Shown here in pieces: positions 1 through 64,000 of a stretch of DNA of 64,000 bases (position 1 is the stretch's first letter; each line of letters opens with the position of its first letter). Under the pieces are notes generated by a model, which saw only the letters and a program-made list of their open reading frames with translations, was not told the origin of the DNA and made no database searches. Made by a program: the position numbers and the translations under genes. Source of the stretch: Geminocystis sp. NIES-3709 (GTDB lineage Bacteria; Cyanobacteriota; Cyanobacteriia; Cyanobacteriales; Cyanobacteriaceae); contig NZ_AP014821.1 in assembly GCF_001548115.1 (NCBI RefSeq), positions 1 to 64,000 of the forward strand, read 5' to 3'.

Positions 1-200
1 TTATCAACTTAGAGAAGTTTTCAGATTAATGAACCACAGATTTAATGATAAATAGAAAGTAGGCATTGCTTATAATGTTAGAGTGTGGTTTACCAAATTG
101 AAAAGCACTGTAAACGGAATTGTTTTTGTTATTTAAATCTATATCATAACTAGACTGGTAAAATCATTTTAAGAAATCATCTTAATAGTGAGATACGTTC

Positions 201-911
201 GTGGAAATTTTAATAGTAGAAGACGAAAAAGAAATCGCTCAATTGATTCATAATTGTTTAACCAGAGAAGGATTTAATTGTCACTTTGCTTATGATGGAT
301 TATCTGCACTTGATAATGTCAAAACTATACAACCAGATTTGATTATTCTCGATCTTTTGTTACCTAAACTTGATGGTTTGGAAGTGTGTAATAGAATTAG
401 AAATCAAGCAACAATAAAAGATCCTTATATTCTTATGGTCACTGCAAAAGGAGAAGAAATAGATCGAGTTATTGGCTTATCAACGGGGGCGGATGATTAT
501 CTTGTCAAGCCTTTTAGCCCAAGGGAATTAGTCGCAAGAGTGAGAGCATTATTGCGTCGTAGTATGCGTCATGGAGGACAATCTCAAATTTACGAATCTC
601 CTCATTTTATCTTAAATTTAGATGAACACACTGCAATACGCCAATTAGATAGTGAAGGTGAGGAGATATTAGATTTAACAGCATTAGAGTTTAATCTATT
701 AGCTGTTTTTATGAATTATCCAGGTAAAGTATGGAGTCGCACTCAATTAATTGATAAACTTTGGGGTTCTGATTTTTTTGGGGATGAAAGGGTAGTTGAC
801 ACCCATATTAGTCGTTTACGCAAAAAAATCGAGCCTAATCCGGCACAACCTTCTTTTATTAAAACTGTTGTTGGTGTTGGTTATAAATTTGAAGATGAGA
901 CTAATCTATAG
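201..911 (+). CDS. OmpR-family two-component response regulator
   Basis: A 236-residue DNA-binding response regulator. The receiver domain occupies about residues 1-120: acidic pair E7/D8, phospho-acceptor D51 in ILDLLLPKLDG, the switch threonine in MVTAKGEE, and the conserved lysine in YLVKPFSPREL. The C-terminal winged helix (about 130-233) has the OmpR/PhoB signature VVDTHISRLRKKIE followed by TVVGVGYKFE. It should bind DNA when phosphorylated by a partner histidine kinase, but no kinase gene lies next to it in this window. The start is GTG at 201; no in-frame ATG gives a full receiver domain. The exact cyanobacterial orthologue (for example RppA- or ManR-type) cannot be settled by eye. 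Confidence 0.93.
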   Translation: MEILIVEDEKEIAQLIHNCLTREGFNCHFAYDGLSALDNVKTIQPDLIILDLLLPKLDGLEVCNRIRNQATIKDPYILMVTAKGEEIDRVIGLSTGADDYLVKPFSPRELVARVRALLRRSMRHGGQSQIYESPHFILNLDEHTAIRQLDSEGEEILDLTALEFNLLAVFMNYPGKVWSRTQLIDKLWGSDFFGDERVVDTHISRLRKKIEPNPAQPSFIKTVVGVGYKFEDETNL

Positions 912-1155
912 ATAAATGAATATCTTTGTTTACTGAAGGGGCAGCAACGTACTCATAATGCAGATTGAATAAGGGAAATAGCTTTCATACCTTGACGATA
1001 ATATAGCAGATAACGAGTTGATTAGGACGTTTCGAGATTTCGAGCATAGGGAGGAATAACAACTATAGATTTTGAGAATGTTTTAACTAACCCGTTTATT
1101 GCTATATTAGTATAATTCAAGGAATTAGACTTTGCTGAAAAAGATAGATAAAAAG

Positions 1156-2211
1156 TCATCTTTTTTTTATGGGAGAAACTAATTGAAAGGCTTGGGTTAC
1201 TGCCTCCCACAATAATTGTGGATGTTCTTCTATTTGATTATTTGTTGACATTTCTTCTAGTCTTTGTAAGGTATCAGCAATGATTTTTCTGCCTTTGCTA
1301 CCATAGGCAACTCCAGAAATTTTAGAAGGAGTTAAGTTAAGTTTGTTTAATTTTTCGATCGTATATTCATTCGTACCTCCAGCTAATTGGATAAAGCCGG
1401 GTAAATTTGTCTGTTTCATTTTTTGGGCATATTTAATCGTTAAATGAGTAGTTCCACTACCTATGTCGCCACTCATAGGTCGTCCGTCAGTTTGCCATAT
1501 TAGGGGAATATTAACGGGATGAATATATTGATAAATCTCAGTTAAATATTCGGTAACGGTATCGGTATAGGGGCAACTGATGGCGATTAATTGCAATTGT
1601 TGAAGACGTGGTTTTACCATATCCCAAACTTGGATAAAATTTTGTAGATGTCCTTGTTTCGTATGAATTTCAATAGCATTAATGGGTAATGTATCTAACC
1701 ATTGTAAAACTTCTTTGGTGCTGATAATTCTTGATTCAGTGTGAATAATATTAATAGGACAAATGGGCAAACATCTTCCACAACCATAGCATAGTTCTTC
1801 TACTATCCCTTGATGTTGATTCACAATTGGTATTGTGCGATCGTCAAATTTTATCGCTTCGGCAGGACAAATTTTTTCACAAGGTCGAGGACAATCGATC
1901 GAGCAAAGGTTAGTATTAAAATAGGCTTTACGAAAATGAGGATCTTCACCATCGTTGATACTAACCATCAGTAATGGTCTAATGTGGGGATTATATCCCA
2001 AATCGATCGCCTGTTGACGGTAATTTTGAGCGATTTTAATGCCTTCTAAGGCGCTATGGATAACGGCTTTATCAGGGGCAACATCAAGACAGTCAGCACC
2101 CGCTAAGGTATAAATAAGGGCAAGGTTACGAATGGAGGGTAAATGTTGATAACTTGCACCGCAAATCAGCTTAAACCATCTACCCTGTTTTAAAGATTCT
2201 AAAGGTAACAA
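1156..2211 (-). CDS. ldpA: LdpA, iron-sulfur protein of circadian light input
   Basis: A 351-residue protein matching cyanobacterial LdpA (light-dependent period), which in Synechococcus modulates circadian period in response to redox state. The N-terminus (RWFKLICGASYQHLPSIRNL, then LAGADCLDVAPD) is the family hallmark. Two ferredoxin-like clusters are visible: C103, C107, C111, C115 and C141, C144, C147, C151, enough for two Fe-S centres. The start appears to be TTG at 2211, because no ATG precedes the conserved N-terminal block and a stop lies a short way upstream. It follows the VOC-domain gene on the same strand by 54 bp and may be cotranscribed with it. Confidence 0.9.
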   Translation of the reverse strand: MLPLESLKQGRWFKLICGASYQHLPSIRNLALIYTLAGADCLDVAPDKAVIHSALEGIKIAQNYRQQAIDLGYNPHIRPLLMVSINDGEDPHFRKAYFNTNLCSIDCPRPCEKICPAEAIKFDDRTIPIVNQHQGIVEELCYGCGRCLPICPINIIHTESRIISTKEVLQWLDTLPINAIEIHTKQGHLQNFIQVWDMVKPRLQQLQLIAISCPYTDTVTEYLTEIYQYIHPVNIPLIWQTDGRPMSGDIGSGTTHLTIKYAQKMKQTNLPGFIQLAGGTNEYTIEKLNKLNLTPSKISGVAYGSKGRKIIADTLQRLEEMSTNNQIEEHPQLLWEAVTQAFQLVSPIKKR

Positions 2212-2265
2212 GATATTTGATAATGAATTGAGAATTGAGAGTTTAATATTTTGTCTATAATTTAA

Positions 2266-2841
2266 TTAGCTATTGACTTCTGCCATTTCGATGACACGAT
2301 TATCATAATCTTTAACTAAAAAATTAAGAGGGATTTCTTGACGAATTTTATATTTTAAACGGCGAGACTGTACTTTTAATAATAAAGCGTCTAAACATTC
2401 TCGATCGAAACAAACATGACGTTGACAATTTTTATATCCTAAACTAGCACCACCGATAATATGCAATTGAGTGTTTTTCTTGAGTTGATACCATAGTCCA
2501 TCACTAGGTTTAGGCATACTATCATTAATCGTTGATCCCATGTAAATAGGATCAAAACTATTAGCTCCTAAACTTTGCTCGTAGTTATAGTAATAGTGTA
2601 GGGGAATATCAGCGATCGGTAAATCTAATAATTCCTCATAAAATTGTCGGGCAATACTCAAATCAGATACCATCACAGTATAAACCTTCGGCGCACTGGT
2701 TAAAAACATCCACATTGCACCACCATAGGCTATTAACAACATTACCATGATGCCCTGTGTTGAAAACAAACTATCGGTTAACTCTGGGAAAAAAGCACCA
2801 AAATAAGTATTAACCATAGTTAAACTGCCATCTATAATCAT
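2266..2841 (-). CDS. VOC/glyoxalase-like protein with N-terminal membrane segment
   Basis: A 191-residue protein. Residues about 28-50 form a hydrophobic, probably membrane-inserted segment. The rest resembles one vicinal-oxygen-chelate (glyoxalase/bleomycin resistance) module: VYTVMVSDLSIARQFYEELLDLPIAD opens it, and a closing strand VKDYDNRVIEMAE ends it. No substrate can be inferred and a complete metal-binding triad is not evident, so catalytic activity is uncertain. It sits just upstream of ldpA on the same strand; a functional link to LdpA is inference from position only. An internal Met at residue 9 is an alternative start. Confidence 0.7.
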   Translation of the reverse strand: MIIDGSLTMVNTYFGAFFPELTDSLFSTQGIMVMLLIAYGGAMWMFLTSAPKVYTVMVSDLSIARQFYEELLDLPIADIPLHYYYNYEQSLGANSFDPIYMGSTINDSMPKPSDGLWYQLKKNTQLHIIGGASLGYKNCQRHVCFDRECLDALLLKVQSRRLKYKIRQEIPLNFLVKDYDNRVIEMAEVNS

Positions 2842-2924
2842 ATTTCGTCTAAAATATTAACCTATCCTGTCTATTATGAAAGATTGATCGGTATTTAAGC
2901 AATAAATCTATTCTTTGATTATTA

Positions 2925-3530
2925 ATGATTATGACTATTGATAGTGATGTTATTCTTGAATTAAATCATGAATTAATTAAACCATTACAAGATCTTGATG
3001 ATTTAAAATTGTGGCAATTATGGCAAAAATCTCCCCATCAGGCAAGATATTTAATTGTGCTTTTTTATCGTTATGCTTATCTAACCGATATGATAAATAA
3101 TGATTTGAATAATATAGAAACTCAACAACAATATTTTGAACGCTTATGGTTTTTTCTATTCGATCGATTATCTACTTATAATATTCAAGAAAATTCTTTA
3201 CTATCAGAAGTTATTACTCAATTAATTAATCAATTTTTTAACGAAGAAAAAGTTATCGTTACTCAAACTTATCAAAATGATTATAATTTACAAATTCGCT
3301 ATTTACCCTTAAAATATTATTTGCAAAAAAATCTTGATAAATTACCTTATCTTGAGAGAATAATTCTAGTTACTAAGGATAAATTTACATGGGAAGATGA
3401 AAAAATTTTACAATATTTAAGACAACAAAAACAAGAAGTTACTCTAGCTGAAATTAAAGCCTATTATACTCAAGCACATTCTCGATTACTTAACTTATTA
3501 CCGATCGATATTATCAGTATTTATCTTTAG
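2925..3530 (+). CDS. Hypothetical protein resembling a sigma-70-type factor
   Basis: A 201-residue, AT-rich gene of a kind found in cyanobacteria but without a firm function. The C-terminal part reads LPYLERIILVTKD, then WEDEKILQYLRQQ, then LAEIKAYYTQAHSRLLNLLP. This is the spacing of ECF sigma region 4: the LP-x-x-ER opening, a helix-turn-helix and the final helix ending in LLxxLP. The N-terminal half (about 25-110) is helical with many aromatic residues, loosely like region 2, but lacks the conserved DxxQ core. It may be a degenerate sigma factor or regulator. ATG at 2925 was used; ATG at 2931 is equally possible. Confidence 0.55.
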   Translation: MIMTIDSDVILELNHELIKPLQDLDDLKLWQLWQKSPHQARYLIVLFYRYAYLTDMINNDLNNIETQQQYFERLWFFLFDRLSTYNIQENSLLSEVITQLINQFFNEEKVIVTQTYQNDYNLQIRYLPLKYYLQKNLDKLPYLERIILVTKDKFTWEDEKILQYLRQQKQEVTLAEIKAYYTQAHSRLLNLLPIDIISIYL

Positions 3531-3568
3531 ATTTTATGAAAAAAATCCCAAACTAATTTATGTTACTG

Positions 3569-3861
3569 TCAAAATGATTTAGGTAAACCAGCTTGTTTTA
3601 AAACTGCATTAGCCGTGTGACGAGATAAAATTTTTTGAGCAACAACAAATCTTTTATTACTAACAGAACTATACCAAATTTTATGATCTGCCTTACCTTG
3701 TCTTTCAATATAACAACTTGCATCTATAGCGTTTCCCATAGTTATGAGGTACGGGTAGATCTTTGAAACCTTGAAACCTATTGCCCTTGGGAAATAAGTG
3801 TACCTTAGTATTCAGATAAACGCTATATTAAAATTTTTTTTAATTCAGGAGGGCTTTGTTG
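3569..3861 (-). pseudogene. HicA-type toxin relic interrupted by a MITE
   Basis: Read on the minus strand, the 3' part encodes IERQGKADHKIWYSSVSN followed by KRFVV, SRHTANAVLKQAGLPKSF and a stop at 3569-3571. This is the HicA mRNA-interferase core: the G-K-x-x-H motif and the terminal LKQAGL. The 5' part, beyond a 99-bp element, reads SPPELKKILI. Removing the element plus one TA joins the two halves in frame as KKILIDASCYIERQGK. The start codon is missing: an in-frame TAG precedes the fragment, beside an IS-end-like sequence. No hicB antitoxin is recognisable nearby, so this is dead. Confidence 0.8.
3727..3825. mobile_element. 99-bp MITE, IS630/Tc1-mariner-like (TA target)
   Basis: A short non-coding element with inverted ends TAGCGTTT and AAACGCTA (8 of 8 identical). 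The similarity extends imperfectly to the inner block AGGTAC/GTACCT about 26 bp in. It is flanked by TA dinucleotides (3725-3726 and 3826-3827), the target duplication of IS630/Tc1-mariner elements. It contains no ORF and would need a transposase in trans. The intact hicA frame that results from its in-silico removal defines the ends to the base. Confidence 0.8.
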
Positions 3862-3862
3862 C
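3852..3862. mobile_element. Possible orphan IS5/IS903-type terminal repeat
   Basis: GGCTTTGTTGC matches the first 11 bases of the 18-bp end of the intact insertion sequence at 22843-23936, then diverges. It lies exactly where the hicA relic loses its N-terminus. It could be the remnant end of an element that truncated hicA. No opposite end was found before the next gene, and 11 bases is short. Confidence 0.3.
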
Positions 3863-4027
3863 TAAGTGAGTCCATAGTGACTTTCCTTTCGCTAAATATA
3901 GAGTAGTGATTACTCACATTAACCCTACAGATAGTGTCGAAAATACTCATTTACGGAAATCCTATTATATAATGAAATTTATCTAAGAACAAATGAACTT
4001 TAAAACTATTGTCAACGATCGTAAAGC
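3863..4027. other. Intergenic remainder upstream of herA-like gene
   Basis: AT-rich sequence between the hicA relic and the HerA-like gene. No ORF or stable hairpin is seen. Together with the relic, the MITE and the IS-like end it makes up the roughly 500-bp gene-free stretch from 3531 to 4027, which looks like an insertion hot spot. Confidence 0.4.
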
Positions 4028-5725
4028 ATGAAATCTAATCAAATACAACCATTAGGCTCAGTAATTCAAGGCTCTTTAAGTGAAGGTTTGGAGGTAAGAT
4101 TGCATCCTGATATATCCGTAGAAGATATGAGAGTAGGAAAATTTTTAGTAGTACAAGGCACTCGATCGAAATTTTTTTGTCTGCTTACGGATGTATCTTT
4201 AGGAACTTCTAATCCCCGTATCTTCACTCATCCCCCTGATCCTAATGATGATTTCTGGTTAGATATACTAGCAGGTAGTGATACCTACGGCACGATCGAA
4301 ATTGCACCAATGTTAATGTTAACCTTGACAAATAAGGAAGAATATGGTACTAAATTTGATAATATTCCGTCATTAAATGGCATCGAAACAGAGTTACAAC
4401 TATTACCCGTAAAAACCATTCCAAGCCATTTTAGCCAAGTTTATGAGTCCACAGAAGGAGATTTTCGATCGGTTTTTGGGTGGGAAAATGATCCTCATAA
4501 ATGTAACTTTGCCATCGGACAACCTTTAGATATGGATGTGCCTGTTTGTATGGATTTAGGTCGTTTTGTGGAACGTAGTAACGGTATATTCGGTAAATCT
4601 GGTACAGGAAAATCGTTTCTAACACGATTGTTAATTTCAGGTATTATTCGCAAACAAGCCGCCGTTAATCTTATGTTTGATATGCACTCAGAGTATGGTT
4701 GGGCGGCCGTAAGTGAAGGAAAACAATTTAGTATGGTAAAGGGTTTAAAACAACTTTTTCCTAATCGAGTAGAAATTTATACTCTCGATGCTGAATCAAC
4801 TCAACGTAGAGGTGTTCCCCAAGCTCACGAATTATATTTGAGTTATGATCAAATCGAAATTGAAGATTTAAAGTTAATTGCAAGAGAATTAAATCTATCA
4901 GAAGCCAGTTTGGATAATGCTAATGTTTTAGCTTCAGAATTCGGCAGGGATTGGATTTATCGTCTTTTGAACATGACAAATGAGGATATACAAATATTTT
5001 GTAACGAAAAACAAGGACATCAAGGTTCAATTATGGCACTACAAAGAAAGTTGAAACGTCTTGAGAGTCTTAAGTATATGCGATCGGCTTGTCCCCATAA
5101 CTATATCAAGGAAATTCTTGATCTTTTAGAGGGTGGAAAACACGTTGTAGTTGAATTTGGCTCTCAGGGTAATATGCTTTCTTATATGTTGGTGACTAAT
5201 ATGATTACTCGCCGTATTCATAATGCCTATGTGAAAAAAGCTGAAACATTTTTACAGACTAAAAACATACTTGATCGACCTCGTCAATTAGTGATTACTA
5301 TAGAAGAAGCCCATCGTTTTCTGGATTCTAAGATTGTACATCAAACTATCTTCGGCACGATCGCCCGGGAAATGCGCAAATATTTTGTAACTCTTTTGAT
5401 TGTAGATCAAAGACCATCAGGTATTGATAATGAAGTAATGTCTCAGGTGGGGACAAGAATTACTTGTCTTCTCAATGATGAAAAAGACATAGACGCTATA
5501 TTTACAGGGGTATCGGGTGCAAGTGGTTTACGATCGGTACTAGCTAAACTCGACTCCAAACAACAAGCCTTAGTATTAGGCCATGCAGTACCTATGCCTG
5601 TAGTTATTCGTACTAGAGCTTACGATGGAACATTTTATGAAGAAATTGGAGATTCTGATTGGCAAAACAAAACTGACGAAGAAGTATTTAGAATTGCCGA
5701 AAATAATTTTTCCGATTTATTCTAA
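4028..5725 (+). CDS. HerA-like hexameric ATPase (DUF87)
   Basis: A 565-residue ATPase of the HerA/FtsK superfamily. Residues about 8-70 look like the HAS-barrel that precedes HerA ATPase cores. Walker A is GKSGTGKS near residues 189-196, Walker B plus catalytic glutamate is LVITIEEAHRF near 420-430, and a sensor region LLIVDQRPSGI follows. HerA homologues translocate DNA for end processing with a NurA nuclease in archaea, or act in bacterial repair and defence. No NurA or other nuclease gene is adjacent, so its role here is unknown. The protein is probably cytoplasmic. Confidence 0.82.
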   Translation: MKSNQIQPLGSVIQGSLSEGLEVRLHPDISVEDMRVGKFLVVQGTRSKFFCLLTDVSLGTSNPRIFTHPPDPNDDFWLDILAGSDTYGTIEIAPMLMLTLTNKEEYGTKFDNIPSLNGIETELQLLPVKTIPSHFSQVYESTEGDFRSVFGWENDPHKCNFAIGQPLDMDVPVCMDLGRFVERSNGIFGKSGTGKSFLTRLLISGIIRKQAAVNLMFDMHSEYGWAAVSEGKQFSMVKGLKQLFPNRVEIYTLDAESTQRRGVPQAHELYLSYDQIEIEDLKLIARELNLSEASLDNANVLASEFGRDWIYRLLNMTNEDIQIFCNEKQGHQGSIMALQRKLKRLESLKYMRSACPHNYIKEILDLLEGGKHVVVEFGSQGNMLSYMLVTNMITRRIHNAYVKKAETFLQTKNILDRPRQLVITIEEAHRFLDSKIVHQTIFGTIAREMRKYFVTLLIVDQRPSGIDNEVMSQVGTRITCLLNDEKDIDAIFTGVSGASGLRSVLAKLDSKQQALVLGHAVPMPVVIRTRAYDGTFYEEIGDSDWQNKTDEEVFRIAENNFSDLF

Positions 5726-6095
5726 ACTTTGTTTTTTATCACTATAACGTTACATAAATTTACACAAAATCAGCAAACATGAAAATAAATTAAAATTACT
5801 GTTTTTTAGATAATAAAAGTGCTAATCTATAAAGTATAGAGAAAAAAAAAAGGAGGAAAACGTTACTAAATAGCAAATAACTACACTTAAAAATATTATG
5901 TTATTTAGACGCACAATCAACTGTTTTAGTTGCCAAACTTCTCAACCTAAATTCATTAATTTTTAATCAATGCAGGATGTTGAATTATAGGAAAAAATAC
6001 TATAAAACGTTCAATTTTGAGAATTAACGCTAAAACTTGGGTTTTTTTCAAGTTTAAAAAAGGTTAGTGATTACCTAATAAATGGAGTATTAATT
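5726..6095 (+). promoter_or_regulatory. Long 5' leader/promoter region of lrtA-type gene
   Basis: A 370-bp gene-free region before the hibernation factor. It includes a strong AGGAGG at about 5851 that has no start codon after it, and a short ORF of 22 codons (5898-5966, starting MLFRRTINCFSC). It also includes a hairpin AAACTTG/CAAGTTT (6033-6039 and 6049-6055) with a U-rich loop, 40 bases before the start codon. Established knowledge: cyanobacterial lrtA is light-repressed at the transcript level and has a long leader affecting mRNA stability. That the hairpin or short ORF has a regulatory role here is inference. Confidence 0.4.
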
Positions 6096-6677
6096 ATGAA
6101 ATTTTTAATTCAAGGAAACAATATTGAAGTTACTGAATCTATCCATGATTATGTAGAAGAAAAATTAGAAAAAGCCGTTAAACATTTTCAAAATTTGGCC
6201 ACAAAAGTTGACGTACATTTATCTGTTGCTCGTAACGCTCGTATAAGTAATAAACATAAAGCGGAGGTAACAGTATATGCCAATGGTACGATAATTCGAG
6301 CTCAAGAAGATAGTGAAAATTTATACGCCAGTATTGACCTTGTTTCTGATAAAATTGCTCGTCAATTGCGCAAATATAAAGAAAGACAATTAGACAAAAA
6401 AACCCACTCCCAAGTTAAAACCACTGATTCTGTTGAAGAAAAACCCGTTGAAGGTACTCTAATCGGCGATCGTGAGCCGGTATTACCGACAGAAGTAGTA
6501 AGAATGAAATATTTTGCCATGAACCCTATGACGATCGATGATGCTCTAGAACAGTTACAAATGGTAGATCATGATTTCTATATGTTTCAAAATAAAGAAA
6601 CAGGAGAAATTAATGTTATCTATCAACGTAATCATGGTGGATTTGGTGTAATTCAACCTCGTCACGCTAATGTTTAA
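6096..6677 (+). CDS. lrtA: Long-form ribosome hibernation factor (LrtA/HPF)
   Basis: A 193-residue long HPF. The N-terminal domain (about 1-100: [22 protein letters not shown], then [26 protein letters not shown]) binds the 30S decoding region. The C-terminal domain (about 128-190: [20 protein letters not shown], ending GGFGVIQP) is the dimerisation module that pairs 70S ribosomes into 100S particles. It acts in the cytosol during darkness or stationary phase. GGAG lies upstream of ATG 6096. A synonym used elsewhere is hpf. Confidence 0.95.
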
Positions 6678-6708
6678 GTTGACAGTTTAAATTGACAGTT
6701 GACAATTA
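6678..6708. repeat. Degenerate TTGACA(N) heptad spacer
   Basis: The convergent spacer between lrtA and the EAL gene contains TTGACAG twice plus TTGACAA with near-heptad phasing. This resembles the degenerate short tandemly repeated sequences described in cyanobacteria. No stem typical of a terminator is seen. Confidence 0.4.
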
Positions 6709-7935
6709 TCAATTACTATATTGTTTAATGAAATCGATCGCTTTTTCTAAAGACACAGGAGGAGAAAAGAAGTATCCTTGTCCATAATTGCATTTTAAAG
6801 AGGATAATATCTTCAATTGTTCTTCATTTTCAATACCTTCTGCAACTGCCGTCATATCTAAACCGTGGGATAAATCAATTAAAGTACGACAAATAATTTG
6901 ATCTTTAATATTATTTTCTAAATCTTTAACAAAACATTGATCAATTTTTAAAGTGTCGAATTGAAAGTTTTTTAAGTAAGCTAAATTAGCGTAACCTGTT
7001 CCAAAATCATCTATAACCAAAGGTAAACCAAAATTACGACAATCTTCGACTAAAGATAAGGCTGTTTCTCCTTCAAATAAACTTCTTTCTAAAATCTCTA
7101 ATTTTATTTGTTGCGGATTGATACCAGAGACTTTAATTTTTTCTTTTAATATATTGATAAATTCAGGACTATGAATCTGCTTTTCAGCTACATTAATACT
7201 TAAAAATATATCATAATTAGTTTCTTTTTTTATTCGATCGATAGCACTTAAAGCCTTATCTAATAACCATTCTCCCATAGGAATAATTAAAGAAGTGGAC
7301 TCTGCTAGGGGAATAAATATTGAGGGAGAAACATTCCCTCTAGTGGGAGAAAACCAACGTAATAAAACTTCAAAACCGACGATTAAATTAGTTTTTAAAT
7401 CGACGATCGGTTGATAAAATGGATGTAATTGTTCTTGTTTAAATCCGCTTCTTAAATCACTTTCTAATCTAATTAATTCAATGGCTTGAAAAATCTTTTC
7501 TTGATACTCTTGTTTTTGAGTTTCTAAAGAGGATAAATCTACCTCTTGTGTGTTCGATCGTAGTCTGCCCGTTTCCGATCGAAAATACTTCATAACTACT
7601 ATTAATAATAACTTTAAAATAGGATCTGCATCTTCAATTCTCGTTTTGACTTGTTCACTGGTGACAATAGTTAATACCACATTAGTTTTAGCATAAGCAG
7701 AGGCAGATCGAGGACTACCATCCACCAAAGCTAATTCTCCGAACATATCTCCAGATTGGAGGACATTTAACACTATTCGCTCATTTGTTGCAGTTATAGT
7801 GGATATTTCAACCTCTCCCTCGTCAATGATATAAGCAAAATCTCCTTTATCTCCTTCCTGAAAAATACATTCTCCCACCTGTAATGTTCGATTGAGAAAT
7901 TTTTGTTCTATATCATATTTCTGATTCATGATCAT
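6709..7935 (-). CDS. Cyclic-nucleotide-binding domain + EAL phosphodiesterase
   Basis: A 408-residue cytoplasmic signalling protein. Residues about 8-130 form a CNMP-binding (Crp-type) domain with the phosphate-binding cassette FGELALVDGSPRSASA. Residues about 160-405 form an EAL domain: QPIVDLKTNLIVGFEVLLRW (EVL in place of EAL, glutamate kept), SINVAEKQI, LEILE, IDDFGTGYANL, LKIDQCFV, AEGIE and YGQGYFFSPP. All metal and catalytic residues appear present, so c-di-GMP hydrolysis is likely, gated by cAMP or cGMP binding. The combination suggests cross-talk between the two nucleotide signals. There is no membrane segment. Confidence 0.9.
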   Translation of the reverse strand: MIMNQKYDIEQKFLNRTLQVGECIFQEGDKGDFAYIIDEGEVEISTITATNERIVLNVLQSGDMFGELALVDGSPRSASAYAKTNVVLTIVTSEQVKTRIEDADPILKLLLIVVMKYFRSETGRLRSNTQEVDLSSLETQKQEYQEKIFQAIELIRLESDLRSGFKQEQLHPFYQPIVDLKTNLIVGFEVLLRWFSPTRGNVSPSIFIPLAESTSLIIPMGEWLLDKALSAIDRIKKETNYDIFLSINVAEKQIHSPEFINILKEKIKVSGINPQQIKLEILERSLFEGETALSLVEDCRNFGLPLVIDDFGTGYANLAYLKNFQFDTLKIDQCFVKDLENNIKDQIICRTLIDLSHGLDMTAVAEGIENEEQLKILSSLKCNYGQGYFFSPPVSLEKAIDFIKQYSN

Positions 7936-7963
7936 TTAACAATTAGTAATTGACAATTAATAA

Positions 7964-8866
7964 TTATTCATTTTTAGGATTGAGGCTAGAAAAATATAAG
8001 TTTCCAACGATACCTAAAAATAAGAAATAACAAACTAATTGTAGTAAATAAATTTGATCTCGATAACCGAATAAAGTTTTTAATAATATACCCGGAAATT
8101 CATTATCAGGCAAAAAATTACTGGCATTCCATACTTTCATACCTAATAAACAGGAATCTTGATCAAATAAACATATATTTTGATAATTAGGATTGATTTG
8201 ACTTAAAATCATTATTCCGCCATCAAGATTTTTTAAAGCGCTAATGACTAAACCTGCCACTATTAGCAATAAAAAAACTCCCATTATCTGAAAAAATAAT
8301 CGTATATTTATCTTAACCCCCCAATAAAACAATGCCCATCCCATTAAGACAGCTAACAGTAATCCTGCGATCGCACCTATAGTGGGACTAATAAAGTCGG
8401 ATTGAAACTGTGCGGTAATAAATAAAACTGTTTCAAAACCCTCTCGTAAAACAGCTATAAAAACTAAGAGAAAAACACCCTTACTAGCATTGTTATTCGT
8501 TAAAGCAATATTAACAGCACCTTCTACCTCACCCTTAAGAGATTTAGCCTGTTTGCTCATCCACAGTAACATCCAACTTAACATAGATACAGCCACAAGG
8601 GCAAATAGGGTTTTTAAGATTTGTTTGATAAAAGGAGCATAATAATATTCACTTGTTTCTATTCCTTGTAAACTTTGCCAAAGAAGTAAACCAACGGATA
8701 CACTAGCAATAATACCTGCTGTTACCCCTGAGTAAATCCAACGATAATACTCTTGTTTTTGAGCTTTTTGTAAACAAGCAAATACAATTCCGACGATTAA
8801 AGCGGCTTCAAAACCTTCTCTTAAGGTAATAACAAATGTTGGCAATGCGGTACTTATATTAATCAT
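7964..8866 (-). CDS. FTR1-family high-affinity iron permease
   Basis: A 300-residue membrane protein of the FTR1/EfeU family with about seven hydrophobic segments. Both iron-translocation motifs are present: LREGFEAALIVG near the N-terminus and LREGFETVLF in the middle (the REGFE/REXXE signature). It would carry ferric iron across the plasma membrane, usually with an oxidase or periplasmic EfeO/EfeB-like partner, none of which is adjacent. It lies 95 bp from the PmbA/TldE-type gene and 1.9 kb from a divergent FutC-like iron ABC ATPase, so an iron-uptake neighbourhood is plausible. Confidence 0.9.
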   Translation of the reverse strand: MINISTALPTFVITLREGFEAALIVGIVFACLQKAQKQEYYRWIYSGVTAGIIASVSVGLLLWQSLQGIETSEYYYAPFIKQILKTLFALVAVSMLSWMLLWMSKQAKSLKGEVEGAVNIALTNNNASKGVFLLVFIAVLREGFETVLFITAQFQSDFISPTIGAIAGLLLAVLMGWALFYWGVKINIRLFFQIMGVFLLLIVAGLVISALKNLDGGIMILSQINPNYQNICLFDQDSCLLGMKVWNASNFLPDNEFPGILLKTLFGYRDQIYLLQLVCYFLFLGIVGNLYFSSLNPKNE

Positions 8867-8961
8867 GAAAAATACTATTAGATGTAAGTAATTAATAATA
8901 AAATTTTTTGATTTCTTACTATTCTACTCTTAGTATCAGAGGTATATTTTCACACTTTGTC

Positions 8962-10308
8962 TTAAAGAGTAAAAGTAAAACCATCTACCAAGCCTCCCGG
9001 AATTAAACAACCTCCTAAAGACCTTGATTCATAAGTACTAACTTCGGGGATAAATTCTCTAAAATCCGTTAAAGCAAGTAAATTTTTACCAAAAAAAGAG
9101 TATAAGGAATCATCAAATCTTAAGTCTTTAATAGTGGCTACTATTTCCCCGTTTTCTACCCAAAAACAACCATAACGAGTCATACCAGTTATTTTTCCTT
9201 GTCTTCGATCGCTCCAGTTAAGATAGTGTAAGTTGGAAAGATATAATCCTGTGCCAATGGCTTTTAAAATCTCCTTTTCTGATAATGTGCCAGAGGCTAG
9301 TTCAGGCGATCGTAAACTTTCAAAACTACTAGCACCATTTGATTTTAACCCATATTCAAGAGCAGTGCGACTACTAATTAAACTATTAACTAATTTACCA
9401 GCAACAATTAAAGGTAATTCATCGGGAGACATTTCCCCAAAATCATTGAAACGAGGAACATTACCACTATGAAAATTCTCTTTGAGATGGAATAAAGAAG
9501 AAAGATTTTCACCTTCCCTAAGTTTAGCTAAAGCACTTCCTCCTTGCCTTAAAGATGCCTCACTGATGCCTCCCCATGAAAACATCCCCAATAAATCTGC
9601 TATGGCCGCAGGTGCAAGGTATGTGCGATAACTTCCCGGTTTCACTTCATGGATGGGTAAATTTAATTGTTGTAATTTTTGTTTATGGTATTTTATTTGA
9701 TGATCATATTTTTCTTTATGCCAATCTCTGCCAGAAAATATACCTTTAATCGCTTTTTCATTCTCATTAATTAAGGAATAGTCAATAAAAAAAGAATCCG
9801 TATTAAACCAATGTTTTTGTCCTAAAGAATTATAATTTGCCCTAATAATAGTTCCTCCGGTATAATAACCAGTAAAATCTAATCCTTGAACTGGCTTTAA
9901 AATTTCAGAAATAGCATTATCAGGATTTAATAATTTTCCTGAGTAAATTTCATGAGATGATCCTTCATTTTTGGGTAGAACAATATAAGGATCTTCTGGT
10001 AAATTTTTAAGGCTCGATCGTAAATAATCCAAATTCTCTAGGGCATTTTTTACATCAATGTCAATATTTCCTGTTAATGGAAATTCAGAATAAATAACCC
10101 TTTGATTTCCTATTAGTTTTACAGAAACTTCTGCATCAATAACAATTCCTGTTTGTCTAACTTTAGCATTGTTAAACCTTATAAAATGAGTATTTTCCGC
10201 ACGTAATTGTACTACTAAATATTCATCTTTCTTTAGTTTATTAAATAATTGTTCATTAACAAAATTAAAAGATTTTTCCCAATCATTGTTACTCTGAAAA
10301 TTATACAT
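8962..10308 (-). CDS. PmbA/TldE-type protein of the TldD/TldE protease pair
   Basis: A 448-residue protein of the TldD/PmbA (peptidase U62) family. It has the family layout, with IRFNNAKVRQTG at the N-terminus, SWGGISEASLRQGGSAL in the middle, and the glycine-rich C-terminus ITGMTRYGCFWVENGEIV, then SLGGCLIPGGLVDGFTF. The zinc motif HExxxH of TldD is absent, so this is the non-catalytic TldE/PmbA-like partner. The catalytic TldD homologue is at 51913-53346, 43 kb away. The pair degrades unfolded peptides and processes modified peptides in other bacteria. Confidence 0.85.
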   Translation of the reverse strand: MYNFQSNNDWEKSFNFVNEQLFNKLKKDEYLVVQLRAENTHFIRFNNAKVRQTGIVIDAEVSVKLIGNQRVIYSEFPLTGNIDIDVKNALENLDYLRSSLKNLPEDPYIVLPKNEGSSHEIYSGKLLNPDNAISEILKPVQGLDFTGYYTGGTIIRANYNSLGQKHWFNTDSFFIDYSLINENEKAIKGIFSGRDWHKEKYDHQIKYHKQKLQQLNLPIHEVKPGSYRTYLAPAAIADLLGMFSWGGISEASLRQGGSALAKLREGENLSSLFHLKENFHSGNVPRFNDFGEMSPDELPLIVAGKLVNSLISSRTALEYGLKSNGASSFESLRSPELASGTLSEKEILKAIGTGLYLSNLHYLNWSDRRQGKITGMTRYGCFWVENGEIVATIKDLRFDDSLYSFFGKNLLALTDFREFIPEVSTYESRSLGGCLIPGGLVDGFTFTL

Positions 10309-10694
10309 TTTTTCTTAAAAATTTAAAGATGATACGATTCTATTATATACGAATATAAATAAGTTAGAATATTAAAAAAAGATATAAAATATAAAGAATC
10401 TCCTATTATTATTTATTACTTCAAAGCAAATATTTTTGATATTCTATTCAACATTTTATTAGCCTATACTAATTTGCAATGATTAGTCTTCAATTAATTA
10501 TTAAAAACAAAGTTTCCAAACTCTTTTAACATCTAAAACCGAATACTTTTGAATAATCTTTCTTTTATAATTTAAGTGATATTACTATATTTTAAAACAT
10601 AAAATCTCCCCTAAAACTTAATATTTTTATCTAATATTTTTCATAAAAGCTCAATAGGATTCTTATAGAAGTTAAGACTTTACTTATTGCTAAT

Positions 10695-10706
10695 TGGTAA
10701 TTACCA
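10695..10706. promoter_or_regulatory. Perfect 12-bp palindrome TGGTAATTACCA
   Basis: A complete dyad located 64 bp before the FutC-like start codon. Its position next to promoter-like AT-rich DNA suggests an operator. The cognate regulator is unknown. Confidence 0.4.
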
Positions 10707-10723
10707 TGCTATATTGAGATTAT

Positions 10724-10738
10724 TGAGAACTATTCTTA
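10724..10738 (+). promoter_or_regulatory. Candidate Fur box before the iron ABC ATPase
   Basis: TGAGAACTATTCTTA fits the 7-1-7 Fur pattern (TGATAAT-N-ATTATCA) at 10 of 14 arm positions and is itself an imperfect dyad (AGAA/TTCT). It lies 31 bp upstream of the FutC-like start. The gene's role in iron uptake makes Fur control reasonable, but the match is by eye only. Confidence 0.35.
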
Positions 10739-10769
10739 TTAAAATATTTATACTATCTTAAAAAATAAT

Positions 10770-11828
10770 ATGACAGAATCATTAATTCTTCGAGTTCAAG
10801 GAGTCAGTAAAAAATTCACAGGCAATGAATTTCCCGCCGTTAATAAAGTTAATTTTGACTTACGACAAGGAGAATTATTAGGATTATTAGGGCCTTCTGG
10901 ATGTGGTAAAACAACTCTGTTAAGAATTATTGCTGGATTTGAAAAACCCTCGGAAGGCTCGATCGAGCTAGGAGGACAAATTGTGACAGGAGAAGGACGC
11001 TGGGTAGAACCAGAAAAAAGACGTACAGGAATGGTATTTCAAGATTATGCCTTATTTCCTCATTTAAACGTAGCTGAAAATATTGCTTTTGGGTTAAAAA
11101 GTAAAAAACCTCGTCCTCAAAATCAAGATATAAGAAAAAGAGTCACAGAAGTTTTGCAGTTAGTGGGTTTAACGGGATTAGAAAAACGTTACCCTCACGA
11201 GTTATCCGGTGGGCAACAACAACGCATCGCTTTAGCCCGTGCCTTAGCCCCTGAACCTGAGTTAATATTGTTGGATGAGCCTTTAAGTAATTTAGATGTG
11301 CAAGTTAGAGAAAGATTGCGCCACGAAGTGAGAACAATTCTTAAAAGTACCAATACCGCAGCTATTTTTGTTACCCATGATCAAGAAGAAGCAATGGCGA
11401 TCGCAGATAAAATAGGAGTTATGGCTCAAGGAAAATTAGTACAATTAGGCACTCCCGAAGATATTTATAGTTGTCCTGAATGTAAATTTGTAGCTGAATT
11501 TGTGACTCAAGCAAATTTCTTACAAGCGACAAAACAAGGAAATTTATGGTGTACTGAGTTAGGAGAATGGTGTCTTGATACTCCCGTGAATTTTGACAAA
11601 GGAGAATTAATGTTTCGTCAGGAAGATGTAATTTTGAAACCTGATGAGGAAGGAGTCACCGTTATTCAAGAAAGAGAATTTTTAGGAAGAGAATATCGTT
11701 ATTGTCTGCAAACTGTTTCAGGAAAAAGACTTCATGCTCGTACAGATGTGAAAACACAATTACCTGTTGGTACAAAAGTAAAACTAGATATTGCACCAAA
11801 AACTTTACAAATTTTTCCTACACTTTAA
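10770..11828 (+). CDS. futC: Iron(III) ABC transporter ATP-binding protein (FutC-like)
   Basis: A 352-residue ABC ATPase of the FbpC/FutC group. It shows Walker A GPSGCGKTT, the Q-loop VFQDYALFPHL, the signature LSGGQQQRIALARAL, Walker B LILLDEPLSNLD and the switch histidine VTHDQEEAMAIAD. A TOBE-like C-terminal domain (about 245-350) follows, typical of importers for ferric iron. The permease (FutB) and binding proteins (FutA) are not in the window, which is common in cyanobacteria. It would energise ferric iron import across the plasma membrane. Spermidine- or sulfate-type ATPases are the main alternative, but the sequence is closest to the iron group. Confidence 0.8.
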   Translation: MTESLILRVQGVSKKFTGNEFPAVNKVNFDLRQGELLGLLGPSGCGKTTLLRIIAGFEKPSEGSIELGGQIVTGEGRWVEPEKRRTGMVFQDYALFPHLNVAENIAFGLKSKKPRPQNQDIRKRVTEVLQLVGLTGLEKRYPHELSGGQQQRIALARALAPEPELILLDEPLSNLDVQVRERLRHEVRTILKSTNTAAIFVTHDQEEAMAIADKIGVMAQGKLVQLGTPEDIYSCPECKFVAEFVTQANFLQATKQGNLWCTELGEWCLDTPVNFDKGELMFRQEDVILKPDEEGVTVIQEREFLGREYRYCLQTVSGKRLHARTDVKTQLPVGTKVKLDIAPKTLQIFPTL

Positions 11829-12013
11829 AACACTAATCGTCGTTGCTGATTTAAGGTAAGAGATGAATTGTTTATATACTTTCCATCTATCTGTATATAT
11901 AATTGAATTGATTTTTTTTCCTCTAATAGTTAAAAAGTTCGTACTCTATAGTCTTCCATTGATTATTTTAATTCATGTTTTCTGCTATACCAACACTTTT
12001 TCGATCGAGCTGA

Positions 12014-12044
12014 CAAAAAAAATCCCCCTGTATAAGAGGGGGAT
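12014..12044 (-). terminator. Intrinsic terminator of fusA
   Basis: On the minus strand, an 8-bp GC-rich stem (ATCCCCCT at 12022-12029 pairing with AGGGGGAT at 12037-12044, 7-base loop) is followed by a run of eight T (12022 down to 12015). It lies 29 bp after the fusA stop codon. The T-run is only on the minus-strand side, so it does not serve the convergent futC-like gene. Confidence 0.85.
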
Positions 12045-12072
12045 ATAGGAGATCTTTCGATCACTTTACAAA

Positions 12073-14166
12073 TTATTTAGCGGCGGCTAATTCGCGCTCT
12101 TTAGTTTCTTTGATAACTTCATCAGCTACGTTCTTAGGACAAGGTGCATAATGAGAAAATTCCATAGAAAATTGACCTCGTCCAGAAGTCATGGTTCTCA
12201 AATCACCGATGTAACCAAACATCTCACTAAGAGGTGCTTCTGCTTTGATTCTGACACCCATAGGATTAGTACTTTGAGATTTGATCATGCCACGACGACG
12301 GTTAAGATCGCCAATGACATCTCCCATGTGATCTTCAGGGGTGAACACATCAATATTCATGATCGGTTCTAACAATTGAGGCCCAGCTTTAGGAATCGAT
12401 TGACGATAACCGGCACGGGCGGCAATTTCAAAAGCGATCGCACTAGAATCCACAGCGTGGAATGCACCATCGGTTAAGGTAACTTTAAGGTCAACACAAG
12501 GGAAACCAGCTAAGACACCTTTAACAATACTGGCTTGGAAACCTTTTTGTACGGCAGGCCAAAATTCACGGGGTACGTTACCACCAGTAACTTTTGACTC
12601 GAATTGAAAACCGCTACCCGGTTCGCCCGGTTCAACGGTGTAGTCGATACGTCCAAATTGACCTGAACCACCAGATTGTTTTTTGTGGGTATAGCTATCA
12701 TTAATTACTTTGGTGATAGATTCACGGTAAGCTACTTGAGGTTTTCCAACTTCTACTTCTACCCCGTGAGTACGTCGAAGGATGTCCACTTTAATATCAA
12801 GGTGTAATTCACCCATTCCTTTAATAATGGTTTCGCCACTTTCTTGATCGGTTTCAACGTAGAAAGAGGGATCTTCTTGTACCATTTTACTTAACGCCAT
12901 GCCCATTTTTTCGTTGCCACCTTTTTGCTTGGGTTTGATGGCGATCGAAATAACGGGATCAGGGAATACCATCGGTTCAAGGGTTGCGGGTTGATTGGGA
13001 TCACAAATAGTGTGACCTGTTTGGACATTTTTCATACCCACAATCGCTACAATATCCCCTGCCTGAGCAGATTCAATCTCGATACGATCGTTAGCGTGCA
13101 TTTCCACTAAACGACCAACACGATCGGTTTTACCTGTAGCTGTGTTTAAAACTGTCATACCTTTACTTAACACCCCTGAATAAATACGAGTGAAAGTTAA
13201 AGCACCATAGCGATCGTCCATAATTTTGAAAGCTAAAGCGCGCAAAGGTTTTTCAGGATCAACAATGGCAAAAGTACCTGTTTCATTACCTTCTAAGTCA
13301 ACTTCAGGCTGAGGATTAACTTCTGTAGGATCTGGTAAATAATCAATTACACCGTCTAAAACTAATTGTACTCCTTTATTTTTAAAAGAAGAACCACAAT
13401 AGGTAGGGAAGAACACAAGATCACGAGTACCTTTACGAATACAACGTTTAATGTCATCAATGGCGATTTCTTCACCTTCAAGGTATTTTTCCATTAAATC
13501 ATTATCTTGTTCAACGGCAGTCTCAATTAACTGTTCACGGTATAATTCCACATCGTCAACCATATCCGCAGGAATTTCTTGAATACTATAATTCATTGGA
13601 TCACCAGAATCATCCCAAATCCATGCTTTACGGGTAAGAAGATCTACCACACCTTTAAACTCAGTTTCCACACCGATAGGTAATACCATCACTAAAGGAG
13701 TAGCCGCTAAAATTTCTTTAACTTGTTTAATTACACGGAAGAAATCTGCACCAGTTCGATCGAGTTTATTAACATAGATAATACGAGCGACTTTGGAATC
13801 GTTAGCATAACGCCAGTTAGTTTCTGATTGAGGTTCAACCCCACCAGAACCGCAGAATACCCCGATACCGCCATCAAGAACTTTTAAAGAACGATATACT
13901 TCGATCGTAAAGTCAACGTGTCCGGGAGTATCGATAATATTGAATTGATAATCTTTCCAAAAACAGGTTGTAGCGGCGGATTGAATCGTAATACCTCTTT
14001 CTTGTTCTTGTTCCATGAAGTCGGTAGTTGCCGCACCTTCGTGTACTTCACCAATTTTGTGAATTTTACCAGTTAATTTAAGGATTCTTTCTGTAGTTGT
14101 GGTTTTACCAGCATCAACGTGAGCAAAAATGCCTATATTTCTATATTTACTGAGATCTTTTGCCAT
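12073..14166 (-). CDS. fusA: Elongation factor G (stand-alone paralogue type)
   Basis: A 697-residue translational GTPase. G1 is [13 protein letters not shown] (residues 15-27), G2 is RGITI, G3 is DTPGHVDF and G4 is NKLDRTG. Domains II-V run to the C-terminus with [15 protein letters not shown]. It drives ribosomal translocation. It is not beside rpsL, rpsG or tuf, the usual str-operon context, and has its own terminator. Its N-terminus ([23 protein letters not shown]) departs from the usual GIAAHIDAGK and [13 protein letters not shown]. It is therefore more likely one of the extra EF-G copies that cyanobacteria carry than the main str-operon enzyme; this assignment is inference. Confidence 0.9.
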
Positions 14167-14387
14167 AATAAGTTTTCTATATTTGTTTAAACAATTCAGA
14201 ATCAGTTGGATTTTCTTTCAAGGGTGATTCTGAGGGGGATTTAAGTGTGGTTATGATTGAACAACACTGGCTTTTAGAATTTATCATGTTCTAGGCACAA
14301 AATTCTTTTGACAGACATTTACTTTTATCTCCCATTTATTAATCATAAATGATTGTAACAAAATGTGAAAGAGGTAATTTAACAATA
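14167..14387. other. fusA upstream region
   Basis: Promoter region of fusA, AT-rich, with no ORF. A repeat copy (14388-14556) and the leuA terminator fill the rest of this 515-bp gap. Confidence 0.4.
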
Positions 14388-14556
14388 CCTGACAGGGCTA
14401 TAAAATTTATGGGTGAAGGTAGAGATCAGCTGTTAGGGATTAGCCTTTTTTCCATTAAAGAATAAGTAATCAATTACGAATATTGACAAGAAATTTGACT
14501 TAACAATAACTGATGGCTACCCTTTCGACAATATTTTTTCATCAAACTGAGGTTAA
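14388..14556 (+). repeat. Dispersed intergenic element, copy A
   Basis: About 169 bp that recur with high similarity at 41467-41632 and in part at 43395-43510. Shared blocks include GCTATAAAATTTATG, AAAGAATAAGTAATCAATTA, GAAATTT(G/A)ACTTAACAAT and CTACCCTTTCGACAATATTT. All three copies have the same orientation. No long ORF, terminal inverted repeats or target duplication are evident. Confidence 0.8.
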
Positions 14557-14566
14557 CACAAGGTTA

Positions 14567-14635
14567 ATAAAAAAGAAAAAAGTGCTGGTTATCGCTTAAT
14601 TATTTATTAGAGTCAAAAACCAGCATTTTATTATT
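14567..14635 (-). terminator. Intrinsic terminator of leuA
   Basis: On the minus strand, AACCAGCA (14628-14635) pairs with TGCTGGTT (14583-14590) across a long AT loop. The stem is followed by a T-rich tract (complement of the A-run 14567-14581). It starts 48 bp after the leuA stop codon. Confidence 0.65.
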
Positions 14636-14682
14636 AACAATCTTTGGAAACATTAATATTAGGATAGGAGAGGAGAAGATCG

Positions 14683-16263
14683 CTAAACAAGTCGGACGCT
14701 TTCAATAGTTGCATAAAGACGATTTAATGCACTAATATAAGCCCGAGCCGAAGCTACAATTACATCAGTATTGGCCGCATAACCTGAGTAAGTTTTCCCT
14801 TCATGTTTCAATCTGATAGTAACTTCTCCCATAGCATCAATTCCTGCAGTTACAGATTTTACGGAATATTCAGTTAACTCGTTAGGAATATTTACTACTC
14901 GATTTATGGCTTTGTATACTGCATCTACAGGGCCAGTACCGATCGCCGCATCGCTTAACTCTTGTCCATCAGGAGTTCTCAGAGTAATGGTAGCAGTGGG
15001 GGATGAATGATCTCCACAGGATACTTGTACTAATTCGAGACGGAATAATTCAGGAGGTTGTTGAATTTCATCGTTAACAATAGCTTCTAAATCCCAATCG
15101 GTGATCTCTCGTTTTTTGTCAGCTACTTCTTTAAACCGCAAAAAGGCTTTATTTAAGTCATCTTCGGACAATTCAAATCCCAACTCCACCAGACGGGTAC
15201 GAAAAGCATTACGGCCAGAAAGTTTACCCAGTACAATTTGATTTGTGGTTAAACCGATCGATTCTGCATCCATAATCTCATAGGTGAGACGATTTTTTAA
15301 CACACCATCTTGATGTATTCCAGACTCATGGGCAAAAGCATTTGCTCCCACAATGGCTTTATTAGGTTGTACTAACATTCCCGTCAGATTAGATACCAAA
15401 CGAGAGGTTTTATAAATCTGCTTGGTATCAATATTTGTTAAAGGTTGAACAGAATTAACATCTCTACCTAAGAAGGGATTAAAATATTGACGACGCACAT
15501 GAAGCGCCATTACCAATTCTTCTAGTGCCGCATTTCCTGCTCTTTCTCCAATACCATTAATAGTACATTCTAACTGTCTTGCTCCATTTTTAATGGCTTC
15601 AAGGAAATTTGCCACAGCCAAGCCTAGATCATTGTGACCATGAACGGATATAATTGCTTTGTCAATATTAGGCACATTATCTTTAATGCCTTTGATTATA
15701 GCTCCATATTCAGCAGGGGTGGTATAACCTACGGTATCGGGAATATTAACGGTAGTAGCACCGGCTTTGATCGCCAATTCGAGAACTTGATACAAAAATT
15801 CAGGATCACTACGCCCTGCATCTTCGGGGGAAAACTCGACATCATCGGTGAAAGTTTTGGCATAGGCTACCATTTCAGGTACGATTGCTAATACATCTGC
15901 ACGAGTTTTTTTGAGCTTATATTCGAGATGAATATCAGAAGTTGCTAGAAAGGTGTGAATACGACGTTTAAAAGCTGGTTGGAGAGCTTCTCCTGCACTT
16001 TTTATGTCTGGTTTTGTTGCCCTTGCCAAGCCACAAATAGTGGGGCCTTTTTCTGTCCCTACGGTGTCAGCAATGCGTTGTACCGCAGAAAAATCTCCTT
16101 GACTGGCGTGGGGAAATCCAGCTTCAATAACGTCCACTCCTAATTTAGCTAAGGCACGAGCAATGGTCAATTTTTCATCTACATTTAAACTTGCTCCCGG
16201 AGATTGTTCTCCATCTCGCAATGTGGTATCAAATATAATAATTCGATCGGGCTGATTTGTCAT
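14683..16263 (-). CDS. leuA: 2-isopropylmalate synthase
   Basis: A 526-residue LeuA that condenses acetyl-CoA with 2-oxoisovalerate, the first committed step of leucine synthesis. The catalytic TIM-barrel carries [15 protein letters not shown] near residues 12-26, [17 protein letters not shown] for metal binding, and [13 protein letters not shown]. The C-terminal regulatory domain (about 390-526) that binds leucine is complete, so feedback inhibition is expected. The length is typical. It is transcribed alone, with a terminator downstream. A homologous citramalate synthase is less likely, because the whole sequence follows LeuA. Confidence 0.95.
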
Positions 16264-16344
16264 ATCTAAAAATATTTAACGAATATACGAACATATATAA
16301 AGCCTTTCTATATAATAAACGAAAAAAATAGACCTTTACTCTTA

Positions 16345-17946
16345 ATGCAAAATCAAATTAAAAAAACTGAAATACATTCGATAATTATTGTTAGTGGACT
16401 ATTTTTAATAATTACTTTATTTTTAGGATTAAATCGTTACTATAGTTTTTTTGCTTCCTACGATCAAGGAATTTTTAATCAAATTTTTTGGAATAATTTA
16501 CATTTTAATTTTTATCATAGTTCTTTAGCCTCTGGAATTTCGACTCATGTTACCAGTGGAGAGGAATTACCGAGAGTTTATGACAGCTATTTAGGTCATC
16601 ATTTTAGTCCTAATCTATTGCTCTGGTTGCCTGTTTATTACCTTTTCCCCTCTGGTGCTACTTTGGTGACAATACAAATTTTATTAATTACAGGGGCTGG
16701 AGTTGTATTATACTTTCTAGCTAGAGAATATATTGAACATTTCATCGCACTTTTAATTGTAATTAGTTTTTATGGCTCGATCGCAGTTTTAATTCCTACT
16801 CTTTCCAACTTTGATAATATCTCTCAATTACCTATTTTAGTATTCAGTTTATTATTAAGTTTAGAAAAACGAAATTGGTGGTTATTTACTCTTTTTGCTT
16901 TGCTAATTTTAGGAGTAAGACAAGAAGCTGGATTAAATTTATTTGGTGTGGGAATTTATTTAATTGTCAGTAAACGTTATCCCCGTCAAGGCTTATTAAT
17001 TTGTTTAATTTCCTTCGTTTATATGATTGTTATAACTAATATAGTTATGCCTCAATTTACCGAAGATGTGGGTAAAAGACTTATGGTTGATAAATTTGGA
17101 CAATATATAAAAGGAGATAATCCTTCAACTTTAGCTGTAATTTGGGGAATGATAACCCAACCTTGGCTTGTCATTTGGGAATTAATTTCACCTATTGGTA
17201 AAACTTTAGAATATTTAATCGGACAATGGTTATCTTTAGCTTTAATTCCTGCGGTTTCTCCTACTGCTTGGATTATCTCAATTTTTCCGTTATTAACGCC
17301 ATTATTAGGGCAAGGTAAATCAGTTTTATCTCTTAATATTCGTTATGCCATGATGGTAGTCCCCGGATTATTTTATGGTGCAATTTTATGGTGGGGAGGA
17401 CAAAGTTTTTATAATTTTCAACAAAATATTAATAAACTAAATCCTAGAAAATTAACTGTTAAATTCAAACGTTTTTGGATTACCTGTATCTCCATTTCTT
17501 TATTACTAGGTTTTACATCTAGTACAACGGAATTAAGTAGAGCTTTTTATTTTATTTTGCCTGATTCTTTTCAACCTTGGGTATATGTATCTTTACCTAG
17601 ACAATGGCAACATTCAGCTAATATCTATAAACTTTTAGCACAAATTCCTAATTCTGCTAGTGTTAGTAGTACTAATAATATTATTGCTCATCTTTCTAGC
17701 CGTAGAGCAGTAATTCGTTTACCCATGATTGAATTTCGCAGTGATAATCAAGAGGTAGAAAAAGTTGATTATATTATCGCAGATTTGTGGGAATTAGAAC
17801 GTTATGGAATAGTTTTTAAAAAAGAGCAAGGTTGGTTAGAAGCTATTAATTATTTAATTGATGATGTTACTACTAAAAAAGAATATGACATTATTGATAG
17901 GAAAGATAACGTTATTTTACTTAGGAATGAGGGTTTAATAAAATAG
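16345..17946 (+). CDS. DUF2079 polytopic membrane protein
   Basis: A 533-residue membrane protein with about 9-10 hydrophobic segments. The N-terminal motif YDQGIFNQIFWN and the downstream HFSPNLLLWLPVY are hallmarks of DUF2079, a family with a glycosyltransferase-C-like fold whose substrate is unknown. The soluble C-terminus (about 420-533) is predicted outside the membrane. It is divergent from leuA (81 bp between starts) and transcribed alone. A role in cell-envelope glycan transfer is possible but not shown. Confidence 0.8.
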   Translation: MQNQIKKTEIHSIIIVSGLFLIITLFLGLNRYYSFFASYDQGIFNQIFWNNLHFNFYHSSLASGISTHVTSGEELPRVYDSYLGHHFSPNLLLWLPVYYLFPSGATLVTIQILLITGAGVVLYFLAREYIEHFIALLIVISFYGSIAVLIPTLSNFDNISQLPILVFSLLLSLEKRNWWLFTLFALLILGVRQEAGLNLFGVGIYLIVSKRYPRQGLLICLISFVYMIVITNIVMPQFTEDVGKRLMVDKFGQYIKGDNPSTLAVIWGMITQPWLVIWELISPIGKTLEYLIGQWLSLALIPAVSPTAWIISIFPLLTPLLGQGKSVLSLNIRYAMMVVPGLFYGAILWWGGQSFYNFQQNINKLNPRKLTVKFKRFWITCISISLLLGFTSSTTELSRAFYFILPDSFQPWVYVSLPRQWQHSANIYKLLAQIPNSASVSSTNNIIAHLSSRRAVIRLPMIEFRSDNQEVEKVDYIIADLWELERYGIVFKKEQGWLEAINYLIDDVTTKKEYDIIDRKDNVILLRNEGLIK

Positions 17947-18415
17947 AAGAGTTCGCTCTAAGATATTGCTTTTTACCTTGCAATGACAATCCGACTTAAC
18001 TAAGTAAGTTATTTAATTTCCATTCCTTATTAAGTAAGGAAAAACTATTCGGGTAAGGATTGGCAATAGAGTAAAGAGAATAGATAATTTTTTTAAATAC
18101 CGATCGTTATTTTCAATGGTTCTTATCCCTAGAAGTTCGATCGAACTTCTAACAATCCATCCTACTCCTAAAATATTGATCGCAATGGATCGCATTGATC
18201 CATTATTATCATGATTTGTTTCCTTTGCTCCCTTGCCCCCAAACTGGGGAAACAATACTAAGTAATCACACCTGAGGATTTAGAGACTTGAAAATATTAA
18301 CAAATGAAACAAATTATTACTATTTTGTGATCTGAACGACAAAGCCTCATGGAATTTCTAAAAAAAAGTGTTAGGGTTGTAACTATATATCTTGAGTTAC
18401 TGTAATAACTAAATT
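17947..18415. other. 469-bp intergenic region with two dyads
   Basis: Contains a hairpin TTCCTTA/TAAGGAA (18023-18029 and 18035-18041) shortly after the DUF2079 gene, possibly part of its 3' end, and a perfect palindrome at 18130-18151. An 80-codon minus-strand frame here overlaps the palindrome, has no recognisable domain and was not accepted. The rest is the upstream region of the RTX gene. Confidence 0.5.
18130..18151. repeat. Perfect 22-bp palindrome centred on CGATCG
   Basis: The half-site TAGAAGTTCGA is followed by its exact complement. The centre is the CGATCG core overrepresented in this genome. It could be a hairpin in RNA or a binding site for a dimeric protein. No T-run follows on either side. 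Confidence 0.6.
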
Positions 18416-21400
18416 ATGACTCAATTAAGTCAAGCCATCGTCCAAGCCGAAGCACTCCTGCTGAAAGCCTCTCTCAATCCCAGTCTGGAAGAAAACTTAA
18501 TTACTGCTTTTGGAGATAACTACAACGTTACCATCGCAAATAATATCCTCTCCTCATGGCGTAATGGTAACTTTAGTAATTTACCGAAAATTGAAGTATT
18601 GTCCCCATCTGCCATGAATGGTGCGCAAGGTGCTTACAGTGCATTGAATAACACCATTTATTTATCCTCCTTTCTTGTAGAGTCAAAATCCCTTACAGCG
18701 ATTCGAGATGTATTAATAGAAGAATATGGACACTTTATCGATGCCCAAATTAACGACATAGACAGTCAGGGAGACGAAGGGGAAATCTGGCGTAACTTAG
18801 TGTTAAATCAACCCATGACAGAAGCGGAATTAAAAACCTTCAGAAATGAAAATGATTGGAATACCGTCATTGTTAATGGGCAAATTTTAAAAGTGGAAAA
18901 CAATACCATTACTCAGTTAACTAATAATATTACAGATGACTTTTACTATCAAATATCAGGGAACAATGTAGTATGGCTTAGACACAATAGTTATAATTTT
19001 TACAGAGATTATGAAATATACTTCTACAATGGTGTAGCCATTACTCATTTAACCAATAACACTACAAGTCCTTCTTCTCCTCAAATATCAGGAAGCAATG
19101 TAGTGTGGGACGCATACGATGGCAATGATTATGAAATTTATTTCTACAACGGTACAACAGTTACTCAATTAACTAACAATGTTAAACATGATAGCGATCC
19201 TAAAATATCAGGAAATAATGTAGTGTGGTCTGAGTATGACGGGAATGATTATGAAATATATTTTTATAACGGTGTCACAGTTACTCAGTTAACTAATAAC
19301 ACTACAGATGATTCCGCTCTTGGAGTATCAGGAGATCATCTAATGTGGTCTGGGTATGACGGCAATAGTCCTAAAATATATTTATACAATAGTGCAACTC
19401 AGTTGACTGACAATATTATAGGTGGACTCAACCCTCAAATATCAGGGAATAATGTAGTGTGGTCTGGGTATGACGGGAATGATTATGAAATATATTTTTA
19501 TAACGGTGTCACAGTTACTCAGTTAACTAATAACACTACAAAAGATTACACCCCTAAAATCTCAGGAAATAAGATAGTTTGGGATGGTTATGATGGCAAT
19601 GACAATGAAATATATTTTTATAACGGAGCAACAGTTATTCAGTTAACTAATAACACGACAAACGATTACCACCCTGACATCTCAGAAAATAATGTAGTGT
19701 GGTCTGGGTATGACGGGAATGATTATGAACTATATTTTTATAATGGTGCGATAAGTACTCAGTTAACTAATAATAATATAAATGACTACGGACCTAAAAT
19801 ATCAGGGAATAATGTAGTATTTAGTAGGACTCATATTAGTGATGCGGAAATTTATACATATCGGATAAATTACAGTTTACTGAATCTTGCCATTAACGAT
19901 GTTACCATAACTGAAGGTAATAGCGGGACTAAAAACGCAGTATTCACCGTAACTCGTACTGGTACAGCTACTAATGCTATTACTGTTAATTATTCCACTG
20001 CTAATGGTACAGCAAAGGCAGGAAGTGATTATGTAGCGAAAACTGGTACTTTAACCTTTGCCCCTAATGAAACAAGTAAAACTATTTCTATAGTCATTAA
20101 TGGCGATACAACAGGAGAAGATAACGAGACTTTCTTTATTAATCTTACTAATGCTGTGGGTGATATGAGCTCCTTTGCTGTGGATGATACGAGCTCATTT
20201 AATCTAAGTAATACTGTTGGTGATTCGATTACCGATAATCAAGGGCAAGGTACAATCAGTAACGATGATACCTCGTTAATTGTGGGAAATGATAATAATA
20301 ACAATCTTGTGGGGGGTACTAGTAATGATACTTTACAAGGATTAGGAGGAAATGATACTCTCCGAGGTGGTACAGGTAGTGATCGTCTTGAAGGTGGTAC
20401 GGGTAACGATATTTACTATCTAGACAGTACAGGTGATCGAATTATTGAAGTTTTAAATGAAGGAAACGATACAGTTCGATCGACTTTTACTTATACTTTA
20501 GGAGCAAATGTCGAAAATCTGGTGTTAGAAGGAACAGGAAATCTAAACGGTACAGGAAACAATCTCAAGAATAGTATCACGGGTAATAACATTAATAACC
20601 TTCTCAATGGTGAAGAAAGAAATGATACTCTCAATGGACGTGATGATGATGATACTCTTATTGGTGGTAGTGGTAATGATTCCATGATTGGTGGTGCTGG
20701 AAATGATACTTTCTATGTCGATTCTTCGGCAGATCGAGTAGTAGAATTGTTCTATGAACCATGGTGGGGGTACGATATAGATACAGTTCGATCAACTGTT
20801 ACCTATACTTTAAGTGCCAATGTCGAAAATCTGGTGCTAGAAGGAACAGGAAATCTTAATGGTACGGGTAACACCCTCAGCAATCATATTACTGGAAATA
20901 ACTTTAGCAATACAATTAACGGAAGTGAGGGTAATGATACTCTCATTGGACGTGGGGGTAATGATACTCTTATTGGTGGTACTGGCAAAGGTAAAATGAT
21001 TGGTGGTACTGGAAACGATATTTACTATATCGATGGGGGGGCTCAAATCATAGAATTATTCAATGAAGGTACAGATACAGTTCTATCAACTTCTTTTACT
21101 TATACTTTAGGAGCAAATGTCGAAAATTTGGTGTTAGGAGGAACAGGAAATATCAACGGTACAGGAAACATCCTCAATAATAGTATTACAGGTAATAACT
21201 TTAAGAACCTTATCAATGGTGGTAGTGGAAATGATACTCTTAATGGACGTGGTGGATCTGATACTCTTACCGGTGGTATTGGCAATGATTCCATGATTGG
21301 TGATACAGGAAACGATACTTTTTATGTGGACAGTACGGGTGATCGAGTCCTAGAATTGTCTGATGAGGGGAATGATACAGTGCTGGCAACCATCACCTAT

Positions 21401-22783
21401 ACTTTAGGTGCAAATGTCGAAAATCTGGTATTAGAAGGAACAGAAAATATCAACGGTACGGGAAACACCCTCAATAATAGTCTTATAGGTAATAACCTTA
21501 GTAACATTCTTAATGGTGAAGATGGTAATGATACCTTAGTGGGAGGCAATGACAATGATTCCATGATTGGTGGTAATGGAAACGATACTTTCTATGTCGA
21601 TGCAATAGAGGATGTAATCGTAGAATTGTCCAATGAAGGTATAGATGCCGTTCGATCGATGGTTAACTATACTTTAAGTGCAAATGTAGAAAATCTGATC
21701 TTACAAGGAACAGAAAATATCGATAGTACAGGAAACATTCTCAATAATAGTATTACAGGTAATAACCGTAATAACCTTCTCAATGGTGGGAGTGGTAACG
21801 ATACTCTCAATGGACGTGGTGGCAATGATACTCTCACTGGTGGTATTGGTAATGATTCCATGATTGGTGGTACGGGAAATGATACTTTCTATGTGGACAG
21901 TACAAGCGATCGAGTCATCGAAAGTGCCAGTCAAGGTATCGATGCCGTTCGATCGACTATTACCTATACTTTAGTAGCCAATGTCGAAAATCTGATCTTA
22001 CAAGGTACAGAAAATATCGATGGTATAGGAAACACCCTCCATAATAATATTACAGGTAATAACCTTAATAACATTCTCAATGGTGGAGATGGTAATGATA
22101 CCTTAGTGGGAGATAGTGGGAACGATCGTCTTAATGGTAGTACTGGTATTGATAGAATGCTAGGAGGATTGGATAATGATGCTTATTCTGTGGATCATAT
22201 TCAAGATGAAGTGATTGAATTTTTTAATCAAGGTACAGATATAGTTTTCTCTACCATTACCTATACTCTACCTAATAACATCGAAAATTTGAATCTCAGT
22301 GATACAGTAAATATAGATATAAATGGAACAGGCAATAGTTTAAGCAACCGTCTGACGGGTAATAATCAGAATAATCAACTTCATGATGGAGAAGGAAATG
22401 ACACCTTAAATGGCCGTGATGGCAATGATACTCTTACTGGTGGAGAAGGAAATGATAGTCTTATTGGTGGTAATGGTGATGACTCTTTCCGCTTTACTAC
22501 CGTGAATGAAGGAATCGATACCATTACTGACTTTAATGTTAGTGATGACACTATTTTGGTTCGTCGGAATGGTTTTAGCGGTGGTTTATCCTTAGGTACT
22601 TTAGCTGTAAATCAATTCCGTGTCGGTTCATCGGCAACGGTTTCCACCGATCGTTTTATCTATAACTCTAGTAATGGTGCATTTTTCTTCGATTCCGATG
22701 GAAATGGTGCAACGGGGGCGATACAAATTGCAACTTTCAGTACGGGGTTAGGAATGACAAATCAGGATATTGTCATAGTGTAA
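18416..22783 (+). CDS. Large RTX-type surface protein with TolB-like, Calx-beta and RTX repeats
   Basis: A 1455-residue protein. Residues 1-160 carry a domain seen at the start of many cyanobacterial RTX proteins (VLIEEYGHFIDAQIN, then GDEGEIW). Residues about 162-485 hold eight TolB/propeller-like repeats of about 41 residues (TQLTNNTT, then ISGNNVVWSGYDGNDYEIYF). Residues about 490-618 form a Calx-beta domain (ITEGNSGTKNAVFTVTRTG). Residues about 620-1360 carry an opening RTX block and seven modules of 90-100 residues with GGxGxD nonapeptides and YTLGANVENLVLEG. The C-terminus (ITDFNVSDD to QDIVIV) resembles type I secretion signals. No N-terminal signal peptide is present. It is probably calcium-folded and secreted by a type I system, as a surface adhesin or coat protein. 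Confidence 0.88.
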   Translation: MTQLSQAIVQAEALLLKASLNPSLEENLITAFGDNYNVTIANNILSSWRNGNFSNLPKIEVLSPSAMNGAQGAYSALNNTIYLSSFLVESKSLTAIRDVLIEEYGHFIDAQINDIDSQGDEGEIWRNLVLNQPMTEAELKTFRNENDWNTVIVNGQILKVENNTITQLTNNITDDFYYQISGNNVVWLRHNSYNFYRDYEIYFYNGVAITHLTNNTTSPSSPQISGSNVVWDAYDGNDYEIYFYNGTTVTQLTNNVKHDSDPKISGNNVVWSEYDGNDYEIYFYNGVTVTQLTNNTTDDSALGVSGDHLMWSGYDGNSPKIYLYNSATQLTDNIIGGLNPQISGNNVVWSGYDGNDYEIYFYNGVTVTQLTNNTTKDYTPKISGNKIVWDGYDGNDNEIYFYNGATVIQLTNNTTNDYHPDISENNVVWSGYDGNDYELYFYNGAISTQLTNNNINDYGPKISGNNVVFSRTHISDAEIYTYRINYSLLNLAINDVTITEGNSGTKNAVFTVTRTGTATNAITVNYSTANGTAKAGSDYVAKTGTLTFAPNETSKTISIVINGDTTGEDNETFFINLTNAVGDMSSFAVDDTSSFNLSNTVGDSITDNQGQGTISNDDTSLIVGNDNNNNLVGGTSNDTLQGLGGNDTLRGGTGSDRLEGGTGNDIYYLDSTGDRIIEVLNEGNDTVRSTFTYTLGANVENLVLEGTGNLNGTGNNLKNSITGNNINNLLNGEERNDTLNGRDDDDTLIGGSGNDSMIGGAGNDTFYVDSSADRVVELFYEPWWGYDIDTVRSTVTYTLSANVENLVLEGTGNLNGTGNTLSNHITGNNFSNTINGSEGNDTLIGRGGNDTLIGGTGKGKMIGGTGNDIYYIDGGAQIIELFNEGTDTVLSTSFTYTLGANVENLVLGGTGNINGTGNILNNSITGNNFKNLINGGSGNDTLNGRGGSDTLTGGIGNDSMIGDTGNDTFYVDSTGDRVLELSDEGNDTVLATITYTLGANVENLVLEGTENINGTGNTLNNSLIGNNLSNILNGEDGNDTLVGGNDNDSMIGGNGNDTFYVDAIEDVIVELSNEGIDAVRSMVNYTLSANVENLILQGTENIDSTGNILNNSITGNNRNNLLNGGSGNDTLNGRGGNDTLTGGIGNDSMIGGTGNDTFYVDSTSDRVIESASQGIDAVRSTITYTLVANVENLILQGTENIDGIGNTLHNNITGNNLNNILNGGDGNDTLVGDSGNDRLNGSTGIDRMLGGLDNDAYSVDHIQDEVIEFFNQGTDIVFSTITYTLPNNIENLNLSDTVNIDINGTGNSLSNRLTGNNQNNQLHDGEGNDTLNGRDGNDTLTGGEGNDSLIGGNGDDSFRFTTVNEGIDTITDFNVSDDTILVRRNGFSGGLSLGTLAVNQFRVGSSATVSTDRFIYNSSNGAFFFDSDGNGATGAIQIATFSTGLGMTNQDIVIV

Positions 22784-22794
22784 TTAGTGTGTTA

Positions 22795-22839
22795 TTAAAT
22801 AATGAGGTTTTGAGGATTATCTCTTAGTCCATTATTTAA
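22795..22839 (+). terminator. 3' inverted repeat of the RTX gene, invaded by an IS
   Basis: A perfect 10-bp inverted repeat TTAAATAATG (22795-22804) and CATTATTTAA (22830-22839) begins 11 bp after the RTX stop codon. It is likely a terminator or mRNA 3' end, although there is no clear T-run. The insertion sequence lands in its right arm: the 9-bp target duplication begins at 22834. Confidence 0.45.
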
Positions 22840-22916
22840 TCAGGCTTTGTTGCATGAATCAAAAAACGAACAATTTTTCAGAGGAACGATCGCTATGACC
22901 CTATCATTATGAGTTG

Positions 22917-23858
22917 TTAAACTATATAGCTATCTGGTTTGGCAATTTGGATCATTTTATTCAACAACAGACATTTCACAAACAATTCCACAGCCTGATT
23001 GTCAAAATCTCTGCTACTTAGTTTTCCTCCAAAGATTGTCTTTAGCCTAAACATTGTAGTTTCACTGATTGAACGTCGATTATAACCACTTTCTTCCTTC
23101 CATTCTTTTCTACCTATTTCCTCAATTTTTTCGATATTTCTATTCCTGTCTCCATCTATGTCTGACCACTTTTGAGCATTGTTTTGTGGTAGAATTGTCG
23201 CCATTGCCCCTCTCTTGGCGATCGCCCGATAACATTTTCTTTGATCAGAGCGAAGCTCTGGCGCTGCGCGATCATAAGCCCCATCCCCTGAAACTTGCTC
23301 AATCTCACCTTCTACCGCTTCTAATAAACTTTCTAGTACATCGCCGTCATGGCAATTATTTGTCGTTACTTCTGCTACTAAAATTTTACCTGTTTTTTCA
23401 TCTACGGCTAAATGTAATTTACGCCATGTTCTTCTTTTACTTACACCGTGTTGTCTGGTTTTCCATTCACCTTCACCATAAACTTTTACCCCTGTGGAAT
23501 CTACTACCACATGACGAGGTTCATCCCTTTTGTTCACTGGTAGAACTACATCGAGATTTTTCGCTCTACGAGACACCGTAGTATGGTCTGGCATTGGCAA
23601 ATCAATCCCCATGAGAACAAATAATGATTCTAAAAAACCTTCCGTTTGTCTTCCCGCTAAACTAAATAAAGACTTCACCATCACAAAAGTTAATATTGCT
23701 TGATCTGAGAAATAATTATCAGCTCCTCTAGTTCCTGATTTTTCTGTTAAAATCCAGTTAGATAAGACTTCTTCAGAAAGCCAAAATGTCAGACTTCCTC
23801 TTTGTTTTAGTCCTCGATCATATTCTGACCAATTTCTTAGATGGTATTTTTGTTTCAT
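22917..23858 (-). CDS. IS903-type DDE transposase carrying a palindromic insertion
   Basis: A 313-residue transposase from ATG 23858; an upstream TTG at 23885 would add nine residues. The DDE triad is visible: D120 in HVVVDSTGVKVYG, D192 in SGDGAYD and E266 in the YNRRSISETTMFRLK signature. The N-terminal part (SLTFWLSEEVLSNW, ILTFVMVKSLFSLAGRQTEG) is typical of the IS903 subgroup. Residues 197-205 (RAAPELRSD) have no counterpart in the family layout and are encoded by a GC-rich palindromic insert just after the second aspartate. The frame is intact, so activity is possible but untested. Confidence 0.93.
   Translation of the reverse strand: MKQKYHLRNWSEYDRGLKQRGSLTFWLSEEVLSNWILTEKSGTRGADNYFSDQAILTFVMVKSLFSLAGRQTEGFLESLFVLMGIDLPMPDHTTVSRRAKNLDVVLPVNKRDEPRHVVVDSTGVKVYGEGEWKTRQHGVSKRRTWRKLHLAVDEKTGKILVAEVTTNNCHDGDVLESLLEAVEGEIEQVSGDGAYDRAAPELRSDQRKCYRAIAKRGAMATILPQNNAQKWSDIDGDRNRNIEKIEEIGRKEWKEESGYNRRSISETTMFRLKTIFGGKLSSRDFDNQAVELFVKCLLLNKMIQIAKPDSYIV
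23243..23273 (-). repeat. In-frame GC-rich palindromic insert within the transposase
   Basis: A 27-bp unit plus the 4-bp GATC present at both ends. It contains AGAGCGAAGCTCT and GGCGCTGCGC, two small hairpins, in strong contrast to the AT-rich surroundings. Deleting 27 bp restores the coding sequence AYDQRKCYRAIAKRG with no frame change. It looks like a short dispersed palindromic repeat inserted at a GATC site, with GATC duplicated. Confidence 0.75.
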
Positions 23859-24023
23859 CTTCTGACGGTGGCTATGGAAAAACAATACCTAATTTTATCT
23901 CAAATACTCTCCACAAGCGATTCATGCAACAAAGCCATTTAATCAATCTCATGAATTAAGTCAACTTGAGTTCATCATTTAGCTTAATTGTCGTCCCCCT
24001 CAGCTATACAAGTGTGTCTTACC

Positions 24024-25364
24024 TTAATGACGTTTCATGTTCAGAAATTGAGTTAATTCCGATCGAAATATAAGTTTAACTTGTCCAGTGGGGCCATTTC
24101 GATGTTTTGCTACAATAATTTCTGCTACTCCTTGATCTACGGTGTCGGGATGGTAATATTCATCTCGGTATAACATGATCACTAAATCCGCATCTTGCTC
24201 GATCGATCCTGACTCACGCAAGTCAGACAACATAGGACGTTTATTTGTGCGTTGTTCCACAGCTCGACTAAGCTGAGATAAGGCTATAATGGGGGCGTTA
24301 ATCTCTCTGGCAAGGCTTTTCAACGATCGAGTAATTCTGGATAACTCTTGTACCCGATTATCACTACTTCCCTGCATTAACTGTAAATAATCAATTAAAA
24401 CTAAGCCTAATTTACCCTTTTTTTCTGCTTGTAAACGGCGCACTTCCGATCGCATTTGCATAACGGTTAAATAACCACTATCATCAATGTAAATTGGTAA
24501 CTCTGATAATGATCCCATTGCCGTCATTAAAGGCTCCATTTCCTGCTCTGTAATTCTACCAGATTTTAGACGACTACTCTCTAATTTTCCTTCCCCAGAA
24601 AGCAAACGCATTGCTAATTGTTCTCTGGACATTTCTAAGCTAAAAATAGCTACCGCTAAATTATGATGTTTTGCAATATTTGCGGCAATATTTAAGGCAA
24701 AACTGGTTTTTCCCATGGCAGGGCGCCCGGCAATTATAATTAAGTCCGATCGTTGAAATCCTCCTGTTAAAGCATCTAAATCGTAAAATTCAGTACTGAT
24801 ACCGGGTAACGCAATTTTTTCTTGAAAGTTTTGAATCTCTGTAAAAGTGTCAATTAAAGTTTCAGAAATAGGTACTAATCCTTGCTGTATTCTTGCTTGA
24901 GTAAGTTTAAATATTTTTTGTTCTGCTTCATCTAAAATAATGTCTAAATCTTGGGTCGTATCATAACCTAATTCGCTAATTTCTTTAGCTGTAGTTATTA
25001 GTAATCTCCTAATATATTTATCTGTAATTAACGGAACATAACGCTCAATATTTGCCGAAGAAACAGTTCGATCGAGTAAACTAATTATTTTAGGAGTACC
25101 ACCAATTTTATCCAACAAATTATGATCATTTAACCATGTACTAACCGTCATTAAATCAATCGGTTGCCCTTGAAAATATAAATTTCTGGCCGCTTCGTAA
25201 ATATGACGATGAGCATTGACATAAAAGGCTTCTAATGGTAAGATGTCTATGATTTTTCCCATGGCATTAGGATCAAAGAGTAAACTACCTAAAATTATTT
25301 CTTCTGCTTCTATATTTTGAGGAGGAAGAGAGGAAGCGGCCAAATCGGGGGTAAAGTCATTCAT
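24024..25364 (-). CDS. dnaB: Replicative DNA helicase DnaB, intein-free
   Basis: A 446-residue hexameric 5'-3' helicase. ATG at 25364 (MNDFTPDLAASSLPPQNIEAEE) is preferred over an upstream start that adds 22 atypical residues. The N-terminal primase-interaction domain is at about 15-120. The RecA-like ATPase domain has Walker A GRPAMGKTS, LGLVLIDYLQLMQG, the loop LSQLSRAVEQRTNKRP and the arginine-finger region near the C-terminus. The RESG-SIEQDADLV junction, where Synechocystis DnaB carries an intein, is uninterrupted. It lies just beyond the IS element and is divergent from the PAS-GGDEF-EAL gene. Confidence 0.95.
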   Translation of the reverse strand: MNDFTPDLAASSLPPQNIEAEEIILGSLLFDPNAMGKIIDILPLEAFYVNAHRHIYEAARNLYFQGQPIDLMTVSTWLNDHNLLDKIGGTPKIISLLDRTVSSANIERYVPLITDKYIRRLLITTAKEISELGYDTTQDLDIILDEAEQKIFKLTQARIQQGLVPISETLIDTFTEIQNFQEKIALPGISTEFYDLDALTGGFQRSDLIIIAGRPAMGKTSFALNIAANIAKHHNLAVAIFSLEMSREQLAMRLLSGEGKLESSRLKSGRITEQEMEPLMTAMGSLSELPIYIDDSGYLTVMQMRSEVRRLQAEKKGKLGLVLIDYLQLMQGSSDNRVQELSRITRSLKSLAREINAPIIALSQLSRAVEQRTNKRPMLSDLRESGSIEQDADLVIMLYRDEYYHPDTVDQGVAEIIVAKHRNGPTGQVKLIFRSELTQFLNMKRH

Positions 25365-25498
25365 TATAAACAATGGACAGGATTGGGTAAATTTTGGGAA
25401 CGTTAATATAGAATAAATACTTATTAACATTGAAGGTTAATAATACTAATTTATCATTGGAATGCTTATTAATCCATAATATGAACTGACGAGGTATT

Positions 25499-28099
25499 AT
25501 GAAAAAATTTGTCAGTCTTCGCAGTAAAATCTTAGTAGGCTTCACTTTGATGTTTACTGTTTTCGGTATCGGTGTTTATTACTGGTTTTATCGTTTTACC
25601 ACAGACAAAACTTTACAACGTTTAAAAGACGATTTACGCATAAGTGCGATCGCATCTTCTCAACAGATAGATGTGGATGAATTCGTGACTTTATCTCAAA
25701 CGGGTAAGGCAAATCAAGAAGGTGGATCAGATGATCCTCTTTATCAAAAACAACTAGAATGGTTATATAACCTACATCAAATTAACCCAAAAATATTTAT
25801 TTTCACTTTTATTAAAGATGATTCTCAGACGCAAGAAAAACAGCAAATTAGATATTTAGTTGATGTCTGGATGAATATAGATGCTAGTAAAAGTGCTAGG
25901 TTTTTAGAATCTGCGATCGCTACACCATATCACATTAACACACTAACTAACGGCACAGTAGAATTTAGAGACTTTTATCAAGACAAATGGGGAAAATGGA
26001 TGACTTATTATGCCCCCATTAGGGATAAATCAGGTAAAATCGTTGGCGCTATTGGCGCAGATATGCAAATTGATGAAATAACCCAATTGCAAAAAGAAAT
26101 CCAACGACAATTTTTAGTTTCCTTCGGAATATCTTACCCCTTTTTCCTGACCTTAATCTATATTCTCACCACTCTTTTAACTAGACGTTTTCAAGCAATG
26201 CAAAAATATGCCCAAGCAGTAGGAGAAGGAAATTATCAACCCAACATCTCTTTATCCAGTGAGTTCAAATTTTCTTTTTTCAATGATGAAAGAATTATTT
26301 TAAGTAAAGCCTTAGAAGAAATGACAGGAAAAATAAGGCAAAGAGAAGAATTACTAAATGCCATTTTTAATCAGGTAGCTGTAGGTATCGGTATTCACAC
26401 TTTAGATCATAAAATAAAAATTGTTAACCAAACATTTTGTCGTTTAATCGGGTATTCTGAAGAAGAATTAATCGATCGACATTGCTGTGATATTACCCAT
26501 CCTGAAGATATAGAGTTGAGTAAAAAATATATCCATGAGATGATTCACTCTAAGGTATTTCCTCCTTCAACCCACGAAAAACGATGTATTTGTAAAAATG
26601 GTGAAATAATCTGGATAGAAATGGCTATTACCATTATTGAAGATAATCATAAAAATCCTAAATATTTTATCTCCGTTATTCAAGACATTACCCGTCGTCG
26701 TTTTGCCGAAAAGAAATTAATAGAGGCGGCTAACACAGATTTTCTAACAAAATTACCCAATCGAGGTTATTTTATTGAATGTTTAGATGATTTATTAAGT
26801 CAAGCTAACGACTATCTCCATAATTTATTTGCTCTTTTGTTGGTGGATTTAGATAATTTTAAAACCATTAATGATAGTTTAGGACATTTAGCTGGGGATC
26901 AATTTTTAGTCAATATCGCTAATCATTTAAGTGATTGTGTTACTGATAAGGATATAGTCGCCCGATTGGGAGGAGATGAATTTGCAATACTATTAACTTC
27001 GATTCAAAGTATAGAAGATGCGATCGTAGTTGCGAATAAAATTCAAACAGAAATTAGTATTCCCTTTTATATTCATGGGCAAGAATTTGTCACCAGTGCA
27101 AGTATCGGTATTGTCTTGAGTCGAAATTTAGCTAGTCAAACAAAGTATCTTGTCGCTTCAGATTTATTAAGAGATGCAGATATTGCCATGTATCAAGTGA
27201 AAAACAAAGGGAAAAATAACTATGCTATTTTTGGACAGGAAATGTATGAAAATTTTATTCATCAACTAAAGTTAGAGAATGATTTGCGTAAAGCTATTGG
27301 AGAAGGTAGCCTAAGTTTATACTATCAACCCATTATCGACTTGAAAACAGGAGAATTATATAGTTTAGAGTCCCTAGTACGTTGGTTTCATCCAGAGTTA
27401 GGATTTTTAACCCCTAATAAATTTTTACCTATTGCCGAACAAAGTGGATTAATTGTAGAGTTAGGTAACTGGGGATTAAAAACTGCTTGTCATCAACTTC
27501 ATCAATGGCACGAAGAAAAATTAATCTCCGAAAATATATCAGTGAATGTGAATATTGCGGGAAAACAATTTGACGGTAAAGATTTATTAACTCAAATAGT
27601 CAAGACTCTTTCTGAGACTAAATTATCTCCCAGTCATTTACATATTGAGGTAACAGAAACAATTATTTCTCATAACACCGTAAATGTGACTAAAACCTTG
27701 AAAAAAATTAAGGATTTAGGTGTTAAAATTGCGATCGATGATTTTGGTACAGGTTATTCATCCTTAGCGAGATTACGAAACTTTCCTGTGAATGAAATTA
27801 AAATAGATAAGGCTTTTGTACAACCATTAAATACTCATCCTCGAAATGTTAAATTTTTACAGGGGATAATTACTCTTTGTCAAAATTTAGAGTTAAAAGT
27901 AGTTTGTGAAGGCATCGAAACCGAAGCTCAAAATAATATATTATCTGATCTTCATTGTAATTATGGACAGGGATATTTATTTGCTAAACCCATGAGTGTG
28001 AGTGATTTTGAGTTATGGATTAAAAATAAAACCAAGAGAGACGAGGAAAGGAAAAAGAATCAAAATTCTGAGTCTAATTTTATCAAGGGTGAATTATAA
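25499..28099 (+). CDS. Membrane sensor PAS-GGDEF-EAL protein
   Basis: An 866-residue c-di-GMP enzyme. One membrane helix at about 10-30, a periplasmic sensor to about 200 (FRDFYQDKWGKWMTYYAPIRDKSG, Cache-like) and a second helix at about 205-227 form the input. A HAMP-like linker leads to a PAS domain (about 285-405, then QDITRRRFAEKKL). The GGDEF domain (about 410-580) has an intact G491-G492-D493-E494-F495. The EAL domain (about 595-845) has ESL at 624-626 in place of EAL plus IDDFGTGYSSL, EIKIDKAFV, CEGIET and YGQGYLFAKP. Both activities look possible; which dominates cannot be read from sequence. Confidence 0.9.
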   Translation: MKKFVSLRSKILVGFTLMFTVFGIGVYYWFYRFTTDKTLQRLKDDLRISAIASSQQIDVDEFVTLSQTGKANQEGGSDDPLYQKQLEWLYNLHQINPKIFIFTFIKDDSQTQEKQQIRYLVDVWMNIDASKSARFLESAIATPYHINTLTNGTVEFRDFYQDKWGKWMTYYAPIRDKSGKIVGAIGADMQIDEITQLQKEIQRQFLVSFGISYPFFLTLIYILTTLLTRRFQAMQKYAQAVGEGNYQPNISLSSEFKFSFFNDERIILSKALEEMTGKIRQREELLNAIFNQVAVGIGIHTLDHKIKIVNQTFCRLIGYSEEELIDRHCCDITHPEDIELSKKYIHEMIHSKVFPPSTHEKRCICKNGEIIWIEMAITIIEDNHKNPKYFISVIQDITRRRFAEKKLIEAANTDFLTKLPNRGYFIECLDDLLSQANDYLHNLFALLLVDLDNFKTINDSLGHLAGDQFLVNIANHLSDCVTDKDIVARLGGDEFAILLTSIQSIEDAIVVANKIQTEISIPFYIHGQEFVTSASIGIVLSRNLASQTKYLVASDLLRDADIAMYQVKNKGKNNYAIFGQEMYENFIHQLKLENDLRKAIGEGSLSLYYQPIIDLKTGELYSLESLVRWFHPELGFLTPNKFLPIAEQSGLIVELGNWGLKTACHQLHQWHEEKLISENISVNVNIAGKQFDGKDLLTQIVKTLSETKLSPSHLHIEVTETIISHNTVNVTKTLKKIKDLGVKIAIDDFGTGYSSLARLRNFPVNEIKIDKAFVQPLNTHPRNVKFLQGIITLCQNLELKVVCEGIETEAQNNILSDLHCNYGQGYLFAKPMSVSDFELWIKNKTKRDEERKKNQNSESNFIKGEL

Positions 28100-28165
28100 A
28101 ATTATAGGTAAAGAAAGGGAAAAACAGTGTAAAGTAATTTGATGTCCATAAACTCATTATTTAAA

Positions 28166-28216
28166 ACCCAACGCCTAATACTTAATACCTTCAATGTCAA
28201 ATATTTTGCGTTGGGT
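28166..28216. promoter_or_regulatory. Inverted repeat upstream of sir
   Basis: ACCCAACGC (28166-28174) and GCGTTGGGT (28208-28216) are perfect 9-bp arms 33 bp apart, located 84 bp before the sulfite reductase start. It may be an operator for a dimeric regulator or a stem in the 3' end of the upstream gene. Confidence 0.4.
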
Positions 28217-28299
28217 AACCTCAGTTAATATTTTTTGCAGAGAAAGATGCGATCGCAGTAAAATAGGGAAAGGAATAAAAATTTAACCTAGAGAAAATA

Positions 28300-30234
28300 A
28301 TGACAGCAAGTGTGACGATTCCCAAAAAGCCCTCAAAAGTCGAGAATTTAAAAGAGCGTAGCAACTTTTTGAGAGAACCTATAGCGACAGAACTACAACA
28401 AGATACCACCCACTTTACAGAAGATGGGATTCAAATTCTTAAATTTCATGGCTCATATCAACAAGATAATCGAGATAATCGAGTAAAAGGGCAAGAAAAA
28501 GATTATCAATTTATGTTACGCACCCGCAATCCAGGCGGTTTTATTCCCCCTCAACTATATCTTACTCTTGAAAATCTTTCAGAGCAATACGGTAATCATA
28601 CATTGCGAGTCACAACTCGACAAGGTTATCAAATTCATGGTATTCTCAAGAAAAATCTCAAGACAGTAATCAGTAATATTGTCAAAAGTATGGGCTCAAC
28701 TTTGGGCGCTTGTGGAGACTTAAATCGTAACGTTATGGCACCTCCCGCCCCCTACAAAAACCGTGCTGATTATCAATATGCCTGGGAATATGCGGAAAAA
28801 ATTGCTGACTTATTAACTCCTCAAACGGGTGCATACTATGAAATTTGGTTAGATGGAGAAAAAGCTATTACCGCCGAAGAAGCCCCCGAAGTTAAAGCCT
28901 ATCGTCAAAAAAACCTCAATGGTACTAATTTTACCGATTCTGAAGAACCTATCTATGGTACTCAGTATATGCCTCGAAAGTTTAAATGTTCTGTTACTGT
29001 ACCCGGAGATAATTCGATCGATGTTTATACCCATGATCTCAGTTTAGTGGTTATTGTAGATGAAAAAGGAGAATTAGAAGGGTTTAACATTCTTGCCGGA
29101 GGAGGTTTAGGGCGTACCCATCGTAAAGAAGAAACTTTCGCTCGTAGTGCAGATGAAATTGGATATGTAAAGAAAGATGATGTTTTTGATTTGGTAAAAG
29201 CAGTTGTAGCTACTCAAAGGGATTATGGCGATCGTGTAAATCGTCGTCATGCGCGGATGAAGTACTTAATTAATGATTGGGGAGTTGAAAAATTTACGGC
29301 TAAATTAGAAGAATATTTTGGTAAAAAATTAGAGCCTTTTAAACAACTACCTGAATGGAAATATGAAGACTATTTAGGTTGGCATGAACAAGGAGATGGA
29401 AAACTATTTATCGGTATTTCTGTTGAAAATGGACGAGTCAAAAATGAAGGAGAATTTCAACTAAAAGAAGCTCTAAAAAAAGTTATTGAAAAATACGAAT
29501 TACCAACTCGTTTAACAGCTAATCATAACATTATTCTTTATGAAATTGACCCTCAATGGCAAGAAGATATAAGCAAAATTTTAGTGAATCATGGAGTAGA
29601 AATTAACCCAGAAAACGTTAATCATCTTACCCGCTATTCTATGGCTTGTCCTGCCTTACCAACTTGCGGATTAGCTACCACAGAATCAGAAAGAATTTTA
29701 CCTAGTATTCTCGAAAGAATTGACAGTTTATTAGGTAAGTTAGGCATGGAAGAAGAAAACATCGTGATTCGGATGACAGGATGTCCTAATGGTTGCGCCC
29801 GCCCTTATATGGCAGAATTAGGTTTTGTGGGTGATTCTCCGAATGTCTATCAAATTTGGTTAGGAGGATGTCCGAATCAAACTCGTTTAGCTCAGGTTTA
29901 TGTTGATAAACTAAATGTTAATGAGTTAGAAAAATTTTTAGAACCTTTATTGGTCTTTTTCCGAGATAATAAAGAGAATAATGAGACATTTGGTCAATTT
30001 TGTTATCGTGTTGGCTTTGACGCTTTACGCACTTTTGCTGACAAATATAAATCAAGCAAGAAAAAAATTATGACTCAAACTGAGAAAAAATCCCGTAAAA
30101 AACGTAACGAACATCGTATTAGCGTAAATGAAGAATGGTATCAAAAATTAAAAACTACTTCCTCTGAGCAAAAAAAAGGCATGAATCAGATAGTTTCAGA
30201 AGCTTTAGAAGCATATTTTTCTAGTCAAAAATAA
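28300..30234 (+). CDS. sir: Ferredoxin-dependent sulfite reductase with RHH-like tail
   Basis: A 644-residue assimilatory sulfite reductase that converts sulfite to sulfide with electrons from ferredoxin. Siroheme/4Fe-4S ligands are C450 and C456 ([11 protein letters not shown]) and C495 and C499 ([12 protein letters not shown]). The N-terminal repeats [13 protein letters not shown] and [13 protein letters not shown] are typical. The core ends near residue 585. The last 54 residues, starting at an internal Met591, are lysine-rich, then [28 protein letters not shown], the layout of a ribbon-helix-helix DNA-binding module. Ferredoxin nitrite reductase is excluded by the length and the closer similarity to Sir. 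Confidence 0.9.
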
Positions 30235-30382
30235 TCTTAGGGAAAATAAGGTACCTCAGTTCGATGCAAAATGTATGGATAATAGCAAGGTATTAGTTGT
30301 TAGGGTATTAGGTAAATAATTGAGGAAAAACTGTTAACAATTGATTTTACTTAGATTAATTTAATCAGATTTGGTATTTTTA

Positions 30383-30411
30383 GAACCTAAAACCTAAAGC
30401 CTAAAACCTAC
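30383..30411. repeat. Heptameric tandem repeat (CCTAAAA)n
   Basis: About four imperfect copies of CCTAAAA/CCTAAAG in exact 7-base phase, downstream of sir. It resembles the short tandemly repeated heptamers of cyanobacterial genomes. Confidence 0.65.
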
Positions 30412-30444
30412 CTACATCAATGATTTTTTCTCGAACTTAGGTAA

Positions 30445-30461
30445 GGTGGGCATTACCCACC
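30445..30461. terminator. GC-rich hairpin between convergent sir and MOSC genes
   Basis: GGTGGG, loop CATTA, CCCACC. It sits 16 bp from the MOSC-gene stop codon, between two convergent genes, and may end both transcripts. There is no good T-run on either strand, so termination is uncertain. Confidence 0.4.
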
Positions 30462-30477
30462 ACAAAAAACTGATTTT

Positions 30478-31332
30478 CTATGAATTTTGAACGGTTAAAT
30501 TATCTCCAATATTTACAATTCCTTCATTCTGAGCTATCATATTTTGACCGAACATTATGCCATCAGGAGTGTTACGAAAGCTACTAAGAGTTAATAATGG
30601 TTCTTTTGTTCGATCGACTTGTCCTGTTTTTTGATCTGTTGTGGTTACGATACAACGACTACAAGGCTTTACTATATCAAAATTGACATTTCCTATCTGA
30701 ATTTTTTGCCATGTATCTTCAATAAAAGGATCTGAGGTTTCAACTACTATATTAGGGCGAAAACATTCCATTTTTATTACTAATTGATTCGCTGGATATT
30801 TTGTTTGTAAATGACGGTTTAGCTCATCTAAAGAACCAGTATTTGTTAATAAAAAAGGAAATCCATCAGAAAAACTTACGGGTTGATTTTCTTGGGTGCT
30901 ATATTGTCTGTTAATAGGTCTAATATGTTTGTTAGATTGTTGTACTAAGCGACAAGATTTATCTATTTTTAAGGCTTCTGTAAACCAGTTTGCTACCTCA
31001 TCTCCTTGATCAATAGCTATAGTTGAATCTCTCCAAATATTGACCTCAATTTCTTTTTTATTATCATCAGGAATTAACTCAAACTCTGATATATTAACAT
31101 TTTCAGTCCTTAAATATAATTTATTTTCGTTTATAGTTACTCTAATAGTTGCTAATTGTGGATGTTGTCTTTGAGTCAAAAATTTGCCATTTTTATCTAC
31201 TAACATAAATTGTCGATCGTAAAAAGTAGGTTGAAAAAAATCTCGTAAACCTTTTGGAGTAATTTCTGCTTTTGTTAAACTAATTCCTTGACAAGATTTA
31301 ATGGGATAAATAAAAAGATTTATTATTTTCAT
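30478..31332 (-). CDS. MOSC-domain protein (YcbX-like)
   Basis: A 284-residue protein with the N-terminal beta-barrel (about 1-110: LFIYPIKSCQGISLTKAEIT, DRQFMLVDKNGKFLTQRQHP) and the MOSC core (about 125-280: FRPNIVVETSDPF, then KPCSRCIVTTTDQKTG). The PCSRC cysteine is the expected molybdenum-cofactor sulfur ligand. Relatives reduce N-hydroxylated compounds or handle molybdenum-cofactor sulfur. It may be the last gene of a minus-strand group with the methylase (14-bp gap). Confidence 0.87.
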   Translation of the reverse strand: MKIINLFIYPIKSCQGISLTKAEITPKGLRDFFQPTFYDRQFMLVDKNGKFLTQRQHPQLATIRVTINENKLYLRTENVNISEFELIPDDNKKEIEVNIWRDSTIAIDQGDEVANWFTEALKIDKSCRLVQQSNKHIRPINRQYSTQENQPVSFSDGFPFLLTNTGSLDELNRHLQTKYPANQLVIKMECFRPNIVVETSDPFIEDTWQKIQIGNVNFDIVKPCSRCIVTTTDQKTGQVDRTKEPLLTLSSFRNTPDGIMFGQNMIAQNEGIVNIGDNLTVQNS

Positions 31333-31346
31333 CTTTAGTTTTATGG

Positions 31347-32267
31347 TTAATAATTAGTGATTAAAATTTCGTTAATTTCTCCTCTTTTTTCTGCTTTACT
31401 ATTAATAAAACGAGGAGCTTTTATTCTTTTTATATTATAGTTACTATAAGCCTCATCAAAAAATTGATCGAGCATATCTTCATTAGTAGGATCAGAATTA
31501 CTTAACATTAATTTAGCTCCTTTTTTATCTAATATTTTAAAAAATTGTGCTAATCTTAATTGTTCATTATCATCAAAATTATTGTTATTATAACTATTAA
31601 AATTAGAGGTTTTATTTAAAGGACGATAAGGCGGATCAAAATAGACAAAAGTTTGCTCATTTACCTCTTTTTTACAATCCTGAAAGTCTCCTTGTCTAAT
31701 GTCAGTTTTTTGCAAAATTTTACTTAAATTAATCAGATTTGATTGATCGAATATATGAGGATTTTTATGTTTACCAAAAGGCACATTAAATAATCCTTTC
31801 CTATTTACTCGAAATAACCCATTAAAACAAGTTTTATTCAAAAAAATTAATTCCGCAGTTCTTATTAACCATTGTTTATCATAGTTTTTATAGTTAATAA
31901 TTTGTTTTTCTTGGTTAAATTTATCTCTTATTTTATAAAAATATTGAGTTTTTTCTATATCGTTAAATCTTAGATACTTAGTTTCTAATTTATCTAAAAT
32001 ATCAATTAAATCATCTACATTAATTTTAATAGTTTGATAAGCTAATACCAATTCAGGATTTACGTCATAGAGTAAAAATTTTTGAATATCATAATGTTGG
32101 GCAATATATAAAAAAACAGCACCACCACCGACAAAACCCTCGATATATTTATTTATTTGACCATTAATTAACTCTTGAGGAAATCGATCACATATTTGAT
32201 TTAGTATTTTTGTTTTTCCCCCAGCCCATTTTAAAAAAGGTTTAACTAATTTATCTTGATTTTTCAT
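31347..32267 (-). CDS. Dam-type DNA adenine N6-methyltransferase
   Basis: A 306-residue D12-class methylase. PFLKWAGGKTKIL at the N-terminus and the S-adenosylmethionine-binding GFVGGGAVF are present, with FLNKTCFNGLFRVNRKGLFN and the catalytic DPPY at residues 211-214. The closest well-known relatives (Dam, DpnM) methylate adenine in GATC, and GATC is the core of the CGATCG octamers so common here. ATG at 32267 is preferred over a TTG four codons upstream. A Uma2-type nuclease gene ends 4 bp upstream; no classical DpnII-like enzyme is seen. Confidence 0.9.
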   Translation of the reverse strand: MKNQDKLVKPFLKWAGGKTKILNQICDRFPQELINGQINKYIEGFVGGGAVFLYIAQHYDIQKFLLYDVNPELVLAYQTIKINVDDLIDILDKLETKYLRFNDIEKTQYFYKIRDKFNQEKQIINYKNYDKQWLIRTAELIFLNKTCFNGLFRVNRKGLFNVPFGKHKNPHIFDQSNLINLSKILQKTDIRQGDFQDCKKEVNEQTFVYFDPPYRPLNKTSNFNSYNNNNFDDNEQLRLAQFFKILDKKGAKLMLSNSDPTNEDMLDQFFDEAYSNYNIKRIKAPRFINSKAEKRGEINEILITNY

Positions 32268-32271
32268 TAAT

Positions 32272-32811
32272 TTATTCAAAAATTTCAGGCCACAAATCTA
32301 CTATTTTTAATTGCCATTGGGGAAGTAATTCAGGAATAGTTAAAGTATCTTGATCTGTTAATATTTCTACCTCTTTATTTACTCTAAAAATTTTGATAAT
32401 ATGTTCATCAGGATCAATTAAGATTGCGACTTTTACTCCAAAATCTAAAAAGTTTTTTAGTTTATTTTCTAGTTTACTAATTCGATCGAATGATTTTATT
32501 TCTACGACTAAATCAGGTATAACTTGAGCATAACTACGAGGACTTATCTTCAATTTTTCTGCCTTAACAAATGCGACATCAGGAGCTAATAAATCTCCAT
32601 TAGGCATAATAAAACCTGCGGATGATCCTGTTACTCTGCCTAGTTTACGAGAATTAACCCAGTTTCTTAAATTACTACTAAAGTTAGTCCCTACTTCTTC
32701 AGAAAAAAAATCTGATGGACTCATAATAATAATTTCTCCCTCTTTCAGTTCATATTTAAAATTGGGATTTTGCTGTTGTATTTTATCAACATCTTCGATC
32801 GTTAGTTTCAT
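32272..32811 (-). CDS. Uma2-family (DUF820) PD-(D/E)xK nuclease-like protein
   Basis: A 179-residue protein of the Uma2 family, much expanded in cyanobacteria. The nuclease-like core is visible: the acidic LAPDVAFVKAEKL, then PDLVVEIKSFDRISKLENKL with the E-x-K pair, then GVKVAILIDPDEHIIKIFR. The function is unproven for almost all members. It lies immediately upstream of the adenine methylase, so the two may be translated from one transcript. Whether they form a modification-restriction pair is inference. Confidence 0.85.
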   Translation of the reverse strand: MKLTIEDVDKIQQQNPNFKYELKEGEIIIMSPSDFFSEEVGTNFSSNLRNWVNSRKLGRVTGSSAGFIMPNGDLLAPDVAFVKAEKLKISPRSYAQVIPDLVVEIKSFDRISKLENKLKNFLDFGVKVAILIDPDEHIIKIFRVNKEVEILTDQDTLTIPELLPQWQLKIVDLWPEIFE

Positions 32812-32861
32812 AATTTTTTCTTTGTTTCTGGGAAAAAATAGGGCTAAAAACTAAATTTTTT

Positions 32862-34733
32862 TTACCGAGCTATTTCTAAAGATTTAGATGTGTAATTATT
32901 GACTATTTCTCTAAATGAATCCCCGTCGATGGTTTCTTTTTCTATTAATAAATCTACTAACATATCAATTACAGGGCGATTTTCTTGAATAATTTGTTTA
33001 GCATTTTGATAACATTGAAAAACGATCGATCGAATTTGTTTATCAATTTTTTCAGCTATTTCTTGAGAATAATCAGAACGATTAACGGAGTCATTTCCTA
33101 AGAAAATAGGCTGATTATCGTCTTCTAAGGCAATAGGGCCTAAATCAGACATTCCAAATTTTGTCACCATTTGACGGGTTAAAGATGTCACTCTTTCGAT
33201 GTCATTTCCTGCACCAGTAGTTATTTCTGCTTCTCCAAAAATTACATCTTCGGCCGCCCGTCCACCGAGTAATCCTGTAATACGGGCGAATAATTGAGTT
33301 CTGGAAACTAAGCCCTGTTCTTCATCAGGAGTAAACCATGTTAAGCCTCTGGCTTGTCCTCTGGGAATTAAAGTTACTTTTTCCACGGGATCATGACCTT
33401 TTGTTAATGTCCCGACAATACCATGACCAATTTCATGATAGGCGATTAGTCTTTTACTTTTGCCGTCAACTAGAGGTGTGCCTTCCATTCCTGCAATTAC
33501 TCGATCGATGGCGGCATCAATTTCTGCCATGGTGATGGCTTCTTTTCTTCGTCTGACGGTTAAAATGGCTGCTTCATTGAGTAAGTTAGCTAAATCTGCC
33601 CCTGAAAATCCAGGGGTACGTTGGGCTATGGTTTCTAAAGATACTTGGGGATCAATTTTTTTATTAGCACCATGTACTTCAAGAATACCTAAGCGTCCTT
33701 TCATATCAGGATAATCCACAATAACTTGTCGATCGAACCTTCCCGGGCGTAATAAGGCACTATCCAAGACATCAGGACGATTAGTTGCCGCAATAACAAT
33801 AATGCCCGTATTGCCCTCAAAACCATCCATTTCCGTAAGCAATTGGTTGAGGGTTTGTTCTCTCTCGTCATTACCTCCACCAATTCCAGCACCTCTTTGT
33901 CGTCCCACAGCATCAATTTCATCAATAAAAACAAGACAAGGTGCATTTTCTTTAGCTTTACGAAATAAATCTCGCACTCTTGAAGCACCAACTCCTACGA
34001 ACATCTCTACAAATTCAGACCCAGAAATACTAAAAAAGGGAACTTGTGCTTCACCGGCGATCGCTTTAGCTAAAAGGGTTTTACCTGTACCGGGAGGACC
34101 TACTAATAAAACGCCTCTGGGAATTTTAGCACCAACGGCAGTAAATTTATCGGGAGTTTTCAGAAAAATAACTACTTCCTGTAATTCTTCTTTCGCTTCT
34201 TCGATACCTGCCACATCTTTAAATTCAACTCCAGTGGCTGCTTCCATTTGAAATCTTGCTCGAGATTTGCCGAAATTCATTGCTCCGGCGGCGGTACTAG
34301 CAGAGCGTTTAATTAAGAGAAATAAGCCAAAAATCAATAAAAGTAATAATCCTATCTGCATTAAATTGATCACGGCGGCACTACTAGCGGCGGAAGATTC
34401 TACGGCAAAATCAATTTTTTTTGACCTAATTTTGGCGATTAATTCGGGATTTTGATTAAATAGCTTAACTTGTTCCGCTTTATTGTCTGTTTCTTTCTTT
34501 AAATACACATTAGCGATATTGGTGGCAGGATCGATCGTAATTTTGCGAACTTCTCCTGTTTCAATACTTCTAAGTAAATCTGAGTAGTTGAATGATTCTT
34601 TTTTCTGTTGTGCCAAAGCTATGTTACCTACGAATAAAGTTTGTAACAACAACAAACTACTCGCCATAATACGAAGCATTTTGGGCGATTTTGTGAATTT
34701 ACTGGGACTTAATTTACGATGATAACTGTGCAT
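32862..34733 (-). CDS. ftsH: ATP-dependent membrane zinc protease FtsH
   Basis: A 623-residue AAA+ protease. It has an N-terminal membrane helix (about 24-42, also signal-like), a lumen-side domain and a second helix (about 118-140). The AAA domain carries [53 protein letters not shown] and [20 protein letters not shown]. The zinc site is HEIGH starting at residue 433, with a downstream acidic ligand. It removes damaged photosystem II and other membrane proteins. The core resembles the FtsH1/FtsH2 class more than FtsH4; the exact paralogue is not certain. Confidence 0.95.
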
Positions 34734-34800
34734 TGGTGATGATCTTTCAAATAACTAACTCTTTTATAACAAATCTGGAAAAACAATGAACAATAAACGG

Positions 34801-36000
34801 TTATAAATCAGTGTTTATTATCTGTTGATAAACCTCAATTAATTGTTTTGCGATGTGATCCCATGTATAATTTTCTAGGATAAATTTTCTAGCTCGATCG
34901 CGTGACAGTGTTATTTCTCGATCGTCTATTAATCTTAGAGAATCCTGATTTTTGAGAGCTTTTTCGATCGTTATAGCAATTTTATCTATATCTAAATCCG
35001 TCACATAACCTAGATTATTTTCTTTGATTACTTCCGATAAAGCAACTTCAGGGGTAATAATTACTGATAATCCTGCTTCTAGGGCTTCTAAAACAGCGAT
35101 ACCAAAATTTTCTGAGTAGGAAGTCAAAGCAAATAAATCTGAACCTTGTAACAAGAGATTTTTAAATTCTCCTTCTACAAATCCAACCCAATAAGTTTTA
35201 TCATTGATATTTTCTTTTTCTATTAATAATTTAATTTTTTTTTCATATTCAATATCACCAACTCCGGCAATTATAAAGCGATAATCATAATCAATTTTTG
35301 CCAATGCAGATATAAGAAACTCTAAACCTTTTTTTTCGTGAATTCTGGATAAAAATAAAATTATTGATGTGTTATCAGAAATATTAAATTTTTGACGTAA
35401 TTTTTTTTGAGCAAAAAGGATTAAATTAGTAGAATTAATTCCTAAAGGAATCACAAAACTATTTATTTTTAATCCTAGGTTTTTAACTTCTTGTTGTTCT
35501 TGAAAAGCAGTACAATGAACAAAATTACTACCTTCTAAATTAGTTTTTTCTACTAAGTCAAAATAGATTTGTTTTTTCTTTGCCTTTTGTGTCAAAGACC
35601 AACTACATAATTGTCCTAATGGTCTAACAATATAAGGAATTTTTTTTAATCTAGCAATTATCATTGCGATAGTAGAAGTATAAGAAAAAATAGCATGAAC
35701 ATGGATTAAATCATATTTATTAATATTTTCAAATAACCAAATTGTTAAGTCCAAAGAAAAAGCAAATTCTCGAATAAAGTTAATATTAGGCGAAAAACGA
35801 TGAAAAAAAATAACAGGAACTTTCTTATAGATTACTTTCTGTTTTAATGGCACATCTAATAAATTATCTCCATGATCATTAGTCGTCACAATTTCTACTT
35901 CAATCTCATTATCTTGTAATGCTTTTACCATTTCTAAAACTGCTTTACTAGGGCCACCTCTTACAAACGAAACGGAAGGAATAACATGGAGAATTTTCAT
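34801..36000 (-). CDS. Family-4 glycosyltransferase
   Basis: A 399-residue GT-B enzyme. The N-terminal domain opens with KILHVIPSVSFVRGGPSKAVLEM and contains DLIHVHAIFSY. The C-terminal GT4 nucleotide-sugar domain has ILFLSRIHEKKGLEFLISAL, YWVGFVEGEFK and the E-x7-E motif region TSYSENFGIAVLEALEAG. It would transfer a sugar to an envelope polysaccharide or glycolipid. Asparagine synthetase and methyltransferase genes lie upstream on the same strand, suggesting a small surface-glycan cluster. Donor and acceptor are unknown. Confidence 0.88.
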   Translation of the reverse strand: MKILHVIPSVSFVRGGPSKAVLEMVKALQDNEIEVEIVTTNDHGDNLLDVPLKQKVIYKKVPVIFFHRFSPNINFIREFAFSLDLTIWLFENINKYDLIHVHAIFSYTSTIAMIIARLKKIPYIVRPLGQLCSWSLTQKAKKKQIYFDLVEKTNLEGSNFVHCTAFQEQQEVKNLGLKINSFVIPLGINSTNLILFAQKKLRQKFNISDNTSIILFLSRIHEKKGLEFLISALAKIDYDYRFIIAGVGDIEYEKKIKLLIEKENINDKTYWVGFVEGEFKNLLLQGSDLFALTSYSENFGIAVLEALEAGLSVIITPEVALSEVIKENNLGYVTDLDIDKIAITIEKALKNQDSLRLIDDREITLSRDRARKFILENYTWDHIAKQLIEVYQQIINTDL

Positions 36001-36217
36001 AAATAGATGTTACCAATTGATAATTGAGAATTGTACATTGCTCATGATTCATTGTTGAAAGCAGTTTTCATTTCTTTAAACCACAGAAGTGCATTCTTCT
36101 TTACGACTTTGCGAGAGATAAAAAATGTAGTTTATTTATGGGAAAAGCTGTGTAATTTGTACCTTATAAAATAAAATTAATAACCATAAATTTAATCCTA
36201 TTGGGAAGAAAAATATT

Positions 36218-38002
36218 TTAATTAATTTGTTGTAACCAATGATCTAAAATCATTAAACTCCAACGACGATACCATAATTTTAAATTAATATCTTTCGGTA
36301 AATTAAGAGAGGAAAAATAGTCTTTCCATTCATTATCTATCCACCGTTGAAAAGGAAAAGTAAAACCCCGTTTCGGGCGATTTACAACCCATTGGGGTAA
36401 CTCAGGAATAGCATTAATTAATAATTGTTTTTTTTGTGCTAATCGTAAGTTACTTGTAATATTAGATATTTTTTCTAATAAAACTCGATCGACTAATGGT
36501 ACTCTTAATTCTAATCCGTGAGCCATACTCATTACATCACTATCCCGTAAAAGTTGATTACGCATATAACGGGTAATTTCTAAGTAGCTAACTTCATCTT
36601 CTAAAGTTGCTTGAGAAATCAATGAAGGTTTTTCTCTTTCTATTACTCGATCGTTACCTAAATAATAATTTAAAATAGTTATGGCTTCCTGATGGGCAAA
36701 TATTCCTCGAAAACATTGATAAGCAGAGAATGTTGAAGAATTTGAACCTAAAAAATCTCCTAAACGAAGATAACGGGGATCTTTAAAATTACTTAGAATA
36801 TAAGCTGACAATCGTTTTAAATAGCTTAATTTATCTATTTTTTGCCCTATTTTAATCATCTGGGGGATTTTTTGAAATGAACTATAACCGCCAAATAACT
36901 CATCTCCCCCTAACCCTGATAATACAACTTTAGTTCGATCGTTATTAGCTACTTGAGAAACACAAAAAGTATTAAACCCATCGATGGTAGGTTGATCAAT
37001 GGCTTGTAAAAAATTTGGTAATATTTTTTTTGCGATGGATGAAGTTATTTTATATTCATGATGTTTACTATCAAATTTTTGGGCAATTTTACTAGCTAAA
37101 TCACCCTCGTTATATTCTTCTTCAGTAAAGGCGATGGAATAAGTATTAATTGTACCTGTTTGAATGGTTCTTGCTAAAGCTAATAATGAAGTAGAATCAA
37201 TGCCTCCACTCAAAAAAATTCCCACAGGTACATCACTAACAAAATGATGTTTAATAGAGTCAATTAATGCTTGACGGACTATTTCTTGAGCTTCTGAAGG
37301 TGAGGTTATTTCTGATTTAAACTCAATATTCCAATAAGATTCTTTGTGTAAATTTCCCGATCGCCACTGTAACCAATGCCCTGCCTCTAAGCATTTGATT
37401 CCTTCTATCATGGTATAAGGTTCAGCAACACTACCCCTAGTTAAATAACTATATATTCCTTCAACAGAAATGTTTTTACTTGGTAATTTCGTTCCTAAAA
37501 TAGCTTTTAATTCTGAGGCGAAAATTAAATTACTACCATCTTGCCAATAATATAAAGGTTTTATCCCTAAAGGATCACGGGCTATAAAACAGGTTTTTTC
37601 CTGATTATCCCAAATAGCAAAGGCAAACATTCCGCGCAAATAATGAAGACAATCTTTTCCCTTGTTTTTATATAATTTTAAAATTACTTCTGTATCGGTG
37701 TGAGATTTAAAAGTTTCTCCCTGTTTTTGTAACTGCGATCGTAGTTCCTGAAAGTTATAAATTTCTCCATTAAAAGTAATCCAATAACGTTGATTTTCCA
37801 TCGTCATGGGTTGATGTCCTGCACTACTGAGATCTAAAATGGAAAGGCGAGTATGGGCTAATGCAACATTTTTTTCAGGAGAAATATAAATACCTTGATC
37901 ATCGGGGCCACGATGTATTAAACTCGATCGAACTTTTGTAATTAAATTTTCTATCGATCGACTTAAGGTATATTCTGTTAAAATGCCACCAATTCCACAC
38001 AT
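36218..38002 (-). CDS. asnB: Glutamine-hydrolysing asparagine synthetase
   Basis: A 594-residue AsnB. The class II glutaminase domain starts MCGIGGI with catalytic Cys2 and has HRGPDDQG, LAHTRLSILDLS and RYWITFNGEIYNF. The synthetase domain has the PP-loop VGIFLSGGIDSTSLLALA and SGLGGDELFGGY. It could make asparagine or amidate a sugar acid, as AsnB-like enzymes in polysaccharide clusters do. It is 9 bp from the upstream methyltransferase gene and close to a glycosyltransferase, which favours the second role but does not prove it. Confidence 0.9.
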   Translation of the reverse strand: MCGIGGILTEYTLSRSIENLITKVRSSLIHRGPDDQGIYISPEKNVALAHTRLSILDLSSAGHQPMTMENQRYWITFNGEIYNFQELRSQLQKQGETFKSHTDTEVILKLYKNKGKDCLHYLRGMFAFAIWDNQEKTCFIARDPLGIKPLYYWQDGSNLIFASELKAILGTKLPSKNISVEGIYSYLTRGSVAEPYTMIEGIKCLEAGHWLQWRSGNLHKESYWNIEFKSEITSPSEAQEIVRQALIDSIKHHFVSDVPVGIFLSGGIDSTSLLALARTIQTGTINTYSIAFTEEEYNEGDLASKIAQKFDSKHHEYKITSSIAKKILPNFLQAIDQPTIDGFNTFCVSQVANNDRTKVVLSGLGGDELFGGYSSFQKIPQMIKIGQKIDKLSYLKRLSAYILSNFKDPRYLRLGDFLGSNSSTFSAYQCFRGIFAHQEAITILNYYLGNDRVIEREKPSLISQATLEDEVSYLEITRYMRNQLLRDSDVMSMAHGLELRVPLVDRVLLEKISNITSNLRLAQKKQLLINAIPELPQWVVNRPKRGFTFPFQRWIDNEWKDYFSSLNLPKDINLKLWYRRWSLMILDHWLQQIN

Positions 38003-38011
38003 AGCAATTAA

Positions 38012-39055
38012 TTAAGATTGTTTAATTGATTTAATGTAAACACTATCAGCAATATACTTTAATGAGGGTATTACTTGACTTAAACTTCTTAAAGTTTCAG
38101 AAATTCTAACAACTATTCTATATTTCTGATGTAATAAATTCAGATCTGATTTTTGAATACCCAAACCAAAAAAACCATCAATATCAATTTGAGACTCTCC
38201 TATCTCCTTCGTAAAACAATCATTCAACTCTTTTATTCCCCAGTATCTAACATCAAAACTTTCTCCTTCTTTAAAACCTCTTTTAATTTGATGTTGTAAA
38301 GAGCGAATACCCCAACGGTTAGGCATTTGAATTAAACTTTGACCATTTACTTTTAACACTCGATTAATTTCTGTTAGAGTTTGTTTAGCGTCATTTTTAC
38401 TAAAATGTTGAATGACACTATAACAAAAAACTTGATCAAATATTGATTCTTTAAAAGGTAAATAACGAGCATCTCCCACAACAAATTTAATATTTAAGCC
38501 TAATTTTTGAGCAATTCGTTGTCCGGCTAAAACAGCGCCTAAAGATGGATCGATTCCAATACAAATATATTTTTTTTGACTACCACTAATACACCATCTT
38601 CCCCAACTACAACCAATATCAAGTAATTGTTTTTGTTCTCCATCCACTTTTGGTAATCTTAGGTTAGGGATAGGATAGTGAGTTAACGTGCCGATACTAT
38701 CCTTATAAAGAATACCATTCGTAGCGGCTATCAAAAATTGCACGATCGGATCTACTACAAAATCTTTTAGCTCTTTTTTTGATCCAATATGTTGTCTAAG
38801 GCGCTCTTTTTCTTGATCACTTATACCTAAAGTGTTAATAAAATAAGGATCTTCATCTTCATTATTATTAAAACTTTTTAAGGAGTGATGAGCTAATTCT
38901 ATGGTCTGTTTTACATTATCTAATAGCATAATGGGAATGCCATTAATAATTGGATAGTGATGACCTGATTTTGATACTAAGCAATTATTAGAATAGCGAA
39001 GTTCTGTCTTATCTTGAGGGCAAACTAAATTTTCTAAATACCAATTTTCAAGCAT
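38012..39055 (-). CDS. SAM-dependent methyltransferase with Trm112-like N-terminus
   Basis: A 347-residue class I methyltransferase from ATG 39055; a TTG at 39145 would add 30 unrelated residues. The N-terminal 50 residues look Trm112-like (LVCPQDKTELRYSNN, then HHYPIINGIPIML). The methyltransferase domain has LLDIGCSWGRWCI (motif I), YICIGIDPS, VVGDARYLPFKESIFDQVFC, and VIQHFSKNDAKQTLTEINRVL. The substrate is probably a sugar or lipid-linked intermediate, given the asnB and glycosyltransferase neighbours. Confidence 0.82.
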   Translation of the reverse strand: MLENWYLENLVCPQDKTELRYSNNCLVSKSGHHYPIINGIPIMLLDNVKQTIELAHHSLKSFNNNEDEDPYFINTLGISDQEKERLRQHIGSKKELKDFVVDPIVQFLIAATNGILYKDSIGTLTHYPIPNLRLPKVDGEQKQLLDIGCSWGRWCISGSQKKYICIGIDPSLGAVLAGQRIAQKLGLNIKFVVGDARYLPFKESIFDQVFCYSVIQHFSKNDAKQTLTEINRVLKVNGQSLIQMPNRWGIRSLQHQIKRGFKEGESFDVRYWGIKELNDCFTKEIGESQIDIDGFFGLGIQKSDLNLLHQKYRIVVRISETLRSLSQVIPSLKYIADSVYIKSIKQS

Positions 39056-39231
39056 TTTATCGCTAGTTTTTAATTGAATAACAGTCGATCGTAAATAAAT
39101 GATATTGCCTAAAAGATTTTCGATTTTATATTCACCACTCAACAAAATTAAATTTTATCAAGGATTTTGTCAATAATCTAACCGTTATTTTAAGTTAAGA
39201 CTAAAAGACTAGAGAGATTATTTGTCAGAAT

Positions 39232-40587
39232 CTAACTCAAACATAATTCTCGAAAATGATCTCCTCGATGTTCAAAACTACGATATTGATCAAAACTAGC
39301 ACAAGCGGGAGAAAGTAATACTACTTTGGCTTTTTTTTCTTGGGCTAATTGTTTTCCTCTAAATACAGCTTTTTCCATGTCATTTACTATTTCATAGTCT
39401 TTAAAACCCTGAATTTTTAATTTTTCAGCAAATAAAGAAGCCGCATCTCCAATTAACAACACAGAAGCACATTTCTCTTTAATTTTTGTTATCCATGCCG
39501 TATCATCTCCTTCTTTTGCTTCTCCTCCGGCTATCAAAATAACAGGAGATTCCACCGAATCTAAACCAACTTCTGCCGCATCATAATTAGTCGCTTTGCT
39601 GTCGTTAATATAGGCAACTCCGTTAATAGTGGTAATTAATTCTAAACGATGAACTACACCCGTAAATGATGATATAGTCTCAGCGATCGCACTTTTACTA
39701 ACACCTGCTAATCTAGCGGCGGCAGTAGCCATTAAAACATTTTGTAAGTTGTGTTTCCCTACCATTTTAAACAGAGAAATTGGTGCAATTAACTCTTTAA
39801 AAGCAACTATCCAAGAGTCTTCTAAATAAACTCCTTTTTCAATATTTCCTAATAAATAATCTTTGCCTCTAACACTCGTCCAATAAGTATTTTTCCAGTC
39901 TAAATTTAAGCCAAAATTATATAAATATGGATCATCTCCATTTAAGATTTTACTTTGAGAACGTTGCAATAAACTAGCCTTAATAGCATGATAATTTTCT
40001 AAGGTTTTATGTCTTGCTAAATGATCTGGAGTAAAAGTTGTCCATACCCCAATTTTAGGAGATAAATCGATCGAAGATTCAATTTGATAACTACTGATTT
40101 CAGCGACTACCCATTCAGGGGGATTTTTAAAGGCAGATAAAGCTAACTCACAAGCGGCATAGCCAATATTACCACAAGCAGAAGTTTTGATCCCTCCAGC
40201 TTTTAACATGGCTTCAATTAAGGCTGTGGTGGTGGTTTTGCCGTTAGTGCCTGTAATGCCAATCCAAGGAGAAGATTTAAGATATTGCCACGCCAATTCC
40301 ATTTCGCCGATGGTTTTAATACCTTGTTGCCTAGCGGTGACTAATAAAGGTATATCCCAAGGTACACCCGGACTAACTACGATTAAATCGGGCTTATTTT
40401 CGTTATTTAAAGGTAAATTTTCACCTAGTTTGACTATTATATTCTCTTGGGCAAGATTATCTTTTATTTTTTCTAGGGATTCGGATTTGGAACAGTCATA
40501 GATGGTAACATGATTATTTTCTTGCTTTAAAACTCTAGCTGCGGCGATACCAGATTTTCCTAAACCAATAATATTAACTTTGCCCAT
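39232..40587 (-). CDS. murD: UDP-N-acetylmuramoyl-L-alanine:D-glutamate ligase
   Basis: A 451-residue MurD that adds D-glutamate to UDP-MurNAc-L-Ala in peptidoglycan synthesis. The N-terminal Rossmann domain starts KVNIIGLGKSGIAAARVL. The ATP loop is GITGTNGKTTTTALIEAML, and the central domain has AEISSYQIE and TFTPDHLARH. The C-terminal domain has INDSKATNYDAAEVGLDS and ends LLSPACASFDQYRSFEHRGD, the MurD signature. It is a cytoplasmic enzyme, separate from other mur genes. Confidence 0.96.
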   Translation of the reverse strand: MGKVNIIGLGKSGIAAARVLKQENNHVTIYDCSKSESLEKIKDNLAQENIIVKLGENLPLNNENKPDLIVVSPGVPWDIPLLVTARQQGIKTIGEMELAWQYLKSSPWIGITGTNGKTTTTALIEAMLKAGGIKTSACGNIGYAACELALSAFKNPPEWVVAEISSYQIESSIDLSPKIGVWTTFTPDHLARHKTLENYHAIKASLLQRSQSKILNGDDPYLYNFGLNLDWKNTYWTSVRGKDYLLGNIEKGVYLEDSWIVAFKELIAPISLFKMVGKHNLQNVLMATAAARLAGVSKSAIAETISSFTGVVHRLELITTINGVAYINDSKATNYDAAEVGLDSVESPVILIAGGEAKEGDDTAWITKIKEKCASVLLIGDAASLFAEKLKIQGFKDYEIVNDMEKAVFRGKQLAQEKKAKVVLLSPACASFDQYRSFEHRGDHFRELCLS

Positions 40588-40639
40588 TTATTTGTTTAAT
40601 TAATCAATTATAAAAAAGTGTTGTTTCGATTTTAACTGT

Positions 40640-41191
40640 TTATCTGTCTTTTTTTCTATTTTTATCCCACGTTTTTCTCATTTCTTTATACCATTTTTTA
40701 ACTCTTAAATCTAAGGAAAATCCCCGTTTGGTTTGAATAATCATCGTACCACTAACTCGATCGTGAAAAGCTTGATTATATTCATCATCAGTGAAAGCGG
40801 TAAAACCGTCAATCATCAAAGGTGTACAAAATAAAACCATTAACAAAAAATCTGCAAAATTAACCTTTAACCCGATCATCGTCAAAAATGCGACAACGGC
40901 AATAATACCCTCTCTTTTTGCAAGAGAAAGAAGCAGAGGAAGACGATTAAAACGGACATCGGTAATTTTTAAATCCATTGCCCAACGTCCTAAACTTTGT
41001 CCTTTATTTTTATCCACCACAATTACCCGTAAAATTAACCATAGCAAAGAAAAAACGATAAATTCTAAGAAAATGTTAGTCACAAGGGAAGAAATAACCC
41101 AAACTACCACAAAATCAATTAAAAAAGCATAAGCACGGCGATCAAAGGGTGCTTTCGGCGATCGACGAAAAAGAGTTTCTTCGCTATACAT
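40640..41191 (-). CDS. RDD-family membrane protein
   Basis: A 183-residue protein with about four hydrophobic segments. The RDD arginine-aspartate pattern is in FDRRAYAFLIDFVVVW, and the second half has KNKGQSLGRWAMDLKI and the closing DEYNQAFHDRVSGTMII. RDD proteins have been linked to ion antiport in other bacteria, but the function here is open. A plus-strand promoter lies 20 bp upstream, so it is divergent from the small basic ORF unit. Confidence 0.85.
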   Translation of the reverse strand: MYSEETLFRRSPKAPFDRRAYAFLIDFVVVWVISSLVTNIFLEFIVFSLLWLILRVIVVDKNKGQSLGRWAMDLKITDVRFNRLPLLLSLAKREGIIAVVAFLTMIGLKVNFADFLLMVLFCTPLMIDGFTAFTDDEYNQAFHDRVSGTMIIQTKRGFSLDLRVKKWYKEMRKTWDKNRKKDR

Positions 41192-41210
41192 GATCGGAGT
41201 TTAAATATTT

Positions 41211-41240
41211 TTGTCAAAATTCAGGGTTATTTGTTATTAT
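41211..41240 (+). promoter_or_regulatory. Sigma-70-type promoter of the small basic ORF
   Basis: TTGTCA (41211-41216) and TATTAT (41235-41240) with an 18-bp spacer. The predicted start is near 41247, just ahead of the ribosome site AGGAG (41257-41261) and ATG 41274. Confidence 0.6.
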
Positions 41241-41273
41241 AGTTGTTAAGAGTATCAGGAGCAGTATGAAATC

Positions 41274-41543
41274 ATGCCACGATTAAAACGTTGGGAATCT
41301 CCGAGACGAGAAGGACGCAATGATAAAGGAAAAGGAGGCACGGCGAAGAAAAAACAATGGCAAAAACGCCTCAAAATGTTAAAAAATAAACTCAAAAATA
41401 CCAAGGAAGGGGAAGTTAAATACTTCTCTTTTTTTATGTTTATTAATTGTTTAGATAATGTAAAAAAACCTGAGAGAGCTATAAAATTTATGAGTGAAAA
41501 TGGAGATTCGCTCTTAGCCTTTTTTCAATTAAAGAATAAGTAA
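41274..41543 (+). CDS. Small basic ORF with an intrinsic terminator inside the reading frame
   Basis: An 89-codon frame. The first 45 residues are strikingly basic: MPRLKRWESPRREGR, then NDKGKGGTAKKKQWQKR, then a lysine-rich helix. It has its own promoter and an AGGAG 12 bp before the ATG. An intrinsic terminator (41409-41435) overlaps codons 46-54, so a terminated mRNA would carry no stop codon. The C-terminal 20 codons lie in a dispersed repeat (copy B). I recognise no family. The non-stop layout and KGKG stretch recall ribosome-rescue factors (ArfA/BrfA); this is a hypothesis. It may instead be an sRNA. Confidence 0.4.
   Translation: MPRLKRWESPRREGRNDKGKGGTAKKKQWQKRLKMLKNKLKNTKEGEVKYFSFFMFINCLDNVKKPERAIKFMSENGDSLLAFFQLKNK
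41409..41435 (+). terminator. Intrinsic terminator within the small basic ORF
   Basis: GGGGAAGT (41409-41416), loop TAAAT, ACTTCTCT (41422-41429) pair over 8 positions including two G-U pairs, followed by seven T. It ends a transcript of about 190 nt from the promoter at 41211-41240. Confidence 0.7.
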
Positions 41544-41632
41544 TCAATTACTAATAATGTTGACGAGAAATTTAACTTAACAATGGCTGATAGCTACCCT
41601 TTCGACAATATTTTTTTCACCGAATTTAGGTT
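41467..41632 (+). repeat. Dispersed intergenic element, copy B
   Basis: About 166 bp matching copy A (14388-14556) along its full length, from ACCTGA and GCTATAAAATTTATG to CTACCCTTTCGACAATATTT and a final AGGTTAA. It begins 32 bp after a terminator. The stop codon of the small basic ORF lies inside it. Confidence 0.8.
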
Positions 41633-41723
41633 AAAAAAATTTAATATATTATTAGGCTAAAAACTTTAATTATTGTTAATTTAAGCTAATTCTATCTCCA
41701 TAAAAAGATTTTTTTGGTAATAA

Positions 41724-42413
41724 CTAATTAACAACTTTACCGATGACGATGACACAAGGAGATAAAGAAATATTTACAGTTTTTTCCACAATATTTTTTA
41801 ATGTACCTTTCCATTGTATTTGTTTTGGATTACCACCATTTTTAATAATGGCAATAGGAAAATCACTCGATCGACCATATTTTTGTAATTTTTGAGTGAT
41901 AACAGAAAGATTTTTACCTCCCATGAGGATAACTAAAGTATCAACTTGACTCAAAATTGACCAATTAAGTATATTTGGATCGTGACCTGTAATAATAGTT
42001 AAACAACGACTATTATCCTTTTCCGTTAACATAATATTAGCTAAAAAAGGAACAGCAAGAGCGGAAGAAATACCGGGTATAAGCTCAACATCAATGTTAA
42101 TTTTCCTTAAAACTGCCAATTCTGGATTAATGCGCCCAAAAATTGCAGGATCTCCACATTTAAGACGAATAACCGCATTATATTCTTGGGCATATTGTAC
42201 TAACAAATGATTAATACTTGTTTGAGAAGTGCTTATTTCACCCCCTCTTTTCCCGACACAGATTTTAATACATTCAGAAGAGGCAATCTCTAAAATTTCT
42301 TTATCGACTAAGGCATCATAGATAATTACTTCTGCCTGAGATATAATTTTATGGGCTTTAACTGTAAGATAGTCAATTCCCCCAATTCCAGCACCAATAA
42401 AATAAACTGTCAT
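41724..42413 (-). CDS. cobA: Uroporphyrinogen-III C-methyltransferase
   Basis: A 229-residue SUMT that methylates uroporphyrinogen III at C2 and C7 to precorrin-2, the branch to siroheme and cobalamin. It has the family's N-terminal glycine motif as IGAGIGGIDYLTVKA, slightly changed from the usual GPGD form. It also has ADVLVYDxL-like AEVIIYDALVD, CVGKRGG, VIRLKCGDPAIFGR and VELIPGISSAL. It could supply siroheme for the sulfite reductase in this window. It follows the epimerase-like gene by 24 bp. Confidence 0.88.
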   Translation of the reverse strand: MTVYFIGAGIGGIDYLTVKAHKIISQAEVIIYDALVDKEILEIASSECIKICVGKRGGEISTSQTSINHLLVQYAQEYNAVIRLKCGDPAIFGRINPELAVLRKINIDVELIPGISSALAVPFLANIMLTEKDNSRCLTIITGHDPNILNWSILSQVDTLVILMGGKNLSVITQKLQKYGRSSDFPIAIIKNGGNPKQIQWKGTLKNIVEKTVNISLSPCVIVIGKVVN

Positions 42414-42437
42414 TAATGGATGAAAATTTCCTTATTT

Positions 42438-43301
42438 TTATTTTACTTCGATCGAAACACTTGCACTATAAACTTCATTAGGTTGTAAGTAATTTAATTG
42501 TTCTTCTGTATTAATAGCATTACGGGGAGAACTCCAAGGTTCAACACAAATATAATCTTTTCCTTTCAATGTCCAAAATACAAGAGTAGAAAATAAGTCA
42601 CTATAAGTAATTTCTACGGTTAAGTTACGTTTACTATCAATAAAAGATGTTTTTTGTCCTTGTAATTGAGTAAAAGCAATGTCGATTTCTTCTAAATTAT
42701 AATCTAATTCACCATTAAAAGAATAAGTTTTATCATCACTTTTATTCCAATATTCTTCGCCTGGAATTTCAAGTTTTAATTTAGTTTTATCACCACAATA
42801 AAAGTAAGGATGAAAACCAATAGAAAAAGGCATTTTTTCCTTAGATTTATTTTTGTATAATTGTTCAATAATTAACTTATTTCCTAAAAGTTTATAAGTA
42901 AAATTTAGCTCAAATTCAAAGGGATAAACTTTCAAAGTTTCTAAGTCGCTTGTTAAAGATAAAGTGAGACTTGCGGATTTATCAGTAGATTGATTTATAA
43001 CTTTCCAAGGTAAGTCTCTTGCAAAACCATGTTGTTTTAAAATATAAGTCTTTTCTTGGTAGGAAAAAATATTATCAGGTAAATTACCGCAAATAGGAAA
43101 TAAGACAGGTATTCCACCTCTAACACTAAGTTGTGGATTTTTAAATCTATCTTTATCTAAGTATAAAATTTTCTGTCCTTGTATTGTCCAATCGGTAACA
43201 ATTCCTCCTCTTTCGGGAACTATTTCTAATCGACAGTTACTATCTAAATCTTTTAAAATATAAGTTAAATATTCTTCTTGTTTAATGGCTATATTATACA
43301 T
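42438..43301 (-). CDS. Aldose 1-epimerase-like protein
   Basis: A 287-residue protein of the galactose mutarotase fold (YeaD/aldose 1-epimerase group). It has RGGIPVLFPICGNLPDN and KQHGFARDLPW. The catalytic-site region MPFSIGFHPYFYCGDKTKL carries the histidine, and CVEPWSSPRNAINT carries a likely glutamate. It probably interconverts sugar anomers, for example of glucose 6-phosphate. It is upstream of cobA on the same strand with a 24-bp gap, a pairing without an obvious metabolic reason. Confidence 0.85.
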   Translation of the reverse strand: MYNIAIKQEEYLTYILKDLDSNCRLEIVPERGGIVTDWTIQGQKILYLDKDRFKNPQLSVRGGIPVLFPICGNLPDNIFSYQEKTYILKQHGFARDLPWKVINQSTDKSASLTLSLTSDLETLKVYPFEFELNFTYKLLGNKLIIEQLYKNKSKEKMPFSIGFHPYFYCGDKTKLKLEIPGEEYWNKSDDKTYSFNGELDYNLEEIDIAFTQLQGQKTSFIDSKRNLTVEITYSDLFSTLVFWTLKGKDYICVEPWSSPRNAINTEEQLNYLQPNEVYSASVSIEVK

Positions 43302-43394
43302 AGTTTATTTATGAAATTGAATGTTTATAAATTAGATATAGCATTCCTAAATCATTTGTGAGAATTTTAGATACTTTTAATTAAAGGGATTACC

Positions 43395-43510
43395 TTTTAG
43401 CTGTTAGGTGTTAGTTTTTAGCTGTTAGCTTTTTTTCCATTTAAAGAATAAGTAATCAATTACTAACTAATGTTGGCCAGAAATTTAACTGCACAATAGC
43501 TGATAACTAA
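43395..43510 (+). repeat. Dispersed intergenic element, copy C (partial)
   Basis: Shares the central blocks AAAGAATAAGTAATCAATTA, AATGTTG, GAAATTTAACT and AATAGCTGATA with copies A and B. Its 5' part is replaced by heptad-like TTAG repeats (TTTTAGCTGTTAGGTGTTAG), and it lacks the CTACCCTTTCGACAATATTT end. Confidence 0.7.
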
Positions 43511-43570
43511 TCGCTAATTGCTAATTAAACATAATTATTTCTCACGAGGCATAGAGGATTTCTATCGTAT

Positions 43571-44251
43571 TTATGATAAATAATAGACAATAATTCCACT
43601 AGCTACAGGTACAGTTAAATTATCAATGCCGATCGAAGAAAAAGTTTCTAATATAGTAGCAAATATCCCCACGATCGAAGCAATAAGTAAATTTTGCCAA
43701 GTAAACCCCAAAATAATGACAGTGACTAAAATACTAACCCCAGTCATGGTTAATGAGCCTTCCCAACTTTTTTGATTACCTAAAATTTGATACTTATGTT
43801 TACCCCATTTTTGTCCAATTAATGCCGCCATACCATCACCATAACTCATAATAAGAATACCGATCGCCGTAAATTGTCGTTGCCCATTTTGCCAAAATAA
43901 AGCAGTTAAAATACCGATACTGATAGCATAAAATAATGTTCCTAAACTATTTCTACCGACTCCATTCACACTGGGTAGAATTGGTAAAAAATAGGACATA
44001 ATGGCAATAAAGGAAGCTACCACAGAAGCAAGAAGAATTACATCTTTCGAGATATTTAGCCACCATGCCAATAGAATAACGTTACCTGTGCCAATATGAA
44101 CAATTTTGCGAGTTAATTCGGAGTCAGTTTTATGGTAACGACTAAGAATTTCTGCTATCAACAGTAAAATACCTAAATAAAGGATAACGATCGCAAAGTG
44201 ACTGGGATTCTGTAAAATGAGGGTAAACGGAGCAGTTAAATCAGTTGACAT
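43571..44251 (-). CDS. Phytol/dolichol kinase-like membrane protein
   Basis: A 226-residue protein with about six or seven membrane segments. ATG at 44251 is preferred over TTG 44275. The family motifs are LTRKIVHIGTGNVIL near the N-terminus and MSYGDGMAALIGQKWGKHKY, then KSWEGSLTM, the nucleotide-binding signature of CTP-dependent polyprenol kinases. It resembles the cyanobacterial phytol kinase (VTE5-type) that salvages phytol from chlorophyll for tocopherol. Its start overlaps the end of the ictB-like gene by 11 bp, so they are translationally coupled. Confidence 0.82.
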   Translation of the reverse strand: MSTDLTAPFTLILQNPSHFAIVILYLGILLLIAEILSRYHKTDSELTRKIVHIGTGNVILLAWWLNISKDVILLASVVASFIAIMSYFLPILPSVNGVGRNSLGTLFYAISIGILTALFWQNGQRQFTAIGILIMSYGDGMAALIGQKWGKHKYQILGNQKSWEGSLTMTGVSILVTVIILGFTWQNLLIASIVGIFATILETFSSIGIDNLTVPVASGIIVYYLS

Positions 44252-45617
44252 CTTTATTTTTAGAAGAATTGACAAAGGGAAAAGAAGCCACTACGGCGAT
44301 ACATAGCCACCAAAGAGTATTAACTTGTGGGCGAAACCATACTGTGTCAAATAATCCTTGAGTCGCTAAACCGGCGATGGCACTCAAAGAAGCAATCACC
44401 CCCATAGCTTGTAAATCGTTTTGTGGTTTCATCATTTTAATCAGTTGCATTCCCCGTTGAAAAGTGCTTCCAATGATACCTAGAAAGGCTATAAGACCTA
44501 TTAAACCAGACTCGATCGCAATTTCAAGAAAAACACAGTAAGTGCTTAAAGCCGTAAATTTTGTTTGCATATAGGTGGGATAAATTTTGTTAAAAACCTT
44601 ATTTCCTAAGCCAATCCCCGTTAAGGAATAATCCTGCAACATTTTTAATGCAGAAGTCCAAACATTGATACGAAAATTATTACTACTATCCCCACGCCAA
44701 GAAAAAAGACTTAAAATTCTAATTCTTAAAGGTTCGCTTAATAATGCACTGATAAATACAAACCCCATAAAACTACCAATAGCAATAGGGATTAACCACT
44801 TACGCCAAAAAGGAGTTAAATATTCACTCCACCAAAACTTAAATGCTAAGAGAAAAACAACACCACTAACAATTAAAGCCAACCATGCACCACGACTTCC
44901 CGTAAAATAAATACAAGCAGTATGAATAGTTAAGCTAAAACCACCAAAAACTTTTAGAGGTAAACTTTTCCAGATAATTATTCCCACCACAGAAAAAGCC
45001 ACTGCCGGAATCAAATAACTTCCTAAAAGATTAGGATTACCTAGATAACTATAAACTCTAGTGGTATCTGCCAAAGGAGAAGTAGGATCTGTCCATGTAG
45101 CAAGTTGCTTTACACCTGTAAATTGTTGTCTAATTCCATAAGAGCTAACAATCAAAGAGACAAGCAAATAAACCCCGATTACCCAAGAGAGTAGTTTCGG
45201 ATGGCGAAAAATGCGACTTGCTAAAGCAAAGAAAAGTAGATACAAGGTGAATTTGAATAATCCAGATAAAGCCTCTATTTTTAGTGGGGAAAAAGCTGTG
45301 GCGACGATACAGATTAACCAGTAGGCAAAAATCCAGAGATGAATGGAGGTGATTTGGTTTTGTTTAACTTCTGCAAGGGTTAACAACGCCCAAAATCCAC
45401 CACTTGCCATTAAGATAATACCCACAAGGGTGTTATTGGTAAAGGGTGCGGCAATAATGACTAAACAGATTAAAATAGAGGCGATAACATCGGAATAGCT
45501 AAGTAGATAACTACTGGATTGCCAAGGGGAAATAATACCCACCATTTTGCCTAATAAACTGGTTTTGCGCCAATTTAATAGTGATGTTTTTTCTTCTTCT
45601 AAGGTTACTTGATTCAT
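44241..45617 (-). CDS. ictB: IctB-family membrane protein (O-antigen ligase fold)
   Basis: A 458-residue membrane protein with about ten hydrophobic segments and a large loop. It shows SYLGNPNLLGSYLIPA, FTGSRGAWLALIVSG, SWRGDSSNNFRINVWTSAL and LTGIGLGNKVFNKIYP, all typical of IctB. IctB was proposed as an inorganic-carbon transport protein in Synechococcus, but its fold is that of O-antigen ligase/polymerase, and a glycan role is also argued. The downstream kinase-like gene overlaps. Confidence 0.87.
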   Translation of the reverse strand: MNQVTLEEEKTSLLNWRKTSLLGKMVGIISPWQSSSYLLSYSDVIASILICLVIIAAPFTNNTLVGIILMASGGFWALLTLAEVKQNQITSIHLWIFAYWLICIVATAFSPLKIEALSGLFKFTLYLLFFALASRIFRHPKLLSWVIGVYLLVSLIVSSYGIRQQFTGVKQLATWTDPTSPLADTTRVYSYLGNPNLLGSYLIPAVAFSVVGIIIWKSLPLKVFGGFSLTIHTACIYFTGSRGAWLALIVSGVVFLLAFKFWWSEYLTPFWRKWLIPIAIGSFMGFVFISALLSEPLRIRILSLFSWRGDSSNNFRINVWTSALKMLQDYSLTGIGLGNKVFNKIYPTYMQTKFTALSTYCVFLEIAIESGLIGLIAFLGIIGSTFQRGMQLIKMMKPQNDLQAMGVIASLSAIAGLATQGLFDTVWFRPQVNTLWWLCIAVVASFPFVNSSKNKDVN

Positions 45618-45918
45618 TCTTATATTATTTTCGATATAAAGTTATTGATAGAGAATAGACAATGGAAATAAGATTTTGTCTTTTTCTCATTAACTAATTT
45701 GTCATAAATTACAAGACTAACAGCAATAGTTTACCAAAGTAGCTTGACGAAAAATTATTTTTTAATATGACTATTGATAAGGCTATTAGATTTCTACGAA
45801 AAGTCAAGATATTGTTAATAGTGAGTTAATAGTGAATAAAATTGATAATTTTTTTGATTATAACGATCGACCAAAACTCAGTAAAATATTGAACAGTTAA
45901 TAAAATAAATATATATAT
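45618..45918. other. Divergent ictB/cysK intergenic region
   Basis: 301 bp of AT-rich sequence between divergent starts. It contains a run of alternating TA (TATATATATATG) immediately at the cysK start and no clear ribosome site. No RNA gene was seen. Confidence 0.4.
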
Positions 45919-46860
45919 ATGAATATTGCCCAAAATATTACTGAATTAGTTGGAAAAACACCTTTAGTTAAACTTAACCGTATCCCTCAAGAAGAGGGTT
46001 GTGTAGCCCAAATTATTGTTAAATTAGAGGGCATGAATCCTGCCGCTTCCGTTAAAGATCGTATTGGGGTTAATATGATTGAAATGGCTGAAAAAGCAGG
46101 GTTAATCCATGCAGGTAAAACCATTTTAGTTGAGCCTACTTCAGGTAACACGGGAATAGCTTTAGCAATGGCGGCGGCAGCAAAAGGTTATGAGTTAATT
46201 TTAACCATGCCTGAAACCATGAGTTTAGAAAGACGAGCAATGTTACGCGCCTATGGTGCTAAGTTAGAGTTGACTCCCGGTAGTGAAGGCATGAAAGGCT
46301 GTATTCAAAGAGCTCAGGAGATTCTTGATACAACTCCTAATGCTTATATGTTGCAACAATTCCAAAACCCGGCTAATCCTGAAATACATCATCGTACTAC
46401 AGCCGAAGAAATTTGGAAAGATACCGATGGAAAAATAGATTTTTTAGTTGCAGGAGTTGGCACTGGTGGCACCATTACTGGTATTGCGGAAGTAATCAAA
46501 AAACGTAAATCTTCTTTTAAGGCGATCGCAATCGAACCTGAAAATAGCCCTGTATTGTCGGGTGGAAAACCGGGCCCTCATAAAATACAAGGTATTGGAG
46601 CAGGTTTTATTCCTGAAGTATTACGAGTTGAATTAATAGATGAAATTATTACTGTTAGTGACAGTGAAGCGATCGATTATGGTAGAAGATTAGCGCGTGA
46701 AGAAGGCATTTTATCGGGCATTTCCACTGGTGCGGCTTTAGCCGGGGCAATCAAATTAGCTCAAAGAAAAGAAAATGAAGATAAACTAATTGTAATGATT
46801 CAACCCAGTTTTGGAGAACGTTATTTAAGCACTGTTTTATTCCAAGATTTGATTAATTAA
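45919..46860 (+). CDS. cysK: Cysteine synthase A (O-acetylserine sulfhydrylase)
   Basis: A 313-residue PLP enzyme making cysteine from O-acetylserine and sulfide. [12 protein letters not shown] opens it. The PLP lysine is in [16 protein letters not shown], the substrate loop is [11 protein letters not shown], the phosphate loop is [13 protein letters not shown], and [13 protein letters not shown] follows. It uses the sulfide made by Sir. A J-domain gene begins 3 bp after its stop, suggesting an operon. Confidence 0.95.
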
Positions 46861-46863
46861 GTG

Positions 46864-47553
46864 ATGAACTATTACGAAATTTTACACATTCAAAGTAACG
46901 CAACTTCCTTAGAAATTAAACAGGCTTATCGAAAATTAGTCAAGGAATTTCATCCTGATAGCCAACATAAAAACTCAAATCATGATCATATCATCAAACT
47001 AAATGCCGCTTATGAGGTACTTAGTGATGAAAAAAATCGTCATATTTATGATCAAAAATTAAGACAAAAATTTGTTAATTCTGTTAACGATCGACAAGAT
47101 AAAAGTTATAATGCTTCCCAATATTATCAGCAAAATAGAAGACAACAAAAACAAGATGAATTTTCTCAATTTCGTTGGTTAAAAGAGGTTTATTTTCCAG
47201 TTTATAACTTAATCAATGGTATTATTTCTCCCCTAGAAATGGAAATAGAAGACTTATCTGCTGATTTATTTGACGATCATTTAATGTCAGTTTTTACTAA
47301 TTATTTAGATGATTCTCGTAAAAGTTTAGAAAAAGCGAAAATTATTTTGACATCTCAACCAAATCCTAGTCTTTACGCAGGAATTGCTGCCAATCTTTAT
47401 TATGGATTAAATCATATTATTGATGGTATTGAGGAGTTGGAAAGGTTTACTCAAACCTATGATGATTACTATTTACATACGGGAAGAGAATTATTTAATT
47501 TAGCAGAAGAAATTAGTCACTCTGCGGCTGAAATGGCTGAAAAATTTAATTAG
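46864..47553 (+). CDS. J-domain (DnaJ-like) protein
   Basis: A 229-residue protein with an N-terminal J domain (residues 2-67: NYYEILHIQSNATSLEIKQA, KEFHPDSQ with the HPD motif, YEVLSDEKNRHIYDQ). ATG 46864 is preferred over GTG 46861. There is no Gly-rich or zinc-finger region, so it is a class III J protein that would stimulate a DnaK ATPase for unknown clients. The helical C-terminus (about 100-229) has no recognised domain. It is directly behind cysK. Confidence 0.85.
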   Translation: MNYYEILHIQSNATSLEIKQAYRKLVKEFHPDSQHKNSNHDHIIKLNAAYEVLSDEKNRHIYDQKLRQKFVNSVNDRQDKSYNASQYYQQNRRQQKQDEFSQFRWLKEVYFPVYNLINGIISPLEMEIEDLSADLFDDHLMSVFTNYLDDSRKSLEKAKIILTSQPNPSLYAGIAANLYYGLNHIIDGIEELERFTQTYDDYYLHTGRELFNLAEEISHSAAEMAEKFN

Positions 47554-47694
47554 TAATTTGTTAAATAATTATAGTAGAATTTCTCGCAAAGACGCAAAGT
47601 TTCATTATGACTAATTATCGAAACTTGATATAACTCCTAACTCTTAACTCCTACCAAAAAACTTTTTTAGCAAAGCCTACTTAGGATTATTGAA

Positions 47695-48141
47695 TTATTG
47701 AATTTTTGCACTTAATGCACCTAAAATAAATACAATAATTAACCAAGGAATAATCCAGATAAAAAACTCTTTAACTCTTGATTTTAATTTACGTTGAAAA
47801 GGCTTGATCTCTTTATAAATAAATTGTCGATACCCATAATTAAGTGCATAGGTGAATAATAAGACTATTATTTTGCCCAATAAATCATAGGAAGGATCTA
47901 TATTAAAGTAATAAACAAATAAAGTTTCTAAAATTATTCCTGTACAGAAAAAACTAGCCAATGGTAAATTAAAAATCATCGGAACAAATATAAATTCTGC
48001 CTGAATAAAAGCTGTTATAGCATACATTCCCATCCAAAATATAAACCATAAAATACTGACTATAATCTGTTTTATTTCTATTTTTTTTGAGGGAATAAAA
48101 AATTTTTTTTCTAAATTATCGGATAAATTATAAGATTTCAT
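47695..48141 (-). CDS. Small membrane protein coupled to GT39 gene
   Basis: A 148-residue protein with four hydrophobic helices (about 25-50, 52-75, 85-100 and 125-146). It contains no recognised family motif. Its start overlaps the stop of the GT39 gene by 4 bp (ATGA type), so the two are translationally coupled and may work together, for example as an accessory subunit. The function is unknown. Confidence 0.7.
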   Translation of the reverse strand: MKSYNLSDNLEKKFFIPSKKIEIKQIIVSILWFIFWMGMYAITAFIQAEFIFVPMIFNLPLASFFCTGIILETLFVYYFNIDPSYDLLGKIIVLLFTYALNYGYRQFIYKEIKPFQRKLKSRVKEFFIWIIPWLIIVFILGALSAKIQ

Positions 48142-49820
48142 TGAATTGGTTTTAATAAAGTAAATGGTGATTCAGGAATACCAATGTTTTCCCAACAATC
48201 ACTGTTCGATCGAGTATCCATTAAAGAATGAACATTGTCTTTCTCACGACAATAATGATTTTTTTCCCGAATTAAATCAAGTTGAGATAGGATTTCAGGA
48301 TTAACTAAAAGATATGACGGAGATTTCATCAATTCTTTTATTTCTTCTACATTAACAGGTTTAACTTGTCTTTCACTATAAAAGTTCATAGAAGGTCGAT
48401 CGTAATTAAAAGAAATATAAACAGGCTCAGACAAAGGTATTTCTTCTTTTATTACTTCGGCAATGGGCTTAACTTGGTAGGCTTCATTTAATTCCCATAA
48501 CCAATAATTGGAACTGAAAAATACCATTAATGACACATACATTCCCCAAAATAATACCCCTGTAAATTGAATATCTTTTTTTACCATTAAGATTGCGGTA
48601 ACAAGAAATGTGGTAGAAAGCAAAACTAAAAGGGTTAAGAGATTTTCATTATCTGGTTGGGTGAGAAGGAAATAGAAAAATCCGCCACTGGTAACAAGTG
48701 CGAGAAAACTAAATAACACTATCCACCATCGAGGATAAGATAGAAATGAGGGTAAGGATTTTATTTGTGCTAAAGTAACTCCCGCAGCGATCGATAATGG
48801 AGGATATATCGGCATAATATACCAAGGAAGTTTAGTACCCATAATCGAAACGATGATTAAATAAGTAATACTCCATACCAAAATAAATTTTGCCCAACTC
48901 CAATTGCGATTTTGCCATGCGATAAAAATACCAGCCACAGCGATAAAAATCCAAGGATGAGGATACTTTAACAATTCTAGTAGATAATACCAGATAGGCC
49001 CCTGATTACCTTCAACGGCGGTAAAAACTCGATCGAGGGATTGATCTTTAATAGAAGTATTGATAAATTGATCACCATAGTAGAGATATTGGGCGATTTG
49101 CCATGCCATGACAGGAAATAAACCGAGAAGAAACCCTAACCAAAGGTAAATAGAAGAAATTAAACGGGGAGTATCCCATATTAAAAATATAAATGCGATC
49201 GTGCCAAATAAAAACCCCAGCATCCAACCTTTACTAAGACAAATCAAAGCAAAAGCAATTCCTGCAGGTAAAGACCATCTTAAGTCCCGTCTTGCCCTTA
49301 AAATAAATAACATCATCAAAATTTGAAAACATAACACTGCACCATCAAGCATTGCTAGTCTTCCATGACGCACCACTGGCATAGTGGTAAGATAAATCAA
49401 AGCAGAAAAAAAAGCATAGTAACGAGGTAAAAATAACTCTCTCGCTAAAGAATAAAGTAAAGGTACAGATAAAGCGGTTAAAGAAGCACCAATAATCCTT
49501 GTAGAAAATTCACTGATACCGAAAAAAGTATAAACTAACGCTGTTAGACTATGAATTAAGGGGGGTTTATTCAAATAAGGTTCACCCCAAATGGTAGGAA
49601 AAAGCCATCGCCAATCCTGAAAAGACGACTCAGAAATTTCCTTCGCTACTTGGGCAAAAGTTGCTTCATCCCAATCTCTTAAAGGTAGTGTACCTAAATG
49701 GAAGGTGTATAAAATGATGGCAAGGAAAAAGAGACTAGAAAAAGAAAAAAACTCCCACCATCGATCGTTTGATTTAACATGAAAGCGAGGGATTTCCCAA
49801 GTAGAAGTAGAGCGATTCAT
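48138..49820 (-). CDS. GT39/ArnT-type membrane glycosyltransferase
   Basis: A 560-residue GT-C enzyme with about 11 membrane segments. The first outside loop has LPLRDWDEATFAQVAKEI with the catalytic acidic pair. LNKPPLIHSLTALVYTFFG and VRHGRLAMLDGAVL are typical of ArnT/PMT-like enzymes, and MGTKLPWYIMPIYPPLSIAAG is a late motif. It transfers a sugar from a polyprenyl-phosphate donor to a lipid or protein on the outer face of the plasma membrane. The acceptor is unknown. Confidence 0.87.
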   Translation of the reverse strand: MNRSTSTWEIPRFHVKSNDRWWEFFSFSSLFFLAIILYTFHLGTLPLRDWDEATFAQVAKEISESSFQDWRWLFPTIWGEPYLNKPPLIHSLTALVYTFFGISEFSTRIIGASLTALSVPLLYSLARELFLPRYYAFFSALIYLTTMPVVRHGRLAMLDGAVLCFQILMMLFILRARRDLRWSLPAGIAFALICLSKGWMLGFLFGTIAFIFLIWDTPRLISSIYLWLGFLLGLFPVMAWQIAQYLYYGDQFINTSIKDQSLDRVFTAVEGNQGPIWYYLLELLKYPHPWIFIAVAGIFIAWQNRNWSWAKFILVWSITYLIIVSIMGTKLPWYIMPIYPPLSIAAGVTLAQIKSLPSFLSYPRWWIVLFSFLALVTSGGFFYFLLTQPDNENLLTLLVLLSTTFLVTAILMVKKDIQFTGVLFWGMYVSLMVFFSSNYWLWELNEAYQVKPIAEVIKEEIPLSEPVYISFNYDRPSMNFYSERQVKPVNVEEIKELMKSPSYLLVNPEILSQLDLIREKNHYCREKDNVHSLMDTRSNSDCWENIGIPESPFTLLKPIQ

Positions 49821-49943
49821 AGTGTAGTAATTGAGAATTGAAAATTGAAAGTTGCGAATTGTCTATTAGTTAATGAGTTAACATATATTCTAAGTTAACA
49901 CTTGATATTTAGGAATTAATGGAAAATTGAGAATTAAAAACTA

Positions 49944-49980
49944 TTAATTGTTAATTGTTAATTGTTAATTGTTCATTATT
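49944..49980. repeat. Heptameric tandem repeat (TTGTTAA)n
   Basis: TAATTGT repeats four to five times in perfect 7-base phase just before the antiporter start. A second block, TTGAGAA/TTGAAAA/TTGAAAG/TTGCGAA, lies at about 49830-49860 in the same 7-base rhythm. Confidence 0.75.
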
Positions 49981-49991
49981 CACTATTCATT

Positions 49992-51875
49992 ATGGATGGA
50001 TCATTCGCTCTTACCCTACAAATTGTTATTACTGTTTTTGCTGGAATTAGTGCTCAAGTATTAGGGGAATATCTAAAAATACCTAGTATTGTTTTCCTGC
50101 TTATTTTTGGTATAGCTTTAGGTAGAGATGGGACAGAAATTTTACATCCTGAATTATTGGGATCAGGTTTAGAGGTGCTAGTGGCTTTAGCCGTAGCAAT
50201 TATCCTCTTTGAAGGGGGTTTAAACCTCGAATTAAACGCATTAGGGCAAGTATCAGGTAGTATCCGCAATTTAGTAACTATCGGCACTCTCATCACTTTT
50301 TTAGGGGGAGGAATGGCGGCTCATTGGTTAGCAGAATTTCCTTGGCAGATTGCTTTTTTATATGCTTCTTTGGTGGTAGTTACAGGGCCTACAGTGGTAG
50401 GGCCTTTATTAAAACAGGTGGCAGTCGATAAACGGGTTGCCACATTATTAGAGGGTGAAGGAGTTTTAATTGATCCTGTTGGTGCTATTTTAGCTGTTGT
50501 GGTATTAGATACGATCGTAAATCCTTCTACTGATTCTTTAGAAATTATTTCAGGGTTGTTGTTTCGTCTGGGAGTAGGAGCAATTATCGGTGGTGTTAGT
50601 GGTTGGTTATTAGGTACATTTCAGAAAAAAGCCAATTTTGTTTCCGATGATTTAAAAAATTTAGTGGTTTTGGCAGGAATTTGGGGAAGTTTTGGACTGG
50701 CACAAAGTATCATCAGTGAGTCTGGATTAATGGCAACTGTTACCGCAGGAATTGTCTTAAAAGCCTTTAGCCTTCCCGAAGAGAGGTTATTATTACGTTT
50801 TAAAGGACAATTAACGGTTTTAGGGGTATCGGTTTTATTCATCCTCTTAGCGGCAGATTTATCGATCGCCAGTATTTTTGCACTAGGTTGGGGTAGTGTA
50901 TTAACAGTATTAGTATTAATGTTATTAGTTCGTCCTCTAAGTATTTTAATTTGTACTTGGGGAAATGGGATGAATTGGCGACAAAAATGCTTTTTAGGAT
51001 GGATTGCACCTCGTGGCATCGTTTCTGCTTCTGTGGCTTCTTTATTCTCTATTTTACTTACTCAAAATGGCATTAACGGGGGAGACTCCATTAAAGGTTT
51101 AGTTTTCCTCACCATTATGATGACGGTGTTTATTCAGGGTTTAAGCGCCGGTTGGGTGGCAAATTTGTTAAAAATAACTTCCGCACAAGCTACAGGGGCG
51201 ATGATTGTGGGTTGCAATCCTTTAGGGCGGTTAATTGCTAATCTATTTTTAACTCAAGGGGAATCGGTGATTTTGATTGATACAGATAAAGAAGCCTGTG
51301 AAAAAGCGAGAAAGGAAAACCTACCTGTAATTGAGAGTAGTGGGTTAGATCATCAAACTTTGGAGGAAGCAGGAATTCAAGGTGTCGGTACAGTTATTAC
51401 CTTAACGAATAATAGTGATGTTAATTTAATGATTGCTCAACGAGCATTAGAGGAGTTTTCTTTGTCAAAAGTTTTGGCAGTTTTTCCCAATCATGAAGAC
51501 AATAAAATTAAAATGAATAAACAAAAAATTACTCAGGCTTTTATTCCTGAATTATTTATCAAAAAGTGGAATCAATATTTAACCGAAGGACAGTATAAAT
51601 TAGGTAAAACAATTATTAAATCAGGATCGATCGAGTTACAACAAGGACATTTACAAACAATGATTAATAAAGGAGAATTACTACCATTATTAATTAAAAG
51701 GAACGGAAAATTACAAATTTTAGCAGTGGGAGAAGAATGGAAGATTGATGACGAAATTATCTATTTATTACATGATGCTCGATCGGATTTATTAAAGCGT
51801 TTATCTGGTAATATACAATCCTCCCGTTTTGTCTTAGATAAATTGCCTGAAGTTGAGGAAATACCAATTATTTAA
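49992..51875 (+). CDS. Na+/H+ antiporter with C-terminal TrkA-N domain
   Basis: A 627-residue cation:proton antiporter (CPA family, NhaP-like). ATG 49992 (MDGSFALTLQ) is preferred over TTG 49962, which would read from a heptamer repeat. There are about 12 membrane segments to residue 400, with ILFEGGLNLE, VTGPTVVGPLLKQV, GEGVLIDPVGAILA and a late WIAPRGIVSASVASLF. Then come a TrkA-N (RCK) domain (GAMIVGCNPLGRLIANLFLT, with the acidic VILIDTD) and a TrkA-C-like tail. It probably exports sodium and is gated by nucleotide. Confidence 0.88.
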   Translation: MDGSFALTLQIVITVFAGISAQVLGEYLKIPSIVFLLIFGIALGRDGTEILHPELLGSGLEVLVALAVAIILFEGGLNLELNALGQVSGSIRNLVTIGTLITFLGGGMAAHWLAEFPWQIAFLYASLVVVTGPTVVGPLLKQVAVDKRVATLLEGEGVLIDPVGAILAVVVLDTIVNPSTDSLEIISGLLFRLGVGAIIGGVSGWLLGTFQKKANFVSDDLKNLVVLAGIWGSFGLAQSIISESGLMATVTAGIVLKAFSLPEERLLLRFKGQLTVLGVSVLFILLAADLSIASIFALGWGSVLTVLVLMLLVRPLSILICTWGNGMNWRQKCFLGWIAPRGIVSASVASLFSILLTQNGINGGDSIKGLVFLTIMMTVFIQGLSAGWVANLLKITSAQATGAMIVGCNPLGRLIANLFLTQGESVILIDTDKEACEKARKENLPVIESSGLDHQTLEEAGIQGVGTVITLTNNSDVNLMIAQRALEEFSLSKVLAVFPNHEDNKIKMNKQKITQAFIPELFIKKWNQYLTEGQYKLGKTIIKSGSIELQQGHLQTMINKGELLPLLIKRNGKLQILAVGEEWKIDDEIIYLLHDARSDLLKRLSGNIQSSRFVLDKLPEVEEIPII

Positions 51876-51912
51876 GTTAGGAGTTAGCTGTTAGTTATTA
51901 GCTGTTAGAAAA
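51876..51912. repeat. Heptad-like TTAG repeat spacer
   Basis: GTTAGGAGTTAGCTGTTAG type sequence in near 7-base phase fills the convergent gap between the antiporter and tldD genes. No terminator stem is seen. Confidence 0.5.
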
Positions 51913-53346
51913 TTAACCTCCACCAAAAACTTGAATATTGTTAAAGGCACAAACAGGAGAAGCATGACCAACCCTGATAGATTGATTAGGCTCACCTTTA
52001 CCACAATAGGGTGTTCCATAACATTCTCTGGTAGAATCGTCTCCCACATAGGCTAAATTATGCCAAAAATGTTGTGTCACTCCTCGATAGTTAGGATTGC
52101 GTAAGGTTTTTGTTATTTTACCATTTTCGATTAATTGTGCATATTCACAGCCAAATTGAAATTTGTTGCGGTAGTCATCGATCGACCATGATCGATTAGA
52201 CTGCATATAGACACCATGCTCGATCAAACTTATAATTTCATTAAAACTACTATTACCCGATTCTAAGTTTAAATTAGCCATACGATCGATGGGAGCTCTA
52301 TTCCAAGAACTTGATCTAAAATTGGCAACTCCCGGAACATTTGCTCTAGCCTGACTTTCTAAACTGCCTAATCCTCTCAATAAAATACCATCTTTAATTA
52401 AATACTCTTTTTGTGCTTTCAATCCAGCATCATCAAAACCATAACTAGCTAATTCTCCTTCCACAGTAGGATCAAAAGTTATATTCATTAAAGATGAGCC
52501 ATAAGCTAAAGTGCCAAAATCTGACAATTTAACAAAACTACTACCAGCATAATTACGCTCATCTCCCAAAATTCGATCTAACTCTAAAGGATGTCCAATA
52601 CTTTCATGGATTTGTAACATCATCTGATCAGGTGCTAAGACTAAAGTTGTCATCATATCCGGACATTCTTCTGAAAATAATAGCTCTACGGCTTCTTCTC
52701 CAATTTGTTTAGCACGAGAAAAATTAATTTCGGGGTTTAAAATTTCTTTTCCTCCCTGATAACATCTTGCCATCATGCCGTTATCGGTACGTTTTTGCAC
52801 AATATTTCCGGATTGTGCTGTGGCTTCATAATCTGTGGCGACGAGGGAAAATTCTTGTTTAATATTTGCTCCATTAGTACTTACAAAATGATATTGAATA
52901 TCACTAATTTGAGCTATGGCAGTAGCTTTAACTATTTTTTCCGATACTTTTAAGTTATGGCAAGTTTGAATTAATAAATCATTCAATTCTCGATCGTTAA
53001 AGATATTATCATTTTTTAGGGCAGATCGATAGTTACCCTGAGCTGGAGGACGAATACTGGTATCAAAGGAAAATATACCCCAATTCAATGCACTTTTTGC
53101 CTGTTTTTGAGCGATTTCGATCGCCGATTGAATACTTTGTTGATCTAATCGATTAGTAGCACAATACCCTATCTGTCCATTTACCATAACTTCTACCATT
53201 ACCCCATTAGTATATTTTCTGCCATTACTTTGAGGTTTACCATCTCGAAAAATTTTAGTAGTAGTGGTTTCACAAACCTGTCTTAAACCGATCCAATCAG
53301 CAGAAATCTTCAGGTTATTTAGGGCTTTTTCTAAATCAAATGTCAT
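51913..53346 (-). CDS. tldD: TldD-type zinc metalloprotease
   Basis: A 477-residue peptidase U62 family member. The zinc motif HESIGHPLELDRILGDE starts at residue 247, with a conserved C-terminal region (YGTPYCGKGEPNQSIRVGHA, then PVCAFNNIQVFGGG) supplying the further ligand. It should pair with the PmbA/TldE-type protein at 8962-10308 as a heterodimer that cleaves unfolded or modified peptides. The separation of the two genes by 43 kb is usual in cyanobacteria. Confidence 0.9.
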   Translation of the reverse strand: MTFDLEKALNNLKISADWIGLRQVCETTTTKIFRDGKPQSNGRKYTNGVMVEVMVNGQIGYCATNRLDQQSIQSAIEIAQKQAKSALNWGIFSFDTSIRPPAQGNYRSALKNDNIFNDRELNDLLIQTCHNLKVSEKIVKATAIAQISDIQYHFVSTNGANIKQEFSLVATDYEATAQSGNIVQKRTDNGMMARCYQGGKEILNPEINFSRAKQIGEEAVELLFSEECPDMMTTLVLAPDQMMLQIHESIGHPLELDRILGDERNYAGSSFVKLSDFGTLAYGSSLMNITFDPTVEGELASYGFDDAGLKAQKEYLIKDGILLRGLGSLESQARANVPGVANFRSSSWNRAPIDRMANLNLESGNSSFNEIISLIEHGVYMQSNRSWSIDDYRNKFQFGCEYAQLIENGKITKTLRNPNYRGVTQHFWHNLAYVGDDSTRECYGTPYCGKGEPNQSIRVGHASPVCAFNNIQVFGGG

Positions 53347-53770
53347 AAATATTTAGGTAAAATTAATTGATAACTGATGTTACACACAATAAACTGATTT
53401 ATGAGAATAATTAGGAGTTAGGCAAAAGAATTGATGAAAAAAATCTCAATTGATTCTAACAAGATTAAATCAATTAATCAAAACCTGTCAAAAATTAACC
53501 TAATACACCTGAGTGAACTATAAGAATAGGTAATGATTGACTCTCGTTGACAGGCAGATAGGAAGACAGATAGATTGTATTTCTTGTGAATGAATAAAAT
53601 TCTCTCAAAAATATACAAATATTGAGAATTTTTCTCCCATTCCACTTGTCCACTTGTCTCGTCTTCATCATTTTTCTTCTGTCGAACTGAGGTTAATACC
53701 TATTCTATTTTCCTTATTGTTAGTATTTTTGTATATTATAAAATTAAATAACTTTTTGCCTTTTATATTT
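53347..53770. other. 424-bp divergent region between tldD and MBL gene
   Basis: Contains a hairpin AAATTCTC/GAGAATTT (53597-53604 and 53624-53631) followed by TTTT, and a short tandem GACAGGCAGATAGGAAGACA. It also holds a fragment ending GAACTGAGGTTAAT that resembles the 3' end of the dispersed element copy A. A frame that reads through part of this region into the MBL gene from 53654 was not taken as coding. Confidence 0.4.
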
Positions 53771-54565
53771 ATGATTAATCGCCGTAATTGGATTCGCTTA
53801 ACTGGAACAGGAGTACTGACAAGTCTTTTAACTGCTAAATATTCTTATTCTCAAAAAGCGATCGCATCTTCTCAAGGAGTAAGTATCGAATGGTTTGGTC
53901 ATAGTTGTTTTCTCTTTTCCAATGATCAGGGCAAAATATTAGTAAATCCTTTTACTCCGTTAGGTTGTACCGCTAAATATAAACCTCCCCGTCCTATAGT
54001 AGATTTAGTAATGATTAGTAGTCGTCTATTAGATGAGGGTTCGGCGGCAGGTTTGCCCAATAATCCTCAATTAATGGTTGAACCCGGAGTTTATAATGTC
54101 AAAAATATTGAATTTCAGGGAATTAAAACTTTTCACGATCGAGAAAAAGGTAGGAGATTTGGAGAGAATGTAGTTTGGAAATGGAATCAAGGGGGTGTAA
54201 ATATTTTACATTTAGGGGGTATTGCCTCTCCGATTTCCATTGAGCAAAAAATTTTAATGGGTACACCGGATATTGCTTTTATTCCTGTCGGAGGAGGGCC
54301 AAAGGCTTATGATGCAGAAGAAGCCATGAAAGCGATCGCAATGTTAAATCCCAGAATGGTTATTCCTACTCAATACTTAACCAATGCCACAGAAGCAAAT
54401 GTTTGTGAGTTACAAGGAGTACAAAGATTTGTCGATTTAGCGAAAGAAGCAGATCTTAATATCAATATTATTAAAGGTAATCGTATCACTGTTAGACCCC
54501 AAGACTTACCTTCAGAGGGTACTTTAGTTCGAGTTTTTGATGGCAGTAATTTAATTACTAATTAG
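53771..54565 (+). CDS. Tat-exported MBL-fold (UlaG-like) metallo-hydrolase
   Basis: A 264-residue protein from ATG 53771. The first residues, MINRRNWIRLTGTGVLTSLL, form a twin-arginine signal (RR-N-W-I-R), so export folded to the periplasm or thylakoid lumen is likely. The core resembles the UlaG-like metallo-beta-lactamase fold (SIEWFGHSCFLFSNDQGKIL, VDLVMISSRLLDEGSA, NILHLGGIASP). The canonical HxHxDH zinc motif is replaced by SSRLLDEGS, so metal binding and hydrolysis may be lost. The ABC permease gene starts 8 bp downstream. Confidence 0.8.
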   Translation: MINRRNWIRLTGTGVLTSLLTAKYSYSQKAIASSQGVSIEWFGHSCFLFSNDQGKILVNPFTPLGCTAKYKPPRPIVDLVMISSRLLDEGSAAGLPNNPQLMVEPGVYNVKNIEFQGIKTFHDREKGRRFGENVVWKWNQGGVNILHLGGIASPISIEQKILMGTPDIAFIPVGGGPKAYDAEEAMKAIAMLNPRMVIPTQYLTNATEANVCELQGVQRFVDLAKEADLNINIIKGNRITVRPQDLPSEGTLVRVFDGSNLITN

Positions 54566-54573
54566 AAATAGAA

Positions 54574-55443
54574 ATGATGAAAATTACCCGAAACCTTACC
54601 CCCTATCTCTTTCTTCTTCCCGCTTTAATTGTCCTCTCAATTATTGTTTTTTACCCTGCGATACAAGCATTTTCTTTGAGTTTTACTCGTTTTGAGTATG
54701 ATTTAACTAAAACTCCTGAATGGGTAGGATTTGAGAATTTTCAACGATTGTGGGAAGATAAATTATTTCGTCAAACGGTCATCAATACTTTAATTTATCT
54801 TCTGGGAGTTGTACCGCCTTTGGTTATCTTCTCCCTTCTTTTAGCTATTCTTGTCAATCAAAAACTCAAAGGTATTAACTGGTTTCGCACAGCATACTAT
54901 ACGCCTGTAGTTGTGTCAATGGTGGTAGCAGGTTTAGCTTGGAAAGCAATTTACTGGTCTAATGGCATTTTAAACCAATTTTGGTTTAGCCTCGGTTTTA
55001 AAGACGGTATTCCTTGGCTAACGAGTGCTAATTGGGCTATATGGAGTGTAATGGTAGTGACAATCTGGAAAGGTTTGGGATACTACATGGTCATTTATTT
55101 GGCAGGATTACAGAGTATCTCTCCTGAATTATATGAGGCGGCATCGATCGAGGGATCAGATGGTTGGCGAAAACATTGGGATATTACAATTCCATTGATG
55201 AAACCTTATATTTTTTTGGTAGCTGTAATTTCAGCTTTAAGTGCCACAAAAGTATTTGAAGAAGTTTATTTATTAACTCAAGGAGGCCCTAGAAATGCAA
55301 CAAAAACGGTGGTTTATTATCTTTATGAAAAAGCCTTTAAAGATTTAGACTTTAGTTATGCCTCTACTATGGGATTAGTTCTTTTTGTTTTTATTTTAAT
55401 CCTCTCGATCGTCAATTTATCTCTATCTAATAAATTAGAATAA
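54574..55443 (+). CDS. Sugar ABC transporter permease (MalF-like)
   Basis: A 289-residue inner-membrane permease with six hydrophobic segments. The EAA loop that contacts the ATPase is EAASIEGSDGWRKHWDITIP, and TQGGPRNATKTVVYYLYEKA is typical of the CUT1 (MalF/UgpA/GgtC) group. It would import oligosaccharides or osmolytes such as glucosylglycerol with a second permease, a binding protein and an ATPase, none of which is nearby. It is cotranscribed with the MBL-fold gene (8-bp gap), an unusual pairing. Confidence 0.87.
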   Translation: MMKITRNLTPYLFLLPALIVLSIIVFYPAIQAFSLSFTRFEYDLTKTPEWVGFENFQRLWEDKLFRQTVINTLIYLLGVVPPLVIFSLLLAILVNQKLKGINWFRTAYYTPVVVSMVVAGLAWKAIYWSNGILNQFWFSLGFKDGIPWLTSANWAIWSVMVVTIWKGLGYYMVIYLAGLQSISPELYEAASIEGSDGWRKHWDITIPLMKPYIFLVAVISALSATKVFEEVYLLTQGGPRNATKTVVYYLYEKAFKDLDFSYASTMGLVLFVFILILSIVNLSLSNKLE

Positions 55444-55788
55444 TAATTATTGATTCTTTAAAAAAGGTGTTAGGTTTTAGGCAGTAGGTATTAGGTTAAA
55501 TTAAAACTGCGTACTTTATAATAATGGCATTTTTTAAATGATTAAAACTCTATAAATTAAAGTTTAGTGTGCTTAGTGTGCCTTTGGCATCGATTATTTT
55601 ATTAAAATTTATCAGAACTACTGTAAAAAAGCCAAATAAAATATTTTTCCCCTTTAAAATTAAGACTTTCAATATTTTTTTTCCTATATTTATTACTATA
55701 AATAATTGTAAAGAATCTTATTAATTTTAATAAAAACTATGCTATATTTCTAAAATAAAATTGCTGTCTTTTTTTAGCTAGAAAATAT
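55444..55788. other. Upstream region of the giant surface-protein gene
   Basis: 345 bp, very AT-rich. It begins with heptad-phased GTGTTAG/GTTTTAG/GCAGTAG/GTATTAG (about 55468-55495), another short tandem repeat of the genome's type. Several T-rich tracts precede the start codon. No ORF or RNA gene was seen. Confidence 0.5.
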
Positions 55789-58700
55789 ATGTCTGTAAAT
55801 CTTGCTTCTCGTGCTAGTGCCGTCACTACAGATTCTCAAGGTAAAACTCATGTAGTGTGGGCAGAGGGTTCCTTTCTTTGGTATGCAGAGTATGACAATA
55901 ATTCAGGTACATGGAAAAACGCTCAAGCCATTACGACACTTGAGAATCAAGACATTAGTAATATTAGTTTTTTGTACGATGATAACTTAATTCAAGAAGA
56001 CACAACTAATAATAATAGTCAACCCGGTTTTGTGGTGACATGGCAACAAGGAAGCGAGAATGACAGCGATTTTTACTATACAGCAGGAAAATATGACGAA
56101 AATCAACAATTACAGTGGTTAGCCAATCCTCAAGCTATCACCACCGATCAAGTAGGAGATTTAGAACCAAGCGCTATAGTTTATAATGGGGACGTGTTGT
56201 TAGTAGGCTCAAAAGTTAATGTTGAAAATGCTAACAATCAACAAATAAGAGAAGATAGCGATCTTTACTATCAACAATTTAAGGTTAATGATAGTCTTTT
56301 TACCACTACGACAACGACTCCCCCTAACGCCTCCTATTCCCCTCAAATCAGTCAAGATGGTGTCATTAACGGCTTAATTCCTATAGATACTGATAACTCA
56401 ACTAATACGGTTAATACATTATCTTCAAATACAAAGTTAGGAATTAACAGTGAATTAACATCAACCACCGATGAAACTCCACCACCTATTAGCACGGGAG
56501 CAAATTTTACTTGGGGAGGAGGCATTACATTTAGTACCAGTTTATTAAATGTAATCAATGCGGAAGAAACTGTACCTCCCGGGATTGTCCGAAAAATAAT
56601 TAGCCCTTTTTTAAACGGCTTTGAGATAACGGGAATGATGACAGGAGGGCAAAGTGCCTCCGACATCAGAGGTGCTAGTGGAGATAATCTTAACCCTTAT
56701 TTAGATGTCAATGCTACAACCTCATTCAGTGGAAAATTAGCCAAAAAAGTTGCCGTCTTAGTCGTCGCCCCAGAAGTGGAGGGAGAAGAATTAGCCGAGC
56801 AAAAAGCTCAACAAGAGACAGATAAAGCAACAGAGGATAAAAACAAGGAAAATAGTGGAAGTCAATCAGGTTTTAATGTATCTTTAGCTTTAGATTCAAA
56901 ATGGACATTCGATCGAGAAACGTTACTTTTAGATCAAATTAAAGATACTGCTACCTTAAGTTTTGGTTTGACTTTTGGGGTGGATAATAAATTATATGAA
57001 TTTCAAGTATATGCAAATCTAGGGGCATCTTTTATTGTTCAAGCCGAACCTTTGCCTAATGGAGACTATGATCCCACTATTGAGGCTATTTTAGCAACAT
57101 TTGGTTCAGAAATAGGTGCATCTATACTATTAGGTTCGATCGTTGGTGCAGGAATTTCTCTAGGGGGAGGAGACTCCAAATCCGCTTTGGCGGGGGCAAT
57201 TGTGGCAGCAGTAGCAAGTTCTGTTTTTTCCACTATTGCTGATGCTATTGCCATAAGTAATGATTCTGAAGGACTATATTATCAAACTGCGATCGCATTT
57301 CCCGTTATTACAGCAGGAGGAAAATTTCGATTAGGTTTGAAATTTCTTAATTTTAGTGGGCAGTTAGGCATAGGTGCAGGAATGATTTGGGGTTTAGAAA
57401 ACACTCCCAACGTTCAGTATTTACAGTTTCCTATTAGTGCAGGAGTGAATTTAGGGCCAATATATTTAGGTATTAGTTTAACCCCGGGATGGCAATGGGA
57501 AGCATTTAATAGTGATTCTTCTGAGAATACCACATCCGATGTTGCTAGTTCCTTAGCTAATTTTAGCTCCGAATCAACTAATGCCATTGTACAAGGCTCA
57601 TTATTGACGATTAATTGGGGAGAAAACCTTAACACTGACAACATCCCTGATAGTAGTCAATTCACTGTTACTGTTACTGACAATTTGGGCAATATTACCA
57701 CTATTCCCGTTTTTCAAGTTAGTATTGAAAGCAACACTATACAATTAAGACTTTCTGAAGTCATTCCCCTTTCTGCTAATTATGACTACACCACCTCAAA
57801 TAATCCGACACCGCAACCGAATTTAATCCAAGTCAGCTATACAACCTCAGATAATCAAAGCCAAAATTTACAGGATAGTCAAGGAGAGGAGATAGATAAT
57901 TTTAATTTATCTGTGACTAACAATTCCCCTGACAGTTTTTCTGCCACTTATAACCCCACTACGGGCAATAGTCAAAATTACTCTATTCTGAATAATGAGT
58001 TAATACTTAGTTTCAATACTCCCCTTAATACTAATATTCTCCCTGATGTAAGAAGGTTTACTGTGGAAGGGGCAACCATAGATTCTCTCACGGTAGAATC
58101 TAACGCTATTGTTTTAGTTTTAAAACTCAATGACAATGTTGTAGCTGATGCCACTGTGACTTATAGTAATCAGCAAGGGTTGGGTAATTTATTAGAGACG
58201 GTAGATAATGAAAGTATAGCTAGTTTCACCATTGATAGTGATATTACCATTAGTCAATCTCAGTTTGTTATTGGAGTTCAATTTACTAACACTTTAAATA
58301 GTAATCTGATTCCGAATATTAATCAATTTTTAGTGCAGACTATAGACAACAATGGCAATGTCATCAATACCGTTACGGTTAATCAAGTTGATATAGTTAA
58401 CGGCAATATCGTTAATTTGTATCTATCACAAGCCATTGAAGAGAATCAAACTTATCGCATTACCTATACTCCTGCCAATAATATCGCCACAGATTTAGAG
58501 TATCAAGACGGCACAGAAGTAGAAGGGTTTACTGTTGTTTCCAATCAAGAAAATTCTCAAGGTATCACCACGAATGAATTAACCGCTATTCTTGTGCAAA
58601 ATTTAGATAGTAATGTCAGCTTTAGTAATAGCATTAATAACTATAACGTTACCCTCACCGATGAGGTAGGCAATATTCAAGATAGCGTTACCGTACAATC

Positions 58701-61700
58701 TTTAAGAGTAAAATCTCAAGGAGTAGAATTAATTATTAATGACAATCTCACAGATAATGAAAATGTTGTCATTGACTATCAGAATAACGGTAATGAGATT
58801 AAAATAAATTCTTTAGTGACGGGAATTGAGCCTCCTCCCTTTGACACTCAATCCGTTATCGGTAATATTGAAGCAGATTTAGGGCAGGATAGTACTCCCA
58901 CCCTCTCGTTAACAAAAACAGGAGAGATATTAATGGCTTGGGTTGCCGAAGTCGCACCGATACAACCGATCGCAGGTTTTGTTAATGGAGATATAATAAT
59001 TCTTAATTTCGTGGAGAATTTGCAAAATGATTCTATACCTCAACCTAGTCAATTTACCGTCACTGATACTCAAGGAAATATTTACAATGTTGATGGTGCG
59101 CCTTCTCTCTTAGGTAATAGTCTTACTTTAATCCTTGATGAGACTATCCCCGAATCTGCTCAAATTAAAATTAGTTATAGCTTTTCTCCCACTAAAAACA
59201 ACGGTAATTTATATCTAACGGATGCCACCAATACGAGGTTATGGATTAATGAATTTAGTAACTTTAATCTTACCAACAACACTAATAAAAATAATTCTCC
59301 TACTTTACTGGGTGCAGGATCGATCGTAGCTAATGTCAGTGGACAAAATGTTAACAGAATAACCCTAGTCTTTGATCAAACCTTAACAGGTAATCCTATT
59401 GAAAGTCAATTCTCGATCGAAAATAACGGCATTAACTATCAATTACTCAACAATCCCACCGTTAACGGCAATACTGTGACTCTCAATGTCATTCCCCCGT
59501 CAGGAAGTGGTTTAATCGGTGCGGGAGATTTAGTCACTGTTGACTATAGTAATAATATCAACGGTAATCCTGTTTCCACTCAACAACAATTGACAAGTAA
59601 TAATGGCATTGTAGCAGAGTTTAATAATCAACCTGTGATTACCTCTCCCACTACTCCTACTACTGTCATTAAATACGGCTTTACACCTTCAGGGGATGCG
59701 TTACTATCAACACCTAGCAGTATTATTGGCTCAAAAGGGCTGAATTTTAACCCCGTTGCGGAATTGGATCAAAAAGGCAATAATGTGGTGATGTGGGTTA
59801 ATGCGGATATGAGTGATATTCCCACTAGCTTAACTCCGGGCGAATTTTACAGCGATAATCAAACCAATCTTATCAACGAGAGTTTAAGTCAATCCGACAT
59901 TTACTATTCCATCTATAATGCCAAGACTCAAGAATGGAGTATCGCTTCTCCTTTAGTATCCCAAGAAGGCTCAGAAGGTAAAATAGTCTTAGGTATGGGG
60001 GAAAATAATCAACTTATCGCCACATGGTTAAACTATACCGATGAGGAAACGAATATTTATTGGTCAAGTTTAGCCTATGATAGTCAGGATAATGGTATCT
60101 GGAGTGAGCCACAATTATTATATCAAGATGCGTCACCTGATCCTTTAACGGAGTTAGAAATTGCCAGTATCAACGGTAAAACCGCTATTTTTTGGACAGA
60201 AACTCAACAAGTATCCTATAGTCAGTTAACCATTGAAGGAAGCCCTATTTTATATTTTCGTCTTGCTGAAAACAGTGGCACTGTAGCTAATAATAGCGGT
60301 ACTTGGGGAGCAGGAGGCAACGGTATTTATAATGGTACAGTTAATTATCATCAGACAGGTGCGTTAGAAAACACGACTACGAATAAGGGCGATAAAAACC
60401 CTGCTGTTTTATTTAATAATGGTAGTAGTCTCACCCTTGCAGAAGATTTAGGTTTAATTAGTGGTAATTCCTTTACGATCGAACTATGGTTCAAAATTCC
60501 GAATAATCTTAATGAGACTATCAATATTGCTTCCATGGAGGGGTTATTTAGTTTAAGTGTCAGTCAATCCCTAGAGTTAACCCTTAACATCGACAATCAA
60601 AATATCTCCCCTGACTCCCCCATCGATACTGATACATGGAATTATGTTGTTGCCACCTATGATGGACAAAGTGATACAGTAATTTTATATCTCAATGGGC
60701 AACCCGTTGTTACTCGAAATAATGTTGACTTTACCTTCCCCTCTACCACTAACTTAACCCTTGCAGGAGGTAACGATAATCTTTATCTCGATGAGGTAGC
60801 CTTTTATAACAAAACTCTCGACTATAGTGATTTTATCCCTAGTGACTTAAATAGTGGTAATGTCTCTAGCCTAACAGGAGAACAACTAATTAGTATCTTA
60901 TCTGGTGATGGTACAGATATTGGTAGTAAATACTCTGCTCAGTATATCGCACCCTTGCCTCCCGGAGCTAACACTTATTATGCCTTCATCGATGACGACA
61001 TCGACACCCCTAGTCAAATCATCCCCGAATATCAAGTCATCGCCACCCAATTATCAGACGCTAATAAACCACAATGGGATATTGTTTCTAATGTGTCTGC
61101 TAACAGCAATAGTTATATTTACCCCAATGGCATCCCAGATATTTACTTACCCCTTAATTTACAAAATCAGCAAACTGGTACTAAAATAAGTTCGATCGAA
61201 ATTACTGCTCAAGATAGTAATAGAAATACCTTTACTTGGAGTGTCGGCAATACCCAAGGCAATCAGTTAGGAGTTGTGCAAGGAGAAACATTACTTAATC
61301 CTATCAATCCTGAAGGCGAATTTGACTACACCATTTTAAGCCCCAATGTTAACCTTGACTTATTCATCGATGGTAGTAATAGTAATCTCTCTAACTTTCA
61401 GTATTCTATCAATGGTAGCGATCCTCAAAATATCAATACTGCGGATGTCACCAGCGAACCCACAACTGTTAATTCTAATCAAGTATTAGGTATAGCCACT
61501 GTCACCGAAGCTAACGATTCTAGTTTAGCCCTCATCGATAGTGGTTTTATCATCAATACCGATAACGCCTCTATAGGTTATATCCTCAGTAACGGTGATT
61601 TAGATGGAGACGGCAAAACAGATGTTATCGTGGGAAATCGAGGTTATACAGACAGTGACGGGAATCTCCTCAATAACGGCACAATTCAAATTTTATTAGG

Positions 61701-64000
61701 AGGTGGCGATGTTTTAGGCAATAGCGAAAATAACCCTCTTACTACCACAGACTTATTAGGCAATCCTAACGGTATTTTTATCAAGGGTATCATTGATGGT
61801 GGACAAGCCAATAGTGATTTTCCCATGAGTTTAGCTATGGGTGATGTGGATGGTGACGGTAAAGATGACTTAATTATTGGTGCGCCCAACGTCAATAACG
61901 GTGATGGCATTGTTTATGTTATCAAAGGCAGTTATTTAGCTAACAATAAAGGTAAAACTATTACTATCAACTCTGATAATAGCTTTTCTGATGGTAGTAA
62001 CAATTCTAGTAATATCGGTTATGTTATCAATCCCACTGTAGAGGGAGGCTATTTTGGTTTAGCGGTGGCAGTGGGTAATTTTAATGGCACGGGAAATGCA
62101 GACATTGCCATTGGCACTCCGGGGGCGAATAATGGTGATGGTTTAGTTTCTATTGCTTATGATGGTGACACTACGGCAACGACTTTTTATACTGGCACAG
62201 GGAAGGAAAATTTAGGTTATGCTTTGACGGTTTCTAAAGCAAAGGGTGGGCAAAGTTTTTCTAAAAATACCCTTGTGGATGACTTAATTGTGGGTGCGCC
62301 CTCTTTTCAAGCTAGTGTTGCTAATCAATGGGTAGGTGTTGACTCTTTTCCTCAAGATAATCAAAATTTATTCTCTAGTAACACCTCCGCCGCCGTTGGC
62401 AAGGTTTATGTTTTTGCTAATAACAATATCAATCCTCTCTATTCTTTCACTGGCTCAATTTTACCCTCATCTAATGGCACAGCAGAAAATTCTTTTACGG
62501 GTAGCGCTTTGGCTAGTGATGATTGGGATGGTGATGGTATCAAAGATTTAGCTATATCTGCCCCCGGTTCGGATACCAATGATGGTTTAGTCTATGTATT
62601 AAAAGGGGGAAGTGTCACTTCTGGAGATTTAGACTATATCAGCAATTTGATTATATTAGGGGGTTTGCAGTTTGGGGAAGCTGGTAGCGTTATCACTTCC
62701 GCAGGAGATGTTAATGGAGATAAATATGAAGACTTCTTAATTACTGCACCTCAAGGCGCGATGGGTGCGGGGCAAGGTTATGTATTATTTGGCCCTCTCA
62801 ACTTGGAAGATGTCGGTACTTTATTCGATTTGAATGTCACTGCTACTGATAATAAAAAGACTTTTCTACTTAATAGCGATCGATCTTATCAGTCGGTGGG
62901 TTCTTCTGCAAGTTCGATCGGAGATGTTAATAATGATGGTGTAGATGATTTAATGATAACTGCACCGAATGCTCAACAATTATACGCTGTTTATGGACAT
63001 CAATGGTTAGCGGATGATGGTAGTATCAAACTCGCTGATATTTCTGGTGATAACGGTTTTGTAATTGACGGTGATCTTTATAATGCTAATTCAAAATCGT
63101 TAAATGGTAATGGTAATAATGTGCTTATCTTGGGAGATATTAACGGTGATGGTTTTGCTGATGTGCTTTCTGGAGGTAGTGAATATGGTGCGGTTGTTAT
63201 TTTCGGAAGTAGCACTAAAAATCTTTTAGATGCCAGTGTTGGTAGTAATGATTTAATTGTTACTGTCGCTAATCATGCCCTGAAAGATGTTATCGCTTTG
63301 GGAGACTATAACGGCGATGGTTTACAAGATTTTGGGGTTTTAGATACTAACAATAACTTCTATCTACAATTAGGCTCTAGTAATCTTAGCAGTTTACGAA
63401 ATTTATCTTTATCGACTCCTTCTGTTACTTCCATTACAAGCTCGATCGAACTGGGAGATTATAATGGTGATGGTTATGATGATATTCTCCTCAACACTTC
63501 TACCTATAGCACTATCTATCTAGGTAATAAAGAAGGCAATTTCCAAAATTATATTATCTTTAATCCCGTTGATATTGATAATATGTCGATCGATAACTAT
63601 ACTTTTGGCTCGATCGGTGATATGAATGGAGATGGTTATAATGATATAGGTACTGGACTTCCTAATACAAATTCTGTCATTCCCGAAGGGAATAATGGAC
63701 AATTCATCACTTATTTAGGTGGAAATGGAACACCTATTAGCTCATTATCTTTGTACAATACGGGAGTAGATAGTAACAGAGTTCCCTTACCTAACAATAG
63801 CACTGATGATCCTCATTATGATTTAGTGTCTATTCCTAGTGGTAGTGATTCAGATATTCTCGTCATTAACTCAGGAGATGGTATTTCGGGATGGATTAGT
63901 CCTAATAATAATAATAGTAACATAGCCCCTCCCGGAAATTATATTTATCGCACAACTTTTACATTACCAGAAGGCATAAATCCCAATAACTTTACTATTA
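55789..64000 (+). CDS. Giant multidomain surface protein, 3' end beyond window
   Basis: An open frame of at least 2737 codons from ATG 55789 to the window edge, with no stop. Residues 1-260 look like a beta-propeller (GKTHVVWAEGSFLWYAEYD). A charged stretch lies at about 331-362 and an Ala/Gly-rich hydrophobic stretch at about 425-490. Between about 600 and 1290 are several SwmB-like repeats (QLRLSEVIPLSANYDY, VNLYLSQAIEENQTYRITY, LTLILDETIPESAQIKISY). A second propeller-like part is at about 1294-1480 and a LamG/ConA domain at about 1485-1680 (TIELWFKIP, ATYDGQSDTVILYLNG). About ten FG-GAP repeats (GDVDGDGKDDLIIGAPN type) span about 1920-2670. There is no N-terminal signal, so C-terminal type I secretion is likely. 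Confidence 0.88.
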   Translation, partial: MSVNLASRASAVTTDSQGKTHVVWAEGSFLWYAEYDNNSGTWKNAQAITTLENQDISNISFLYDDNLIQEDTTNNNSQPGFVVTWQQGSENDSDFYYTAGKYDENQQLQWLANPQAITTDQVGDLEPSAIVYNGDVLLVGSKVNVENANNQQIREDSDLYYQQFKVNDSLFTTTTTTPPNASYSPQISQDGVINGLIPIDTDNSTNTVNTLSSNTKLGINSELTSTTDETPPPISTGANFTWGGGITFSTSLLNVINAEETVPPGIVRKIISPFLNGFEITGMMTGGQSASDIRGASGDNLNPYLDVNATTSFSGKLAKKVAVLVVAPEVEGEELAEQKAQQETDKATEDKNKENSGSQSGFNVSLALDSKWTFDRETLLLDQIKDTATLSFGLTFGVDNKLYEFQVYANLGASFIVQAEPLPNGDYDPTIEAILATFGSEIGASILLGSIVGAGISLGGGDSKSALAGAIVAAVASSVFSTIADAIAISNDSEGLYYQTAIAFPVITAGGKFRLGLKFLNFSGQLGIGAGMIWGLENTPNVQYLQFPISAGVNLGPIYLGISLTPGWQWEAFNSDSSENTTSDVASSLANFSSESTNAIVQGSLLTINWGENLNTDNIPDSSQFTVTVTDNLGNITTIPVFQVSIESNTIQLRLSEVIPLSANYDYTTSNNPTPQPNLIQVSYTTSDNQSQNLQDSQGEEIDNFNLSVTNNSPDSFSATYNPTTGNSQNYSILNNELILSFNTPLNTNILPDVRRFTVEGATIDSLTVESNAIVLVLKLNDNVVADATVTYSNQQGLGNLLETVDNESIASFTIDSDITISQSQFVIGVQFTNTLNSNLIPNINQFLVQTIDNNGNVINTVTVNQVDIVNGNIVNLYLSQAIEENQTYRITYTPANNIATDLEYQDGTEVEGFTVVSNQENSQGITTNELTAILVQNLDSNVSFSNSINNYNVTLTDEVGNIQDSVTVQSLRVKSQGVELIINDNLTDNENVVIDYQNNGNEIKINSLVTGIEPPPFDTQSVIGNIEADLGQDSTPTLSLTKTGEILMAWVAEVAPIQPIAGFVNGDIIILNFVENLQNDSIPQPSQFTVTDTQGNIYNVDGAPSLLGNSLTLILDETIPESAQIKISYSFSPTKNNGNLYLTDATNTRLWINEFSNFNLTNNTNKNNSPTLLGAGSIVANVSGQNVNRITLVFDQTLTGNPIESQFSIENNGINYQLLNNPTVNGNTVTLNVIPPSGSGLIGAGDLVTVDYSNNINGNPVSTQQQLTSNNGIVAEFNNQPVITSPTTPTTVIKYGFTPSGDALLSTPSSIIGSKGLNFNPVAELDQKGNNVVMWVNADMSDIPTSLTPGEFYSDNQTNLINESLSQSDIYYSIYNAKTQEWSIASPLVSQEGSEGKIVLGMGENNQLIATWLNYTDEETNIYWSSLAYDSQDNGIWSEPQLLYQDASPDPLTELEIASINGKTAIFWTETQQVSYSQLTIEGSPILYFRLAENSGTVANNSGTWGAGGNGIYNGTVNYHQTGALENTTTNKGDKNPAVLFNNGSSLTLAEDLGLISGNSFTIELWFKIPNNLNETINIASMEGLFSLSVSQSLELTLNIDNQNISPDSPIDTDTWNYVVATYDGQSDTVILYLNGQPVVTRNNVDFTFPSTTNLTLAGGNDNLYLDEVAFYNKTLDYSDFIPSDLNSGNVSSLTGEQLISILSGDGTDIGSKYSAQYIAPLPPGANTYYAFIDDDIDTPSQIIPEYQVIATQLSDANKPQWDIVSNVSANSNSYIYPNGIPDIYLPLNLQNQQTGTKISSIEITAQDSNRNTFTWSVGNTQGNQLGVVQGETLLNPINPEGEFDYTILSPNVNLDLFIDGSNSNLSNFQYSINGSDPQNINTADVTSEPTTVNSNQVLGIATVTEANDSSLALIDSGFIINTDNASIGYILSNGDLDGDGKTDVIVGNRGYTDSDGNLLNNGTIQILLGGGDVLGNSENNPLTTTDLLGNPNGIFIKGIIDGGQANSDFPMSLAMGDVDGDGKDDLIIGAPNVNNGDGIVYVIKGSYLANNKGKTITINSDNSFSDGSNNSSNIGYVINPTVEGGYFGLAVAVGNFNGTGNADIAIGTPGANNGDGLVSIAYDGDTTATTFYTGTGKENLGYALTVSKAKGGQSFSKNTLVDDLIVGAPSFQASVANQWVGVDSFPQDNQNLFSSNTSAAVGKVYVFANNNINPLYSFTGSILPSSNGTAENSFTGSALASDDWDGDGIKDLAISAPGSDTNDGLVYVLKGGSVTSGDLDYISNLIILGGLQFGEAGSVITSAGDVNGDKYEDFLITAPQGAMGAGQGYVLFGPLNLEDVGTLFDLNVTATDNKKTFLLNSDRSYQSVGSSASSIGDVNNDGVDDLMITAPNAQQLYAVYGHQWLADDGSIKLADISGDNGFVIDGDLYNANSKSLNGNGNNVLILGDINGDGFADVLSGGSEYGAVVIFGSSTKNLLDASVGSNDLIVTVANHALKDVIALGDYNGDGLQDFGVLDTNNNFYLQLGSSNLSSLRNLSLSTPSVTSITSSIELGDYNGDGYDDILLNTSTYSTIYLGNKEGNFQNYIIFNPVDIDNMSIDNYTFGSIGDMNGDGYNDIGTGLPNTNSVIPEGNNGQFITYLGGNGTPISSLSLYNTGVDSNRVPLPNNSTDDPHYDLVSIPSGSDSDILVINSGDGISGWISPNNNNSNIAPPGNYIYRTTFTLPEGINPNNFTI

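Follow-up and report, generated by a model that had tools for sequence, protein, structure and literature searches.

An open reading frame of 89 codons in the window (the whole 64,000-nt stretch of DNA that was analysed) encloses an intrinsic transcription terminator ahead of its own stop codon (Table 1), which raises the question of whether this gene is read from mRNAs lacking a stop codon, and of what its product would then do. The original prediction recognised in this arrangement the control design of the ribosome-rescue factors ArfA and BrfA, and the individual elements that it listed were all recovered, with the promoter-like TTGTCA-18-TATTAT, the AGGAG and the ATG found by scan and in the sequence, KGKGG present in the translation at residues 18-22, and a terminator with an 8-bp stem and seven T at codons 46-54, where the frame is still open, confirmed by both scan and fold. 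The hairpin (41409-41429) has a predicted energy of -8.0 kcal/mol, and a wider fold (41403-41435) one of -12.8 kcal/mol. This was the only plus-strand terminator called by the scan between 40500 and 42500, hence none was called behind the stop codon of the ORF itself. Promoter-like sites as a class were not enriched (10 found versus 9.0 expected in shuffles), and -10-like sequences were seen by eye at about the same distance in the two same-genus loci L009 and L010. The gene is located between a divergent RDD-family gene (40640-41191, minus strand) and a convergent uroporphyrinogen-III methyltransferase gene (41724-42413, minus strand), and an Rfam scan of the window gave no match.

Table 1. 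Parts of the window gene (window coordinates) and unannotated family members in cyanophages (positions within the named locus)
Feature	Position	Strand	Basis or remark
Whole open frame, 89 codons plus TAA (41541-41543), stop 3′ of the terminator	41274..41543	+	Sequence, ORF list
Promoter-like site TTGTCA (41211-41216), 18 nt, TATTAT (41235-41240)	41211..41240	+	Consensus scan
AGGAG, ribosome-binding-site-like, 12 nt upstream of ATG 41274	41257..41261	+	Sequence
Conserved core, codons 1-41	41274..41396	+	17 invariant columns in 25 homologues; median dN/dS 0.08
KGKGG, residues 18-22	41325..41339	+	Resembles ArfA KGKGS; likeness weak by shuffle test
Linker, core to terminator	41397..41408	+	Linker and stem without in-frame stop in the 154 loci counted
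Intrinsic terminator within the open frame, codons 46-54: 8-bp hairpin 41409-41429, seven T 41429-41435	41409..41435	+	Scan, fold
Frame tail 3′ of the terminator, presumably little transcribed, not conserved as protein	41436..41543	+	Stop counts, repeat search
Small gene, Synechococcus phage S-SSM4	L216, about 1298-1423		Unannotated
Small gene, Synechococcus phage S-CREM1	L217, about 1498-1629		Unannotated
Small genes in named cyanophage genomes	L218, L219		Unannotated

The last third of the frame, directly 3′ of the terminator, belongs to a dispersed repeat (41453-41560) that matches the genome at about 40 or more sites, the majority of them covering about 41505-41555; 40 of 163 candidate places were scored, and more are likely. 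Residues 50-89 therefore give spurious matches. A match of the full 89-residue frame to Csm2 (E = 7.5e-4, below the Pfam cut-off) spanned this non-conserved tail, was lost when a 48-residue stretch was used, and was rejected.

Coding constraint that ends at the terminator

The window protein matched 26 of 40 genomes (its own included) at E <= 3.1e-8, with the first 40-63 residues covered in the others, and a profile built from 25 homologues found family members in 92 of the 386 phylum genomes, representing 55 of 142 genera. A second profile which included phage versions again found 92 genomes. The ORF is thus conserved among relatives, where a lack of conservation had been named as evidence against the original prediction. 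In named genome contigs 384 relatives were found, and among the 80 kept all came from records named as cyanobacteria, including Fischerella thermalis PCC 7521 and Pseudanabaena biceps PCC 7429. The 25 homologues share 17 invariant columns (LK.WESPR..GRN.KG..G.A...Q..K....L), and the core is under purifying selection, with a median dN/dS of 0.08 over 666 pairs and mean column identities of 82% at first, 91% at second and 59% at third codon positions. The conserved columns and the low dN/dS identify this as a protein gene. That the locus instead specifies a small regulatory RNA and no protein is extremely improbable. A short transcript bounded by a promoter-like site and a terminator of its own would suit such an RNA, but the dN/dS of about 0.08 and the codon-position identities contradict it, and in most phage copies the protein is retained and closed by a normal stop codon. 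No convincing family assignment for the window protein came from Pfam, NCBIfam or PHROGs, and no model in Pfam or NCBIfam covers the family of the first ~41 residues. In one homologue (locus L120, genome G133) the LK.WESPR start typical of the family is missing and the match to the profile begins at position 13; this copy may have a damaged 5′ end.

When translated up to the terminator, the predicted non-stop product has 50-91 codons (median 63 aa, about 54 residues in the window) and a net charge of +9 to +20 (median +13), in agreement with the small and basic product that had been proposed. Structure prediction (mean pLDDT 75.5) gave a C-terminal helix at residues 23-46 and a doubtful helix at 11-18; the predicted basic helix 23-46 follows the KGKGG segment, and mean pLDDT reaches 93 in residues 31-40.

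The position of the terminator relative to the stop codon was assessed in 163 unique loci, obtained from 185 by leaving out 22 that were identical to another in the first 200 nt; this set is also without 15 loci derived from repeats, weak matches or ArfB (L002-L008, L034-L037 and L121-L124) and without second fetches of the same places (L046, L048, L055 and L060). The first called terminator (<= -7 kcal/mol) ended before the stop codon in 151 of the 163, in three its T run touches the TAA (L078, L090 and L147), and in one the stop precedes the terminator (L112). The eight loci with no call comprise one at a contig end (L017), one with an ordinary TAG stop and another ORF soon after (L032), one without a visible hairpin with T run (L161), and five (L106, L109, L129, L133 and L192) with a hairpin in frame by eye and a broken or short T run. 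Counted by genome in the phylum sample, the terminator precedes the stop in 85/92 genomes and 50/55 genera, with the remaining seven genomes divided into two overlaps, three without a call, one contig end and one with the terminator behind the stop. Homologues with a normal stop and no earlier terminator, which had been named as counting against the original prediction, do exist, mostly in phages (24/29 loci); among the 163 loci the cellular cases are limited to L032 and L112, with no called hairpin in L161.

As control we used 322 ORFs of at least 100 codons from the same loci which do not overlap the gene. At a threshold of <= -12 kcal/mol a terminator inside the frame was called in 141/163 homologue loci versus 0/322 neighbouring ORFs (12 behind the stop, 310 none), and at <= -9 kcal/mol in 150/163 versus 4/322 (15 behind the stop, 303 none), the four representing 4/19 of the control ORFs with any call; the search spans compared differ in length, being the last 150 nt of the ORF plus 150 nt beyond for the controls and nt 95-480 from the start for the gene. 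At its default of <= -7 kcal/mol the caller did not call Escherichia coli arfA, and of nine other E. coli genes three had a hairpin called behind the stop and one, zntR, had a call inside the frame (-12.6); the caller is therefore not adjusted to the known example and makes some false calls. The hairpins have 135 different sequences in 155 loci, indicating that the non-stop layout is kept while the DNA diverges.

Counts of in-frame stop codons, made in 154 loci (without L112 and the eight loci lacking a terminator call), place the end of the coding constraint at the terminator. Between codon 41 and the stem plus four bases, frame 0 contained 0 stops in 3261 codons, with 36/3222 and 272/3171 in the other frames; over the next 40 codons downstream of the T run, frame 0 contained 408/6160 (6.6%), with 5.4 and 6.3% in the other frames. 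The loci are related by descent and the counts are hence not independent tests, the spread over 50 genera being the better guide. Coding constraint runs to the terminator and is lost right behind it. Terminators leak, and the median distance from the T run to the stop codon is 17 codons, such that an ordinary small basic gene with a terminator overlapping its 3′ end by chance could still yield a normal protein from read-through mRNA. We consider this very unlikely, as the layout is kept in 50/55 genera, no in-frame stop was found from the core to the terminator with stops at background rate after it, the tail in the window is a repeat, and another terminator (<= -9 kcal/mol) follows within 200 nt behind the stop in only 18/150 loci. 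The conserved ORF, the terminator ahead of the stop and the unconstrained sequence behind it support the proposed ArfA/BrfA-type control design.

Known rescue factors and a possible mode of action

The window genome encodes tmRNA (tag ANNIVPFARKAAPVAA) and SmpB, and profile searches gave no ArfA or ArfB match in it, which fits the tmRNA-control setting that was predicted. The ArfA model PF03889 matched nothing in the window genome (E <= 10) and none of the 25 homologues, and PF10685 (KGG), which we take to be the motif of the broader ArfT-like set of PMC6514570, had no match in the window genome. Across the sample ArfB was found in 118/386 genomes at E <= 1e-20, of which 117 were above the curated cut-off; both genes were present in 42 of the 386 genomes, the gene only in 50 and ArfB only in 76. 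A strict either-or relation between the two was rejected overall, since 42/92 gene-positive genomes also have ArfB, one of them (G082) as a broken fragment below the cut-off. At finer scale, none of the 56 ArfB-positive genomes of family f37, whose small genomes are probably Prochlorococcus and marine Synechococcus, carry the gene, and genus g12 includes one genome with the gene and without ArfB (G021), two with ArfB and without the gene (G110 and G123) and one with neither (G106). For the cyanobacterial/Melainabacteria group, Table 1 of PMC11633108 lists arfA in 0/162, arfB in 90/162 and rqcH in 161/162, which makes RQC a further possible backup.

The closest parallels in layout are BrfA and ArfA. 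In the sections of PMC6881298 drawn on here, BrfA (formerly YqkK) of Bacillus subtilis is described as a small protein with an intrinsic terminator in frame, within the coding region (about 62/71 codons), which is lowered by trans-translation, accumulates only when this is impaired, then recruits RF2 to non-stop ribosomes, and is restricted to a subset of Bacillaceae; the present family has the same layout and likewise a small product with a positively charged C-terminus. A search of the family profile against solved chains at E <= 10 gave five matches, none of them a rescue factor; the BrfA complex 6SZS was presumably in the set, and BrfA was compared by description. ArfA of E. coli has a similar non-stop layout combined with an RNase III site (parts of PMC8012679 and PMC6299226), and shares with the present family the non-stop control, known here from the layout of the DNA (85/92 genomes). 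Mature ArfA is given as 52-55 residues with a conserved KGKGS in the same part of PMC6299226, close to the about 54 residues of the truncated window product, as had been noted for its size, and comparable to KGKGG here, and the aligned stretch has N.KGKG in common with ArfA. The profile comparison was weak, with an hhalign probability of 2.5% and an E of 0.019 for the one pair, and with 82 and 253 of 3000 shuffles reaching the score, and unlike in ArfA, an N-terminal release-factor-binding part was not recognisable in the family. The shared N.KGKG is thus suggestive, but homology to ArfA was not significant, with no PF03889 match and an insignificant profile comparison, and the function is therefore read from layout and composition, not from homology.

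ArfT of Francisella has 40 residues, like the phage versions, and its motif KKGGSTNKK resembles GKGGTAKKK here, these nine residues being the extent of the comparison; as far as the consulted part of PMC6299226 describes it, arfT is without a terminator or RNase III site before its stop, whereas the cellular copies here mostly have a terminator and 24/29 phage loci do not. The alternative rescue factor ArfB/YaeJ, found in cyanobacteria, has an RF1-like catalytic domain (same part of PMC6299226), for which the present protein is far too small, and neither PF00472 nor NF006718 (140 positions) matched the window protein (89 codons) or the 25 homologues. The accompanying claim that no factor of this design had been described in cyanobacteria agrees with our search of the open-access literature, in which none was found (subscription papers and preprints were outside its scope).

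We consider it likely that the product is a backup factor for ribosome rescue, controlled through tmRNA, from a new family which would act as ArfA and BrfA do although no homology to either was detected; the layout indicates tmRNA-linked control and does not by itself show that the product acts in rescue. Counting against this reading are the lack of an overall anti-correlation with ArfB, the presence of rqcH as another possible backup in nearly all surveyed cyanobacteria, the few cellular copies that end at ordinary stops and the weakness of the likeness to ArfA, limited to KGKG. In the proposed sequence of events, RNA polymerase would end at the in-frame terminator and produce an mRNA without a stop codon, and a ribosome reaching the 3′ end of this mRNA would stall there, its peptide remaining tRNA-bound. 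Functional tmRNA-SmpB would tag this peptide for destruction, and untagged peptide would be set free where tmRNA-SmpB is missing or overloaded. Through the basic KGKGG segment and the C-terminal helix, likewise basic, the free peptide may then occupy the A site and the vacant mRNA channel of stalled ribosomes and cause peptide release, with RF2 or RF1 as the factor that it probably recruits; more of the peptide itself would be freed in this way. A review expects that there are more rescue factors, possibly not findable by sequence similarity (as stated in part of PMC8012679), and the present layout, in which selection keeps the terminator before the stop, points to such a factor. If this is correct, it would provide a backup for trans-translation in cyanobacteria without ArfA or ArfB and another case of non-stop control, with the stop-terminated phage versions as natural comparison, and the prediction can be tested directly in culturable strains.

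Genomic neighbourhood and phage copies

The gene is located 3′ of tRNA-Leu(CAA) in 41 of the 159 loci with enough upstream sequence (L018, L022-L024 and 37 others), with the same tRNA and direction in different families and a distance of <= 70 nt in 34 of the 40 printed, and the 5′ end of the mRNA might there be made by tRNA processing. The window copy has its own promoter-like site, unlike these tRNA-linked copies. In the phages S-SSM4 and S-SSM6b the gene lies just before tRNA-Val, and in the viral locus L209 just after tRNA-Cys. In L032 (genome G038), where the cellular copy ends at an ordinary stop and lacks a terminator, an ORF which we take to be rimM-like begins within about 20 nt; given this stop and neighbour, the gene may there have become part of a ribosome-related operon and escaped tmRNA control.

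Such neighbours are also compatible with a gene that is a true gauge of tmRNA activity with another type of product, a ribosome- or RNA-binding protein acting in hibernation, assembly or modulation of translation and needed only when trans-translation is overloaded. The basic, helical character predicted for the protein, the position of the gene behind tRNA-Leu(CAA) in 41 of 159 loci, the rimM-like ORF directly behind the L032 copy and the lack of sequence homology to any proven rescue factor are in line with this reading. We regard it as unlikely, because ArfA and BrfA, which have the same layout, are rescue factors (in the portions of PMC6881298, PMC6299226 and PMC8012679 available to us), and because the KGKGG segment resembles the ArfA and ArfT motifs (PMC6299226, in part).

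Relatives of the core were detected in IMG/VR contigs and in named cyanophages, namely as ORF039 of Acaryochloris phage A-HIS1, annotated as similar to host gene AM1_2888, as PSSM7_028 of Prochlorococcus phage P-SSM7, and as unannotated genes in Synechococcus phages S-SSM4, S-CREM1 and DSL-LC02 and Cyanophage S-SSM6b. The named-phage matches are weak by E-value (about 0.002 to 7, self-match apart), and their frames read [LI]K[SN]HE[ST]PR..GRN; with phage-type queries all eight records in each of two match lists were cyanophages. Matches to an Enterococcus phage and to tRNA-Leu stretches (E 5-8 with one phage-type query) were taken as noise, and when one cellular peptide served as query, no named phage or plasmid was matched.

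Ordinary stops after 40-52 codons were found in 24 of 29 phage loci, with a terminator behind the stop in seven of these and none called in 17. The IMG/VR loci L220, L222-L225 and L239 are the same places as L208-L213 and were counted once, and the 29 include identical proteins (S-SSM4 and S-SSM6b; L233 and L234). As the stop in most phage copies follows directly on the core, the core by itself is probably the functional portion. In the other five loci (L226, L228, L230, L232 and L237, mutually similar) the terminator precedes the stop, which suggests that non-stop control was kept or regained in some phages, and the presence of both types of copy makes the non-stop layout a separable trait. 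The cyanophage versions with a stop codon would be produced regardless of tmRNA activity, which might keep ribosomes free during infection. On balance we favour the broader view that this is a new tmRNA-gauged rescue family, widespread in cyanobacteria, so far found only there and in cyanophages, and of an origin independent of ArfA, BrfA and ArfT, which cyanophages would have acquired and mostly freed from tmRNA control via an ordinary stop, keeping host ribosomes recyclable irrespective of how trans-translation stands.

The neighbouring ORFs were phage-like in L209 and L210, the only IMG/VR loci in which they were looked at. The 119-kb viral contig IMGVR_UViG_3300003878_000001 carries two different copies of the gene (L208 and L209) about 7 kb apart, with many tRNA genes around them.
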